The notes below the pieces were generated by a model. The model did no database searches. It was not told where the DNA came from and was given only the letters and a program-made list of their open reading frames with translations. Below are positions 1 to 55,030 of a stretch of DNA of 55,030 nt, piece after piece. The translations under genes were made by a program, and so were the position numbers. The stretch lies in NCBI GenBank assembly GCA_012026935.1, contig VEPI01000062.1, positions 4,683 through 59,712 of the forward strand, in the 5' to 3' direction. Position 1 is the stretch's first letter. Each line of letters starts with the position of its first letter. The DNA is from Melioribacter sp. GTDB lineage: Bacteria; Bacteroidota; Ignavibacteria; Ignavibacteriales; Melioribacteraceae.

Positions 1-231
1 CATTATTATTATATAAACTATATATATACTTAAAGATTTATAATAATAAGCAATGTTAATTTGTGTATAAGTGGTTTTTATTAACCTTAGAGTAAAAATT
101 CTAAACTAATAACCAACGGAAGACCGTTGGTAACATAATAATAAATGTAAGTTATCAAAAGATGTGTTAGTAACAAAAGAATATAAACACAGAAGCCACG
201 GGTTATACACCGGTTACCAACAAGAAAAATT
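1..231. other. candidate oriC segment downstream of dnaA
   Basis: Non-coding DNA between the dnaA stop and the window edge. Positions 1-60 are almost entirely A/T, the composition expected of a DNA-unwinding element. A perfect DnaA-box sequence TTATACACA lies on the minus strand at 62-70, and a one-mismatch box TTATACACC on the plus strand at 203-211. An 8-bp hairpin ACCAACGG/CCGTTGGT spans 112-131. The 9-mer GTTGGTAAC (126-134) recurs inverted as GTTACCAAC at 213-221. Origins commonly lie next to dnaA, so this is a plausible origin or part of one. The intergenic DNA on the other side of dnaA is a competing candidate. The hairpin could instead belong to the end of the dnaA transcript. Confidence 0.45.
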
Positions 232-1647
232 TTATATAACGCGCATCTCAATTTTATTTTTTAATGAGTCTATAGTCTCTTTCATTTTAGAATCTTCCGC
301 AACTAAGTTTTCCATGCTTGTTTGCGAGTGTATAACGGTAGAATGATCTCTGCCGCCAAAATGTAAACCAATAGTTTTCAAGGAGGACTTTGTTAATAAT
401 TTTGAAAGATACATAGCTACTTGACGGGCTAAAACAATTTCTTTTCTACGGTTCTTTTCACGTAATTTATTTTCTTCAAGATTGAAATGCTCACAGACAA
501 CTTTAGTAATTAGTTCTATGGAAATATTAACCTGTTTATTAGTAGAGACCTCTTTAACGGTTTTTTTTACCAGGTCGAAATCTATTTCTTTGGAAGTTAG
601 AGAAGAATTAGCAAGGAGTTTGATTAAACACCCTTCCAGCTCACGAATATTAGATGTTATGTTTTGTGCGATATATTCTAATATCTCACGGGAAAGAATA
701 ATACCATAGACTTCACTTTTGTTTTTTAAAATGGCAACACGTGTTTCAAAATCCGGAGGTTGAATATCAGCAGATAAACCCCAGGAAAAACGGGAGATCA
801 ATCTTTCATTTAAGCCTTTTAAATCTTTAGGCGGCTTATCGCTGGATAAAACAACTTGTTTACCTGATTGATGTAGAGTATTAAAAATTTGGAAAAATAA
901 ATCTTGTGTTTTTTCCTTACCTACTAAAAATTGAATATCGTCAATAATAAGCGCATCCATGCTTTTGTAGAAACTTGAGAACTCATTAACAGTATCGCCT
1001 TGAATAGCTTCTACAAATTCTACGGTGAATGCGTCGGAAGAAATATACACAACACGTTTATCCGGAGAACGTTCTAAAATTTTATTACCGATGGCATGTA
1101 TTAAATGAGTTTTACCTAAACCAACACCGCCGTAAACAAAAAGGGGATTAAAAGACGTTTGCCCCGGATTCTCCCCAACAGCAATAGCAGCAGCTCGCGC
1201 TAGTTGATTTCCTTCACCCTTTATAAAATTTTCGAAAACATATCTAGGATTTAAATAAGTCTCAAAATCACGCGGCTTACTTTGGGCTGTTTGAGAAGAA
1301 GAGCCATTAGATGAAAAAGGAAGTTCTGGCTGTTCTTCAGAAGAAACCTTTTCCTCATAAATTACATAAGCAAGTTTACCGTCTGTACCAAGAACTTGTG
1401 AGATAGTTTTATTGATTAAAGTATTATAATGCTCTTCTATCCACTCAACAAAAAAGTTGTTAGGTACATAAATTTTTAATGTAGATTTTTCCAATTCAAA
1501 AGGTTTTATAGGCAAAAACCAGGTGTTATAAGTAATAAAAGGAACGTTTTCTTTGATTAATCCCAGGCATTCCTTCCAAACTTCAGAGGCGCTCTTTTCG
1601 GTCTGAAGTCCCAGAAGATTCTCGGCTGCGTTTTGCATATTGTCCAC
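232..1647 (-). CDS. dnaA: chromosomal replication initiator DnaA
   Basis: DnaA, the AAA+ ATPase that binds DnaA boxes, opens oriC and loads the helicase. The 471-residue length is normal. Visible in order: a domain I-like N-terminus (about 20-95, with NTWFLPIKP), a Ser/Gln-rich linker (about 105-125), the AAA+ core with Walker A GGVGLGKT (173-180) and Walker B ALIIDDIQF (about 232-240), and a C-terminal helix-turn-helix with GRDHSTVIHS, the DnaA-box recognition signature. The reading frame begins with GTG at 1647; an in-frame ATG lies three codons later at 1638. Neither has a good ribosome-binding site. The start region contains TTGTCCACA, one mismatch from a DnaA box, which would allow autoregulation. 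The gene stands alone here: no dnaN, recF or rpmH is adjacent. Confidence 0.97.
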   Translation of the reverse strand: MDNMQNAAENLLGLQTEKSASEVWKECLGLIKENVPFITYNTWFLPIKPFELEKSTLKIYVPNNFFVEWIEEHYNTLINKTISQVLGTDGKLAYVIYEEKVSSEEQPELPFSSNGSSSQTAQSKPRDFETYLNPRYVFENFIKGEGNQLARAAAIAVGENPGQTSFNPLFVYGGVGLGKTHLIHAIGNKILERSPDKRVVYISSDAFTVEFVEAIQGDTVNEFSSFYKSMDALIIDDIQFLVGKEKTQDLFFQIFNTLHQSGKQVVLSSDKPPKDLKGLNERLISRFSWGLSADIQPPDFETRVAILKNKSEVYGIILSREILEYIAQNITSNIRELEGCLIKLLANSSLTSKEIDFDLVKKTVKEVSTNKQVNISIELITKVVCEHFNLEENKLREKNRRKEIVLARQVAMYLSKLLTKSSLKTIGLHFGGRDHSTVIHSQTSMENLVAEDSKMKETIDSLKNKIEMRVI

Positions 1648-2060
1648 AATACGGAAAAAAGAAAAAGGTGTAGAAAAATGATTTATTATAAAAAATTAAC
1701 GAAAAAATTTTATATACGAACAAATTATTAACATTAAAAAAGGGCCATAAGCTATTTATTTATAAGTGGCTTTCACAGAAAATCAGTAATAACGAACAGA
1801 GACAGCCAAGAAAAACATAACACCAAAAAGGTTCTTAATTATGTGAAACGTTCCACAAAAAAGGATTATCAACAATTTATTAACACATAATTTTGTGTGT
1901 TATCTGCTGTTGTGAAGATATAAGAAGGGGGTAATTAGTGCAAATTAATTCTCTTAACAGGAAGAAATATTTTACTAAAAAAGAAGTTTGAACAGAGAAT
2001 AACGAAAGCTAATTTTGTGCCGAAGATATTTATAAAGCAATAATTCTATTCGAGAGTGAA
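1648..2060. promoter_or_regulatory. divergent intergenic region with DnaA-box-like sites (alternative oriC)
   Basis: A 413-bp AT-rich gap between the divergent dnaA and asparaginase genes, so it must hold at least the promoters of both. Positions 1866-1885 carry two DnaA-box-like nonamers 11 bp apart, TTATCAACA (1866-1874) and TTATTAACA (1877-1885), with one and two mismatches to TTATCCACA. The second overlaps an inverted repeat TAACACA (1881-1887)/TGTGTTA (1896-1902). The clustering suggests DnaA binding for autoregulation or an origin. I could not assign specific promoter hexamers with confidence. Confidence 0.4.
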
Positions 2061-3035
2061 ATGAAAAATCTTTTGATAGTTTTTACTGGCGGTACTTTCT
2101 CAATGAAGATAGACGAAAAGACAAATTCTGCAATTCCTTTTTTTCATGGGGAAGATTTATTAGAAATGATACCTCAGGCGAAACAACTCGCAAATTTATC
2201 CGTATATGAATTCGGTAAATTTCCAGGACCTCATATAACACCCGAATTAATGAAGGAGCTTTCAAAAAAGGTAAAAGAATTTATTTCAAATGCAGACATA
2301 GATGGAGTTATAATTACCCACGGCACAGACACACTGGAAGAAACCGCATATTTTTTAGATTTAACAATTAAGACCGAAAAACCAATTGTAGTAATAGGCG
2401 CAATGAAAACAAGCAGCGAAAAAGATTGGGACGGTCCTTTAAATCTTTTGGATGCAATACATATTTGTAATAACACTAATAGCGGGGGAATGGGTGTTCT
2501 TGTCTGTCTTAACGGAGAAATAAATGCGGCAAGCGAGGTTACAAAAACACACACAGAAGATATAGAAACATTCCGAAGTCTGGACTTCGGCTCGCTTGGA
2601 TTTGTTAATAAAGGGAGGGTAATATTTAATAGACAACCGAATAAATTGGAAAAAATTGAGACAGAAAAAATCAATTCCAACGTAGATCTAATAAAAATTT
2701 ATGCAGGAATGAATGAGAAATTTTTCAAATATTCTGCAGATAGCGGCGTAGATGGAGTAGTTATTGAGGCAATGGGCGTTGGAAATGTTCCACCACCGGC
2801 TTTTGATGGAATTAAATATATTATTGAAAAAAATATTCCGGTAGTTCTTGTATCTAGATGTCCTGCCGGAGAAACGCTGGATATTTATGGTTATCCAGGC
2901 GCTGGGAAATGGTTAAAAGAAATGGGCGTAATCTTTGCGGACTACTTGAACGGGCAAAAAGCGAGAATAAAATTAATCGTTTGTCTTGGTCTGACGAACG
3001 ACAAAGAAAAACTTAGAAAATTATTTGAGAAATAA
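2061..3035 (+). CDS. ansA: L-asparaginase, type I/II family
   Basis: Asparaginase/glutaminase-family amidohydrolase converting L-asparagine to aspartate and ammonia. All family landmarks are present: the N-terminal nucleophile loop TGGT (9-12, catalytic Thr12), the second block HGTDT (87-91, Thr89-Asp90) and VTKTHTEDIETF with Lys162, matching the classical Thr-Lys-Asp triad spacing. Length (324 aa) is typical. There is no signal peptide, so it is probably cytoplasmic. The ATG at 2061 is preceded by a GAGAG-type purine stretch. The downstream membrane gene starts 2 bp after the stop, so the two are almost certainly co-transcribed. Whether it prefers Asn or Gln cannot be read from sequence. Confidence 0.93.
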   Translation: MKNLLIVFTGGTFSMKIDEKTNSAIPFFHGEDLLEMIPQAKQLANLSVYEFGKFPGPHITPELMKELSKKVKEFISNADIDGVIITHGTDTLEETAYFLDLTIKTEKPIVVIGAMKTSSEKDWDGPLNLLDAIHICNNTNSGGMGVLVCLNGEINAASEVTKTHTEDIETFRSLDFGSLGFVNKGRVIFNRQPNKLEKIETEKINSNVDLIKIYAGMNEKFFKYSADSGVDGVVIEAMGVGNVPPPAFDGIKYIIEKNIPVVLVSRCPAGETLDIYGYPGAGKWLKEMGVIFADYLNGQKARIKLIVCLGLTNDKEKLRKLFEK

Positions 3036-3037
3036 AA

Positions 3038-3571
3038 ATGAATAACAAAAGTGAAAGCTTTTGGAATAACATTAAACCGTGGCTGGGAACAGCGGCTCTT
3101 TTGCCGCTGATTATTTATTATACAATTAACAAAGGGCAGTTCACTTTTATAGATTATATAAATGTATTAATTCACGAGGGCGGGCACGGTATATTTAAAA
3201 TCTTTGGAAAATTTATTTATACCCTTGGCGGAACGCTTATGCAAATAATAATTCCGTCAATGTTCGTGATATATTATTGGTTAAAAAGGAAGAAAATCTG
3301 GACACAAATATTTCTATCCTGGCTGGGGGAAAATCTAATGAATATTAGCGTTTATGCGGCAGACGCACGCGCACAGAGACTACCATTATTAGGAGGCAAC
3401 AAAGTCTACCATGATTGGACTTGGTTGCTGTCCCAAACCGGATTGTTGGAACAAGACCAAATAGTGGGAAGCATTTTTTATGGAACAGGAATATTGACGT
3501 TTATAATCGTATTGTTAATACCTCTTTTTTTAAAAGAAATAAAACCGGCAAATATTGATCTTAACCTTTGA
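3038..3571 (+). CDS. small membrane protein with HEGGH zinc-protease-like motif
   Basis: An unnamed 177-residue integral membrane protein. Hydrophobic segments lie at about 17-27, 70-82 and 145-163. The segment following YINVLI contains HEGGHG (about 47-52), which fits the HExxH zinc-binding motif of metallopeptidases. Its position next to a hydrophobic stretch recalls M50/site-2-protease-like proteins. A third ligand of the LDG or NxxPxxxxDG type is not obvious, although conserved-looking DWTWLL and GENLMN segments exist. It starts 2 bp after the asparaginase stop (coupled operon) and ends 12 bp from a convergent gene. It could be a divergent M50-like protease or a metal-binding membrane protein without protease activity. 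Confidence 0.7.
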   Translation: MNNKSESFWNNIKPWLGTAALLPLIIYYTINKGQFTFIDYINVLIHEGGHGIFKIFGKFIYTLGGTLMQIIIPSMFVIYYWLKRKKIWTQIFLSWLGENLMNISVYAADARAQRLPLLGGNKVYHDWTWLLSQTGLLEQDQIVGSIFYGTGILTFIIVLLIPLFLKEIKPANIDLNL

Positions 3572-3583
3572 TCAAACCAATTT

Positions 3584-6500
3584 TTATCTATCTATTTTTA
3601 AATGCCAGGAAACAAGTCTCCTCAACCGAAAAAGATTTTCATAATTAGGATTATGATTGATCAAGGCCAGGTAATATCCAAAAACTTTTTCGTATTCTTT
3701 TTTATAAAGGTTAACCATAGCACCAACATAATAGAAATCATCTGCTCTAACCGATTTGATCAACAATGGAGAATACCTCAAATAGTTTTCCGAAAACGTT
3801 AACATTTTTTCTGCATTTAGAACTTCGCTGTTTTGTAAAAAAGCCTTTGCAAGCTGAATATAAACACTAAGACGAGAAACGCTATCCGGCTTTGTGGTTT
3901 TAATAAAGGAATTAGTTTCGTTCTCTATTGAAAAGATGTGCAGAAAAGTGGAGGAATTAATTTTTTCATTAAGCAGAACATTATTATAGTCTTTGTTAAT
4001 CTGAAGAGAATCCGGGAAAAGGTTTATCATTCGCTCTAAAGAAGAACGGCGCGCATTTATTATTCCTAATTTTTCGAAAGCTAAAGAGTAAAGAAAATTA
4101 GACAAATAATCATTTGGGAAAAGCTCTCTTAAATATTTCGATATTCCGAATGCAAAGCGATAATTATTTGATACATTTAGCGAATATTCAACGGAATTGA
4201 GCAAATCGTTTTTTTGAGGAGGATATTTTTTTGCATACTCTTTTATGAACAAACCGGAATAAAGCGTATCAAATTTCTCATCGAACGAATAAATATAGTT
4301 AGAAGGTTTTCCCACAAAAAAAGCACGCGGGGCCAAGAACTCAAGATGAGGATGTATCTCAGAATTTACGAGAGAGTTATTTATCATTGTAAAAAAACCA
4401 CGTGGTGAAACAGATTGACAAGCTAAAAAAGTAAACGGATTATTAATACCAATCCGTTCAAAATCTTGTTTTATCAAAGGAGAAGCAAATTTGCTGTTGA
4501 TACTCTCAAAAGAAACTTTGATTTCTTTTTTAGAGCCGACCAGAATAATATCGTTGGCGGTTCCTCCCCAGAGTTGTGAATATGGAAACACCGAAGAAAA
4601 GGTATTTAATACGAGCTTTACGACATCATCGTCCGCCTCGTAGAGATGAAACCACTGAACCATAATACCGTTCTCTTTCAGCGAGGCAGAACATTTTTCA
4701 AAATATTCTTTTGAAAATAGATTCCCTATTCCCGCAACCCAAGGATTGGAAGGCTCCGAAATAATAACATCATACTTTTCTTTTGATAGTTTTAACAATG
4801 TAACAGCGTCTTCATTAATGATATTTACACGCGGATCATTAATACAATTTTTGTTTTCACGCTTAAAAAGAGCAGCGGCAGAAATAACCTCTTTTGAAAT
4901 CTCGGCACACACAACTTTTTTTACAGGAGAGTTTAATACAGAGCCAATAGTTGTTCCGCTGCCGAAACCGACCACAAAAATATTTTTAGGATTTTGGTGA
5001 AGCATCATTGGTATTTCGCCGAGCAAAACCTGAGTAGGCATATCAAAATATGTGCTTGCGTCCGGCTTGCCGTTAATTATTAATCTTTTGTTTACGTTAT
5101 TCCGAATAGATTGAGTAACTGCAACGGTTGCGCTCATTCCTTCTTTATAAAAAATTATTTTTTCATCGGAAAAACCCTTGGTAAATTCATTGAAAGAACT
5201 AGGCGGAAGAGCACCGAAAGATCTGAAAACACCACTGAGCAAAACTTTTTCATTCCATCTTGGAGAAAACACCAGATAAGAAAAGAAAACAAATGCACAA
5301 ATTGAAGAGAACGACACTTTTTCTTTGATTGAAAAAAATTTGTATTTCGATATCAGGAGAAAAGCGCCAAATAAATTAAGAGCAATCCCAATTTCAAAAG
5401 TTGACTTTATTCCAAACAAAGGAATAAATATCAAACCGGTTAAGATAACTCCGACAACCGTCCCCAAAGTATTTACAGAAAACACCTGTCCGACCGAAAC
5501 ACCAATTTTTTTATTAAAGTTGGAAACTATTTCTGAAGCAACCGGAAGAGACATTCCCATAAATAATGTGGGCAACAACATTAAACAAAAACAAAAAATA
5601 AACTCTACAACGAGAAAATATTCGAAAGATTCTTGAGACTTGGAAAACAGCATAGAGACTTTCCACAATGAATAAGGCAGGCGTTCGTAAAAAAGCAAAA
5701 CAAACATTGTTGAAAAAGCAATTGCGCTCTGAAGGATTGTCAATAATTTTACATAATTATATTTTTTCAAAACATTTTGAGTAACGACCAGACTTCCGAT
5801 AGTTATTCCGCCGATGAAAGCCATCAACATTATCGAAAATGCATATGTAGAGGAACCGAAAAAATTAATTAATAACCGAACCCAAACCATTTCGTATAAA
5901 AGAGCAGCCATTCCCGAAATTCCTGCGACGAGGACAACCCTTTTCGCTATTTGTTTGTCAACTTCGAAAAAATTGCTGTTGTCAGCATCTTCCGCGGGAA
6001 TAAGTTCAAGTTCAAAAATTTTATTTTGTTTCTTCGATAAGTAGAAACCCACGAACCCCGCAATGATATTTAAGAAAGCAGTGGAGTAAATGGTTATGTC
6101 TAAACCAAATTCTTTTATTAATACAAAACCTGCAAATACTACTCCAACCACAGCACCAAAAGAGTTTAAAAAATAAAGAGAGGCAATCTCTTTTCGGGCA
6201 TCTTGAATACGCTCAACAAAAAATTTACTTAATACCGGCAAGGTTCCGCCCATAGCAGTTGCCGGAAGAAGAAGGAGAATTCCAGCAACAAGAAAACGAG
6301 TGCCGGTAAATAAAAACGGTTTAGAAATTAGATCTAAATTAGATGCTGTTGAGAGGAATAAATTTCCCACAAGGGAACTAATGGTGGGATATAAAAGACA
6401 ATAGGCGCCAATGAATAATTCTAATAAAGAATAAATTCGTACTGGATTGTCAAAAGAGTCGGATTTTTTGCCAAACAAATAATTACCGAGAGCGAGACCA

Positions 6501-6655
6501 CCCAAGAAAGTTGCAAGCACGGTCATTTGGGCATAAGTTGTGTTACCCAAAAACAAACTCAAGTATTTAAACCAAACGACCTGGTAAACCAACCCGGCTA
6601 TTCCGCTAACGACAAAAAGAAGCGAAACGACTATTCTAACATTTTGTTTCTGCAT
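3584..6655 (-). CDS. fused MFS-like/spermidine synthase-like protein with helical C-terminus
   Basis: A large (1023 aa) multidomain membrane protein. Residues 1-460 hold many transmembrane helices in two similar halves, seen by comparing SGIAGLVYQVVWFKYL (about 18-33) with SGMAALLYEMVWVRLL (about 247-262), an internal duplication typical of the fused MFS/spermidine-synthase family. Residues about 500-790 form a Rossmann methyltransferase/aminopropyltransferase fold: VVGFGSGTT (561-569, nucleotide-binding Gly loop) and ISEPSNPWVAG (632-642). The catalytic Asp motif of true spermidine synthases is replaced by SEPSNPW, so polyamine synthesis is doubtful. Residues about 830-1023 look like TPR-type helices. 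It converges on the upstream asparaginase operon and is probably monocistronic. Confidence 0.88.
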   Translation of the reverse strand: MQKQNVRIVVSLLFVVSGIAGLVYQVVWFKYLSLFLGNTTYAQMTVLATFLGGLALGNYLFGKKSDSFDNPVRIYSLLELFIGAYCLLYPTISSLVGNLFLSTASNLDLISKPFLFTGTRFLVAGILLLLPATAMGGTLPVLSKFFVERIQDARKEIASLYFLNSFGAVVGVVFAGFVLIKEFGLDITIYSTAFLNIIAGFVGFYLSKKQNKIFELELIPAEDADNSNFFEVDKQIAKRVVLVAGISGMAALLYEMVWVRLLINFFGSSTYAFSIMLMAFIGGITIGSLVVTQNVLKKYNYVKLLTILQSAIAFSTMFVLLFYERLPYSLWKVSMLFSKSQESFEYFLVVEFIFCFCLMLLPTLFMGMSLPVASEIVSNFNKKIGVSVGQVFSVNTLGTVVGVILTGLIFIPLFGIKSTFEIGIALNLFGAFLLISKYKFFSIKEKVSFSSICAFVFFSYLVFSPRWNEKVLLSGVFRSFGALPPSSFNEFTKGFSDEKIIFYKEGMSATVAVTQSIRNNVNKRLIINGKPDASTYFDMPTQVLLGEIPMMLHQNPKNIFVVGFGSGTTIGSVLNSPVKKVVCAEISKEVISAAALFKRENKNCINDPRVNIINEDAVTLLKLSKEKYDVIISEPSNPWVAGIGNLFSKEYFEKCSASLKENGIMVQWFHLYEADDDVVKLVLNTFSSVFPYSQLWGGTANDIILVGSKKEIKVSFESINSKFASPLIKQDFERIGINNPFTFLACQSVSPRGFFTMINNSLVNSEIHPHLEFLAPRAFFVGKPSNYIYSFDEKFDTLYSGLFIKEYAKKYPPQKNDLLNSVEYSLNVSNNYRFAFGISKYLRELFPNDYLSNFLYSLAFEKLGIINARRSSLERMINLFPDSLQINKDYNNVLLNEKINSSTFLHIFSIENETNSFIKTTKPDSVSRLSVYIQLAKAFLQNSEVLNAEKMLTFSENYLRYSPLLIKSVRADDFYYVGAMVNLYKKEYEKVFGYYLALINHNPNYENLFRLRRLVSWHLKIDR

Positions 6656-6763
6656 GATTCCTCGTTTTAAGATCTAACTGTAATTTAAGAAAGGTTTATG
6701 GGAATTAAATACGAGAGGAAAAATATTTTTAAGTTACGAGACAAGATTATTTATTAAAAAAAC

Positions 6764-8065
6764 CTAATTTAAAAACAGAAGCTGAACGATTATGAACACT
6801 GGAAGCAGAACAAAAAGAGAGAATCCATAAATGTAAGCGAAGAAACTCGGCATTTTTATATTGTTCTCTTCGGCCACCGCCTTAACCATAAAGTTTGGAC
6901 CATTACCGATGTATGTCATACTGCCAAAGAATACAGAGCCAACGGAAATAGCTTTAAGAATACTCTCCGGTATTCCGGCAACGATATTGCCCGAATGCTC
7001 GCCCAAGCCCAAGGCAAGTGAATGAAATGTTACCGCAGTGGGAGTGTTATCTAAAAAACTGCTCAACAAACCAGAGTAATAATAAAATTGTTGTGGTAAA
7101 ATTACACCAAGGGATTTTGCGTTGTATTCCAGATACAACAAACATGGAACCATAGTTATAAAAATTCCCAAGAATAAATAACCAACTTCTTTAATGGGTT
7201 CCCACGTAAAGTTATTCGATTCCCTTGTTAATTTTGTAGTAAACATTAAAGAGAAAACAGCCATTGCCAGAATGATTGCCTCACGGATAAATTTATAATA
7301 GTGGTTACTATTTATGAATGGCAGATATTGTTCATTTATGAATGCAACCGCCAGAACAACTCCGATGAGCCAAACAAAATTTAATTTACCAGAAATTTTT
7401 ATTGGTCTTATAACTCTGCGATCAGATTCAATAGCAGCCCTTGGCTCTTTTTTATGGTAGTATGTATCAACGAAAAAATAAATAATAACTAGCAAAAAAT
7501 TTGTTACAAACCATTCCGGAAACAAATTAAAAAACCACGTAAAGTGAGCACCGCGGAGATACATCATAAACAAAGGCGGATCTCCAAGTGGTGTTAACAA
7601 ACCGCCGCAATTAGCAACAATGCCAATAAAAAACAAAATCGTATGGACTTTGTATTTTCTTTCCTTGTTGGTATGAATAAGAGCACGAATAAGTAGCATA
7701 GCTGCACCCGTCGTTCCCATAAAGGAAGCAAGCACAGCACCGATAATCATAAACACAACATTTACAGAGGGCTTTGCTTCTATATCTCCGTCTAAAAAAA
7801 CTCCACCAGTTATAGTAAACAATGAGCCCAGCAAAATTATAAACGGAATGTAATCAAACACCATAGTTTCAAAAAGCTTCTCTTCCAGTCCGGCGCTTAA
7901 TAAATAAATAATAATAGGAAAACTAAGAACGACGGCTACAAACAGCTTGTTTTTATTTTTCTCCCAAAAATGATTCCAGCGCAAAGGAAAAACAGCAATT
8001 GAAAACAGCATTAAAAGAAAAGGTATAACCGTAAACAAAGGAACACTAACAGCTAATTCTTTCAT
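6764..8065 (-). CDS. sodium:proton antiporter / CitMHS-type ion transporter
   Basis: A polytopic inner-membrane permease of the ion transporter superfamily (NhaD/ArsB/CitMHS-like), about 433 aa with at least ten hydrophobic segments. Family-type loops include GVFLDGDIEAKPSVN, FMGTTGAAMLLIRA, NCGGLLTPLGDPPLFMMYLRG and SSFLDNTPTAVTFHSLA. The repeated loops with Gly, Asn-Thr-Pro and GDPP match membrane re-entrant transport motifs. Likely role: Na+/H+ exchange; substrate specificity cannot be settled by reading. The longest frame begins with GTG at 8074, but I prefer the ATG at 8065 (MKELAVSV). It is followed by no obvious terminator and lies 39 bp downstream of mscL on the same strand, so read-through from mscL is possible. 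Confidence 0.85.
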   Translation of the reverse strand: MKELAVSVPLFTVIPFLLMLFSIAVFPLRWNHFWEKNKNKLFVAVVLSFPIIIYLLSAGLEEKLFETMVFDYIPFIILLGSLFTITGGVFLDGDIEAKPSVNVVFMIIGAVLASFMGTTGAAMLLIRALIHTNKERKYKVHTILFFIGIVANCGGLLTPLGDPPLFMMYLRGAHFTWFFNLFPEWFVTNFLLVIIYFFVDTYYHKKEPRAAIESDRRVIRPIKISGKLNFVWLIGVVLAVAFINEQYLPFINSNHYYKFIREAIILAMAVFSLMFTTKLTRESNNFTWEPIKEVGYLFLGIFITMVPCLLYLEYNAKSLGVILPQQFYYYSGLLSSFLDNTPTAVTFHSLALGLGEHSGNIVAGIPESILKAISVGSVFFGSMTYIGNGPNFMVKAVAEENNIKMPSFFAYIYGFSLFVLLPVFIIVQLLFLN

Positions 8066-8104
8066 TGATAACACCGGGTTTAGAAAAAAAATCTAATTAG
8101 AAAA

Positions 8105-8473
8105 TTATTTTTTAAGTAAGTCCCTTATTTGAGTTAACAGCAAAATCTCTTCTTTAGGCGCTGGTTTAGACTCTTCTTTTTTCTTTAAGCTGTTCATTCC
8201 CTTTATCATCATAAATATTGCAAAGGCTATAATAATAAAATCAATTACAGTATTAATGAATAACCCGTATCTAATTGTAACATTACCCGCCAAAGATATA
8301 GAGAGGTTGCTAAAATCGATACCTCCCAAAAGCAAACCGATAGGAGGCATTATTACATCCGACACAAGAGATGTAACTATTTTACCAAACGCAGCACCTA
8401 TGATAATACCAACAGCCATATCAACAACATTTCCCTTCATAGCAAATGTTTTAAATTCTTGAACGAGTTTCAA
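8105..8473 (-). CDS. mscL: large-conductance mechanosensitive channel MscL
   Basis: Osmotic safety-valve channel opened by membrane tension. The 122-residue protein has the MscL N-terminus ([28 protein letters not shown]), the pore-lining TM1 at about 16-42, the periplasmic loop, TM2 at about 68-92 and a basic/acidic cytoplasmic C-terminal helix ending in [11 protein letters not shown]. The length is slightly short but normal. Translation begins at TTG 8473, with a strong AAAGGAG ribosome-binding site (8479-8485, plus-strand numbering) five bases upstream, which decides the start. It is followed on the same strand by the antiporter-like gene, suggesting a joint osmotic/ion-homeostasis unit. 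Confidence 0.96.
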
Positions 8474-8552
8474 TTTAGCTCCTTTGATATAGTTATTAAA
8501 ATTTTGAACGGCAACTAATTAGATTTCCGGTAATTAATTTAACTCACAGCAC

Positions 8553-9632
8553 TCAACCATCAAGGAGATCCATTAATTTTTTATAAATAAATATTCTATA
8601 CCGTTGTTTTCCGGTGGTCTCCTCTAAAATGGATTCTTCCAGAAATTTTGTTATGATAACATTTGCCGTCTGTTTATTTAGTCCCAGTTCTTTAGTTATA
8701 AACGGAAGCGATATAATCGGTCTCTGAAAAATCAGTTCAAAAACTCTTAGAGACGGTGTAGATGCAAGCTCTTTATTTAAAATATTCTTGTAGTCATTAA
8801 ATTCCAAAGTCGAAATATTTTTTATTATAGCGGTTGTGTGTAGTGCGGAGTCAACAATTATTTTAAGAAAGAATTTAACCCATCTTTCCCACGTGTTGTT
8901 TTTTTCTAAATCTTCCAACCGGTCAAAATACTCTGCCCGTCTTTTGTTTAAAATATGTGAAATTTGAAGAATGGGAAAGCCCAGACGCCTCTTCCATAAA
9001 AAATGAAGCTGCAATAAAATTCTTCCGACAAGACCATTGTTGGTTTCAAAAGGATGAATCATTTCAAACTGAGCGTGTAGCAATGCCGCATTAACTACAA
9101 AAGGATATGAGAGATCGGAAGCAATATATGTTTCAAAATCTTTCATTAACCGCTCAATTTCTTCGGGCGGAGGGGGAATATATTTTGCATCGTTTTCACC
9201 CGAAGAGTATTGTCCGACCAAAATTCGTGTTTTCCTGTAATCACCGGAATGTAAATTTACCTCTGATAACTCACCGGCTAATTCTTTGTGAATTGATTTT
9301 ATAATGTGTGAAGAGCTAGATACATTGCGAAGTGATTTTTGTGCCAGCGTTAAAGCGCGTACGTAACTTAATATATTTTTTGAATCTTCTTGATCCTCTT
9401 GAAAAACCCGGCTAAAAAAATCCGTAAGGTTTTGCTTACAACCATCTATCGTCAGACTTTTTAACGATTCAAGAATAGTCAAAGTAGAAACTAGAAAATG
9501 GTCTGACGGAAGAACATTTATAGCACCCTCTAAGAGATAAAGAGATTTATCTGCCTCAGAAATTAATGCATAGATTTCTGAATCAAGTCGTATTTTCGGA
9601 TTAGGAGGTAAAGAGGGGAGAGACATAATCAT
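8553..9632 (-). CDS. Fic-domain protein with degenerate HPF motif
   Basis: A Fic-family protein (359 aa). Active relatives transfer AMP or other nucleotide moieties to target proteins. Layout: N-terminal Fic_N-like part (LPSLPPNPKI...), Fic core at about 100-260, and a C-terminal winged-helix-like segment (about 295-359, TKELGLNKQTANVIITKFL). The catalytic loop reads HPFETNNGLVGR (193-204). Compared with the canonical HPFx[D/E]GNGRxxR, the His, Phe, Asn and last Arg remain, but the acidic residue, the first Gly and the first Arg are replaced by Thr, Asn and Leu. The N-terminal inhibitory motif [S/T]xxxE[G/N] may be represented by SLTIDG (59-64) with Asp for Glu. Activity is therefore uncertain. 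ATG starts at 9632 or 9626. Confidence 0.85.
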   Translation of the reverse strand: MIMSLPSLPPNPKIRLDSEIYALISEADKSLYLLEGAINVLPSDHFLVSTLTILESLKSLTIDGCKQNLTDFFSRVFQEDQEDSKNILSYVRALTLAQKSLRNVSSSSHIIKSIHKELAGELSEVNLHSGDYRKTRILVGQYSSGENDAKYIPPPPEEIERLMKDFETYIASDLSYPFVVNAALLHAQFEMIHPFETNNGLVGRILLQLHFLWKRRLGFPILQISHILNKRRAEYFDRLEDLEKNNTWERWVKFFLKIIVDSALHTTAIIKNISTLEFNDYKNILNKELASTPSLRVFELIFQRPIISLPFITKELGLNKQTANVIITKFLEESILEETTGKQRYRIFIYKKLMDLLDG

Positions 9633-9633
9633 T

Positions 9634-9761
9634 AGTCAATTTATTTGGACTTAAATTTACAAAAAAATAAATATAAGTCAAGTTATGCAACCTTATTTAA
9701 TAAAATAATCAATATAGTCAAAAATAAGTATATTAAAATCAATATAAGATTAATAGGTCAA
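9634..9761. promoter_or_regulatory. four GTCAA hexamers at 40-42 bp spacing upstream of the Fic gene
   Basis: The AT-rich region upstream of the Fic gene holds AGTCAA at 9634-9639, 9676-9681 and 9716-9721, and the related GGTCAA at 9756-9761. All have the same orientation and start 42, 40 and 40 bp apart, close to four helical turns. This could be a phased operator array for the winged-helix domain of the Fic protein or another regulator. Chance cannot be excluded for such a short motif. Confidence 0.3.
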
Positions 9762-9767
9762 AGATTG

Positions 9768-10130
9768 CTAACTAAGAAGATCTTCATCTCTGTATAGCAG
9801 AAGAATTGCAGATTGGGAAACGATAACAAATTTTTCCTTTTCAATTTCAACTTCAATGGCATCACGTCTAAGAAATAATGCAAAATCACCTTCGTGTGCC
9901 TGAAGAGGAATATATTTTGTCGCTTTGTTCTCGCGCCAAGGCTCATCTTCATCGGTCGGCATTGCGATTGGATAACCGGGACCAATTTTAATTACATATC
10001 CGCCTTGAATTTTTTCTTTTTCCTGAACACCGGGCGGAAGGTAAAGTCCGCTATTGGTTTTGTTAATGTTGTCTTCCGGTTTAATTAGAACACGGTCTCC
10101 AACAATAATTATCTTTTCTGTGTTTATCAT
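9768..10130 (-). CDS. GroES-like co-chaperonin (stand-alone)
   Basis: A Cpn10/GroES-fold protein. The diagnostic stretch is GDRVLIKPEDN followed by a mobile-loop region (KTNSGLYLPPGVQEK), then GGYVIKIGPG, and the C-terminal FVIVSQSAILLLY. At about 120 aa it is longer than the usual 95-100. The extra residues form an acidic insertion (MPTDEDEPWRENKATKYIPLQ) between the core strands. No groEL is next to it, so it may be a divergent paralogue rather than the main GroES. Longer starts exist (10139 and 10163); ATG 10130 gives the standard family N-terminus and leaves room for a promoter between it and the divergent methyltransferase. Confidence 0.8.
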   Translation of the reverse strand: MINTEKIIIVGDRVLIKPEDNINKTNSGLYLPPGVQEKEKIQGGYVIKIGPGYPIAMPTDEDEPWRENKATKYIPLQAHEGDFALFLRRDAIEVEIEKEKFVIVSQSAILLLYRDEDLLS

Positions 10131-10214
10131 TTTTTTCATTTCTTGTTCAGCTAAAAATAGCAAATGAAAAAGAGAGCTTCAAATACTTATCTTTGTTATA
10201 ATAATCTTAAGGCA

Positions 10215-10829
10215 ATGATGCAAGATTCATGGAAAGATCACTGGAACAATCGTTATTCTACAGCTGAATTTATTTATGGTAAAAAGCCAAATAAATTTTT
10301 TGAAGAAGAAATAAATAAATTAAAACCCGGCAAATTACTTATGCTTGGCGAAGGAGAAGGAAGGAACGCGGTTCATGCTGCGGTGCTAGGCTGGGACGTT
10401 GACGCAGTGGACCAAAGCGAAGAAGGCAAAGCGAAAGCCACGCAACTATCATCTGAACGGAAAGTTAAAATTAATTACCATGTTGATGATCTTTATTCAT
10501 ATACACCAAAACAAAATTATTATGACGCAGCAGCATTTATTTTCATTCATCTTGAAGAAAACCTGAGATCCATAGTTTTTAAGAAAGCAATTGATTCGTT
10601 AAAATCCGGCGGAAAAATTATTCTAGAAGTTTTTGAAAAGGATCAGATTAAATATGATTCAGGCGGGCCGAAAGACGAAGCGTTGCTTTACTCACTTGAG
10701 GATATTTCCGAGGAGTTTATAGAATTAGACTTTGACAAATTTTCTAAGGAGACAATAACTCTTGACGAGGGAAAATATCATCAAGGGAAAGCCGCAATTA
10801 TCAGATTTGTCGGAGCGAAACACAAATAA
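10215..10829 (+). CDS. class I SAM-dependent methyltransferase (TehB/thiopurine-like)
   Basis: A small soluble methyltransferase. The N-terminal SWKDHWNNRYSTAEFIYGKKPNKFF is characteristic of the TehB/thiopurine-methyltransferase-like family. Motif I is LLMLGEGEGRNAVHAA, the acidic end of strand 2 is VDAVDQS, and strand 4 reads YDAAAFIFIHL. Members methylate small electrophiles or chalcogen compounds; the substrate here is unknown. The frame is open back to 10164, but the tandem ATGs at 10215 and 10218 follow an AAGG sequence and match the family N-terminus, so the shorter form is preferred. It lies 30 bp before the exporter operon and could share its transcript. Confidence 0.82.
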   Translation: MMQDSWKDHWNNRYSTAEFIYGKKPNKFFEEEINKLKPGKLLMLGEGEGRNAVHAAVLGWDVDAVDQSEEGKAKATQLSSERKVKINYHVDDLYSYTPKQNYYDAAAFIFIHLEENLRSIVFKKAIDSLKSGGKIILEVFEKDQIKYDSGGPKDEALLYSLEDISEEFIELDFDKFSKETITLDEGKYHQGKAAIIRFVGAKHK

Positions 10830-10859
10830 AACTTTTACTATTTAAACGAGAATAGAATT

Positions 10860-11822
10860 ATGCTAAGAAAATATTTTATAACAGCAAGTCTCTCGCTCTT
10901 GATATTCGCTTGCAGCGGGAACAACAGGAATTCAATGATCGAAGAATCGGGCACAGTCGAAGCAACAGAGTCCGTAATAAGCTCACAAGTTGTAGGAAGA
11001 ATAGTAAATATTATTAAGGACGAAGGGGCACAAGTGTCCGTTGGCGACACAATCGTAATAATAGATCATGAAGCGTTGGATATTCAGTTGAAGCAAATGA
11101 TTGCCAACAAAGAAATTGCAAAAGCACAGCTCGATCTTCTAATTATAGGAGCCCGCAGAGAAGACATAATCCAGGCCGAACAAGTTCTTAATCAAGCAGA
11201 AGTAAATTTTGACATAGCAAAATCAGACAAAGAAAGAATGGAAACATTAATTAAGCTCAACACAGTATCACAGAAACAATACGAGGATGCTGCAGCACGG
11301 TTTAACATTACACAAGCACAATTAAGCGCAGCCAAAGAGAATTTTAATAAAATAAAAAACATTGCGAGGCCGGAAGAAGTGATTCAGGCAAGAGCAAATT
11401 ACCAAAAAGCGGAAGCCTTAGTTGAATCAATAAACAAAAATATTCGCGATTGCTATGTTGTTTCCCCAATGGACGGTTTTGTAATAAAAAAATTTGTAGA
11501 ACGTGGCGAAACAGTTTCAATGCTCTCCTCGTTGTTTAAGCTTGCCGATTTGTCAAAAGTAAAAGTGACAATTTATGTTTCAGAAACAGAATTAGGGAAA
11601 ATTAAATTAGGGCAGAAAGCGGAAATCAAAATTGATTCTTTTCCTGAAAAATCGTTTGAAGGAAAGGTAATTTTTATTTCTCCGGAAGCAGAATTCACAC
11701 CGAAAAATATTCAGACAAAAGATGAGCGGACAAAGCTAGTCTTTGCCGTCAAAATTGAGATCCCCAATCCCCAGCAAGAGCTTAAAACCGGATTACCGGC
11801 TGATGTAAAGATAATTTTATAA
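10860..11822 (+). CDS. HlyD/YbhG-type membrane fusion lipoprotein of ABC exporter
   Basis: The periplasmic adaptor subunit of the exporter encoded downstream. A signal peptide ends in the lipobox LIFAC (Cys about residue 18), so it is probably lipid-anchored. Next come a biotinyl-lipoyl half-motif (SSQVVGRIVNIIKDEGAQVSVGD), a long alpha-helical hairpin (about 75-185, coiled-coil-like, rich in Gln/Ala/Glu), the second lipoyl half (VVSPMDGFVIKKFVERGE) and a beta-barrel domain (KVTIYVSETELGKIKLGQKAEI). This is the YbhG-like arrangement. The stop overlaps the start of the first ATPase gene by one base, so translation is coupled. First gene of a five-gene operon. Confidence 0.92.
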   Translation: MLRKYFITASLSLLIFACSGNNRNSMIEESGTVEATESVISSQVVGRIVNIIKDEGAQVSVGDTIVIIDHEALDIQLKQMIANKEIAKAQLDLLIIGARREDIIQAEQVLNQAEVNFDIAKSDKERMETLIKLNTVSQKQYEDAAARFNITQAQLSAAKENFNKIKNIARPEEVIQARANYQKAEALVESINKNIRDCYVVSPMDGFVIKKFVERGETVSMLSSLFKLADLSKVKVTIYVSETELGKIKLGQKAEIKIDSFPEKSFEGKVIFISPEAEFTPKNIQTKDERTKLVFAVKIEIPNPQQELKTGLPADVKIIL

Positions 11823-12736
11823 TGAATAATATTATTGAAATCACGTCTCTTCAGAAAAGTTACGGTGAGATTAAAGCCGTTAATAATATTTCCCTCTCAG
11901 TTAATAAGGGCGAAATGTTTGGTTTAGTAGGCCCAGACGGTGCCGGAAAAACCACGATGATTAGAATTCTTTGCGGGCTAATAATTCAAAAATCGGGCAC
12001 CGTTAAAATATTAGACAAGAACCTTTCACAATCTAGAAAAGAGATACAGAAAAATATTGGCTACCTTTCGCAAAAATTTAGTTTGTACGGTGATTTATCC
12101 GTTGATGAGAATATAGAATTCTTTGCAGAGATTCATAACGTAAAAGATTATTTCGAAAGAAGGGATGAACTTTTAGAATTTTCAAGATTAAAATCTTTTA
12201 GGAATAGAACCGCCGAAAAGCTTTCCGGAGGCATGAAACAAAAACTCGCTCTTGTGTGTAGCTTAATTCACGAGCCCAAAATTCTTTTTCTTGATGAACC
12301 AACCACCGGAGTTGATCCGGTATCGCGTAGAGATTTCTGGAAAATTCTTTCCAAATTATTGAAAGACGGAATTACAATTTTTATGAGCACGCCATATTTA
12401 GATGAAGCGGAACGTTGCAATAGAGTGGCATTAATGAACGCAGGGAAGATCATAGCATTAGATACGCCGCAAAAAATAAAAGAGAAGATGGATAGGCAAA
12501 TTATTGAAATCGTCTGTAATCCGGTAAGAACAGCTTATCGAGCAATAAAAAAAAATACCGAGCTTGAAGTTCAGATGTTCGGCGACAGAATAAACGTAGT
12601 TGTCGAAAATTATAGTTCAGAGCTTTCTTCAATAAAAAAAATATTGACCGAAAACAGAGTTCAGATAACAGACGAAAGAATAATCCCTCCTTCGCTGGAG
12701 AACGTTTTTATGCACCTTATTAAGGACTCAGAATAA
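11822..12736 (+). CDS. ABC transporter ATP-binding protein, first NBD (YbhF N-half-like)
   Basis: Nucleotide-binding subunit of 304 aa. Walker A is GPDGAGKTT (about 38-46), the signature LSGGMKQK (about 138-145), and Walker B ILFLDEPTTGVDP (about 157-169). The switch-His position reads MSTPYLDEAER, so the usual His is Pro. It is followed without a gap by a second ATPase gene; the two correspond to the two halves of YbhF-type fused ATPases and probably form a heterodimer. The defect falls in the composite site shared with the second subunit's altered signature, implying one catalytic and one degenerate ATP site. Substrate unknown; relatives export drugs or other hydrophobic compounds. Confidence 0.93.
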   Translation: MNNIIEITSLQKSYGEIKAVNNISLSVNKGEMFGLVGPDGAGKTTMIRILCGLIIQKSGTVKILDKNLSQSRKEIQKNIGYLSQKFSLYGDLSVDENIEFFAEIHNVKDYFERRDELLEFSRLKSFRNRTAEKLSGGMKQKLALVCSLIHEPKILFLDEPTTGVDPVSRRDFWKILSKLLKDGITIFMSTPYLDEAERCNRVALMNAGKIIALDTPQKIKEKMDRQIIEIVCNPVRTAYRAIKKNTELEVQMFGDRINVVVENYSSELSSIKKILTENRVQITDERIIPPSLENVFMHLIKDSE

Positions 12737-13666
12737 GTGAATTCAATTGAAGTAAAAAATCTTACAAAAAAATTTGGCGACTTTGTTTCGGTTGATAACA
12801 TTTCATTTAATGTTAAGCAAGCGGAAATATTCGGATTCCTTGGGGCAAATGGGGCGGGTAAATCTACGACAATAAGAATGTTGTGCGGGATATTAGAGCC
12901 AACCTTCGGCGATGCAGTAGTCGGAGGATGCAGCGTCGCAAAAAATCCGGATAGCGTGAAACAAAACATCGGGTATATGTCACAAAGATTTTCTTTATAC
13001 AATGATTTGGCGGTTGGAGAAAACTTAGATTTTTTCGGCGGCGTTTACGGACTATCTAACCAAAAACTTAATGAAAGAAAAAAGTGGGTTTTAAAAATTG
13101 CTAATCTGGAAGGGAAAGAAAATTTATTAACCGGCTCACTGCCCGGCGGAATTAAACAACGACTGGCTTTAGGTGCTGCCGTAATCCATCAGCCGGACAT
13201 AGTATTTTTAGATGAACCGACAAGCGGCGTGGACCCGATCTCACGCCGCAATTTTTGGGAACTGATCAATGAACTTTCCTCGGAAGGAACTACAGTATTT
13301 GTTACCACGCACTATTTGGAAGAAGCGGAATTCTGTAATAACATTATATTGATAGATGCGGGAAGACTAATCGCAGAGGGAAACCCGAAACAATTAAAAA
13401 CAGACTACTTAAAAAACAGCATTTACGAAATAGAAAGCGACAGAGTAATAGAAGCGCTTGAACTTCTTGAAAAACAAAATTTTGTCGTGGAGACATCAAT
13501 ATTTGGGAATAACATTCATATCAGCGTTGAGGAAAAGTTTAATGATTTATCGAGGATTAATAAATTATGTGAAGAGGGCGGCATAACGATTAAGAGAATT
13601 AACAAAATTGTGCCGACCCTTGAAGACGTTTTTATTCATCTTTTAGGAAACGAAAAGATATTATGA
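12737..13666 (+). CDS. ABC transporter ATP-binding protein, second NBD (YbhF C-half-like)
   Basis: The partner nucleotide-binding subunit (309 aa). It begins with GTG directly after the previous stop, with AAGGA about 10 bases upstream. Walker A is GANGAGKST (about 38-46) and Walker B IVFLDEPTSGVDP. The switch His is intact in TTHYLEEAE. The signature is LPGGIKQR rather than LSGG. Together with the His-less partner this gives one canonical and one degenerate ATP site in a heterodimer. It overlaps the following permease gene by four bases (ATGA), a translational-coupling arrangement. Confidence 0.93.
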   Translation: MNSIEVKNLTKKFGDFVSVDNISFNVKQAEIFGFLGANGAGKSTTIRMLCGILEPTFGDAVVGGCSVAKNPDSVKQNIGYMSQRFSLYNDLAVGENLDFFGGVYGLSNQKLNERKKWVLKIANLEGKENLLTGSLPGGIKQRLALGAAVIHQPDIVFLDEPTSGVDPISRRNFWELINELSSEGTTVFVTTHYLEEAEFCNNIILIDAGRLIAEGNPKQLKTDYLKNSIYEIESDRVIEALELLEKQNFVVETSIFGNNIHISVEEKFNDLSRINKLCEEGGITIKRINKIVPTLEDVFIHLLGNEKIL

Positions 13667-14799
13667 ATCTAAAAAGAATAAGAGCAATAGCGAAAAAAGA
13701 ATTCAAGCACCTGTTTCGTGATATTAGAATGCTTTTAATTCTTCTTCTCTTTCCGGTTTTTTTGCTTGGCATATTCGGCTATGCAGTTAACTTCGATGTA
13801 CACCACATTAAAATTGTTGTTTACGACGAAGAAAATTCCATGATAAGCAAAGAGTTCATTAATTCTTTAACAAAGTCAACATATTTTGATTTAGTCGGAT
13901 ACATAAACAACGATTCACAGATAAGAGAAATTCTTGATGAAAAAAAAGCTCAGGGTATAGTAGTAATTTCAAAAAGTTTTTCAAAAGATTTTTATTCGAA
14001 GCAGGAAGCAAAAATACAATTTTTGATTGACGGAGTTGACGGTAACACAGCGAATATAATTCAATTCTACTCAACGGCCGCAACCCAATCGTTAAATGCA
14101 AAACTCACAACGGAAGTTTTATCCAGAGTTGGGACTAAATCTTTTATGCCAATTGATTTACGCCCAATCTTTTGGTTTAATCCGGATTTGAAATCAACAC
14201 GCTTTTTTATTCCCGGCTTGATCGCAATGATTTTAATTATAACGGCTGCAGTTAGCGTATCACTTTCGTTGGTGCGGGAGAAAGAACGCGGAACAATTGA
14301 GCAGATTAATGTCTCATCAATTAAATCCTCCGAGTTGTTGATTGGGAAAACGCTTCCATATGTCTTGTTGGCATTGGTAAATGCCGCAATGATACTTATT
14401 GCCGGTTATATATTGTTTGATGTTGTTGTTAAGGGGAGCTATCCGCTTTTATTTCTCAGTACATTAATTTTTTTAATTGCTTCAACGAGTATAGGAATTT
14501 TAGTCTCTGTCGTTTCAGACTCACAGCAGGTTGCTTTTTCAATAGCCACAATGGTAACGATGTTGCCCTCGTTTATTTTATCTGGATTTGTCTTTCCAAT
14601 AGAAAGCATGCCGGCAATTATTCAGGTAATTACAAATATAACCCCGGCTAAATTTTTCATAAATGTTTTAAGGGCAATTGTTCTTCGCGGCGTGGGAGTC
14701 TTTGCAATTTGGGATCAGCTTCTATATTTAATACTCTATGCAAGCATACTATTAGGCGCAGCAATTTTAATTTATAATAAAAAAGAAGCAAAAAATTAA
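13663..14799 (+). CDS. ABC-2 type permease (YbhS/YbhR-like), first
   Basis: Membrane subunit of the exporter (378 aa). The ABC-2 layout is clear: an N-terminal amphipathic segment (KKEFKHLFRDIRM), TM1 at about 22-42, a large periplasmic domain (about 45-175), then five hydrophobic segments. After the second transmembrane helix comes the coupling sequence VREKERGTIEQINVSSIKSSELLIGK, followed by the late motif LSGFVFPIESMPAIIQ. Its paralogue follows 22 bp downstream, and the two are expected to form a heterodimeric pore. Confidence 0.93.
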   Translation: MNLKRIRAIAKKEFKHLFRDIRMLLILLLFPVFLLGIFGYAVNFDVHHIKIVVYDEENSMISKEFINSLTKSTYFDLVGYINNDSQIREILDEKKAQGIVVISKSFSKDFYSKQEAKIQFLIDGVDGNTANIIQFYSTAATQSLNAKLTTEVLSRVGTKSFMPIDLRPIFWFNPDLKSTRFFIPGLIAMILIITAAVSVSLSLVREKERGTIEQINVSSIKSSELLIGKTLPYVLLALVNAAMILIAGYILFDVVVKGSYPLLFLSTLIFLIASTSIGILVSVVSDSQQVAFSIATMVTMLPSFILSGFVFPIESMPAIIQVITNITPAKFFINVLRAIVLRGVGVFAIWDQLLYLILYASILLGAAILIYNKKEAKN

Positions 14800-14821
14800 A
14801 GCTATACTTTAAACTGCCATC

Positions 14822-15952
14822 ATGAAAACAATCATTCATATAATTAGAAAAGAATTTCTTCAGTTTAAGCGCGACCCCAAAATGTTCGGAATTATTTTAA
14901 TTGCGCCGATCATTCAGTTGATATTTTTAGGCTACGCCGCAACGCTGGATCTCAACACTGTCCATACGATATTTTATGATCAGGATAAAACAACAACAAG
15001 CAGAAATTTTATTGAAGAGTTTAAGAGTTCGGGATTTTTTCAAATTGATCATTACGCAGACAACTATGAAGACGTGCAAACTTATATCGAAAAAGGAAAA
15101 AGCCTGGTTGCAATTGTTATACCTAAAGATTTTGAAAAAAAGATCAATCGGAGAGAAACCGCACAGCTCCAGGCAATCTTTAACGGTTCGGACGGTAACT
15201 CGGCATCAATCGCCGCCGGATATATTGCCGCTATAACAACAACATTTTCCAAGCAAATCGTTAAAGACTTTATAGATGTTAGTGGAAGAAAAATTTCCAC
15301 GGTTGGAAAAATTAGCGCGGAAGCAAGAGTTTGGTACAATCCGGAACTTAAGACAAGAAATTTTATGGTACCTGCAATTGTTGGGCTGCTTGTAAGTATT
15401 GTTACCTTAATACTTACATCCTTGGCTGTTGTAAAAGAAAAGGAAATAGGTACACTTGAACAATTAATTGTAACACCAATTAAGCCGCTTCAACTTATCA
15501 TCGGAAAACTTGTTCCTTTTCTTATTCTTGGATTTGTGTCGGTTACGATCGTAATAGTAGCAATGAATATTATTTTCGGCATTCATGTTAGAGGAAGCGT
15601 TGTATTTCTGTTCTTCTCGTCATTCTTATATATACTTTCAACTTTGGGACTCGGACTTTTCGTATCAACAGTTTCTAAAACGCAACAACAAGCAATGATG
15701 ATAGCAATCTTCGCCGTAATGATGCCGATGATCTATCTTTCGGGATTTGCGTTCCCGGTAGAGAACATGCCCACGATAATTCAGTACATCAGCTACGCGA
15801 TACCGCTTAAATATTTTATAACAATTATCCGCGGTGTGATTTTAAAGGGAAATGGTTTTGTGCAACACTGGTTTGACGCAACAATGTTGTTGGCGATGGG
15901 AATATTAATTTTATTTTTTAGCGCATTAAGATTTAGAAAGAGATTAGAATAA
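14822..15952 (+). CDS. ABC-2 type permease (YbhS/YbhR-like), second
   Basis: Second membrane subunit of the exporter (376 aa), clearly paralogous to its neighbour: KEFLQFKRDPKMF at the N-terminus, TM1 at about 25-43, a periplasmic domain (about 45-175), the coupling sequence VKEKEIGTLEQLIVTPIKPLQLIIGK and the motif LSGFAFPVENMPTIIQ. The pair of similar permeases with the pair of ATPases and the lipoprotein adaptor makes a complete YbhGFSR-type tripartite exporter apart from an outer-membrane channel, which is not encoded nearby. The operon ends at a hairpin eight bases after the stop. Confidence 0.93.
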   Translation: MKTIIHIIRKEFLQFKRDPKMFGIILIAPIIQLIFLGYAATLDLNTVHTIFYDQDKTTTSRNFIEEFKSSGFFQIDHYADNYEDVQTYIEKGKSLVAIVIPKDFEKKINRRETAQLQAIFNGSDGNSASIAAGYIAAITTTFSKQIVKDFIDVSGRKISTVGKISAEARVWYNPELKTRNFMVPAIVGLLVSIVTLILTSLAVVKEKEIGTLEQLIVTPIKPLQLIIGKLVPFLILGFVSVTIVIVAMNIIFGIHVRGSVVFLFFSSFLYILSTLGLGLFVSTVSKTQQQAMMIAIFAVMMPMIYLSGFAFPVENMPTIIQYISYAIPLKYFITIIRGVILKGNGFVQHWFDATMLLAMGILILFFSALRFRKRLE

Positions 15953-15959
15953 ACAAAAA

Positions 15960-15979
15960 CCCTCTTTAAGAGGGCTTTT
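15960..15979. terminator. bidirectional intrinsic terminator between exporter operon and TonB receptor
   Basis: The hairpin CCCTC-TTTAA-GAGGG (15960-15974) is followed on the plus strand by CTTTTGTTT and preceded by ACAAAAA, which reads as a T-rich tail on the minus strand. It can therefore end both the ABC exporter operon and the convergent TonB-receptor gene. Confidence 0.8.
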
Positions 15980-15992
15980 GTTTGTGCAACTG

Positions 15993-18755
15993 CTATAACG
16001 AAAAATTTATCCGGGAGTAAACATAACGGCCATTGTAACCGGACGGCGACAAACTGCTGTAAGGAAGAATTCCGCTGTTGCTGTTTATCTTTAGAACTTT
16101 ATCCGGATACTTATCCAAAAGATTATTAACACCAACCGCAAGAGTTAAACCCTTTATGATATTATATGCAGCTTCAGCATCAACAACCCAAACCGTAGAA
16201 AAAGTTTGGTCCTGAATAACGTTATTATTGAACGATGTAATTTCACCATACCGAGCAGCTCTTGCCATAAAACTCCATTCAGAGATAGAATAATTTGCTT
16301 GGAAGTTCCATGAGCTTAAAGGTTGCCCTCTTTCAAATCTTCCCTGTTCAACTCGCCCAAGCAGCGGGATAGTTGTAATTGCTTTTATTTGATCAGGAGT
16401 TTGAATTTGATCTTTGTTTGTAATATCGGTCTGATTGAAATTCAAAGCTGCTGTTAATCTTAAAACACTATTGCCAATGGAAACGCCGTATTTGGCAGTT
16501 ATATCAACACCTTTTGTTTTGGTGTCGAGAGCATTTGTAAAGAAACGGCCACCTGAAGCATTTATACCTTTCGATTGAAGGAAGTTTGTTATTCCTGTTC
16601 CCGTAAAGTTTTCAGTTAAAACAATTCTGTTGGTTATGTTAATTTGATAACCATCAACGGTAATAGAAAAATCATTATCGGTAAAAGTTAATCCGCCGCT
16701 AATATTCACGGATTTTTCTGCAGTAAGATCTTTAGCTCCCAATGCTATTGCAACCGGAGAATTTACAGGGAAAGTTCCCAATTCAAACGGAACGCCGCCT
16801 ATAAAATTTGTTGCAATGGACGAAAAGAATTCTTGTGATAATGACGGAGCCCTGAAACCATTGCTTATTGCAGCTCTTGCAGCGAAGCCTGGTAAGATTT
16901 CATATCGTGCATCAAACTTACCAGTAATTGTTGAACCAAAGTCGCTGTAATTTTCGAATCTTGCTGCGGCTCCAAGAGTTAACTGTGCGGTTGCCTGGTT
17001 TTCAAGATCAACATAAATACCTACGTTTGTGCGCGATTGATCTTGGGCATTGTTTGGAGCGAATCCCGGAAAAACTTGTGCGCCAACAGCTGCAGCTTTT
17101 CCTGCATTAGGACCATCAAGAATTTTTACACCGCCATCCAGGTACGATGTTGGATCTCCTGCAACCACCTGATAATTTTCCCATCTAAACTCTACGCCTG
17201 CTGCAATGTTTAATGGATTCGCTGTTCCAATCTCAAGTTGTCTCACAAAATCAATTGTTGTTGATGACTGATAGAATTTTAATGCACCTACATTAAAAGA
17301 AGTCGGACTGGCCGTGCCGTAAGATGTGTTTAGGGAATTATCAACCCTGAAATTAAATGAGTTTCCGCCAAAAGCTTCTGCTGCATCATAAACCCATTCG
17401 CCGAGACTCCCCTTTAATCCGGCAACTAAGGAAGCATCATAAATTTTTGTATCAATGAACGGAAGAAATCCATTTGGATAAATTGCTCTCACGGTTCTAT
17501 CGTCGTTAGCACGTCTGTAAAATCCGCTTGCAGCACCATTTCTTAAACTGTAACCGCCGAAAGCATAAAATTGTGCACTCTCGGAAACAGGAACAGAGCT
17601 GTTAAGAAAAAGACCGATGTCTTCCAGATCAGCATCACCAAATCTGTGATTGAGTCTGCCAAAAGTTGCTTCACGCGGATCGGGCTGGCCGTTAATTGTA
17701 AAATACTGTTGGCGGTAATCCGGCGCGGAACGGTTTGTGAAATTATGTTTTCTGTATTCACCGCTTAGATAAACAACTCCGTCATTTAAATCAAAGCCGT
17801 ACCCAACATGAACAGTTTTTGAAAAACCATCCGTGATTTTTATATCCTGGGCATTTCCATCCCAGGGATATGTTGAAGCGGTTTCTCCGGCAATATTTGC
17901 CTCTGCTTCCGAGTAACCTCTGTTTTCAGTTGTGATGTATTCACCGTAAGAAGTTGAAGCGTCTAATCCTTTTTTACTTTTTAGAATGATATTGATTACA
18001 CCCGCAATAGCATCCGAACCGTATTGAGCAGAGGCGCCATCACGCAAAACTTCAATTCGTTCTATTGCAGATGCCGGAATTGCATTTAGATCTGTTCCCG
18101 AAGAGCCGCGACCAATGCTTCCGTTAACATTAACCAACGCGCTTGTGTATCTTCTTTTTCCATTAACCAAGACTAAAACTTGATCCGGATTAAGACCACG
18201 AAGCGTTGCCGGACGAACGTGATCTGACCCGTCTGTTATGCTAGCTTGCGGTGCGTTGTAAGACGGAACCAAAACTTTTAATAAATCGGTTGTTTGTGTA
18301 AACCCCGATTGCTCGATGTCTTTCGCAGTGAGAACATCTATTGGTACAGGGGAGTTAACTATGGTTCTGTCTTGTGTTCTTGTTCCCAGCACAACAACTT
18401 CTTGTGTGCCAATAATATCGTTCTGCAAATCAATATTTTGTTCTACAGCTTCACCGTCGTTAACGCTCAACTCAAAGCGTGTAGTTTTGTAGCCCACATA
18501 ACTAACTTGAACGTGATAGTGTCCCGCCGGAACTTTTACCGCATATTCGCCATTGGCATTTGTATTTGTACCAATGCGGGTTCCAATAACAGTAACATTT
18601 GCGCTAAGTAAAACCTCGCCGGTTTTAGCGTCCTTAACAACACCCTTAATGCTTCCCGAACCTTGAGCAAATGTTTGAATTCCAAATAAGAAAGCGAACA
18701 GAACAAAAAAGACGGTTAATCCGTATTTCTTTTTGGTTATAGATTTATAACTCAT
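15993..18755 (-). CDS. TonB-dependent outer-membrane receptor with N-terminal carboxypeptidase-regulatory-like domain
   Basis: A 920-residue outer-membrane active-transport barrel. The signal peptide spans about 1-31 (ends FAQG). Residues about 33-115 form a CarboxypepD_reg-like beta-sandwich (GVVKDAKTGEVLLSANV..), and about 125-260 the plug domain (RGLNPDQVLVLVNGKRR, then IERIEVLRDGASAQYGSDAIAGVINI). The rest is the 22-strand barrel ending in an aromatic C-terminal residue pattern (YVYSRINFSL). No SusD partner is adjacent, so it is not a standard SusCD glycan system; the ligand is unknown. A strong GAGGAGG ribosome-binding site (18760-18766) lies just upstream of the ATG. Confidence 0.94.
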   Translation of the reverse strand: MSYKSITKKKYGLTVFFVLFAFLFGIQTFAQGSGSIKGVVKDAKTGEVLLSANVTVIGTRIGTNTNANGEYAVKVPAGHYHVQVSYVGYKTTRFELSVNDGEAVEQNIDLQNDIIGTQEVVVLGTRTQDRTIVNSPVPIDVLTAKDIEQSGFTQTTDLLKVLVPSYNAPQASITDGSDHVRPATLRGLNPDQVLVLVNGKRRYTSALVNVNGSIGRGSSGTDLNAIPASAIERIEVLRDGASAQYGSDAIAGVINIILKSKKGLDASTSYGEYITTENRGYSEAEANIAGETASTYPWDGNAQDIKITDGFSKTVHVGYGFDLNDGVVYLSGEYRKHNFTNRSAPDYRQQYFTINGQPDPREATFGRLNHRFGDADLEDIGLFLNSSVPVSESAQFYAFGGYSLRNGAASGFYRRANDDRTVRAIYPNGFLPFIDTKIYDASLVAGLKGSLGEWVYDAAEAFGGNSFNFRVDNSLNTSYGTASPTSFNVGALKFYQSSTTIDFVRQLEIGTANPLNIAAGVEFRWENYQVVAGDPTSYLDGGVKILDGPNAGKAAAVGAQVFPGFAPNNAQDQSRTNVGIYVDLENQATAQLTLGAAARFENYSDFGSTITGKFDARYEILPGFAARAAISNGFRAPSLSQEFFSSIATNFIGGVPFELGTFPVNSPVAIALGAKDLTAEKSVNISGGLTFTDNDFSITVDGYQINITNRIVLTENFTGTGITNFLQSKGINASGGRFFTNALDTKTKGVDITAKYGVSIGNSVLRLTAALNFNQTDITNKDQIQTPDQIKAITTIPLLGRVEQGRFERGQPLSSWNFQANYSISEWSFMARAARYGEITSFNNNVIQDQTFSTVWVVDAEAAYNIIKGLTLAVGVNNLLDKYPDKVLKINSNSGILPYSSLSPSGYNGRYVYSRINFSL

Positions 18756-18820
18756 ACTACCTCCTCGTAGATGATTTATTAAAAAAATACAATGAAAGAA
18801 ATTATAGCTTTAATGATCTA

Positions 18821-20578
18821 TCAGAAACCTACAGCAGCCCCACTGCCCCTTGGATCCGATGCACCAAAAATTATATGATTGTCGTTGTCAATCATTATTC
18901 CTTCAGCCAATCCTAAAATTGTGAATTTTTGATTAGCGTCTTCAAATTTGTATCCCCTCTTTTGCAAATTTGTTTTTACATCTTTCGGGAAAGAAAATTT
19001 TTCATAAAATATTTCATCCGGCATCCATTGATGATGTATTCTTGGCGCGGATACCGCTTCAGCAATGTTCATTCCGAAATCAATACAATTCATAATTACT
19101 TGCAAGACAGTAGTGATAATTCTTGAACCACCCGGAGAACCGATAATGATGAATGGTTTACCATCTTTTAAAACTATAGTTGGGGTCATTGAACTAAGAG
19201 GTCTTTTTCCTGGCTGGATTGAATTTCCTTCAGATCCCAACAAACCAAATTGATTTGGTTCACCAGGCTTTGCGCTAAAGTCATCCATTTCGTTGTTGAG
19301 TAAAAATCCGGCACCGTCCACAACAATCCCGGAACCGAACGCAGAATTAATAGTTGTTGTTACACTCACGGCATTTCCGCTCTCATCATAAACAGAATAG
19401 TGGGTTGTTTCATCACTCTCATTAAATTTTGCGGGGTCGCCGGCATTTATTTCTTTGGAGGGAACGGCTCCGTCTTTACGCGTTTCAATTTTATTGTAAA
19501 TGGTTTTTGCGTACGTTTTAGAAATCAAACCACGTTTGGGAACATTGAAAAAATCTTCATCGCCTAAAAGAAAAGTTCTATCTGCGTAAGTATATTTCAT
19601 CGCTTCAACAAGCTTATGAATGTATTCGCTGCTTCCCCAATCATCCTTTGAAAATTTATAGTTCTCAAGAATGTTTAACATTTCAACAAGGGCAATACCG
19701 CCGGAACTTGAAGGAGGCATAGAAACTATTTTGTAGCCCCGGTATGTTCCTTCAACAGGAATTCTCTCCACCGGTTTGTATTCGTCAAGATCAGCTTGGG
19801 TTATATAACCGCCGAGAGATCGAATTTGTTTAACAAGCAACTCTGCCGTTTTTCCTTTATAAAAACCATCGGTTCCTTTTTCTTTGATTAACTCAAGAGT
19901 ATTTGCAAGATCGGTCTGTTTGAATAAATCACCTTCTTGAAACGGAGCGCCATCTTTTGAAAATATTTTATAACTAGAAGGATATTTTTTGAATAAGGAA
20001 AGAAAATTTTTAAATCCGCTTGCAGTTTTATAATCAAGGAACCACCCGTTTTTAGCAAGATCAATCGCAGGTTGAATTACTTGCGAGAGGGGCATCGTTC
20101 CATATTTTTTGAGTGCGTAAATTAATCCAGCTATGCTTCCAGGCACCGCAGCTGAAGTTGTTCCTTCTTGACTTAATGCAGGTATATAATTTCCATTTTT
20201 ATCAAGGTACATTTCTTTGTTTGCAGACAGCGGAGCCTTCTCGCGGTAATCAATAGTGGTATTGGTTCCATTTTGTAAATGAACAACCATAAATCCTCCG
20301 CCCCCAATGTTGCCGGCATACGGATAAGTAACTGCCAATGTAAATCCAACTGCTACGGCAGCATCAACAGCATTACCGCCGCTCTCCATAATTTTTACAC
20401 CGACACGTGAGGCAAGTTCACTTGCCGAGACAACCATTCCGTGTTTATTCCTTACTAATTGGGAAGTTTGCGCAAAAGCGCCAGCATTCAAAATGGTAAT
20501 TATTAGTAAATATCTAAAAATCCCGGGAAAGATTTTTTTTATGCTTGCGTTTTTAATACTTATCACCACAGACTCCAC
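18821..20578 (-). CDS. ggt: gamma-glutamyltransferase (periplasmic)
   Basis: An Ntn-hydrolase that transfers or hydrolyses the gamma-glutamyl group of glutathione and related peptides. The 585-residue precursor carries a signal-anchor/signal peptide (about 18-36) and the family motifs GGNAVDAAVAVGFT (68-80), NIGGGGFMVVH (90-100), PSSSGGIALVEMLNILE and the autoprocessing site DETTHYSV, with Thr391 as the expected N-terminal nucleophile of the small subunit. It also has the GSPGGSRIITTVLQ region. Length and order are typical. It lies 65 bp upstream of the TonB-receptor gene on the same strand, but that gene has its own strong ribosome-binding site; co-transcription is possible. Confidence 0.95.
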   Translation of the reverse strand: MESVVISIKNASIKKIFPGIFRYLLIITILNAGAFAQTSQLVRNKHGMVVSASELASRVGVKIMESGGNAVDAAVAVGFTLAVTYPYAGNIGGGGFMVVHLQNGTNTTIDYREKAPLSANKEMYLDKNGNYIPALSQEGTTSAAVPGSIAGLIYALKKYGTMPLSQVIQPAIDLAKNGWFLDYKTASGFKNFLSLFKKYPSSYKIFSKDGAPFQEGDLFKQTDLANTLELIKEKGTDGFYKGKTAELLVKQIRSLGGYITQADLDEYKPVERIPVEGTYRGYKIVSMPPSSSGGIALVEMLNILENYKFSKDDWGSSEYIHKLVEAMKYTYADRTFLLGDEDFFNVPKRGLISKTYAKTIYNKIETRKDGAVPSKEINAGDPAKFNESDETTHYSVYDESGNAVSVTTTINSAFGSGIVVDGAGFLLNNEMDDFSAKPGEPNQFGLLGSEGNSIQPGKRPLSSMTPTIVLKDGKPFIIIGSPGGSRIITTVLQVIMNCIDFGMNIAEAVSAPRIHHQWMPDEIFYEKFSFPKDVKTNLQKRGYKFEDANQKFTILGLAEGIMIDNDNHIIFGASDPRGSGAAVGF

Positions 20579-20695
20579 ATATATGAATTACGAATATTAC
20601 TTATTCCGAATCGTTGAATAAACGGTAATACTAAAAATTTTTTATGTATTTAGTTTTAAATCTTACTCCAGATTGAAAAATGGTTCTAAAACAAG

Positions 20696-20722
20696 AAAGC
20701 CCTTCACTTTAGGAAGGGCTTT
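20696..20722 (-). terminator. intrinsic terminator
   Basis: A perfect 10-bp stem AAAGCCCTTC (20696-20705) / GAAGGGCTTT (20713-20722) with a 7-base loop. On the minus strand it is followed by CTTGTTTT. It probably ends the transcript of the CBM9/DUF5916 gene and/or the small reading frame at 20747-20848, and insulates ggt. Confidence 0.75.
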
Positions 20723-20746
20723 GGCTAAAAACAATTTTTATTAAAA

Positions 20747-20848
20747 TTAATTAGTCGCCGCCCTAAGCAGTATAAACTGCATAAGCAAACAACAGAGCGT
20801 AATAAGAAAATTTGTTTTTATGTTGAAGATAATTTTTTTCTTGTTCAT
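20747..20848 (-). CDS. possible small hydrophobic peptide (33 aa)
   Basis: An ATG-initiated frame encoding a 33-residue peptide: a basic N-terminus (MNKKKIIFNIK) followed by one hydrophobic helix (FLITLCCLLMQFILL) and a short polar tail. It ends 24 bases before a strong terminator hairpin, so it would sit as a discrete small transcript unit or as the tail of the upstream gene's message. No clear ribosome-binding site is visible. It could be a small membrane peptide, a leader peptide or chance. Confidence 0.3.
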   Translation of the reverse strand: MNKKKIIFNIKTNFLITLCCLLMQFILLRAATN

Positions 20849-20965
20849 AATTTAAAAACAAGGTAATTAAAAAAGGATATTATGTCAAGCAATGAGGATG
20901 TTTCACTCTTATGATGATGAGATGATAAAAAAATAAAGTTCTTTTAAGTATTTAAAAAAAGGAAA

Positions 20966-23617
20966 TTACATATTAAACCAATAAGAAAATTTTACCATTA
21001 AAATATTATCTCCGTCAGCTTTCCAAAGATTTTTGAAATCCCTCGCGAAATTAAAATCGCCTGGATTCTCAAAATTTGTTTGATTGTGTGACCAGACAAA
21101 ATAAAAAATAGAACCCGGTAAAATCTCCCACCGCAACACTGCGGTGCCTCTTAAGGACTTGTAATTAAAATTTGGATTACCGAACGAAAATCCTTGTGAG
21201 GGACCAACTCCATCCGGATCAACAGAATATAATTGTGCCGCCGGATCGTAGTTAATTGTTGACCCCGAACTTCCGTAAATATTAAAATCTGTAGTTTTGG
21301 CTTTTGCAAGTTCCTTGAACTCGCCGTATTCCCCGACGGCAAAGAAGGGTTGCATGAATAATTGTAAACTAAGCGATGGGGAAAAAGTCCAATTCAATCT
21401 GATATTGGCAGAAAGAGTGTGTTGATTTATTTTTCCGAAAACATATCTTGTGTTAAACGTATTAACCGCTGCAGCATCGTCAAAATTGCCAACCCATTGA
21501 CGGGGATCTTTGTTTACAGAATAATCCGGACCAATGCTGAATGTAATCTGTGTGTTTGGTTTCCATGTTAATGCTAAATTATATTCTTGATATACACCGC
21601 CGAGAGCATCTTTTGCATATGTTGCATTTAATTCTCCGATAATTTTTTCTCTACTGTCGGAACTAGCATAAAGCCAGACATTATACTCAGAGGGCTGAAT
21701 AGTCAACGGACCGCCGCGCGTAAATGTTTTATTTATAGATTCAAAGGAGTAATTTCCTCCAACGTTAACGCTATAATAGTTTGTAAACGTTACACCAGAC
21801 CGCCCCCAAATAAAATTACTAATTGTATTTCCTTCAAAATCCAACGACCGTGCGTAGGAAACATAAACTTGTTTGGATCTGAAAACTCCTTCCGGTTCAA
21901 ACCAACGATAACCTAAAACCGTGTGCACGTTTATCCTGTCCGCCATCCATTGGTAGCCCAGGTCATTCTGTTCAAAACCGGGAGAAACAAAACCCACAGC
22001 AGAGTTGATGTAAAAATTCCCTTGTTGTTTATTTAACATAATTCTTCCATAATAACCCGAAAGAGAAGTTCTTGTTGGATCATAAATTGCATATGTTGCG
22101 TCGGGTCTTTGGTAATATCTGTAAGGTTGTTTCTGTAGAATTTGTAAATATTCTTTAGTTCCGTTAACGTAAGTACCGGCGACAGCGGCAGCTAAAACAT
22201 ATTCTTTATTATCATCAAGAGTAGTCCAACCATCTAAGCCGAAAGCGTAAGCATTCCTTGATAAATTATTTTTTAAGGTATTGTCATTGAAACTTCTGTT
22301 GACATTTGTAAACATAAATCCAAGGGATTGTCGTCCTTCGTTAAATTCTTTTTTCGAACGAAAGACACCATAATAAGTAAAGGGTTCAACCTCTTCATTT
22401 GTTTTAGTGCCGTTATTCCAAAGAGAAGCATATGTTCTTTCGGTAACAGCCGCAATGGCTCCGATGGAGGTTGTTTCATCAAGCTTTCCGGAAAGTTTTG
22501 CCGCGCCAAGAATTTTTGTTTCAGAGGGGTATTGAACATACTCGGCATTTGATACTGCGCCTCTAGGCGGACGACCAATTCTACGCGAGTAAAATAATTC
22601 AGGCCAGCCGAAATTAAATCCCCAATTATTGTTAACGCCACCTACTCCAAAATAAAAATTATCAGATCCTTCAATGAAGAAAGGACGCTTTTCGTTGAAG
22701 TAAGATTCGAACGCCGATAAATTTATTACCGCCGGGTCAACTTCAACTTGACCGAAATCCGGGTTTATTGTACCATCAATATTTAGATTGCTTCCAATCC
22801 CGATTTTAAAATCAGCTCCGAACGTTGATTTGAATTGACTGGATTTATAGAAAGGATCATTTTGATCGTGAACGAGAGATTGAGCTTTTTGAACAACATA
22901 GGGGAGTATTTCGAAACGTTGTTTGGGCTTTACTCCATCAAGTCCGTTAAGAGTTGCAAATCTTGAAACAAAACCGCTTTCATTTTTAGGCACCATCACA
23001 TAAAATGATTTTTCATTGTTGCGTTTAATTTCTCTTGTAAAATTTACTCCCCATGTCATTTTATCTACTTCATTGAAACGTAGCTGCGAAAAAGGAATTT
23101 TCATTTCTAAAATCCAGCCAGTCTCATCAACAGAAGTTTTTGCTTCCCAAATACCATCCCATGTTGCGTCATCCCAGCTATCATTAAATAAAACGCCATC
23201 AATCATTGTTCCGCCGGCGTTAACTCCAAAATAATTTCCGGTTCGCCTATCGTTGTAGGGATCCACATAAAATCCGAACCAATCCGAGTTTGAATATCCG
23301 TCTTTTCTTGCAAGACTTGCATCAATCATATCTGGTTTTGAATCATATAAATGTGCAGCCACATAAATATTGTCTTCATCATAGGCAATCCACACCTCGG
23401 TTTTTTCTGTAGCAGGAGCGCCTTCGTTGGGATCGCGTTGGGTAAAATCTTTTATCGGCTCTTTTTGCCAAATCGGTTCTGTAAGTTTACCATCAAGATT
23501 TATTTTTAAATTATCTAATTTATATGCAGGTACAACTTTTTGCGTGCTAACTTTGCCAGAACCGAAAACCAATAATTGCACTAGAAAGTAAAAAAAGATT
23601 GTCGTTAATTTTCTCAT
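20966..23617 (-). CDS. CBM9-like / DUF5916 outer-membrane protein
   Basis: An 883-residue secreted protein. The signal peptide spans about 1-25. Residues about 35-230 form a family-9 carbohydrate-binding-module-like beta-sandwich (LDGKLTEPIWQKEPIKDFTQ.., WIAYDEDNIYVAAHL, DWFGFYVDPYNDRRTGNYF, GWILEMKIPFSQLRF). The rest is a DUF5916-type region with alternating aromatic strands, ending in a barrel-like FSYWFNM. The EKRPFFIEGSDNF segment is a typical DUF5916 landmark. Such proteins are common in Bacteroidota and are presumed outer-membrane barrels; their physiological role is not established. AGGAAAGG precedes the ATG. Confidence 0.85.
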   Translation of the reverse strand: MRKLTTIFFYFLVQLLVFGSGKVSTQKVVPAYKLDNLKINLDGKLTEPIWQKEPIKDFTQRDPNEGAPATEKTEVWIAYDEDNIYVAAHLYDSKPDMIDASLARKDGYSNSDWFGFYVDPYNDRRTGNYFGVNAGGTMIDGVLFNDSWDDATWDGIWEAKTSVDETGWILEMKIPFSQLRFNEVDKMTWGVNFTREIKRNNEKSFYVMVPKNESGFVSRFATLNGLDGVKPKQRFEILPYVVQKAQSLVHDQNDPFYKSSQFKSTFGADFKIGIGSNLNIDGTINPDFGQVEVDPAVINLSAFESYFNEKRPFFIEGSDNFYFGVGGVNNNWGFNFGWPELFYSRRIGRPPRGAVSNAEYVQYPSETKILGAAKLSGKLDETTSIGAIAAVTERTYASLWNNGTKTNEEVEPFTYYGVFRSKKEFNEGRQSLGFMFTNVNRSFNDNTLKNNLSRNAYAFGLDGWTTLDDNKEYVLAAAVAGTYVNGTKEYLQILQKQPYRYYQRPDATYAIYDPTRTSLSGYYGRIMLNKQQGNFYINSAVGFVSPGFEQNDLGYQWMADRINVHTVLGYRWFEPEGVFRSKQVYVSYARSLDFEGNTISNFIWGRSGVTFTNYYSVNVGGNYSFESINKTFTRGGPLTIQPSEYNVWLYASSDSREKIIGELNATYAKDALGGVYQEYNLALTWKPNTQITFSIGPDYSVNKDPRQWVGNFDDAAAVNTFNTRYVFGKINQHTLSANIRLNWTFSPSLSLQLFMQPFFAVGEYGEFKELAKAKTTDFNIYGSSGSTINYDPAAQLYSVDPDGVGPSQGFSFGNPNFNYKSLRGTAVLRWEILPGSIFYFVWSHNQTNFENPGDFNFARDFKNLWKADGDNILMVKFSYWFNM

Positions 23618-23754
23618 ACAAACCTTTCCTGATGATTTTAATAACTAAATTCAAAAACCAAAAAAATCTAACACTGGTTTAGACTTGCAAGAAGATAAAA
23701 GGTTGCTTTATTAAAAGGGTAAAATTTTGGTGAGTCCGAGATATTAAATAAAAA

Positions 23755-23777
23755 AGGGCAAGTAGAAGACTTGCCCT
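23755..23777 (-). terminator. intrinsic terminator of the sigma/anti-sigma/DUF4252 operon
   Basis: The stem GGGCAAG (23756-23762) / CTTGCCC (23770-23776), closed by an extra A-T pair, has a 7-base loop. On the minus strand it is followed by six T residues. It lies 14 bases downstream of the DUF4252 stop codon. Confidence 0.88.
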
Positions 23778-23790
23778 AATAAAAAATATA

Positions 23791-24375
23791 TTATTTCTCT
23801 TTCTTAGCTTTATCTAAGCCGGGGACGTGTAATTGCTCGGAGAGTTTTCCTATAGTACTAAGATCAATTTTACCAACGATATTTACAAAAGTTGCTTTTC
23901 CAGAATCATCGGAATTTTCCCCTCCTTTTAATAATTTTTCCAAGGAGATGATTGTTAATCCAACAAATTCGTTGTCAGCGCCCTTCTTGATATAGACATT
24001 GGTATAATTCCCTTTGTTGTTGGTGCGGATAATTCGATCCCAATTTTTCGATTGTAGATTGTTGTCCATTGATTCAACAGCGGTTTCCATATTTGTGAGT
24101 TCATTCTTTGGAATCTTAAATTCATTTACACGAATTAATTTTAATCCGCCAATTGCATCACCAAGACCTTCTTTTTTATCCTGCGCTAGACCGGCAACCA
24201 TTTTCAACAAAGGCTCTTCAAGATAAACCTCGGTGATGGACTCGGCATTCTTTAATTGTGCAAAATCTCTATAGTTAAAGTAACCCGGATATTTTGAATA
24301 ATCTTCCTTCTGCTGTGCAAAGAAAAGAGCGCTCATGGCAAAAAGTAGAACTAGAGTGGTTTTTAATGATTTCAT
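23791..24375 (-). CDS. DUF4252-family secreted protein
   Basis: A 194-residue protein with a signal peptide (about 1-20, ends FFAQQ). It resembles DUF4252 proteins in length, in operon position after an ECF sigma factor/anti-sigma pair, and in the central segment NNLQSKNWDRIIRTNN..NVYIKK, followed by FVGLTIISLE and FVNIVGKIDLSTIGKL. The function of the family is unknown; it is regularly found in sigma-factor operons of Bacteroidota, suggesting an envelope-stress output or sensor role. AAGGAG precedes the ATG. It overlaps the anti-sigma gene end by four bases. Confidence 0.78.
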   Translation of the reverse strand: MKSLKTTLVLLFAMSALFFAQQKEDYSKYPGYFNYRDFAQLKNAESITEVYLEEPLLKMVAGLAQDKKEGLGDAIGGLKLIRVNEFKIPKNELTNMETAVESMDNNLQSKNWDRIIRTNNKGNYTNVYIKKGADNEFVGLTIISLEKLLKGGENSDDSGKATFVNIVGKIDLSTIGKLSEQLHVPGLDKAKKEK

Positions 24376-24938
24376 TTTGTTTCTCCTTCTAATATGTTGT
24401 TTACAATTCCAATTCCCTCGTTAATAGGTTTAGCAACGCGCTCACCCATTATTTCGTTTTCAAGTGTAGATTGAGTCTGTTTGAAAAATTTTCCAACTAT
24501 GTTAAAAGCTTGGCGCACCTGTTTATCGGCGCTAATTATTTCTGCTTCCGAATACTTGTAATTGTACTGGACCGGTTTATTAATTATAAGTGTTGTAATA
24601 ATAGCCCCAATAAGTATGATTGTTGTTGTAGCAGAGACAAATGGCCGGGAAAAAACCACAGAATAAAAATCAAATAAAAACGAGTTGGTATTTTTAGCTT
24701 TTGGAAAATTCTTTTTTACAATATTTCTAAGTAAATCATCGGGATATTCTTCTTCACGAAGCACATCAACTTCTTTTGCAGTTTGTTTGTAGGAAGTGAA
24801 GACCTTATAAATTTCCGGATTTTGTTTTGCGGCGCGCATAACAATAAATTTATCCTTAAACGTTGCGTCCCCGTAAGCAACGGAAATTATTTTATTTAAC
24901 ATCTCTTCGTTTAATTCATAAGATTTCTTGCTGACCAT
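24372..24938 (-). CDS. putative transmembrane anti-sigma factor
   Basis: A 188-residue single-pass membrane protein. The cytoplasmic N-terminal half (about 1-95, helical, charged) is followed by one transmembrane segment (about 98-117, FVSATTTIILIGAIITTLII) and a short extracytoplasmic helical tail. It overlaps the ECF sigma gene by 23 bp, the standard placement for an anti-sigma factor. No HxxxCxxC zinc motif is visible, so it would be a non-zinc type. Its identity rests on topology and operon position. Confidence 0.7.
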   Translation of the reverse strand: MVSKKSYELNEEMLNKIISVAYGDATFKDKFIVMRAAKQNPEIYKVFTSYKQTAKEVDVLREEEYPDDLLRNIVKKNFPKAKNTNSFLFDFYSVVFSRPFVSATTTIILIGAIITTLIINKPVQYNYKYSEAEIISADKQVRQAFNIVGKFFKQTQSTLENEIMGERVAKPINEGIGIVNNILEGETK

Positions 24939-25449
24939 ATCCCTTTAACTCCTCTTGCAATTTTTTTCTAGCCCTTAGAAGATAAACCTTAACCGAATTA
25001 ATGGGCAGATCGAGAGCCTTGCTGATTTCTTTGTATTTCATTTCCTCTATTTCGTATAGAACAAAGACGCCTCTTAAATTTTCGGGCAACCGTTGAATTG
25101 CCTCTTTAACTTTTGATGCCATCATTTTAAAGTGTGTTATTAAATATGGATTCTCGGAGTCATGATTCTTGCTGTATGTATCTTCAAAAAATTCATCTAT
25201 TTCAAACTCCCGTTTTACAGCAGCAGAGCGTCTTCGTAAAAAATCTATACATAAATTGTTGGTTGTTTTTATAATCCACGTCTTAGCTGCAAGAATGTTG
25301 AACTTATCAATATTTTGCCAAATTCGAATCATTACTTCTTGTGTAACATCATCTGCATCCATTCTGTTTTTCAGCATATAAAGCGAGTACGTATAAATTT
25401 TATTTTTATACTGCTGAATTAAGAAGCGATATCTTTGTTCTGCAAACAT
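24916..25449 (-). CDS. ECF-family RNA polymerase sigma factor
   Basis: A sigma-70 family, extracytoplasmic-function type regulator of 177 aa. Region 2 (about 8-75) contains YTYSLYMLKNRMDADDVTQEVMIRIWQNID and the -10-recognition helix TWIIKTTNNLCIDFLRRR. Region 4 (about 115-170) contains IQRLPENLRGVFVLYEIEEMKYKEISKALDLPINSVKVYLLRARKKL, a canonical helix-turn-helix binding the -35 element. First gene of a three-gene operon with the anti-sigma and DUF4252 genes. Such operons usually autoregulate from the promoter just upstream, in the 124-bp gap to the divergent gene. Confidence 0.95.
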   Translation of the reverse strand: MFAEQRYRFLIQQYKNKIYTYSLYMLKNRMDADDVTQEVMIRIWQNIDKFNILAAKTWIIKTTNNLCIDFLRRRSAAVKREFEIDEFFEDTYSKNHDSENPYLITHFKMMASKVKEAIQRLPENLRGVFVLYEIEEMKYKEISKALDLPINSVKVYLLRARKKLQEELKGYGQQEIL

Positions 25450-25573
25450 TTACGATTTTCTATATTACAGACGAAACAATTAATTCTATTGTTACATTCT
25501 TTATTAAGAATTATTTTCAAAGTAAATCTTAAAAAGAAAAATCGGAATATCTAACAAAAAAGCGGCAGCAAGC

Positions 25574-26074
25574 ATGAAAAGACTGGATTTTCAACCGGCT
25601 AAGTCCAAAGAAGAATTCCGGAACAATTATAAATTACATGATCTTGCAGAACGGGCAGGAAAGAATTTACTAATTCAATGGGGAATTAATTTCAAAGATT
25701 TTGGCGAAGACAAACGATTTGAAAAATTGTGGGAGAAGGGTGAAGATAAACCGGATGTAATAATTGAGCATAACGGGAAGAAAGCATTACTCGACTGGAA
25801 AGGGAAACATTCCAAAATTTTTTTAGTAAATACACGTGCGGTTAAATCTTATGAACACTGGCAAAAAAAATTTAATATTCCGGTTATAATTGCGTTTCTA
25901 TTGTTTGATGATCAAAATAATTTAAAGGACAGACGTTTTGCTTTTTTGCCCGGTCACAAATATGCCGAAATTGAACATGAACAATGGGACAAAAACAAAA
26001 CAGTTGAGTTCAAAGAGGAATTACCTAAATTCATTAAAGAAAATGTAATTAAATTTTTACGTAATCATTATTAG
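25574..26074 (+). CDS. PD-(D/E)xK nuclease-like hypothetical protein
   Basis: An unnamed soluble protein of 166 aa. The segment KPDVIIEHNGKKALLDWKGK (about 59-78) reads PD-x(12-13)-DWK, the spacing and residues of the PD-(D/E)xK metal-dependent nuclease core (strand-turn-strand with Asp and Asp-x-Lys). An acidic residue upstream (FGEDKRFEKLWEKGEDKPD) could supply the helix Glu. The rest is alpha/beta with PVIIAFLLFDDQ as a further core strand. No DNA-targeting domain is attached. It is probably followed in operon by the helical-repeat gene 32 bp downstream. It may be a repair-type or housekeeping nuclease, or a non-catalytic fold member. Confidence 0.6.
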   Translation: MKRLDFQPAKSKEEFRNNYKLHDLAERAGKNLLIQWGINFKDFGEDKRFEKLWEKGEDKPDVIIEHNGKKALLDWKGKHSKIFLVNTRAVKSYEHWQKKFNIPVIIAFLLFDDQNNLKDRRFAFLPGHKYAEIEHEQWDKNKTVEFKEELPKFIKENVIKFLRNHY

Positions 26075-26106
26075 TAATCTTAAAAAATTAGTTGAAAGAA
26101 TTATGC

Positions 26107-26652
26107 ATGGAAGACAGACTTAATGAAATTGAAAATATTTTTCGCAATTCAACCTCACCGGATTTCCTGTTCGATGCATTTCAAGAAGCAATTAAACTAA
26201 AAATAAAAGATCCGGAAATTTTTGAAATTCTACTCGGGAATCCGGTGCTCTCCTCGGATGAAATTAAAATGTTTGCAGAAAAACTAATCAAAGAATATCC
26301 AGATTACGCCAAGGAGCTATCTGTTTGGACAGCAAAAATATTTGAACATAAAGATGACTATAATAATTCTTTAGAAGATGCAATCCATTACTATAAACTG
26401 GCGCAAGATTATAAACCAGACTCACCGGAACCATTACTGAGCCTTTTGTCTTTGTATAATTATGAACTCGATCTTCCGACCAATAAAGTAATTTTGGAAT
26501 TTGTGGAAGCGAGAATAATACCAGTTAGAGTTAAAAGTAAAATTTATTATGCACTGGCGGACCACTATAAAAAAGCGGGAGATAAAAATTTAGAATTAAA
26601 ATATTTTGCATTGGCAGAGAGATCGGCAGAAATAGAAAACGGGAATGATTAG
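26107..26652 (+). CDS. TPR-like helical repeat protein, hypothetical
   Basis: A 181-residue, all-helical, acidic cytoplasmic-looking protein with TPR-like blocks (LEDAIHYYKLAQDYKPDSPEPLLSLLSLYNYE; KIYYALADHYKKAGDKNLELKYFALAER). A TTG start at 26092 is possible, but ATG 26107 follows a GAAAGAA stretch and is preferred. Its stop overlaps the end of the convergent patatin gene by four bases. The role is unknown; TPR proteins usually mediate protein-protein contacts. Confidence 0.6.
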   Translation: MEDRLNEIENIFRNSTSPDFLFDAFQEAIKLKIKDPEIFEILLGNPVLSSDEIKMFAEKLIKEYPDYAKELSVWTAKIFEHKDDYNNSLEDAIHYYKLAQDYKPDSPEPLLSLLSLYNYELDLPTNKVILEFVEARIIPVRVKSKIYYALADHYKKAGDKNLELKYFALAERSAEIENGND

Positions 26653-29357
26653 TAGTAATATCCTATTGTGAAGTAAAAGAAAGTTGGGCCCCACACAATG
26701 GCATTATTTTGTAATGTGTTTTTGAAATAAAAACTTTTGCCTACGGAAAAATCCGCCGGGCCAATTGGAGTTTTAATAGACAACGAAGCTCCAATACCGT
26801 GACGCAAATCCTTAAAACGAATTTGTTCACGCTCTTCCCAAATCGAACCGAGATCATAGCGCAACCTAACGTATGTGTCAAAAAATAGTTTTACGGGAAG
26901 CAAATACCTGTGTTCCAGCGAAGCTAAAAATATTTGCCTGCCGCGGTATTCATAATCACGAAGTCCAAAAAAAGAATTTTGACCACCCAACGAAAACTCT
27001 TCTGTAAGAGGAAGCGTTTTATCGGCAGAACCCACCATTACTCGTACGCCCCATGTGTTTGTTCTACTATTTAGACTAAAATAGTTTCTGTAATCGAACG
27101 AAAACTTTGTATAACCAATATCGCCGCCCAAAGCGGTTTGCGCAGTTTCGTAAACTCCTTTTACAAAAAAACCTTCCGTAGGGAAAGGATAATCATTCTG
27201 TGAATCTATCGAAAGCGAGAAACGAAGGCTTGATATATCTGTCTTGTAAATGGGACCGGTATAATCAAAGTTGCTTTTAATCTCATCTCTTTGATAGCGC
27301 GCCTCAACAAAAATATTTCCAAATCTCCCGACCTGAGCCCCAATACCAAACGAACCGCCGTAAAACAACTGCCTGTATTCACCCGTTTTTTTTCTTGAGA
27401 AACTGTTTTCGTTAATTAGTTGATCATCTTTATAAACATTTATATCGTTAAATTCATAAAAGGCCCGCACTTTATAAGTTAAATATGAATCAAAAACTCT
27501 ATTGGCTTTTTGTTCAAGACTATAAACACGATTGCGGATACCGCCGGAAATAGTTGCACCTATTTCAGTCCCTGTTCCATTAAAATTTTCGTCACGAACA
27601 TCAAGCGAAAGTTGAGTTTGATATTCGTTGTCAATCCGCATTCCGAATCTTATCACGCTTGAAATTTTCTCGACAACTTTTATTTTCAATTCATTCTCAT
27701 CGCCAACGGGAACTACAATCAAATCAATTTGATCGAATAAATTAGTGCTTCTAAGATTTGTTAAACCTTTTTCAGCAAGATCGTATTTAAAATAATCCCC
27801 CGCGTTGAGAGGAAACTCACGCGTAATAATTTTTTCTTTTGTTTTTGTGTTTCCCTCGACACTAATTTTAGAAATTAGCCCCTCGCTAAGCCTTAACAAA
27901 AGTACATGTGTGCTTTCATCAAAAGAAATCTTTTCGATTCTTGCGAGCGAATAACCGGCGGACTTAAATTTTCTAACTACATCTAAAGAGGCAGAAAGAA
28001 TTTTGCGTGAACTAAAAGGTTTTTCGATTAACGGGACCAAAATTTTAAAGGCCATCTCCTGGTTTATAACAGAAGCGCCGGAAATTTCGATTGACGAAAT
28101 AACCGGATTATAATTTGTAAAAATCGAGAGAATAGATTTATCGTTTATCTCTTCGATTTTGATTGAAGCATCTTTTAAATCCCCTTCGTTGAAACAATTG
28201 CTTAGCTTGAAAAGAAGTTCCTTGTTGGAGACAGAATCTTTTCTTATAAGATTGTTATAGAAACTCTTTTCAAACTCGGTGTGATTATCTTTTAACACTA
28301 AGTTGGTAAATGTTTTTTCGGGAATATTAAGTGAGGATTTAAATTTTAGTTCAAACAAATTTTTAATTTTTTCGATCACAGGTAAAGCAGAATTATAACC
28401 GCGTGTAATAACATCCGAAAGATTTGAAAAATCGGAGTTTTTTCTTTTGTCTAATTCGGGCTGAATAACAAAATCAGCTTTTTCGAGTTGCTGATCATTG
28501 AGAATTTTCATCGGGATACTAACCAATTGATCTGCAATCGTCCACGGAAAATTTAATTCGTCTTCTGTGTAGAGCGGGCTTGAAGCATCAACAGCCACAA
28601 CTATATCAGCACCAAGCTCTTTAACCTCTCTTGAAGGGATATTTGAAACTAATCCGCCGTCAACCAACATCAGCGTATCAACTTTTACAGGCGGAAGCAG
28701 AAGAGTTACACTTGAACTCGCCCGCATTGCAAGTCCGAGCGGACCTTTATCAAGTATAATTTCCTTACCGGAAACTAAGTCGCTGCTAATTGCCCGGAAT
28801 TTAAATCTTAGGTTATTATAGCTTTCTTCTGATTGTAGGGGTGCGTTGATGGCTGCAAGATTTAAAAAGTTTGCCGCACGCTGTCCGGAACTGATTGATG
28901 TCGGTATTATAGGCCTCAACCCATCCATTCTAAATGAAACAATAGCACGGTCTTCACTAATTTTCTGATCTACAAAAAGATCATTTCTGCTGGATTGTTG
29001 TGTTGAAAAAAAGCTTCCCCAACCGGTGTTTTGTATAATTGAATCAAGGTCGGTTAAGGAGTAACCTGCAGAATAGAGTCCGCCAACCACGCTTCCCATA
29101 CTAGTTCCAACAATAAATTCTATTGGAACATTTTTTTCTTCAAATGCACGCAAGACACCAACCTGAGAAATTGAACGCGCTCCGCCGCCGCTTAGAGCTA
29201 AGCCAATCTTGGGAGAATTGGCCGCTACCTTTTCTACTAATCCGAACGGTAGAGATTTTTCAGTTAAATCTAATTTTAAGGTCGTCCTGGTCTGCGCAGA
29301 CAGACCATAGTTAAGTAGAAAAGAAATAAAAATTATTATTAATTTTTTAGCGAACAT
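26649..29357 (-). CDS. patatin-like phospholipase fused to BamA/Omp85-type barrel
   Basis: A 902-residue outer-membrane protein. It has a signal peptide (about 1-21) and a patatin domain (about 50-340) with the oxyanion Gly-rich loop SGGGARS (56-62), nucleophile motif GTSMG (Ser86) and catalytic DGG (Asp233). One or more POTRA-like segments follow (about 425-570, with LSEGLISKISVEGNTKTKEKIITREF), then a C-terminal Omp85/surface-antigen barrel (about 590-902) ending in an aromatic residue string. This patatin-POTRA-barrel layout resembles type Vd autotransporters such as PlpD, but many Bacteroidota homologues keep the phospholipase tethered. Likely a Ser/Asp dyad phospholipase A at the cell surface or in the periplasm. 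Confidence 0.92.
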   Translation of the reverse strand: MFAKKLIIIFISFLLNYGLSAQTRTTLKLDLTEKSLPFGLVEKVAANSPKIGLALSGGGARSISQVGVLRAFEEKNVPIEFIVGTSMGSVVGGLYSAGYSLTDLDSIIQNTGWGSFFSTQQSSRNDLFVDQKISEDRAIVSFRMDGLRPIIPTSISSGQRAANFLNLAAINAPLQSEESYNNLRFKFRAISSDLVSGKEIILDKGPLGLAMRASSSVTLLLPPVKVDTLMLVDGGLVSNIPSREVKELGADIVVAVDASSPLYTEDELNFPWTIADQLVSIPMKILNDQQLEKADFVIQPELDKRKNSDFSNLSDVITRGYNSALPVIEKIKNLFELKFKSSLNIPEKTFTNLVLKDNHTEFEKSFYNNLIRKDSVSNKELLFKLSNCFNEGDLKDASIKIEEINDKSILSIFTNYNPVISSIEISGASVINQEMAFKILVPLIEKPFSSRKILSASLDVVRKFKSAGYSLARIEKISFDESTHVLLLRLSEGLISKISVEGNTKTKEKIITREFPLNAGDYFKYDLAEKGLTNLRSTNLFDQIDLIVVPVGDENELKIKVVEKISSVIRFGMRIDNEYQTQLSLDVRDENFNGTGTEIGATISGGIRNRVYSLEQKANRVFDSYLTYKVRAFYEFNDINVYKDDQLINENSFSRKKTGEYRQLFYGGSFGIGAQVGRFGNIFVEARYQRDEIKSNFDYTGPIYKTDISSLRFSLSIDSQNDYPFPTEGFFVKGVYETAQTALGGDIGYTKFSFDYRNYFSLNSRTNTWGVRVMVGSADKTLPLTEEFSLGGQNSFFGLRDYEYRGRQIFLASLEHRYLLPVKLFFDTYVRLRYDLGSIWEEREQIRFKDLRHGIGASLSIKTPIGPADFSVGKSFYFKNTLQNNAIVWGPTFFYFTIGYYY

Positions 29358-29390
29358 CGGTTAGTAATTATGTTTTAGAACAAAAATTAA

Positions 29391-29415
29391 CTTTGTGCCC
29401 GGTTGAGGCACAAAG
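29391..29415 (-). terminator. terminator of the rpmH-rnpA-yidD-yidC operon
   Basis: A 9-bp perfect stem CTTTGTGCC (29391-29399) / GGCACAAAG (29407-29415) with a 7-base loop, four bases after the yidC stop. On the minus strand it is followed by TTAATTTTTG. Confidence 0.72.
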
Positions 29416-29418
29416 CAT

Positions 29419-31263
29419 TTATTTTCTTTTTATAGATTTTTTCTGTTCTTGAGCCTGCTTTTCCGCAGCCTCCATCATTCTCGACATGAATCCTTTTTTC
29501 TTGTTAGGATTAGCAACGGGAACGAGCTCAACATTATCATGCTTATGGTTGATATAATACTGTTGACCGATAGAAAGAGCGTTGAACATAAAGTAATAAA
29601 GATTCAAGCCCGAAGGAAAACTCATAAACATTATAGTCATCATAACAGGCATAATATAGACCAATGCTTTTTGCGAAGGATCTTTAACGCTCATCTTTTG
29701 CTGAATGAACATTGTAATTCCCATCATCAAAGCTAGACCGCTGATAACATCAACGTTAAAGAGAGGAATTTTAAAAGGTAACTTGTAAATAATATCCGGC
29801 GATGAAAGGTTTGTAATCCATAACATAAACGGCTGTTGGCGAATATCAATTGTTACATTGAACAAACTCCACAACGCAATTAAAATCGGCATTTGTAATA
29901 ACATCGGCAAACAGCCTCCCATCGGATTAATTCCGTAGGTTGAATAAAGCTTCATCGTTTCTTGCTGAACTTTCTGAGGGTTGTCTTTGAACTTTTCTTT
30001 TAGTTCGTTGATCTTCGGTTGAAGCATCTGCATCTTTTTCATGGACTTCATACTTTGGCGGGTGAGCGGATGAAGCGCAAATTTTATTATGATGGAGAAA
30101 ATAATTATTACTATACCGAAGTTTGAAATGAACCCATGCAAGAATTTAAAAAGAGGGAGAAGTATAAACTCGGAAATCGGCCTGATGACGAATTTCAATC
30201 CGAAGAAACTTCCGAAATCAAAAACTGTTTGAAAACTTTTTCCGTATGATTTTAGAATGCCGTAATCAATAGGACCAAGATAAAGAGTGAACGAATCTTT
30301 TTGCAGTTTTTGATTTTTGAACGGCATCTTTAAGCTTGCGCTGTAAATTTCTTTTGCTCCATATTGGTTAAGAATATGAGTTCCTTCAAAAAAAGCACCA
30401 CCCTCACTACTCGGATTTGCCGGCGCCAGAATCATTGCAAAGTATTTATTCCGAATTGCCACCCAATCAACTTTACCATTTATATCTTTTGTAACTTTTT
30501 GGCCGGCGCTGGTTGCATCAATAACAACCTGCTCATCACCAGAATATGCGCTTGCGTTGGAATGATTTGCTTCATCCACCGAATTTTCTTCGAGATTAAC
30601 CAAACCGCTGGACCAGACAACATCATATCTATAACTGCTTATAACATCATTCATGTTTTCAAGCTCAACATCAATCTTAGAGGCATAATTATCACCATAG
30701 AAAACAAAATTCTTTCTTATGGCTTTTCCTTTGTCTGTCACAAATTCATAATTGATTGCCACGGAATCTCTGTTCTCGACTTTATAAAAATAATTTGTTG
30801 CGGTAGAATTAAAATCTATTGAAGAAGTATTTACAAGCTTGCCCTCTTTAGTAACAAAAATAATATTAAAATCGCCGCCGTTTTTTGAACTAACTAATTG
30901 AACGTGCTGGTTATAGAAATTTGTGTCTTTAATATCAGCATGGTACCAGGTTTTATATTTTTTAATAAAATATCTTTTGATCTTTGCGCCTTTATTAGTA
31001 AGCTCGATTTTAGCAAGGTCCGTTTCGATCGTAATTATTTTTTCCGAGAGTTGTTTGGCGCCGAAAGGAGCGGGTTCTTCAACTGGTTTTGCTTCTTGTT
31101 TTTCTTGAACGGGAGGTTTTACGGCAGAAGTATCTTTCTTCTCAACGGCAGTAGTCTGTCCTTTCTTTTTTTGCTGAGGTTGAGGAGCGGGGGAATTAAA
31201 GTATAGCCACACCACAAGAATAAGTCCGATGAGTATAAACGCAAATGTTGTTTGTTTATCCAT
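29419..31263 (-). CDS. yidC: membrane protein insertase YidC
   Basis: The Oxa1/Alb3/YidC insertase (614 aa), which inserts and folds inner-membrane proteins with SecYEG or alone. It shows an N-terminal TM (about 5-23), a Pro/Lys-rich linker, a large periplasmic beta-domain (about 75-350) and the conserved five-TM core (about 365-570). Core landmarks are FGIVIIIFSIIIKFALHPLT, KMQMLQPKINELKEKFKDNPQKVQQETMKLY, GGCLPMLLQMPILIALW and a basic C-terminal tail (EKQAQEQKKSIKRK) for ribosome contact. AAAGGAAT precedes the ATG. It sits in the classic rpmH-rnpA-yidD-yidC operon. Confidence 0.97.
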   Translation of the reverse strand: MDKQTTFAFILIGLILVVWLYFNSPAPQPQQKKKGQTTAVEKKDTSAVKPPVQEKQEAKPVEEPAPFGAKQLSEKIITIETDLAKIELTNKGAKIKRYFIKKYKTWYHADIKDTNFYNQHVQLVSSKNGGDFNIIFVTKEGKLVNTSSIDFNSTATNYFYKVENRDSVAINYEFVTDKGKAIRKNFVFYGDNYASKIDVELENMNDVISSYRYDVVWSSGLVNLEENSVDEANHSNASAYSGDEQVVIDATSAGQKVTKDINGKVDWVAIRNKYFAMILAPANPSSEGGAFFEGTHILNQYGAKEIYSASLKMPFKNQKLQKDSFTLYLGPIDYGILKSYGKSFQTVFDFGSFFGLKFVIRPISEFILLPLFKFLHGFISNFGIVIIIFSIIIKFALHPLTRQSMKSMKKMQMLQPKINELKEKFKDNPQKVQQETMKLYSTYGINPMGGCLPMLLQMPILIALWSLFNVTIDIRQQPFMLWITNLSSPDIIYKLPFKIPLFNVDVISGLALMMGITMFIQQKMSVKDPSQKALVYIMPVMMTIMFMSFPSGLNLYYFMFNALSIGQQYYINHKHDNVELVPVANPNKKKGFMSRMMEAAEKQAQEQKKSIKRK

Positions 31264-31276
31264 TTTATTCCTTTAG

Positions 31277-31486
31277 TTATTCTACCGGATCAATCCCGCC
31301 TTTATTAAAAGGATTGCATCTCAAAATTCGCCAAGCTGCTTTTACTCCGCCTTTAAGCGCGCCGTACTTTGTAATTGCTTGAACCGCGTATTCGGAACAA
31401 GTGGGGTAAAAACGGCAGGAGGGCGCAAACATCGGCGAAATTAATTTTTGATAGAGCTTAATTAAATATATTAAGACATGCCGCAT
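31277..31486 (-). CDS. yidD: membrane protein insertion efficiency factor YidD
   Basis: A small (69 aa) amphipathic inner-membrane-associated protein assisting YidC-dependent insertion. Family hallmarks: [31 protein letters not shown], then [24 protein letters not shown], with three conserved Cys. Its ATG directly abuts the rnpA stop codon, and yidC starts 13 bp downstream. Confidence 0.96.
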
Positions 31487-31885
31487 TTACAATCTTGTCC
31501 TGATTTTGTTCATCAAGTCGTTTACTTCCGGCATAACCTCTTTCAATAAAATTTTTCTGCTGTTTTTTTGATTTATTGTATTAGGCGAGAATACAATAAA
31601 CACCCTCATTTTCTTAATTACTGCTTCCGAACAAATCTCTTTTTTATTTAGACGATACGATTCCCGTAAAAGTCTTTTAATTCGATTTCTCCAGACAGCT
31701 ATTCCGCTCTTTCTAGAAACAGCAAAAGCTGTTTTGATTCCACTCGGTTCAGATTCTCTTTGAATGAAAAAAACAGCTTTGAATTTTTGAGACGAAGAAA
31801 ATAAAATTTCTCCGGCGGAATACACAAGATCGAATTCGTTTTTACTTTTGATTCTTTCCTTTGAAGAAAGACCAAACTGTTTCAA
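31487..31885 (-). CDS. rnpA: ribonuclease P protein component
   Basis: The protein subunit of RNase P, which processes tRNA 5' ends with the rnpB RNA (not in this window). 132 aa; the N-terminus GLSSKERIKSKNEFDLVYSAG and the RNA-binding signature AFAVSRKSGIAVWRNRIKRLLRESYRL are diagnostic. It starts with TTG at 31885, immediately after the rpmH stop, with GAAGGA overlapping the end of rpmH as ribosome-binding site, so translation is coupled. Confidence 0.94.
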   Translation of the reverse strand: MKQFGLSSKERIKSKNEFDLVYSAGEILFSSSQKFKAVFFIQRESEPSGIKTAFAVSRKSGIAVWRNRIKRLLRESYRLNKKEICSEAVIKKMRVFIVFSPNTINQKNSRKILLKEVMPEVNDLMNKIRTRL

Positions 31886-32032
31886 TTATCCTTCGTCGCT
31901 AACGGTTAATTTTTTTCTACCTTTAGCTCTTCTACGCGCAAGAACTTTACGGCCGTTTTTAGATGCCATTCTTTCGCGGAAGCCGTGTTTATTTTTTCTT
32001 TTTGTTTTACTCGGTTGAAAAGTGCGCTTCAT
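31886..32032 (-). CDS. rpmH: 50S ribosomal protein L34
   Basis: A 48-residue, very basic protein read directly from the minus strand: it starts [18 protein letters not shown], with central [22 protein letters not shown], the L34 signature, and a short acidic tail VSDEG. It begins the rpmH-rnpA-yidD-yidC operon. In many bacteria this gene is adjacent to dnaA across oriC; here dnaA lies about 30 kb away. Confidence 0.97.
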
Positions 32033-32165
32033 TTTGTTACCTATTCATTTGAAAGTGTGCAAAATTAAAGATTTTGTAAGTAATAACCAAAGTTGCGGAC
32101 AAATCACTATCTATATATAGTGTAGAGTGATCAATATTCACGAGGGTTAAATTATCTTTAAAGGA

Positions 32166-32275
32166 AAAGGGCGGATACCTAAGTGATAAGCCCAGCCGAA
32201 GTACCTATCACCCAAATAACCGCCGCTATCGAGAAAGCTTTTTAGAGGGTTGCTTTCCGCAGACTTGAGGTTGCT
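32166..32275 (-). ncRNA. putative structured RNA or leader element upstream of rpmH
   Basis: A block of about 110 bp clearly richer in G+C than its surroundings. Read on the minus strand, a nested hairpin is formed by GGCGG/CCGCC enclosing an internal loop and an 8-bp helix GTGATAGG/CTTATCAC (one G-U pair) with a CTTCGG-containing loop. It is followed by a T-rich tract TTTTCCTTT, like a terminator. A second stem GAAAGC/GCTTTC precedes it. It could be a free small RNA ending at about 32160 or an attenuator in the rpmH leader. It does not match tmRNA, SRP RNA, RNase P RNA or riboswitch consensus sequences that I know. Strand is inferred from the T-tract. Confidence 0.4.
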
Positions 32276-32418
32276 TAGTTACATATTATATTACAATCGT
32301 AATGCCAAGAGGTAGTTGTATTTTTTATTCAAAAACTGAATGTGATAACCTGAATTTTGTATCAGTCTGATTCGAATTTTTAAAAAGAGTCACATCTAAT
32401 CCTTCTTTAAAACGAAGA

Positions 32419-32436
32419 ACCCTGCCGCAGCAGGGT
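32419..32436 (-). terminator. intrinsic terminator of the T9SS adhesin gene
   Basis: The stem ACCCTGC (32419-32425) / GCAGGGT (32430-32436) has a CGCA tetraloop and is followed on the minus strand by TCTTCGTTTT. It lies about 40 bases after the stop codon. Confidence 0.75.
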
Positions 32437-32476
32437 CCCTCTTGACTTAAGATTATTTAACTAATTAAGTGTGCGT

Positions 32477-35400
32477 TTATTTCATCAAGATCATTTTCTT
32501 AGAAACGTTAACATTGTTACCGCTCAACTTGTAGATGTACATACCGCTTGCAAGTCTGCTTGCATCGAAAGTTACTTTGTGCAGTCCGGAAGCCAATTCG
32601 TTTTCTACCAGGTTAGCTACTTCTTGACCGAGTGTATTGTAAACTTTCAATGAATACATTCCTGCTTGCGGAACTACGAACTCAATAGTTGTAGATGGAT
32701 TGAACGGATTAGGATAATTCTGAGCAAGTTTATATTCTGTCGGTGTTGTATAATTATCGCCAACGCCTGTAACATTGTTATTTCCGGAGATCTTATAAAC
32801 CTGACCTTCTTTTGTTCCAACATAAATATCATCCGAACTCGGATTAACCACCATGGCGCTTACACCATATCCGCTCATACCAAGTGATGTCCATGTGTTG
32901 CCATTATCAGAGGACATGTAAACACCATTTGTTAAAGAGCTGACATAAATCTTACCGCTCAAATCAACCGACATTGAATAAACAAATGCTACATTAAGAG
33001 AAGTAACTTTTGTAAAGGTCAATCCGCCGTCTGTTGATTTATATAAACCATCACCATAAGTTCCGGCAAAAATTGTGGTAGAAGTTGAAGCTAACGACCA
33101 GATCATGTTATAAGCACATGTAATTTTATTCCAGTTTGTGCCGTCTGTGCATTTGAAAATTCCTCCACCGGCCGTTCCTGCAAATATGTTTCCATTGCTT
33201 GTAATGGTTAATGATTGAATTGTTAAGAATGCGCCGAGACCATCATTAAAAGGAATCCATGTTGAACCTAAATCTGTTGATTTGAATATTCCAAATCCCC
33301 ATGTACCGGCATACAATGTTCCGTTGTAAGAAACAAGAGCATGAACATCTTTGCCAGAAAGACTTGTTAATATCCAAGCTGAGCCGTTGAATTTATAAAC
33401 ACCTTTTTCGGTAGCTGCAAATATTACTCCGCCGCTGATATTAAGTGACCAGATGAAGGATACATTCATTCCGGTGTTGATAACAATCCAATTCTTTCCG
33501 CCATCGGTTGATTTATAAATCTTACCGCCCCACGTTCCTGCATATATATCATTTCCATAGTAAGCTAGTGTATAAATTATTTCGCCCGGTCCGAACGAGC
33601 AGACGTTTGTCCATGTTCCGTTGCCGTTGTCATTATTGTTGCCGGTTGTGCTTGTAATCGTAATAGTTGCACTTGCAGAATTGTTATTTGAATTAGGATC
33701 AGGTGTTGAGCACGAAGTTATAGTTGCAACGTTTGTGATTTTTTTGTCATAAGGAATATGACCGCCAAACAGTGCATAATTAAACTGACCGCTTCCGGTA
33801 AGTGAATGACAAATCATCTGACCATTAATAACACCGCTTACAAAATTTACCGCTGCAAATGGAGCCAGAACAGAACCCTTTATATCTATACCGGAAATTG
33901 TTATGTCTGTTGCTTGATAGAAATTGTATAGAACATTTGTAATTGCCGTTCCGGTTACCGTAAGTCCACCGGTCCAGCTTAAAGATGTTCCGCTTATGTT
34001 TACTAGTACAACGGAACCATTCGGAACATCAATGGCTATATTATTTGCAGTAGATAAACTTGCGCCGCTTACAATGAAAACATTTAAGAACGGATCGGTT
34101 CCGGTTAATGATATTCCACCGTATTGAAACGCGGTAGTTCCATTTACTGTATAGCCAGAAAGAGTGGTTGACAAATTCTGTAGGTATGATTTTTCAACTG
34201 CAAAGTCTATAGGACTATCTTTGCGCAAAGTTCCGCCTGTAATGCTTACGGAGGATTGCGGTAGATTAGTTGAATGTCCGTAAACTACATTACCATTATA
34301 TACAGCACCGCTAACAAATGTCAGATCGCGGCCGACGATTAATACATCGCCGCTGTTTGCCGGCAGCTGATCACCCATACTATAAGTTGCAAAGTAAGCA
34401 TCACGACCAACAGCTACCTTACCTTGAGTATCGGAAGATGGTTGATTTGCATCTTCAATTACAAATAAGTTATAATCTTTTGCGGTACCAAGATCGAAAG
34501 CGGAATTGTTAAGTTGTCCGCAGTCAACTTTTACTTTTATAATTAATGTAGCGAAAGCTCCGCTGGCAAGAGTTCCAACATTCCAAATTCCTGTTGTTGA
34601 ATTATATGTACCTTGAGAAGCGGTGCTTGATACATAATTCAACCCGGACGGCAATAAATCTGTTACTACAATACCGGAAGAAGAATCTGGCCCTAAGTTT
34701 GTAACCTTGATAGTGAAGTTAACATTATCATCACATTGAGGATTTGGATTGTCAACAGTCTTTTCGATTTTTAAGTCAGCCTTTTGTTCACATATAATAG
34801 TTACGGTCCAGGTGCTTTCATCAATCACAGTTGCAGAACCATCAACCGGATGTCCTTCGGCGCGCACAGTGTTTACCAATTGTCCGCAATCATTGTCGCC
34901 CGTTATGTAGGTTAAAGTAAAAGTTGTTGACTGTCCCGGATCCAGAATATCTATGTGCTTAATTAAATGATCGCCTGTTGGTTTCAGCATAGCATCGTAA
35001 ACATCAATGCCGCCGTGCAGCTGAATATCGCCACAGTTTTCTACTAAGAAAGAATAAGTTATTGTTTCGCCTTTGATATATGATTGTTTATCAGACGACT
35101 TTGTAATGCTAACACAAGTTTTATAATAACCAAAGTTGATGGATAAATTATCGTTACAGTTTAATGTTGTATTTACTGATGTACTGTTCTTTGTGTACCA
35201 TTTTACTTGAGCCGTATTGAAGAATACTCCACCCGAAGCAAAATTAGAAGAAGCCAACCGGACTGTGTATGTTCCGTTAACTAAATTCGGGAAAGAATAA
35301 TGACCGTTAACATCAGTAGTCGCGGTAGCAAGAACGGTTGTGCCTTGAACTAATTCAACAACTGCACCCGCAATACCGGGCTCGCCAGAATCTTTAGTGC

Positions 35401-36877
35401 CGTTCATATTGAGATCACGATAAACATAGCTGCCAACTGTGTTTTCGCAAACTTGTTCTTCACAGGAGAGAAATCCATTATCAACGGTTCCATTGTCAAA
35501 GTTTTCGTTAATTGCCGTAGCAGCATCGTTAAATTGTGAGAATGTATATCCGCTTAATGAACCGCCGCCGAGAGCTTGTTCGGCTAATGATAAGAATGCA
35601 TTAACAGTCGTTCCGGTAAATGGCCCCGTTGCAATTACAAGAGCACCCAGATCGGTAGAGTTGGTTCCTATTTTACCAGCAGCATCAAAATAAATATTTA
35701 ATTTTAGAGCGGTTAATTGTCCCGCGAGAACATTAATGCTGGTAGTAGGGTCTATATAATTTTGTGTTAACGCTGCAGGAGTATTTCCGTCCGGTAAATA
35801 ATTTTTTACAGCAGTAGCAGAAGTTAATTTTATTGTAAAATTTCCGCCGACTGTTAAACCGCTTGGAAAGACAGTTGAAAAATATAAATCTCTTATCTTA
35901 CCGGGGACGCTGTTAGAAGAACTTCCCCATCCGCCCTGTGTAAAAGTTGTAAATCCATTAAGATTACATTGGCTAGTTTGTGTATACCATCTAACAGTTG
36001 CGGTTTCTTCTTTCATATCAAAAGCAGGAGTTGCCAAAACTAATTTTTGTTTTAAATTGGCGCCCGCCTTGTATACATATCTTGTCCCCTGAGGTATAGA
36101 AACATTTGCTTTAACATTAATTGTTGCCGTGCCGGTACCGCTATATGCTAAAGTAATTGGCCCGACATGTCCGCTTGCATTTGTTGTTCCAGAAATTGCG
36201 CTTAAGGTTCCTATGGATGATGAAATAGTAACAGCCAATCCTGATATGGGATTTCCGTTTAGATCCAACGCATAAATGTCGAATGTTGCGTTTGTGCCCT
36301 GAGCTAATGATTGAGACGAAGGAAGTATTAGTAATGATTGAAGCGGAACAACATTATTGTGATTTGCAATTGCATCCGCAACAATTGCATTTGCCCTGTT
36401 CTTGATATCATCGGCTCCGGAAATTGTATTGATATCGGTATTATCGCTAAAATGCCAGATAGCAAATTGTATAGCAGCAGCTTCCTTATTTAGATTAGAA
36501 AGTATTCCTGCATAACCGGTTTTAAATGGGAAATAATGATTAAGGATATAAGTTATTTCTGAAGGCGTACTACCCTCATCCCAATAATCTTCATTTCTTG
36601 CTAAGTGGGTATTGATATCAATGCAGTAAAATTTTGTGCTTACAGAATTTAGTGTTCCTAAAAATAAACCGGCGAAATATGTATCGCGAACATTAGTATA
36701 TGGATTTATAAAGCTTACACCGGTACCCTCAGCATTACTTGTACTGATTTGTGCAATGCTGGTATGATCTTGCACTTTTGGTAAAAACTTACTCTGTGCA
36801 ATTACATTAGTTGTCAAACCGTAAATAAGTGATATAAACACTATCACTTTTAATAACAGTTTAGTATAAGTATTCAC
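32477..36877 (-). CDS. T9SS-secreted multidomain adhesin with thioester-type N-terminal domain
   Basis: A 1466-residue cell-surface protein. The start is set at GTG 36877 because a perfect AGGAGG (36884-36889) precedes it and a signal peptide follows directly (ends VIAQS at about 28). Domains in order, approximate: thioester-domain-like 40-180 with YCID (Cys85) and AIQFAIW (Gln137); Big-1-like Ig 190-265; an unassigned beta region; SdrD-B-like 480-585 (VYRDLNMNGTKDSGEPGIAG); DUF11-like repeats 600-790; choice-of-anchor-A-like 793-1060; a beta-propeller of YCF48/sortilin type with repeated KSTDGG blades 1095-1370; and a C-terminal type-A sorting domain 1385-1466 (NYPNPFNPSTTIEF...KKMILMK). Probably exported by T9SS and used for adhesion. 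Confidence 0.88.
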   Translation of the reverse strand: MNTYTKLLLKVIVFISLIYGLTTNVIAQSKFLPKVQDHTSIAQISTSNAEGTGVSFINPYTNVRDTYFAGLFLGTLNSVSTKFYCIDINTHLARNEDYWDEGSTPSEITYILNHYFPFKTGYAGILSNLNKEAAAIQFAIWHFSDNTDINTISGADDIKNRANAIVADAIANHNNVVPLQSLLILPSSQSLAQGTNATFDIYALDLNGNPISGLAVTISSSIGTLSAISGTTNASGHVGPITLAYSGTGTATINVKANVSIPQGTRYVYKAGANLKQKLVLATPAFDMKEETATVRWYTQTSQCNLNGFTTFTQGGWGSSSNSVPGKIRDLYFSTVFPSGLTVGGNFTIKLTSATAVKNYLPDGNTPAALTQNYIDPTTSINVLAGQLTALKLNIYFDAAGKIGTNSTDLGALVIATGPFTGTTVNAFLSLAEQALGGGSLSGYTFSQFNDAATAINENFDNGTVDNGFLSCEEQVCENTVGSYVYRDLNMNGTKDSGEPGIAGAVVELVQGTTVLATATTDVNGHYSFPNLVNGTYTVRLASSNFASGGVFFNTAQVKWYTKNSTSVNTTLNCNDNLSINFGYYKTCVSITKSSDKQSYIKGETITYSFLVENCGDIQLHGGIDVYDAMLKPTGDHLIKHIDILDPGQSTTFTLTYITGDNDCGQLVNTVRAEGHPVDGSATVIDESTWTVTIICEQKADLKIEKTVDNPNPQCDDNVNFTIKVTNLGPDSSSGIVVTDLLPSGLNYVSSTASQGTYNSTTGIWNVGTLASGAFATLIIKVKVDCGQLNNSAFDLGTAKDYNLFVIEDANQPSSDTQGKVAVGRDAYFATYSMGDQLPANSGDVLIVGRDLTFVSGAVYNGNVVYGHSTNLPQSSVSITGGTLRKDSPIDFAVEKSYLQNLSTTLSGYTVNGTTAFQYGGISLTGTDPFLNVFIVSGASLSTANNIAIDVPNGSVVLVNISGTSLSWTGGLTVTGTAITNVLYNFYQATDITISGIDIKGSVLAPFAAVNFVSGVINGQMICHSLTGSGQFNYALFGGHIPYDKKITNVATITSCSTPDPNSNNNSASATITITSTTGNNNDNGNGTWTNVCSFGPGEIIYTLAYYGNDIYAGTWGGKIYKSTDGGKNWIVINTGMNVSFIWSLNISGGVIFAATEKGVYKFNGSAWILTSLSGKDVHALVSYNGTLYAGTWGFGIFKSTDLGSTWIPFNDGLGAFLTIQSLTITSNGNIFAGTAGGGIFKCTDGTNWNKITCAYNMIWSLASTSTTIFAGTYGDGLYKSTDGGLTFTKVTSLNVAFVYSMSVDLSGKIYVSSLTNGVYMSSDNGNTWTSLGMSGYGVSAMVVNPSSDDIYVGTKEGQVYKISGNNNVTGVGDNYTTPTEYKLAQNYPNPFNPSTTIEFVVPQAGMYSLKVYNTLGQEVANLVENELASGLHKVTFDASRLASGMYIYKLSGNNVNVSKKMILMK

Positions 36878-37427
36878 TACTTTCCTCCTAAGGTTAATCC
36901 TATTATTGGTAGGCGAAGGGCAAGACAAATGCCATGGATAGGCTTGGTTTTCAGAGTAAAAACGAACTATTTAATGACTATTCAGAAAAGACTTTGTTTC
37001 AAAATGATATTGCTTGATGATATTGAGCCAAAGAAAAAGCACTAAAAACAAGGCTATTTTAATTTGGTTAATATTAGATTACGTACTGTATCTTTGTTAA
37101 TGTGTAATGTTCCAAAGCGAAAAAATAACGAGCTGATTTTATTATAACCCAATTGCTTTACAAATTTAAGGTCATTCTCAATTTGAATCTGAATTTTGGA
37201 ATGTTCATTATAAAAACGCGAATGATTACAACAAAATAAAACAAAGAGGAATTTTTAATTTAATAGTAGAAGCCTTTTCGAAAATCTTTTAAAAACATTA
37301 AATAAAAAATAATTTTCACAAAAAATTTACTATCTGTTAACACGTTGGGAATCTTAGTTTTATTGAGTAAATTATAAAAAGAAATTCAGATCAAAGTATT
37401 AACAAAATTCTATCCTACCCGAAGGGC
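36878..37427. promoter_or_regulatory. 550-bp divergent intergenic region
   Basis: Separates the minus-strand adhesin gene from the plus-strand receiver gene, so it must contain both promoters. Features seen: AGGAGG ribosome-binding site of the adhesin (36884-36889), and a direct repeat TGATATTG at 37005-37012 and 37018-37025, 13 bp apart. Otherwise it is AT-rich with no gene-like frame. I could not assign promoter hexamers reliably. Confidence 0.45.
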
Positions 37428-37805
37428 ATGGCCACAAATAAAAAGAATATCGTTTTGATTGAAGACGACGAGGGAATTACTCGGTTAATTAAGTTCAAGC
37501 TTGAAAAAGAAGGTTACGAGGTTAAAAGTTTTTTAAACGGCGAAAAAGTAATTGAGTATCTTGTTCGAAACAAACCCGCATTAATAATCTCAGATGTAAT
37601 GATGCCGGTTATTGACGGGCTTACTCTTCTTAAAGAAATAAAAGCCGATCCAAGAGTTTCTGATATTCCGGTAATTATGTTATCAACCCATTCACATGAA
37701 AGCGCCGTACTAGAGTGTTTAAGAGCAGGGGCGGCAGATTATGTTACAAAACCTTTTTCAACTACCGAGCTTATACTGAGAATTGAAAAAACACTTCTTA
37801 AGTAA
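37428..37805 (+). CDS. CheY-like response-regulator receiver protein
   Basis: A stand-alone receiver domain (125 aa) with no output domain. Acidic pocket IEDDE (11-15), phospho-acceptor Asp56 in SDVMMP, switch Thr/Ser (LSTHS, about 86-87) and Lys108 in VTKPFS are all present, so it should be phosphorylatable. No histidine kinase is encoded nearby. It heads the plus-strand run receiver, HEAT-repeat protein, GT2 synthase, LtaS-like enzyme, which suggests post-translational control of polysaccharide synthesis, though a separate promoter for the next gene (62-bp gap) is possible. Confidence 0.92.
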   Translation: MATNKKNIVLIEDDEGITRLIKFKLEKEGYEVKSFLNGEKVIEYLVRNKPALIISDVMMPVIDGLTLLKEIKADPRVSDIPVIMLSTHSHESAVLECLRAGAADYVTKPFSTTELILRIEKTLLK

Positions 37806-37867
37806 TCAAATCTCTTTTATATTATATTTATAATAATCTCTTATTAACAAATTAAAGCGGAAATTTA

Positions 37868-38935
37868 TTGTCTACAGGTTACAATTTTTATATACTAATG
37901 GCTCTGTTCGTATTGCTGCAGGTCGCATATTTTTTTATGGCGTGTATTTTTTTGCTGAGGGCAGTAAACTTTTTTAGAACCAAACGCCAAGAAAAATTTA
38001 TATCAAAATGGCAGGATCTAATCTTTAGCTATCTTTATTCGAAAGACAATCCGCAAAACCTTATATCACTAATACCAAAATCCAAATACAAATACTTATT
38101 TTCTTACTTAAGAACGTTTTTGTTTAATCTGAAAGGAGACGACCTAAACCGACTTAAGCAGTTAATTACCGAAACAAGCTTGCGGGAATATTTTTTTAAT
38201 AAGGCAGATAAATTAAACCGTAAAGATAGAGTTGAAGCAATTTATTTTTTAAAATATATCAACACGGAAGAAACAGTCAATTTGTTGATTAGAAACTTAA
38301 ACACACCAAGCGAATTGGTATTTAGAACAACAGTTGAAAGTCTTGCATATCTTAATGCGTACGGGAAAATTAATCTCATATTGGATGTAGCTAAAAAAAG
38401 AAAAAATTTAACAAGCGATAGTATTTTGTCAATGATTCTGAAATTCGATAAATCAATTTGTCCGATATTAACCGAAAGGCTTGACACAGAAAAATCAACA
38501 AAGATTCTTCTTATAATAATTACAGTATTGTGGCATTTTAAATATGCGGAAGCGCTTAAGAAAATTTTGAATATTTTGTTTTACAGCGGCGATAAAGCAT
38601 TGATAATTGAATCATTAAGATATTTGGGTGAAGTTGAAAATTTAGATTCAATAAATGCACTTAGATTTTTCTTGGGACATTCAAAGCCGGACATTCGAGT
38701 CGCAGCAATTGAAGCGGTAGGAAAAATAGGGGACGCTTCTTTAGAAGATTATATAATAAAAAAAATGTTAGATCCTGAGTTAGAGGTTAAAATAGCTGCA
38801 GCGAAGGCAATGTATAAATGTTCAACCAAGACTGAATATAAACTTTTTGAATATGCGAAAAATCCATCACGTCAGATAGAATCAGTTATAGCTCAAAGAA
38901 TAATTATGGAGAAAAGAATTTTAGAAAATGACTGA
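37868..38935 (+). CDS. membrane-anchored HEAT-repeat protein
   Basis: A 355-residue protein with one N-terminal transmembrane helix (about 8-33) and a long helical-repeat domain. The clearest HEAT-type repeat is at about 255-320 (DIRVAAIEAVGKIGDASLEDYIIKKMLDPELEVKIAAAKAMYKC). The frame begins with TTG 37868 preceded by GCGGAAA; an ATG at 37898 would cut into the membrane helix and is less likely. It overlaps the glycosyltransferase gene by eight bases, so the two products are made together and probably act together, for example as a scaffold linking the receiver to the synthase. Confidence 0.8.
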   Translation: MSTGYNFYILMALFVLLQVAYFFMACIFLLRAVNFFRTKRQEKFISKWQDLIFSYLYSKDNPQNLISLIPKSKYKYLFSYLRTFLFNLKGDDLNRLKQLITETSLREYFFNKADKLNRKDRVEAIYFLKYINTEETVNLLIRNLNTPSELVFRTTVESLAYLNAYGKINLILDVAKKRKNLTSDSILSMILKFDKSICPILTERLDTEKSTKILLIIITVLWHFKYAEALKKILNILFYSGDKALIIESLRYLGEVENLDSINALRFFLGHSKPDIRVAAIEAVGKIGDASLEDYIIKKMLDPELEVKIAAAKAMYKCSTKTEYKLFEYAKNPSRQIESVIAQRIIMEKRILEND

Positions 38936-40334
38936 AATCCTAAAAAACATAGTGCAGTACTTTAATTATTTTATTTTACTTTATTTTCTTGCAATAGGAA
39001 GCATTTATATTTTGCTAAGCCTTTTATCGTTTTTTAATTTAAAAAGGTATTTGAATAACCAAGCTTTTAAGGATCTTAAAGATGTATTCAAATTAAAAAA
39101 ATATAAATCTATTTCTTTAATTGTGCCCGCATACAATGAAGAAGCGGGTATATACACCTCCGTACTTGCCCTGTTACAGCTTGAATATCCTGAATATAAA
39201 ATTATTGTTGTTAATGACGGCTCAAAGGATCAAACGCTGGATATTCTTAAGGAAAAATTTAATGCAATTGAAGTTCCTTACCTTCCTTTCGGCAATATTC
39301 CAACTGAAAAAGTTAACTCCGTTTACATTTGTAAGAATTACAAAAATTTAGTGATAGTTGATAAAAAAAATGGCGGAAAAGCAGACGCAATTAATGTTGG
39401 AATAAATATCTCCGACAGCGACCTAATAATAGTTGTTGATGCAGATTCAATTATTGAAAGAGACAGTTTATTAAAAATAAGCTATCCATTTGTAGAAAAT
39501 GAAAATGTAATTGCAGTCGGCGGAACAGTCCGGATTGCAAACGGTTGTCAGATTAATAAGGGATATGTAACAAGCGTAGAATTACCAAAGTCATGGCTGG
39601 CTAAATTTCAGGTGGTAGAATATATACGTGCATTTATGTTTGGCCGGAACGGCTTTCAAATAATGGACGGCATCTTAATTATTTCCGGCGCATTTAGTTG
39701 TTTTAAAAGGAGTGAACTGATAAAAGTAAACGGATTTCTTAAAAATTGTATTGGCGAGGATATGGAGATAATTGTAAGAATGCATCGCCAATTAAGAAAA
39801 GAAAACCCGCAAGCGCTTATATCATTTATTCCGGATCCGGTTTGTTGGACCGAAGCCCCCGAGAGCAAAAAAATTTTGGGACTGCAAAGAAAACGCTGGC
39901 AGAAAGGAACGATTGTAAGTCTTCTGCTACACAAACAATTATTCTTCAATACGCATTATGGATTACTCGGAATGATAGTCTTTCCATACTTTGTTCTATT
40001 TGAAATGCTCGGACCTATTATTGAAGCTGTAGGTTATTTAGTCTTTTTTGTTTCTCTGATTTTTGGAATGGTCTCGTTGAACTTTGCACTCGTTTTGTTC
40101 TCCGCAGCGATTCTTTACGGAATTGTTCTTTCACTACTTTCGGTAATTTTTGAGGAATTAACATTTAGAAGATACAGTCGCCTTTCGCATCTCATAGAGT
40201 TATTTATAATTGCCGTGTTAGAAAACTTTGGATATAGGCAGATCACTCTTTGGTACCGCTTTAAGGGTACCCTGGAATACTTTCTAGGAGATAGGAAATG
40301 GGGACACATGGAGAAGAAAGGCTTTTCTTCTTAA
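38928..40334 (+). CDS. processive family-2 glycosyltransferase (PgaC/cellulose-synthase-like)
   Basis: A membrane polysaccharide synthase of 468 aa. TM helix at about 12-35, then a GT-A domain with PAYNEE (67-72), NDGS (96-99), DAD (171-173, metal/UDP binding), GED (276-278, catalytic base) and QRKRW (320-324, the QxxRW motif of processive enzymes), followed by three or more C-terminal helices (about 345-435). The full D,D,D,QxxRW set implies an inverting processive synthase of beta-linked glycans, as in poly-GlcNAc, cellulose or hyaluronan synthases; the sugar is unknown. Coupled to the HEAT gene upstream. Confidence 0.92.
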   Translation: MTEILKNIVQYFNYFILLYFLAIGSIYILLSLLSFFNLKRYLNNQAFKDLKDVFKLKKYKSISLIVPAYNEEAGIYTSVLALLQLEYPEYKIIVVNDGSKDQTLDILKEKFNAIEVPYLPFGNIPTEKVNSVYICKNYKNLVIVDKKNGGKADAINVGINISDSDLIIVVDADSIIERDSLLKISYPFVENENVIAVGGTVRIANGCQINKGYVTSVELPKSWLAKFQVVEYIRAFMFGRNGFQIMDGILIISGAFSCFKRSELIKVNGFLKNCIGEDMEIIVRMHRQLRKENPQALISFIPDPVCWTEAPESKKILGLQRKRWQKGTIVSLLLHKQLFFNTHYGLLGMIVFPYFVLFEMLGPIIEAVGYLVFFVSLIFGMVSLNFALVLFSAAILYGIVLSLLSVIFEELTFRRYSRLSHLIELFIIAVLENFGYRQITLWYRFKGTLEYFLGDRKWGHMEKKGFSS

Positions 40335-40366
40335 ACGATAAAATTTGTGAAGGGAAATTTTAAATA

Positions 40367-42349
40367 ATGAAAAACAAACTGATAGACGCCACCAAGTATT
40401 TTACTTCTTCATCGTTGGCAACTCTGTTTATTTTTTTTCTGATAAGATGTTATGAAATTCTATTTGTCTGGAAAAACATTCTAAAGCACGGAATTCAATT
40501 AAATCTTTTGTCTGTATCGTTCTTTTCGGAAATCAACTTCTTTTTCGAAATAGCAGTGATACTTGGAATTGTATTTATAATTCTAAATTTAATTCATCAG
40601 AAGACATCGAAAATAGTTTTAAATGTTGTGTTTGCATTGGTATCAGCAATATATCTACTGCTTGATTTATATTTTACAAAAACTTCAATTCCACTGGGCT
40701 CCGATCTATACGGGTATTCTGCTTTCGAAATAAATCAAACCGTTACCTCTGCCGGTGGATTTAACCCGCTCTATTTGGTCTTGTTGTTGTTATTTCTCGG
40801 CATTGTTTCCGGGATAATATTTTTGTTTCATAAGACCCGGTTCAACATTACCTTTATAAAATTTTATTTTATTCTAATTCTCGTTTCATTAATCTTTGGA
40901 GACCGGCTTAATCCTCAGCCGCAAAATTTTTCAAATACATCGGAATATTATTTAGCTATAAACAAATTGAATTTTTTTGCTGAGAAAACTTATAAATATT
41001 TTTTTGAGAAAGAAGATGCGTTGCCGATTTCCAATTATTATATAGATTCAGGTGAGGGCGAGGAAGTATTTTTCAAATACACAGATAATAATTATCCGTT
41101 TCTTCATGAAGAAAACACAAAGGATGTATTAGCAAATTTTTTTAATGTTGGCGATAAGAAACCAAACTTTATTTTTATTATCACGGAAAGTCTGGGAAGA
41201 GGATATTCGGGCGATAACGCCTATATGGGAAGCTTTACACCGTTTTTAGATTCACTTGCAAGGCACAGTCTTTATTGGGAAAATTGTTTAAGTACCAGCG
41301 GCAGAACATTTGCCGCACTTCCCTCCATATTAGGATCTCTTCCGTTTGGAGAAAAAGGTTATTCAGAGATGGCAGAAAATCAACCCGCCAGCTTTTCTTT
41401 AATAAAATATTTAAAAAGTTATGGGTATAAAGTACGTTTTTATTACGGCGGACATGCACACTTCGATATGATGGACACCTTCCTTAAAAAACAAAACGTT
41501 GATCTGATTGTAGATGAGAGTAATTTCGGAAGCGGGTATAATAAAATGCCGGCTAAAGGAAACGGTTTTTCGTGGGGATATGGCGATAAAGATTTGTTTA
41601 AGCGAGGACTTAGCGTGATAAATTCCGATAATCTAGAAAATCAACTGAACATTTTTCTTACACTATCCATGCACGATCCATTTTTAGTGGATAATCAAGA
41701 CAGCTACCGCAAACAGTTCGACGAGAAATACTCCAATCTTCATTTGTCGCCGGATATCATGACGAGCATAAAAAGTTACAGGGATATACTTTCAACGGTT
41801 CTTTATACAGACGATGCTTTCAGATATTTTTTCAATGAATACAAAAAGAGAGATGACTTTAAGAATACTATTTTTATTATTACCGGTGATCATAGAATGC
41901 CGGAGATTCCAATTACTACTCAAGTTGATAGGTTTCATGTTCCGTTAATAATTTATTCGCCGCTGTTAAAACACCCGGCAAAATTTTCTTCTGTCGTTTC
42001 ACATTTTGATATAACACCAACTCTTTTGTCGTTATTAGCCAATCAATACAAAACGGAAAAAATTTCTCTTTCAACATTTATCGGAAGCGGACTTGATACA
42101 ACAAGACAATTTAGAAATATTCATAAATATCCCTTGATGAGAAACAAAAACGAATTAATTGATTATTTATACGGAGAATATTTTTATTCGGAAAATATAC
42201 TTTATAAAATTCTGAATGATTTAAGAATCGTTCCTTTAGAAAACAAAACGATAGAGAATAAGATTGAAAATGAATTTGCAGATTATAGAAGACGCAATAG
42301 CTCAATGCTTCTAACGAGAAGATTAATTCCCGATTCACTCCTTAAATAA
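40367..42349 (+). CDS. LTA synthase/sulfatase-family membrane transferase
   Basis: A 660-residue enzyme with five N-terminal membrane helices (about 15-178) and a periplasmic alkaline-phosphatase-fold domain (about 260-600). Key residues seen: FIITESLGR (metal-binding Glu274), SGRTFAALPS (nucleophile Thr314), MHDPF, and FIITGDHRMPE (Asp-His metal site). Relatives are LtaS, OpgB/MdoB and EptA-type transferases, which attach phosphoglycerol or phosphoethanolamine to glycans or lipids. Placed 32 bp after a polysaccharide synthase, it probably decorates the polymer or its acceptor. It converges with the minus-strand genes 15 bp away. Confidence 0.88.
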   Translation: MKNKLIDATKYFTSSSLATLFIFFLIRCYEILFVWKNILKHGIQLNLLSVSFFSEINFFFEIAVILGIVFIILNLIHQKTSKIVLNVVFALVSAIYLLLDLYFTKTSIPLGSDLYGYSAFEINQTVTSAGGFNPLYLVLLLLFLGIVSGIIFLFHKTRFNITFIKFYFILILVSLIFGDRLNPQPQNFSNTSEYYLAINKLNFFAEKTYKYFFEKEDALPISNYYIDSGEGEEVFFKYTDNNYPFLHEENTKDVLANFFNVGDKKPNFIFIITESLGRGYSGDNAYMGSFTPFLDSLARHSLYWENCLSTSGRTFAALPSILGSLPFGEKGYSEMAENQPASFSLIKYLKSYGYKVRFYYGGHAHFDMMDTFLKKQNVDLIVDESNFGSGYNKMPAKGNGFSWGYGDKDLFKRGLSVINSDNLENQLNIFLTLSMHDPFLVDNQDSYRKQFDEKYSNLHLSPDIMTSIKSYRDILSTVLYTDDAFRYFFNEYKKRDDFKNTIFIITGDHRMPEIPITTQVDRFHVPLIIYSPLLKHPAKFSSVVSHFDITPTLLSLLANQYKTEKISLSTFIGSGLDTTRQFRNIHKYPLMRNKNELIDYLYGEYFYSENILYKILNDLRIVPLENKTIENKIENEFADYRRRNSSMLLTRRLIPDSLLK

Positions 42350-42364
42350 ACCAGACCTGTTAAT

Positions 42365-43534
42365 TTATTTTTTCTGTAATGAATCATAATAGTTATTTAA
42401 AATTGAACTAACCAGCGGCTGGTAAAATAACCAGAAAAAACTTTCTCTTTCGGCAAGATCGTTAGAAGGATACATAAGCCATCTAAATTTTGTAATTCCC
42501 CAAAACTTTGAAAGAATCATTTTAACAGGGTTATCGCAAAAATCTCCGCAGAAATAATAAAACTTATAATCATTATCATAATGTTCAATTACAGCAGGAA
42601 AGGGATTGGGAATATTTAGAGATTGTAAAATTGAATCGCCGCGCGAATTTGTGAAAATTTGAAAAACCGAGACAACATTGTTTGATCTTTTTGTTAACAT
42701 GATGTCGAACCAGTAAGAGTATTTTATTTTTTGTGGCAGATCAAACCGCTTCCGGCTTACCTCGTTAGAAATAATATATGGGATTTCTCCTTTTAAGTCT
42801 TTTTTATTTTCTAATATTTCTATTCTGTCGTCATTGTTTACCAAAACAATTCCCGATCCTTTAAATGGCCAATGATTACCATGCTGATCTTTATAGTCTC
42901 TTATTACCCAGACAGGAATTTCTTTATTAGAGGTTGTATCTAGAACATTAAAATATCTTCCGGTCCAACCGCTCCACTTTAATCCAAACAGTTCTTCAAA
43001 TTGAGTTCTAACTCTTCTGGATGTTGGCGGCGCAATTGTATTAAACTCGGTAAGAATTAATTTTTTCTGAATCTTCATTATGTTTAACAACGATAATTCT
43101 TTTCTAGACATTCCCCCATAAATTAATTGCGAACGCTCACCACGATAATTATCACTGTACCAATCTTTGCTGTAAACTCCGTAAAGGTCGGTCATATAAA
43201 TCATATCAAATTTGTCGGCAAGATTATTTAATCGAACATCATCAAGATTTTCAAAATCATTAATAAAGAATTTTTTATTTTCTTTGGGAAAGAAACCGAA
43301 ATAGTCGTCAGAAATAGAATATAAATTTCTATTTGGCATACAAAATTTATTATTATCTAGAATCCAATTAAGGGATCTGCGTTCGTCGCCGTCAACCGTA
43401 AGAGAAGTTTTATCAATCACGGCAATTTTTAATTCTTTTTTTGGTTTAAGTTGCCACGAAACAAGCATTATTAAAGGCAGCAAGGAAATTATTATTATCA
43501 GAAGAAAAATTAAGACGAGATTTCTTTTTTTCAT
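42365..43534 (-). CDS. unrecognised membrane-anchored periplasmic protein
   Basis: A 389-residue protein with one N-terminal membrane helix (about 5-27) and a large soluble domain, presumably periplasmic. The domain is rich in Trp, Tyr and Asp (for example LKWSGWTGRYF; YFCGDFCDNPVK with a close Cys pair; SFFWLFYQP near the C-terminus). I recognise no family; the first part (IAVIDKT..., then DMIYMTDLYGVY and RSQLIYGGM) is alpha/beta-like. It starts 12 bp after the YaiO-barrel gene and is co-transcribed with it, so it probably works in the same glycan pathway. Confidence 0.7.
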   Translation of the reverse strand: MKKRNLVLIFLLIIIISLLPLIMLVSWQLKPKKELKIAVIDKTSLTVDGDERRSLNWILDNNKFCMPNRNLYSISDDYFGFFPKENKKFFINDFENLDDVRLNNLADKFDMIYMTDLYGVYSKDWYSDNYRGERSQLIYGGMSRKELSLLNIMKIQKKLILTEFNTIAPPTSRRVRTQFEELFGLKWSGWTGRYFNVLDTTSNKEIPVWVIRDYKDQHGNHWPFKGSGIVLVNNDDRIEILENKKDLKGEIPYIISNEVSRKRFDLPQKIKYSYWFDIMLTKRSNNVVSVFQIFTNSRGDSILQSLNIPNPFPAVIEHYDNDYKFYYFCGDFCDNPVKMILSKFWGITKFRWLMYPSNDLAERESFFWLFYQPLVSSILNNYYDSLQKK

Positions 43535-43546
43535 TTTCTATAAAAA

Positions 43547-44764
43547 TTAAAATAAAAACTTTAAGCCAAAACCCACAGAAATCTTAGTTCTAAATTCGTT
43601 TGCAAGATATTCCTCTCGACTGTAATCACCGGAAATACTTAAAATAAACTTTCTGCTAAGTTTGTTTTGATATTCTATACCGAGCTTATCGGATTTCAAC
43701 CAATTTCCGAGAAGGTCAACGGAATTTTCTTCAGGTGAAATTCCTGTGCCTGCAGAGAGAGACAAGTAATCATCGGCGCCCGATAAATAATATCTAATAA
43801 TTAACGAATATGAGTGAGAGGCCTTTTCAACTTGTGGAGTTATAAATGTTCTAAACGAGAACCAATAATTACCCCAATATTTCCCAAGAGCGAAAGTATA
43901 GATCCATGTATCGCTTGAGTATTTTAACAGCCGAAATCCGCCGTCAATTTCAAAACTAATGGGCAGGCTAAAATATAATGATGCGCCGTAGCGCTGCTTT
44001 GGAAATATTCCATCCTTTGAATAACCAAAATTTAGATATGAATAAATACCCGGTGCAAAACCCGGGTACATATCAATTTCATATTGTGTGCCGTTGTTTT
44101 CAAATCTTCGCGCAAAGTTTACTCTAAAAATAGTTGTACCGAAAAAAAGCCTTCTTGAATAACTAAGCGATCCAAGCTGCCATGGATCGAATGTTTTGTC
44201 AAATTTTTCATATTGATATGTAACACCAATTGAATTTATTCTTGTCTTATCTTTTAGCCGTTCTGCCAAAACTAAAGCTTCTGTATTTGATTTGTCAATC
44301 TTAAATATTTTTTCCAGCGTGAGAAATGCGTCATTGTATCGTTCAAGATCCTCTAATACTATTGCCCGCTTTAATAGAAAATCAGCAGAAGCGGGATATT
44401 TTAAAACACCAAGATTGCAAAATTTTAGAGCGGCACTGGAATTACCTGACCAATATTCTAAATCAATTGCTGCGCTAATAGCATCGCTGTTAGAGGAATC
44501 TTTTTTTATAACATTATTAAAAATTACTCTAGCAGAATCATAGATATTATCCCACGTATAAAGTCTGCCGAGAAAAATTGAGATATCTGCATAATCCGGA
44601 CTTTTAGTTAGCGCCTGTTTACAAAGTTGTCTGGCAAGGTTTCTGTCTTTCAGATTGAAAGCAGCATCTTTCGCCTTAACAAAAAGTTCATCTGTAGTAA
44701 GCTGAGTTTGCGCCAGTAAACTTATATTCACCAGAAAAACAAGAAACATCAGAATCCACCGCAC
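43547..44764 (-). CDS. TPR plus YaiO-family outer-membrane beta-barrel protein
   Basis: An outer-membrane protein of 405 aa with a signal peptide, a periplasmic TPR region (about 20-175) and a C-terminal YaiO-like barrel (about 180-405, starting SIGVTYQYEKFDKTFDPWQLGSLSYSRRLFFGTT and ending LKFLF). TPR plus barrel is the layout of polysaccharide export porins such as PgaA/BcsC, so it is the likely exit channel for the glycan. The longest frame starts at ATG 44809 with no ribosome-binding site. GTG 44764 has AAGGAG (44771-44776) six bases upstream and puts the signal peptide at the N-terminus, so it is preferred. Confidence 0.85.
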   Translation of the reverse strand: MRWILMFLVFLVNISLLAQTQLTTDELFVKAKDAAFNLKDRNLARQLCKQALTKSPDYADISIFLGRLYTWDNIYDSARVIFNNVIKKDSSNSDAISAAIDLEYWSGNSSAALKFCNLGVLKYPASADFLLKRAIVLEDLERYNDAFLTLEKIFKIDKSNTEALVLAERLKDKTRINSIGVTYQYEKFDKTFDPWQLGSLSYSRRLFFGTTIFRVNFARRFENNGTQYEIDMYPGFAPGIYSYLNFGYSKDGIFPKQRYGASLYFSLPISFEIDGGFRLLKYSSDTWIYTFALGKYWGNYWFSFRTFITPQVEKASHSYSLIIRYYLSGADDYLSLSAGTGISPEENSVDLLGNWLKSDKLGIEYQNKLSRKFILSISGDYSREEYLANEFRTKISVGFGLKFLF

Positions 44765-44953
44765 CGACTTCTCCTTATTTAATTTGCCGCAAGAGTTTAT
44801 TATGCTCATAATAAATATTTTAATTGTACTTTCAAATAGCGCACTTCAAAAACAGAAAATATTTTATCAATTATAAGTATAATAATATTTTCTAAGCTAT
44901 ATTAATAACAAAATCATTGCAATTATGATCAATAAATAATATCGGAACGCTAA

Positions 44954-46078
44954 ATGAGTTTTAGTAAAAAATATTTTTCGCTTAGTTTCAAAAGCCTTTT
45001 ATTGTTATTGCTTTTTTGGCTTATGAGCGGTTATGTGTTGGGAACAGCCTTATTAATTGGTCCTGTCCGTTGGATTGCCGATTATTCAAAAATGCAGAGT
45101 TGGCCGCAGTCTACTGAAGATATTGTAGTAAAGATTGTAATGGTGATTCTTGTAATTCTTTCTTTTATTATTTCATTATTTATTACACGATCTTTTTTAA
45201 GGTCGGACAATATTTTCAAACGAATAATTCTTTTCATTTTACCGTTAATTCTTTCTGCGGGAGCTGTTTGGTTATGGATGAATCCAAGCTTAATGCAAAA
45301 GGAAAGCAACATAAGTGAAACAATTGCGAAAAACGGGTCTGAGTTTGTCTTCGGTTCATTTCCGGAAGAGGCGAAAATAAGATTATTGAAAGAGAAGAAC
45401 TTTACAGCCATCATAAGTTTAATGCATGAAGCGGTTGTTCCGTTTGAACCAAAATTAATTAAAGAGGAAAAAGAATCTTGTAAAAATGTTGGTATTGAAA
45501 TAATCAACATTCCAATGCTTCCGTGGATAAGTGAGAACAAAGAAGCTCTAAACCGGTTAAAAGATTTAGCACTTCACAAACCCGGTAAATATTATGTTCA
45601 TTGTTATTTAGGGAAAGACCGAGTTAACATTGCAAAAAGAGTTATTGAAACATCAAACCAAACAGCGGCAATAAACTCCGAACTTAAAACTAGATCAATT
45701 GAGGACCTTGAAGAATTTGAAAGAGGAGCCGTAATTAAATTAGAAAAAGATGTTTATTTTACCCCATTTCCAACCGACGACGAATTCATGGGTTACATTC
45801 TTAATGGCTCGTTTAAAAATGTTGTGTCTCTTTTAGATCCTAAAAACCCAGAAGATTTGATCTTGATTGAGAAAGAAAAAAATTTCTTTGAGACTTTTAA
45901 GATACCCTTTGAAAATTATCCACTTCGTCCCGGCAAAACCAACAAAAGAGAATTAGAAAATGAAATCAAGAAAATCATGAAAACAGATCGTCCCATTCTC
46001 ATTCACGCATTTAAAACTAATTCACCACAATCCGAAATGTTTATCTCGGCTTACAACTCAAGCAAAACACGAAATTAA
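44954..46078 (+). CDS. membrane protein with tandem phosphatase-like domains, one apparently inactive
   Basis: A 374-residue protein with three membrane helices (about 14-36, 59-79, 90-108) followed by two similar halves. Half one (about 120-245) carries HCYLGKDR (216-223), fitting the HCx5R phosphate-binding loop of dual-specificity/tyrosine phosphatases, with an Asp/Pro-containing loop before it. Half two (about 262-374) begins with an alike strand pattern (VYFTPFPTDDEFMGYILNGSFKNVVSLL, compare SEFVFGSFPEEAKIRLLKEKNFTAIISLM), but its loop reads HAFKTNSP (351-358), lacking both Cys and Arg. The soluble part is probably cytoplasmic. It is divergent from the YaiO gene. Confidence 0.78.
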   Translation: MSFSKKYFSLSFKSLLLLLLFWLMSGYVLGTALLIGPVRWIADYSKMQSWPQSTEDIVVKIVMVILVILSFIISLFITRSFLRSDNIFKRIILFILPLILSAGAVWLWMNPSLMQKESNISETIAKNGSEFVFGSFPEEAKIRLLKEKNFTAIISLMHEAVVPFEPKLIKEEKESCKNVGIEIINIPMLPWISENKEALNRLKDLALHKPGKYYVHCYLGKDRVNIAKRVIETSNQTAAINSELKTRSIEDLEEFERGAVIKLEKDVYFTPFPTDDEFMGYILNGSFKNVVSLLDPKNPEDLILIEKEKNFFETFKIPFENYPLRPGKTNKRELENEIKKIMKTDRPILIHAFKTNSPQSEMFISAYNSSKTRN

Positions 46079-46096
46079 TTTTAGACAACGCGCATC

Positions 46097-47536
46097 TTAT
46101 TTGATTAGTAAGGCAACATTTTCGATGTGATAGGTATGCGGAAACATATCAACGGGTCTAAGTCTAATCAATTGATACCCGCCCTCGCAAAGCAATTTTA
46201 CATCTCGTGCCTGAGTAGCGGGATTGCAACTTATATAAACTATTTTTTTAGGATTTAATGTTAAAATATCTTTAACGGTTTTAGGATTCATACCACTCCT
46301 TGGCGGATCGGCGATAATAACATCTGGCAAAGGCAATTTCTTTTCTTCTATTATCGGAAGAAACGATCTGTTCAAATCAGTGAGAATCGGTTCAAAGTTC
46401 AAAACATTGTTTAATGAAACATTTGCCGCTGCATCAGCAAGGGTAGATTCAACATTTTCGAATCCGTAAATCTGAGCAACGTGTTCCGAAATAAAAATTG
46501 GAATTGTCCCAGAGCCGGAATACAAGTCATAAACAACTTCATTACCAGCAAGCTGTGCAAACCCCAAAGCAGTATTAAAAAGTTTCTGTGCTTGAGCAGT
46601 ATTTGTTTGAAAGAAAGAATTAGCACTGATTCTGAATTTCCATTTGCCAATAAAATCATAGATAAATCCGCTCCCAACAGAAACAATCTCATAATCTCCA
46701 TAGGCCACTTGAGATAATTTTTTATTGATGTTAAAAATCAAAGTTGTTACTGACGGAAACGAATTAAGAAGAGATTCTTTATATAACATGAACAAGCGTT
46801 CGTTTTCTTCTGATATCACTAGATTCACCATTATCTCATTGGTCAAAAACGACTGCTTTATTACCAAATTTCGTAAAAAACCGGTATGTTTTTGAGCGGA
46901 ATAGGGTAAAATCTGTTGATTCTTGAAAAACTCCCTTGTGAAGTTTAGTATGTTATTACTGACCTCTGACTGGAGCCAACACTCATTAATATCCAATACT
47001 TTATCAAACAAACCTGGTATATGCAAACCTAATGCGAACGAGCGATCAGGTATTTCCTGCATAAGCGAAATCTCGTCTTCGTTCAACCACCTTTTGTCCG
47101 AAAACGAATATTCCATTTTATTTCTGTAGAAAAAGATTTTGTCTGCTTTTATTATTGGTTGAATTTCTAGATTGTGAAATCCGCCAATCCGCTCAAAAAG
47201 ATCTTTTACTTGTTCTTGTTTGAATTTTATCTGTTGTTCATAATCAAGATCTTGTGCTTTACAACCGCCGCATATTCCAAAATACTTGCATTTTGCATCA
47301 GTACGAAGCGGTGATTTTTTGATAAATGTTTTTACTTTTGCTTCAGCATAGGATTTTCTGATTTTGGTTATTCTTGCAAGAACAACATCGCCGGGAAATG
47401 AGCCATCAACAAAAACAACAAACTTTTTTGGTTCAGCATTATCTAAAGAATTAACTTCTTTGATAATTTTTGCAACCCCTTTTCCCTCAAAGGCATAACC
47501 TGAAATATCTAATTCAAGCAAATCCCCCTTTTTCAT
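46097..47536 (-). CDS. rlmD: 23S rRNA (uracil-C5)-methyltransferase, RlmD/RumA family
   Basis: An iron-sulfur RNA methyltransferase (479 aa). An N-terminal TRAM domain (about 1-65) is followed by the [4Fe-4S] cysteines Cys83, Cys89, Cys92 and Cys186, SAM-binding VVYDLYSGSGTIPIFISEH, ADPPRSGMNPKTV, and the nucleophile Cys437 in YISCNPATQARD. The family makes m5U in 23S rRNA (or tRNA, for TrmA-like members); the exact site cannot be fixed by reading. It overlaps the preceding methyltransferase gene by four bases. Confidence 0.92.
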   Translation of the reverse strand: MKKGDLLELDISGYAFEGKGVAKIIKEVNSLDNAEPKKFVVFVDGSFPGDVVLARITKIRKSYAEAKVKTFIKKSPLRTDAKCKYFGICGGCKAQDLDYEQQIKFKQEQVKDLFERIGGFHNLEIQPIIKADKIFFYRNKMEYSFSDKRWLNEDEISLMQEIPDRSFALGLHIPGLFDKVLDINECWLQSEVSNNILNFTREFFKNQQILPYSAQKHTGFLRNLVIKQSFLTNEIMVNLVISEENERLFMLYKESLLNSFPSVTTLIFNINKKLSQVAYGDYEIVSVGSGFIYDFIGKWKFRISANSFFQTNTAQAQKLFNTALGFAQLAGNEVVYDLYSGSGTIPIFISEHVAQIYGFENVESTLADAAANVSLNNVLNFEPILTDLNRSFLPIIEEKKLPLPDVIIADPPRSGMNPKTVKDILTLNPKKIVYISCNPATQARDVKLLCEGGYQLIRLRPVDMFPHTYHIENVALLIK

Positions 47537-48246
47537 TCGAAACCTCTTTGAAGCAAAAGTGCAACGAAACCAATGTATTTATCGGCGCCCAATTTTAAAT
47601 AAGCATTTGATTCATGACTGATTTTATTGACGAGCTTTTTGTAATAACTTCTTTCTTGTTGAGTCAGTCCGTCCTTGCTGTTTTTAAGTAGAGCTGCATT
47701 TCGTAAATAAAATTCTTTTAGAGTATTTGTAAGATCTACGCTTCCATTTAATGTAAATTTTTTTTCGTGATAGTATTTATTTAGATCACCGCCGAACAAA
47801 GGCAATAGATCCGAGGAATCAAAAATATCTTGAACAAACATTGGAACAACTTTATTTAACATAACAATCTCTCCGACACAGAAATATCCGCCCGGCTTTA
47901 GAATTCGTTTTATTTCCTTTACAATTTTATTTCTTTTAGTAGAAGAAATTGAAGCCTGTGCATAAATAAGATCAAATGAAGAAGTATTAAAATCGGTAGC
48001 GTCAAAACTCATCAACTTAACTTTAATGTTTGATTCCTTTCCTAGAATCAGGTTCGAGTTTAATAATGATTCGTAATCTTTAACGATAATCTCAACATTA
48101 CAATTAAAGCGTTTTGAAATAATTTCTGCGGGAATCTCGCTTGCGGATCCAATTACTAAAGCGGTCTTAATTTCAGAGATTAAATTTTTTCGAAGGAAAT
48201 TAATTTGTTTATCTAATCCAGGCAGAAGAATTGTTTTTGTGTTCAT
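47533..48246 (-). CDS. class I SAM-dependent methyltransferase
   Basis: A 237-residue soluble methyltransferase. TALVIGSASEIPAEII corresponds to motif I (GxSxxxP, less Gly-rich than usual), VKLMSFDATDF to the acidic strand end, FDLIYAQASIS to motif IV and RILKPGGYFCVGEIV to the post-IV motif typical of UbiE/Methyltransf_11 proteins. Substrate unknown. The start is immediately after the upstream gene's stop, and the end overlaps rlmD, forming a tightly coupled three-gene run. Confidence 0.82.
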   Translation of the reverse strand: MNTKTILLPGLDKQINFLRKNLISEIKTALVIGSASEIPAEIISKRFNCNVEIIVKDYESLLNSNLILGKESNIKVKLMSFDATDFNTSSFDLIYAQASISSTKRNKIVKEIKRILKPGGYFCVGEIVMLNKVVPMFVQDIFDSSDLLPLFGGDLNKYYHEKKFTLNGSVDLTNTLKEFYLRNAALLKNSKDGLTQQERSYYKKLVNKISHESNAYLKLGADKYIGFVALLLQRGFE

Positions 48247-49455
48247 CTATTTTATCAGCATCATTTTTTTTGTCTGTATAAAGTTACCAACTTTTAACTG
48301 ATAAAAATAAACTCCGCTTGGAAATTGGGAATTCCCAATTAGAAATTGCGAATTATAAATCCCGGCAGGCAGATATTCATTTACAAGAATCGCAATCTCT
48401 CTCCCCATTAAATCATAAATTTTCAGCGAAACATAACCGGCAAAAGGTAGTTTATAAGTGATTGTTGTAGATGGATTAAATGGGTTTGGATAATTCTGCT
48501 TTAGTTCAAAGCTTAATGGGAGTTCCTGTTTAACAACAGTTGCCCCGACTCCAAAATCAAAGTCTGCAAATACAGGCAGATGATCAGATGCATTTTTTAG
48601 CGATGTCCCAATTGATGCGTCATTTAAAAACCAACTGTTGGAACCACTAGTAATTGATTTATTGAAATGATTGCCGTCATCGTTACCAAAAATTTTTAAG
48701 GAACCGGTTTTATAATCAATACCTCCGGGGATCTGAAGTGAAGGAGAAATTAGAATCATATCTAATCGAGTATCTAAATCGGAAGTGGAATAAGTTGAAG
48801 CAGAGGCAAGTTGATAGTTATTACTCCAATTACCCGCTAAATTTAACACATCAATGAAATATCCTGGAGACGATTTATCTATTAGTTTTTGGAAAGCAGA
48901 TTCAGTTGATTTGAAAATGTTGAAATCACCACAAACAAGATAGTTCGATTTGCTGTTTAACTGTAGTGTCCGATTTCTAAGATCATTAACGGAGTTTGCT
49001 CTTCGAGTTGAATCTTCGGGATAAGCCTTTAGGTGTACACCAAAAATTGTTAATGTGTCATTGGTAATTTTATGTACAAAAGTAAACTCTGCAATAGGCC
49101 TCGGATCGGACGAAATTATTTTTGCAGGACTTATATATGTTAAGAGTGAATCAATATAGAAAACCGCGCACTCATTTCCCGTCCCCCAGTTGATGTTAAC
49201 TTCGGTTGATGCCTTATATTTTGTATTTAATACATTATTGAGAAATTGAGTAACCGCGCTCGAACCGTCTAGCTCAACTGTTAACAAAATTGTTGGTTTT
49301 ATCTGGTTTAAAACAATTTTTAGATCAGCCTCTGCATTATTGTATGCCGGAAAACGGTGTACATTGTACGCCATAACCCGCACCTGCTGTTGAGCAAATG
49401 AACTTATTGCAATTAATAAGAACAAAGATATTTTTGTTATTCGAGACATAATCAT
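48247..49455 (-). CDS. T9SS-sorted endonuclease/exonuclease/phosphatase-family protein
   Basis: A 402-residue secreted protein. A signal peptide (ends SFAQQ, about 22) is followed by an EEP-fold domain (about 24-305: RVMAYNVHRF, VELDGSSAV, VHLKAYPED, VCGDFNIF, SDHLPVFADFDF), the DNase I/sphingomyelinase/phosphatase superfamily, with the catalytic Asp/Asn and terminal SDH present. The C-terminus (about 315-402: NYPNPFNPSTTITYKLP ... KKMMLIK) is a T9SS type-A sorting domain. It probably acts outside the cell, for instance in nutrient scavenging from DNA or phosphoesters. First gene of the run with the two methyltransferases. Confidence 0.9.
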   Translation of the reverse strand: MIMSRITKISLFLLIAISSFAQQQVRVMAYNVHRFPAYNNAEADLKIVLNQIKPTILLTVELDGSSAVTQFLNNVLNTKYKASTEVNINWGTGNECAVFYIDSLLTYISPAKIISSDPRPIAEFTFVHKITNDTLTIFGVHLKAYPEDSTRRANSVNDLRNRTLQLNSKSNYLVCGDFNIFKSTESAFQKLIDKSSPGYFIDVLNLAGNWSNNYQLASASTYSTSDLDTRLDMILISPSLQIPGGIDYKTGSLKIFGNDDGNHFNKSITSGSNSWFLNDASIGTSLKNASDHLPVFADFDFGVGATVVKQELPLSFELKQNYPNPFNPSTTITYKLPFAGYVSLKIYDLMGREIAILVNEYLPAGIYNSQFLIGNSQFPSGVYFYQLKVGNFIQTKKMMLIK

Positions 49456-49561
49456 ATACCAGATTAACTTTTTATTACTTGAAAAAGAAATCTAAAACAC
49501 AAATTCCTTATTTTGATTGTGAAAATATAAGTACACTTGAATTTAAATCAGATAAAAATTT

Positions 49562-50143
49562 ATGAAACTGCGGCACTATCTTTTTGTTATAATTCTATTC
49601 TGGGGCTGCAAAGAAAAACTGCCCGTTATAGAAAAATTCGGAGAGACAAGTTACAAACTTGTTGATCAGAATAATAAAGAAGAAATTTTCCCGGATTTTG
49701 TAAAGGACAAGATTGTAATTATGAATTACATCTTTACAAATTGTCCGGATATTTGCCCGCTTAGTACAAACAACATGCGATTGATACAAGAGAGACTAAA
49801 AAAAGAAAAGATAGATAATGTTCAATTTGTCTCGCTCAGCTTTGATCCGGAATTTGATACTCCGGAAGTACTTAGAAAATTTGCCGATATAAGAAATTTG
49901 GATTTGTCTAATTGGACGTTTCTTACGGGAGACAAATCCACAACAAACTCTGTGATAAAGCAAGTTGGAGTGTTGGCGGTTCCAAGCGATTCTACGGTTT
50001 TCAAGAACGGCAGAAAAATTTATTACTATGTACACACAGACAGAATACAATTGATAGACCCGGAAGGAAGAATCAGAAAAAATTATAAGGGTAGCACAAT
50101 TAATGTTGATGAAATTGTTTCCGATATTAAAAAACTACAATAA
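49562..50143 (+). CDS. SCO family copper-binding lipoprotein
   Basis: A SCO1/SenC/PrrC-type thioredoxin-fold protein (193 aa), which delivers copper to the CuA site of cytochrome oxidase. Lipobox FWGC (Cys16); copper-binding Cys61-x3-Cys65 in NCPDICP; distal His158 in YYYVHTDRIQLID. All three ligands are in place. It is followed 41 bp later by a PCu(A)C chaperone, a pairing typical of CuA assembly. Periplasmic face of the inner membrane. Confidence 0.94.
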   Translation: MKLRHYLFVIILFWGCKEKLPVIEKFGETSYKLVDQNNKEEIFPDFVKDKIVIMNYIFTNCPDICPLSTNNMRLIQERLKKEKIDNVQFVSLSFDPEFDTPEVLRKFADIRNLDLSNWTFLTGDKSTTNSVIKQVGVLAVPSDSTVFKNGRKIYYYVHTDRIQLIDPEGRIRKNYKGSTINVDEIVSDIKKLQ

Positions 50144-50184
50144 TAAAATATTCAATAGCTGAAAATGATCTTAAGAAAGAAAAA

Positions 50185-50655
50185 ATGAAAAGAAGATTGT
50201 TAATAATTATCGTAATAATATTTGCTTTTAACTTGGTAACACCAACACAGCAACAAAAGTCTAATAATTCTGATATTCAGATTCAAAAAGCCTGGGCAAG
50301 GCCGGCGGCTAAATATGCCAACTCAGCCTTTTATTTTGTTCTTGAGAATAACAGCAGCAGGACAGATACGCTGCTTGGCGCAGAAACAAAAATTTCAGAA
50401 GAGGCGGAAATTCATGAATCATATAAAAAAGATAATGACAGAATGGGTATGCGTCCGGCGGGTAAAATTGCAATCAAACCAAAATCCAAATTTGAATTTA
50501 AACCGGGCGGATTTCATGTTATGCTTTTAGGTGTTGAGAAAGATCTACATATTGGAGATAAAATTGAGGTGGTGCTTAGATTAAAATATGCAGGGAAAAT
50601 AAAAGCTCAAGCCGAAGTGCGCGATATGCCAATGACGAAAGAAATGAAACAATAG
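50185..50655 (+). CDS. periplasmic copper chaperone PCu(A)C
   Basis: A DUF461/PCu(A)C family protein (156 aa) with a signal peptide (about 1-22). The metal-binding residues His77 (AEIHES), Met87/Met89 (RMGM), His111 and Met113 (GFHVML) match the HxnMx21-22HxM copper(I) motif. It works with SCO proteins to load the CuA centre. It is in operon with the SCO gene upstream. Confidence 0.93.
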   Translation: MKRRLLIIIVIIFAFNLVTPTQQQKSNNSDIQIQKAWARPAAKYANSAFYFVLENNSSRTDTLLGAETKISEEAEIHESYKKDNDRMGMRPAGKIAIKPKSKFEFKPGGFHVMLLGVEKDLHIGDKIEVVLRLKYAGKIKAQAEVRDMPMTKEMKQ

Positions 50656-50683
50656 ATTGCTAATCACCCACACCGTTATTTAA

Positions 50684-50884
50684 TTAACCAGGATTGTTAT
50701 TTTCATTGCTGTTAATTTCACTTTCCTCGGCGTTACTTTTAAATCTTCCGGCTTTTTTTAATGAGTCTTTCAATAAATATTCGATCTGACCATTGATGCT
50801 TCGTAATTCATCTGCCGCCCATTTTTCAAGGGCGGCATATATATTATCATCTATTCTTAGTAAAAACTTTTTCTTTTCAGCCAT
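50684..50884 (-). CDS. Arc-type ribbon-helix-helix DNA-binding protein
   Basis: A 66-residue protein. [43 protein letters not shown] reads as a ribbon strand plus two helices of the Arc/MetJ family, with a disordered Asn/Glu/Ser-rich tail. No toxin gene is adjacent. It is the last gene of a minus-strand run with SPFH, GIY-YIG-like and beta-rich protein genes, and could be the autorepressor of that run. Confidence 0.85.
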
Positions 50885-50908
50885 CTCTGCCTTCTTTAGA
50901 ATCCGAGC

Positions 50909-51421
50909 TTATGAACTGTGCGCTCGTTGCTTCTGCTCTAGTATAATTATATATGCAAGCATAATTATCCAAGGATATTTATCAATCACTTCCGCTCTTT
51001 TCTCAATTGTTATCTCAGCTTTATCGCCCCACGAAATTTTGTTCAATTTAATCCGCATGTAGGAATCACCTTGTTCGTTGGTAATTTCACAAAATCCCTT
51101 GAAAAGATGCGGTACTATTTTTAAGCTCTCTCCCTTTGGCAGAGAGAGAGTTCCTTTACTTCTAAGACCATCTCTTTTAAAACTTGCAATCGGCATTTCA
51201 TAGCCCGCTTCGCGCACTTCCAAAATCGTTCTCCAACAACTTGGTTTGTATATTTCCCAGTTTTTATTTTGGAGAGTAACGCTCCACAGCATTCCAAAGA
51301 AACCCTTTTGCTGGATGGAACCGATCAATACGTCATTTGCTTTGAGCTCGTGAAATCTTTTAAAAACAGACGGCTGGAAAAAACGAAGAGTCTCGCCGAT
51401 ATAATCCGAAATAGTTTTCAT
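50909..51421 (-). CDS. hypothetical beta-rich protein in SPFH operon
   Basis: A 170-residue protein of unknown function. The centre consists of short alternating beta strands (WEIYKPSCWRTILEVRE, MPIASFKRD, KGTLSLPKGESLKIVPHL, GFCEITNEQGDSYMRIKL), a pattern like tubby/LURP-one-like phospholipid-binding barrels. A hydrophobic stretch (WIIMLAYIIIL, about 151-161) near the C-terminus may anchor it to the membrane. It is 24 bp from the Arc gene and 13 bp from the GIY-YIG-like gene, so it is in the same operon as the membrane-organising SPFH protein. The fold suggestion is only inference. Confidence 0.65.
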   Translation of the reverse strand: MKTISDYIGETLRFFQPSVFKRFHELKANDVLIGSIQQKGFFGMLWSVTLQNKNWEIYKPSCWRTILEVREAGYEMPIASFKRDGLRSKGTLSLPKGESLKIVPHLFKGFCEITNEQGDSYMRIKLNKISWGDKAEITIEKRAEVIDKYPWIIMLAYIIILEQKQRAHSS

Positions 51422-51434
51422 ATCCTAAACGCTT

Positions 51435-51731
51435 TTATTTTATTAATTGATGTATTAAGTCGTTCCATCCCGGATTCATTTTTTCTACTAACTTATTTTT
51501 CTCATTTCTTTTCAAATTTCTAATCTCTTTCTCACGCTCAATAGCCGAACTGATATCGCCGGCAACTTCGTAATAAATAAGTTTGTTAACTTTTTGCTGT
51601 TGTGTAAATCCTTCAATTAGACTGCTGGTATGTGCAAAAGTTTGAATTGCCCTATCGTTGATCATATCAACATAAATAGTCTTATTGTTCCGGTTTGTGA
51701 GCATATAGACGTAATAATTTTCATTAGCCAT
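51435..51731 (-). CDS. GIY-YIG-family protein with degenerate active site
   Basis: A 98-residue single-domain GIY-YIG protein. The N-terminus ENYYVYMLTNRNNKTIYV is the usual strand pair of UPF0213/YhbQ-like members. The following positions, normally YxGxTxDLxxRxxxH, read YVDMINDRAIQTFAH, losing the Gly and the catalytic Arg. The metal-binding Glu (AIEREKEIR) and the C-terminal NPxWxDL (NPGWNDL) remain. Nuclease activity is thus doubtful. The longest frame starts at 51752; ATG 51731 (MANENYYVYM) matches family length and is preferred. Confidence 0.78.
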   Translation of the reverse strand: MANENYYVYMLTNRNNKTIYVDMINDRAIQTFAHTSSLIEGFTQQQKVNKLIYYEVAGDISSAIEREKEIRNLKRNEKNKLVEKMNPGWNDLIHQLIK

Positions 51732-51769
51732 TGACAAAAACCTTCTGTACAACTTTAAAAGATTTATTA

Positions 51770-52642
51770 CTAATACAACGATCCTGCATTTATTACCGGC
51801 TGTGCCTGAACTTCGGAAACTAAAGCAACTAAAAGATTATTAACCATTGTCGCTTTCTTCTCATTATCAAGTTTAACAATGTTGTGTTCACTGAGAGCTT
51901 TCAAAGCCATATCAACCATACCTACAGCACCCTCAACAATTTTTGTTCTGGCAGCAACAACAGCTTGAGCTTGTTGTCTGCGTAACATAGCTTGAGCAAT
52001 TTCCGGGGCATACGATAAGTGGCTTATTCTTGATTCTAATATTTCCACACCGGCAACTTCCAATCTTGTTTGAACTTGTTTCTTCATTGCTTCAGCGATC
52101 TCCTGCTGATTTCCGACTAAAGAAAATTTATCATGCTCGGATGAATCGTAAGCATATTCGGTTGCTAATCCGCGGATAGCAGTTTCACTTTGTATTGCAA
52201 CAAATCCCTCATAATTTTGAACATCAAATAGAGCACGAGCAGGATCAACAACTCGCCAAACAACAACCGCAGCGATCTGTATTGGATTACCGTGGAGATC
52301 GTTTACTTTAATAGTTTCACTCTGAAAATTTCTGATCCTTAGAGAGACTAATCTTTTTGTTGTAAAAGGATTGACCCACCAGAATCCTGATATGCGGACT
52401 GTACCAAGATATTTTCCAAACAGAACGAGCACACGCGAATCATTTGGTTGTACAACTAAAAATCCGCTGAAAGAAAGAAAAATTAATAGTGCCAGTGGAA
52501 TAAAAATCCAAAGAACTTTGGGATTATTTGCTGCAATTCCACCCAGGAGAATATAAATATCAAGAATGATTAATAAGAGCACAAATGCTAATACTATAAA
52601 ACCATTTAATTTTTTGGCGGACTTTTCAGTTATTGCTTCCAT
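51770..52642 (-). CDS. SPFH-domain (band 7/slipin-like) membrane protein
   Basis: A 290-residue membrane-scaffold protein. Two N-terminal hydrophobic segments (about 12-34 and 42-63) are followed by the SPFH/prohibitin domain (about 65-240: FLVVQPNDSRVLVLFGKYLGTVR, GNPIQIAAVVVWRVVDPARALFDV, AIRGLATEYAYD, VAGVEILESRISHLSYAPEIAQAMLRRQQAQAVVAARTKIVEGAVGMV). The Gln/Ala-rich coiled helix is typical for oligomerisation into membrane microdomains. First gene of the four-gene run. A 21-bp inverted repeat lies 29 bp upstream. Confidence 0.93.
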   Translation of the reverse strand: MEAITEKSAKKLNGFIVLAFVLLLIILDIYILLGGIAANNPKVLWIFIPLALLIFLSFSGFLVVQPNDSRVLVLFGKYLGTVRISGFWWVNPFTTKRLVSLRIRNFQSETIKVNDLHGNPIQIAAVVVWRVVDPARALFDVQNYEGFVAIQSETAIRGLATEYAYDSSEHDKFSLVGNQQEIAEAMKKQVQTRLEVAGVEILESRISHLSYAPEIAQAMLRRQQAQAVVAARTKIVEGAVGMVDMALKALSEHNIVKLDNEKKATMVNNLLVALVSEVQAQPVINAGSLY

Positions 52643-52671
52643 TTTTTATACTCCTATTGTTTGCTATTGTA

Positions 52672-52692
52672 ATGATATCATATTAGTATCAT
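52672..52692. promoter_or_regulatory. 21-bp inverted repeat, candidate operator of the SPFH operon
   Basis: ATGATA (52672-52677) and TATCAT (52687-52692) form a perfect 6-bp inverted repeat separated by nine bases, 29 bp upstream of the SPFH start and 85 bp upstream of the divergent GT39 gene. The overall length and the ATGATA half-site resemble the operator of phage P22 Arc. Because an Arc-like protein is encoded at the end of the same operon, autoregulation is plausible. It also contains the palindrome TGATATCA. Confidence 0.4.
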
Positions 52693-52777
52693 AAAGTCAA
52701 GAGGCGGTAATAATGTATTTTTTAGTCCAAAATCAACGAAAAGATAGTTAGATTTTAGTCTAATTTAAGAGGTTTTT

Positions 52778-54313
52778 ATGAAAGAGAGGAAATTAGAACT
52801 TACAAGCGCGACGGCAATAATATTCTATCTTTCTCTCTTTAAATTTTTTCTTTTGATTTTATTTGCGGGCAATTATGGAATATTCCGCGATGAATACTAT
52901 TATATAGAATGTTCCAAACATCTTGATTGGGGATTTGTAGATCAACCTCCGCTTTGCGCACTAATACTTTTTATATCAAGAACTTTTTTGGGCGAATCAA
53001 TTTTAGCGATTAGAATATTTGCATACATAGCAAGCTCGGCCACAGTTTTTATTTCCGGATTGATAGCGCGCGAACTAGGAGGCAGAAAATTTGCACAATC
53101 TTTGACAGCGCTGGCGGTAATTTTTTGTCCTGTTATTCTTTTCGGGGGAAGTTTCTTTTCGATGAATGCATTTGATGTTCTTCTGTCTTCCCTCTTCTTT
53201 TATTATTTGATTCGATTGGTCAAAACAGAAAACCCCAAATTGTGGATGGTGATCGGTTTGATCTGCGGCATCGGACTTGAGAATAAACTTACATTTTTAT
53301 TTTTAGGATTTGGTTTAGCGGTTGGATTAATTCTTACAAAGAACAGAAAATATTTATTAAGCAAAGAACTTTTGGTCGGCGGCATAATAGTTTTATTAAT
53401 TTCTCTGCCCAACATTATCTGGCAGATGAAAAATGATTTTCCGACACTGGAATTTATGCGTAATGCATCCACCCGCAAAAACGTATCGTTTGGATTTTTA
53501 GATTTCTTTCTCGGCTCGTTGATGGAGTTAAATCCTTTCTATATAATATTTCTTGCCGGAGCGTTCTATTTTCTATTATTTCACAAAGAAGGAAAACGGT
53601 TTACAATATTTGCGTGGATGTATATTTCAATCTTTGTTGTTTTTGTACTTAATAGCGGAAAACCTTATTACATGGGGGTTCTTTACCCGATGATCATTTC
53701 CGCGGGTGTTGTCGGCGCCGATTTATTTATAGAAAAATATATGAAGAATTGGGCACGATACACTTTAGCAGCAATACTAATTCCGTCGTTTATCGTTATA
53801 ACTCCATTTGCAATTCCGATTCTGAATGTTGAAACGTATATTAATTATTCATCGTCACTTGGAATAAAACCGGCAAGCGGGGAAAGATCACGTTTAGGAA
53901 TTCTTCCGCAATTCTTTGCCGATCGTTTCGGATGGGAACAAATGGTTCAAGAAACAGCGGAGGTTTATAATAAACTTTCGCAGGATGAAAAATCTAAAGT
54001 ATTGATTGCGGCACAAAACTATGGTGAAGCAGGCGCAGTAAATTATTACAGAGAAAAATACGGATTACCGCTTGCCATTTCCCCGCATAACAATTATTGG
54101 CTGTGGAAATTTCCGCAAGAATATACGGGAGAAGTAATGATAATTATCGGCGGTGATTTGGAGGGCAACAAAGAATTTTTTGAAGAAGTCGAAGTTGCCG
54201 CGCATCATTACAATAAATATGGTATGCCTTATGAAAATGTAGATATCTACATTTGCCGCAAACCGAAAATGAAATTGAGTGAGGCGTGGCAGAGAATTAA
54301 AAATTTTATTTGA
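52778..54313 (+). CDS. GT39/PMT-family glycosyltransferase, membrane
   Basis: A 511-residue polytopic GT-C glycosyltransferase. Early in the sequence lies the luminal/periplasmic acidic loop GIFRDEYYYIECSKHLDWGFVDQPPLCALI (about 34-63) with the catalytic-type Asp, followed by about ten membrane helices and a soluble C-terminal region (about 370-511). This is the PMT_2/ArnT-like layout, which uses polyprenyl-phosphate sugars to glycosylate proteins or lipids; acceptor unknown. GAGG precedes the ATG. It is divergent from the SPFH operon. Confidence 0.88.
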   Translation: MKERKLELTSATAIIFYLSLFKFFLLILFAGNYGIFRDEYYYIECSKHLDWGFVDQPPLCALILFISRTFLGESILAIRIFAYIASSATVFISGLIARELGGRKFAQSLTALAVIFCPVILFGGSFFSMNAFDVLLSSLFFYYLIRLVKTENPKLWMVIGLICGIGLENKLTFLFLGFGLAVGLILTKNRKYLLSKELLVGGIIVLLISLPNIIWQMKNDFPTLEFMRNASTRKNVSFGFLDFFLGSLMELNPFYIIFLAGAFYFLLFHKEGKRFTIFAWMYISIFVVFVLNSGKPYYMGVLYPMIISAGVVGADLFIEKYMKNWARYTLAAILIPSFIVITPFAIPILNVETYINYSSSLGIKPASGERSRLGILPQFFADRFGWEQMVQETAEVYNKLSQDEKSKVLIAAQNYGEAGAVNYYREKYGLPLAISPHNNYWLWKFPQEYTGEVMIIIGGDLEGNKEFFEEVEVAAHHYNKYGMPYENVDIYICRKPKMKLSEAWQRIKNFI

Positions 54314-54331
54314 TCATCTTTAAAATAAAAA

Positions 54332-54350
54332 ATCCCGCTAAAAGCGGGAT
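54332..54350 (-). terminator. terminator of the cold-shock gene (bidirectional)
   Basis: The stem ATCCCGC (54332-54338) / GCGGGAT (54344-54350) has a TAAAA loop. The minus strand continues with a T-rich tract (TTTTTATTTT), 21 bases past the cold-shock stop. It can also serve the convergent glycosyltransferase gene, which ends 18 bp away on the other side. Confidence 0.85.
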
Positions 54351-54371
54351 CAAATTTAAAACGAGTTACTA

Positions 54372-54584
54372 TTAGCTGATCTTTTTAACTTCAGCTGCTT
54401 GAAGTCCTTTTGGACCCTGTGTAACTGAGAATTCAACTTTATCGTTTTCGTTTAATGTCTTGTATCCATCACCTACAATTGCTTGAAAATGTACGAATAC
54501 ATCTTCTCCGCCTTCTTGAGAAATGAAACCAAAACCTTTTGTGCTGTTAAACCATTTAACAGATCCTACTTTGCGCTCTGCCAT
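54372..54584 (-). CDS. csp: cold-shock domain protein
   Basis: A 70-residue CspA-family nucleic-acid chaperone. RNP1 is [11 protein letters not shown]2 is VFVHF, and the ends are [14 protein letters not shown] and [13 protein letters not shown]. It binds single-stranded RNA/DNA and melts structure at low temperature. AAAGGAG lies just upstream of the ATG, and a long (about 300 bp) untranslated region precedes it, as is common for csp genes. Confidence 0.96.
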
Positions 54585-54910
54585 GACAGAAGCTCCTTTG
54601 TTAATTTGTAAATAGATTGATTGTTTACGACAGAGCTTTAAACAGGTGAGGCTTCGAAGATACTTCTACGTCTACATCTACATCTAAAGTTACTGCCATT
54701 ACGGGTGTAAACATAAGGAAAGGATTATTATAATACTAATTTAAAAGAGCCAGCTGTCTTAGATAAAATATAACGTCAACATTCAATATGGTATTTGAAA
54801 TCAGCGCCGCACAATTTGAGAATAGGTGGAAAGAGTTTGTGGTGAGAAAATATTTGTAAATTTTGTGATTGTGCTAATTGTTGAAGCACATAACAAAGCT
54901 TTTCTGCAAG
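54585..54910. promoter_or_regulatory. 326-bp intergenic region upstream of csp
   Basis: The presumed promoter and 5' leader of the cold-shock gene. It contains a short hexamer run CTACGT-CTACAT-CTACAT (54666-54683) and AT-rich sequence. No gene-like frame, tRNA or strong hairpin seen. A thermosensing leader is possible in csp genes but not demonstrable here. Confidence 0.4.
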
Positions 54911-55030
54911 CTAAAACCCAATCTTCCTTTTCGGTTTTTCTTTCTCAATCATCAATTCCTTTATTGCTTCAAATATAAACTTTATCTGTTCCTGTTGCTT
55001 GGCAAATTTCTTTTTTGTTTCTCTTTCAAG
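54911..55030 (-). CDS. C-terminal fragment of probable ORF6N-domain protein (runs off window)
   Basis: The last 39 codons of a minus-strand gene that continues beyond the window. The sequence, with basic coiled-coil-like KKKFAKQQEQIKFIFEAIKEL and the tail EKPKRKIGF before the TAG stop at 54911-54913, matches the usual C-terminal end of ORF6N (KilA-N-associated) proteins (...IFEAIKxLM...RRIGF). The DNA-binding domain itself is outside the window. ORF6N proteins are often of phage or accessory origin. Confidence 0.6.
   Translation of the reverse strand, partial: LERETKKKFAKQQEQIKFIFEAIKELMIEKEKPKRKIGF

Follow-up and report, generated by a model that had tools for sequence, protein, structure and literature searches.

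Seven adjoining genes in Melioribacter sp. appear to make a surface sugar polymer, decorate it with phosphate and export it, with a signalling switch in control

What do seven adjoining genes do together when a bare response-regulator receiver and a HEAT-repeat protein stand beside a glycosyltransferase, a phosphotransferase and an outer-membrane barrel? The window analysed here is a stretch of 55,030 nucleotides from Melioribacter sp. (contig VEPI01000062.1), in which all seven open reading frames of the block, A to G, were found at 37428-46078 (Table 1). An initial annotation had read the block as a possible regulated surface-glycan system, and the genes do appear to produce a surface sugar polymer, add phosphate to it and export it, with a signalling switch governing the process. 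E and F converge on D, G diverges from F, and B and C overlap by 8 bp, as had been pointed out. Pfam and NCBIfam scans covered eight window proteins, with matches listed up to E = 1. All four models proposed for the search (PF13641, PF00884, TIGR04390 and PF13646) found their match, which bears out the LtaS-fold transferase and the TPR/YaiO barrel.

Table 1. Genes of the block in the window, with the match, model or motif on which each assignment rests
Gene	Position	Strand	Length (aa)	Assignment	Basis
A	37428..37805	+	125	Single-domain response-regulator receiver without output domain	PF00072, 101.8 bits
B	37868..38935	+	355 (TTG start)	Membrane-anchored HEAT-repeat solenoid	PF13646, 55.5 bits
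C	38928..40334	+	468	Processive-type GT2 synthase	PF13641, 82.7 bits
D	40367..42349	+	660	LtaS/OpgB-type membrane phosphotransferase	PF00884, 130.3 bits
E	42365..43534	-	389	Membrane-anchored GATase1-like protein	AF2 fold
F	43547..44809	-	420	TPR + YaiO outer-membrane beta-barrel	PF19413, 222 bits; TIGR04390, 181.7 bits
G	44954..46078	+	374	Membrane-anchored tandem PTP/DSP-like phosphatase	HCX5R motif

The core of the system is GT2 synthase C with HEAT protein B, usually with receiver A, and it recurs in many Bacteroidota. B was immediately upstream of this GT2 subfamily in 58/58 loci examined. Some of the sequences behind the profile of B were neighbours of C, and the independent check is the Pfam model HEAT_2 (PF13646): in 20 C loci, hand-picked across families from the C search list irrespective of B and before their neighbours were known, a same-strand B lay directly upstream of C in all 20, and HEAT_2 matched the B protein in 18 of these. 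As a control, seven further GT2 loci, out of 13 other matches in the own genome, were taken, and none of the seven had a B match within 1.5 kb. The HEAT partner of the initial annotation is thus present, but is no local oddity. B is a HEAT-repeat protein by its Pfam match (cut-off 27.7 bits) and by its predicted helical solenoid: the AF2 model (pLDDT 89.3) is all-helical, with a long N-terminal helix (2-57) followed by helical repeats, and Foldseek matched it to alphaRep/HEAT and armadillo solenoids. A single hydrophobic segment lies at the N-terminus. The B model (A9) took 23 homologues from the peptide-pattern search loci, without genome-only loci; B is weakly conserved (22-34 % mean column identity), and no conserved docking site is offered by the alignments. 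Processive GT2 enzymes share the motif set D, DxD, (T/G)ED and QxxRW, and judged by its residues C is such a synthase, since D97, D171, E277, D278, Q320, R321, R323 and W324 are kept in 36/36 aligned rows, the window included, and D173 in 35/36.

D fits the LtaS/OpgB type in its sequence, with a sulfatase-fold domain preceded by membrane helices (hydrophobic segments at the N-terminus) and with E274, T314, H436, D508 and H509, which we take to be metal residues and the Thr nucleophile, in 24/24 aligned rows. The closest solved structures by sequence are VP1736, LtaP and LtaS, and the model for OpgB phosphoglycerol transferase I (NF009027) gave 45.1 bits, under its cut-off of 572. Position 367 of D was matched by eye to W354/R356, presumably the glycerol-phosphate contacts of LtaS, and is Asp in 24/24 rows (alignment A6 left out the long D forms of L074 and L103 and the C-D fusions). 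These contacts seem not to be kept, and the phospho-donor of D may therefore differ from that of LtaS. Among 395 Bacteroidota genomes 37 carry D, and all 37 also carry C (Fisher p 8e-27, kinship uncorrected), with D at most 10 kb from C in 34. The two are even one polypeptide in 12 loci of 11/395 genomes, from several families, called by domain in L094, L095, L096, L168, L176 and L177 and by one common open frame in genomes G304, G068, G147, G344, G077 and G246. L103 has D fused to TPR, and in L168 C+D is followed by a weaker TPR stretch. Decoration is not universal, however, since D is lacking in 9/28 fully flanked E loci and in 56/93 C genomes.

As had been remarked, the 389-residue protein E matches no known family: the window protein drew no match from Pfam or NCBIfam at E up to 1, and among 34 members Pfam matches are weak and scattered, the best (E 0.0039) in a single member. 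The AF2 model (pLDDT 89.0, pTM 0.89) predicts a GATase1-like fold, matched over most of the domain by VIA (Z 14.2, 191 aligned, 2.9 Å, 5xb7; Z 14.0, 210 aligned, 3.5 Å, 3rht) and by Foldseek (E from 4e-5, at low TM-scores of ~0.3 by query length). No Cys column in the alignment exceeds 21/34, and the family does not look like a class I glutamine amidotransferase, as no Cys of the Cys-His-Glu triad is conserved. Near-invariant aromatics number 24 (in alignment A4, which excludes two fragments, L075 and L079, and trims L077 of its C-terminal extension). The binding module of Agd3, as an excerpt of the source describes it (PMC7229062), is of the same fold class and likewise combines a missing triad with conserved aromatics (E against 6nwz: VIA Z 13.1, 208 aligned, 4.1 Å), whereas E is stand-alone, membrane-anchored and only ~10 % identical. 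E is probably a membrane-anchored periplasmic glycan-binding subunit of no known family. That it replaces PgaB as an enzyme, one role foreseen for it, is unlikely because it resembles a polysaccharide-binding module and has a GATase1-like fold without a conserved Cys. E occurs in 13/395 genomes, always with C (13/13; Fisher p 3e-9, kinship uncorrected), although on separate contigs in G145 and G102; it is lacking in 80/93 C genomes and stands without C in a full stretch in L072, L073 and L099. The Neobacillus E protein has an additional C-terminal domain, for which no Pfam model passed its cut-off and no PDB sequence matched; judged by eye, it presumably resembles clan GH-A glycosidases.

F is a clear member of the YaiO family (cut-offs 23.9 bits for PF19413 and 32 for TIGR04390) and probably the exporter. 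Among the open-licence PMC matches listed, no paper treated YaiO together with a synthase, as judged by title and start of abstract. The tandem phosphatase G has three hydrophobic segments and a CX5R motif, HCYLGKDR; its second phosphatase-like half reads HAFKTNS, without Cys, and so a single half looks catalytic. For the window protein Pfam gave only sub-threshold phosphatase matches (DSPc 13.6 bits vs 33.5), and HCX5R is present in five distinct homologues (L045, L047, L065, L079 and L098; the 187-aa piece in L104 was left out). G adjoins E in L065, L098 and L104, and in L079 it is at most 2 kb from a fragment of E. As a core gene it was rejected: the A-F clusters of L034, L041 and L049 do without it, and it is present in genomes G002 and G033, which yielded neither E nor B. 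G is thus an optional component rather than a fixed part of the system.

The receiver was correctly recognised as lacking an output domain, since nothing but PF00072 passed its cut-off. No kinase ORF adjoining A was seen in the window. Elsewhere a receiver-bearing protein of >600 aa lies in the fetched stretch of 19/57 C loci, and the five of these that were scanned all had HisKA, HATPase and receiver domains, with Hpt in 4/5. According to an excerpt of PMC12802240, synthase-dependent polysaccharide pathways are frequently under c-di-GMP control, and in Myxococcus the single-domain response regulator of the EpsW/EpsZ pair controls exopolysaccharide synthesis, with evidence that it activates its enzyme by contact. 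The target of EpsW is a phosphoglycosyl transferase of a Wzx/Wzy pathway, whereas here it would be a synthase with a HEAT partner.

The reading that we favour, with somewhat better than even confidence, is a synthase-dependent surface-polysaccharide machine whose polymer is phospho-decorated and in which a receiver acts through a HEAT subunit in place of c-di-GMP. The phosphate on A would come from a hybrid histidine kinase, whose gene lies nearby in other lineages but not here, and phosphorylated A could then dock, after translation, on the cytoplasmic solenoid of B, the fixed partner subunit of C, which would switch or position the synthase. Going by its GT2 kind, C would polymerise a nucleotide sugar and thread the chain through its own membrane channel. 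Onto the emerging chain D might move a phospho-group taken from a lipid, with phosphoglycerol the likeliest; from its inner-membrane anchor E would hold the chain by the aromatic binding face of its GATase1-like domain, and F would export it through TPR neck and outer-membrane barrel. Where present, G could, speculatively, be a periplasmic phosphatase trimming phosphate. Gene association, the B-C pairing, the C-D fusions, the kept catalytic residues and the predicted folds of B and E are what the analysis shows, while regulation, sugar and phospho-group are what we infer. The closest parallel is the E. coli pEtN-cellulose system, which in an excerpt of PMC11379886 likewise comprises a processive GT2 (BcsA), a membrane phosphotransferase (BcsG) that sits on the synthase, and export by a TPR protein with outer-membrane barrel (BcsC). 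Control there is by c-di-GMP and a BcsB semicircle is present, in place of which this block has the receiver and the HEAT protein; the LtaS-type enzyme, the YaiO barrel and the GATase1-like protein also set it apart.

PNAG systems, too, export through a TPR-barrel protein, and the nearest curated family of C is PgaC/IcaA (TIGR03937) of PgaABCD/IcaADBC, at 135.7 bits and with 36/36 C members matching the model. The block could on that account be a known system of PNAG or cellulose type whose subunits have diverged, which we consider very improbable: C stays far under the cut-offs for PgaC (422.3) and for cellulose synthase (TIGR03030, CelA/BcsA; 45.3 bits vs 699.1), and F, of YaiO type, reaches only 12.2 bits against the PgaA cut-off of 366.65. 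The listed matches of the eight proteins scanned include no PgaB, PgaD, BcsB, PilZ or deacetylase, and none up to E = 1 was a PilZ domain in C. The absence of PgaB- and BcsB-like partners from the block, already remarked on, is hence upheld, and by sequence the block seems to have neither the PgaB-type deacetylase nor the PgaA exporter that would mark a PNAG system.

Two further alternatives leave the synthase in place and take away one of its partners. Enzymes of the LtaS-type superfamily act on many acceptors, and D might modify a membrane lipid or lipoprotein and share no more than regulation with a GT2/HEAT/receiver glycan synthase, whose polymer would then be undecorated. The many C genomes that lack D and the seemingly lost donor-site residues of LtaS fit such an enzyme, yet we hold it to be unlikely, since the C-D fusions and the closeness of the two genes in 34/37 genomes suggest a common substrate and BcsG sits on BcsA for the decoration of its polymer. 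The relay is more exposed: A may act elsewhere or as a phosphate sink, like the single-domain receiver DifD (PMC12802240, excerpt), and the HEAT protein may be a structural partner of the synthase, in a role like that of PgaD or BcsB. B is always with C, yet just 40/58 C loci have A immediately beyond B; among the 18 others, L039 has no A in the fetched stretch, and F sits between B and A in L065, L170, L171 and L174. A-B adjacency nevertheless occurs more often than any other arrangement and holds in Neobacillus, and A has no output domain through which to act, so that we regard a purely structural B as rather unlikely, if a good deal less so than a diverged PNAG or cellulose system.

The decorated, receiver-controlled machine may extend well beyond this genome. 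The initial annotation had made its reading depend on the homologues staying together in other genomes, and they do so for B with C, for A in most loci and for D with C. At least 35 homologue loci came from a peptide search with two patterns, and of the 28 E loci with >6 kb on both sides, counted over the stretch fetched, 23 had A, 25 B, 25 C, 19 D, 21 F and 2 G. These tallies used thresholds that we set (A 90, B 40, C 500, D 250, E 200, F 100 and G 70 bits), accepted A only where the ORF had at most 260 aa, and dropped L033, L035, L038, L041 and L042 (same genomes as L045, L046, L047, L050 and L053) as well as L052, whose E is 99 % identical to the E in L053. Beyond the lineage of the window, the system is found across families and in Bacillota, in the order A-B-C-E in Neobacillus and E-B-C in Paenibacillus, with no D or F found in either. 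The association is more than chance, because it is conserved across families and in these two Bacillota loci. A plasmid scan with E gave one match, Paenibacillus cellulosilyticus; a viral-contig scan with B gave no relatives; and Pedobacter xixiisoli (L057) is a named isolate that carries the gene set.

It is an even question in our judgement whether these loci form a separate, widespread class of synthase machine, with an obligatory HEAT subunit on the GT2, a receiver at the end of a phosphorelay instead of c-di-GMP, phospho-decoration built in, as in the GT2-LtaS fusions, and a new GATase1-like subunit, common to Gram-positives too, that guides the glycan. No existing name was found for the B-C(-A) core, and among the open-licence PMC matches listed, judged by title and start of abstract, none described a receiver-HEAT-GT2 cluster. 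The synthase occurs in 93/395 genomes of Bacteroidota with its HEAT subunit and usually a bare receiver, which points to a different control logic as well as to an uncharacterised surface polymer. The GT2-LtaS fusions would show how a phospho-group may be added during synthesis, and E provides a handle for finding such loci.

In 4/4 sister genomes fetched, the same two flanking genes stand with none of the block (37428-46078) between them, which is best explained by its gain or loss as one piece. Whether the neighbouring surface protein X (32477-36928) may be a member of the block depends on the genus considered: a homologue of X adjoins the block in a second genus (L049, L053 and, as a cut piece, L050), but in the genus of the window X keeps its place next to RlmD in genomes that lack the block, and is therefore backbone there.

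The block (Table) is a real, conserved variant of a synthase-dependent polysaccharide machine, and would work much like BcsA-BcsG-BcsC. By the tests applied F is a member of YaiO, D of the sulfatase-fold phosphotransferases and C of GT2. The initial annotation was accurate as to the seven open reading frames, their domains and strands and the 8-bp overlap. As far as search listings of the open-licence literature show, the block is apparently undescribed.

Features of the block at 37428-46078, occupied by seven open reading frames (A to G), and of the flanking surface protein X
Feature	Position	Strand	Description
A			bare receiver
B			HEAT-repeat protein, one N-terminal hydrophobic segment
C			GT2 synthase, 8-bp overlap with B
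D			LtaS-type sulfatase-fold membrane protein
E		opposite, convergent on D	389 aa
F		opposite, convergent on D	TPR and YaiO barrel
G			three hydrophobic segments and one intact PTP motif
X	32477-36928	-	surface protein: thioester domain, choice-of-anchor A/ice-binding-like adhesive domain, T9SS sorting tail

Since E matched no known family it was taken as the first query. Matches came from 7 of 57 relatives, a count that includes the genome of the window, from 13 of 395 genomes of the phylum and from at least 35 loci of a genome collection of 84,980 species, 34 labelled as Bacteroidota or Ignavibacteria and one as Neobacillus. Once duplicates are dropped 45 E loci remain, 28 of them with more than 6 kb of flank on each side. 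Within the fetched stretch of these 28, B and C each appear in 25 loci, A in 23, F in 21, D in 19 and G in 2. The inner gene order varies between lineages (F-E divergent with D convergent in locus L041, receiver-G-E-B-C in L098), which argues that the association is more than inherited gene order. Against the association, three loci (L072, L073, L099) carry E without A, B or C above thresholds; among loci with one-sided flank C is missing in 6/15, and in three of those six (L046, L048, L058) a contig edge lies beside the cluster.

Searches of the 395 genomes matched C in 93 (E <= 1e-100) and D in 37 (E <= 1e-80). C was present in all 13 E genomes (Fisher p 3e-9) and all 37 D genomes (p 8e-27), neither value being corrected for the genomes' relatedness; D lies at most 10 kb from C in 34 of the 37, and in genomes G145 and G102 separate contigs carry E and C. 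Directly upstream of C on the same strand stands B in 58/58 C loci examined, the mechanically called frames overlapping in 47, and the next gene beyond B is A in 40. Of the 58, the loci picked from the C search alone have B in 20/20, and in 18 of these 20 it is matched by Pfam HEAT_2, a model independent of this analysis. No B match was found within 1.5 kb of the 7 other GT2 loci looked at, of 13 other GT2 matches in the window's genome, and the HEAT protein thus looks like a partner subunit of C's GT2 subfamily. In L179 and L181 the C homologues lie within longer frames (862 and 608 aa), and in L181 a 541-aa protein with two receiver matches adjoins.

The strongest hint that D acts on C's product is the fusion of the processive-type synthase with the phosphotransferase. 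A single frame of 1134-1266 aa is matched by both profiles in L094, L095, L096, L168, L176 and L177, and common open-frame lengths indicate the same fusion in genomes G304, G068, G147, G344, G077 and G246, giving 12 loci in 11 genomes and four families (f22, f25, f27, f30). TPRs also come after D in L103, where TPR_19 scores 55.6 bits; L168 has a weaker TPR stretch behind C and D.

Both enzymes look intact: C keeps every GT2 motif residue, and D keeps E274, T314, H436, D508 and H509 in 24/24 rows, residues whose roles we take to be those of LtaS. By the tests made the block is neither a PNAG nor a cellulose system. C scores 135.7 where PgaC requires 422.3 and 45.3 where cellulose synthase requires 699.1, a wide shortfall in both cases. 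The closest PDB relatives of D are VP1736, LtaP and LtaS. Position 367 of D is Asp in 24/24 rows and the donor site seems unlike that of LtaS, so that phosphoglycerol is favoured but unproven as the group transferred.

The predicted structure of E, built from 34 rows, was confident (pLDDT 89.0, pTM 0.89) and gave the 389-residue protein a GATase1-like domain in addition to a helix at the N terminus. Among the VIA matches (Z 12-14) are GH42 middle domains, GATase1-like 3rht, ThuA-like 4jqs, Agd3 and eukaryotic oligosaccharyltransferase subunits; Foldseek TM scores were low. An amidotransferase triad is not conserved, since no Cys column exceeds 21/34 rows. Near-invariance was seen at 24 aromatic positions, and Agd3 is reported to have a polysaccharide-binding domain of GATase1-like fold with conserved surface aromatics and no triad (PMC7229062). 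By this likeness E is most likely a glycan-binding guide.

As to regulation, 19/57 C loci have, somewhere in the fetched stretch, a protein longer than 600 aa that contains a receiver. Five of the 19 were scanned; all five have HisKA-HATPase-receiver and four have Hpt. This is a phosphorelay layout, for which a stand-alone receiver such as A can be the endpoint. The model of B (pLDDT 89.3) combines a helical solenoid with a long helix at the N terminus (2-57), and A may act through B. EpsW/EpsZ offers a precedent for a single-domain receiver that controls exopolysaccharide synthesis by contact (PMC12802240).

Both Bacillota loci (Neobacillus, Paenibacillus) retain B and C; A was found in the former and not in the latter. 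D and F are absent from the fetched stretch of both, and the lack of F fits a role as outer-membrane exporter. A further stretch of about 700 residues is attached to E in Neobacillus (L077:9986-13264), and Paenibacillus E has a homologous extension with a separate homologue adjoining (L185:9717-15030). This domain had no match in Pfam or PDB and, judged by eye, looks like a clan GH-A glycosidase.

X and RlmD, the genes flanking the block, adjoin at 371-470 bp in 4/4 sister genomes fetched (G001, G002, G006, G010), with the whole block absent between them and neither E nor B found in these genomes. RlmD was also matched in G003 and G009, beyond the four genomes compared, but not in G005. A-F, whether G belongs to it or not, is thus acquired or lost as a whole, and X is backbone in the window's genus. 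No mobile-element gene was noticed at the block ends, without a dedicated search. In another genus an X homologue adjoins the block (L049, L053 and, as a cut piece, L050). In L069 and L070 a protein of about 450 residues lies between B and F, and D is not above threshold. At L047:4749-5910 (also L038, from genome G011) two overlapping frames of 217 and 196 aa stand in place of a single G, possibly owing to a frameshift or assembly error.
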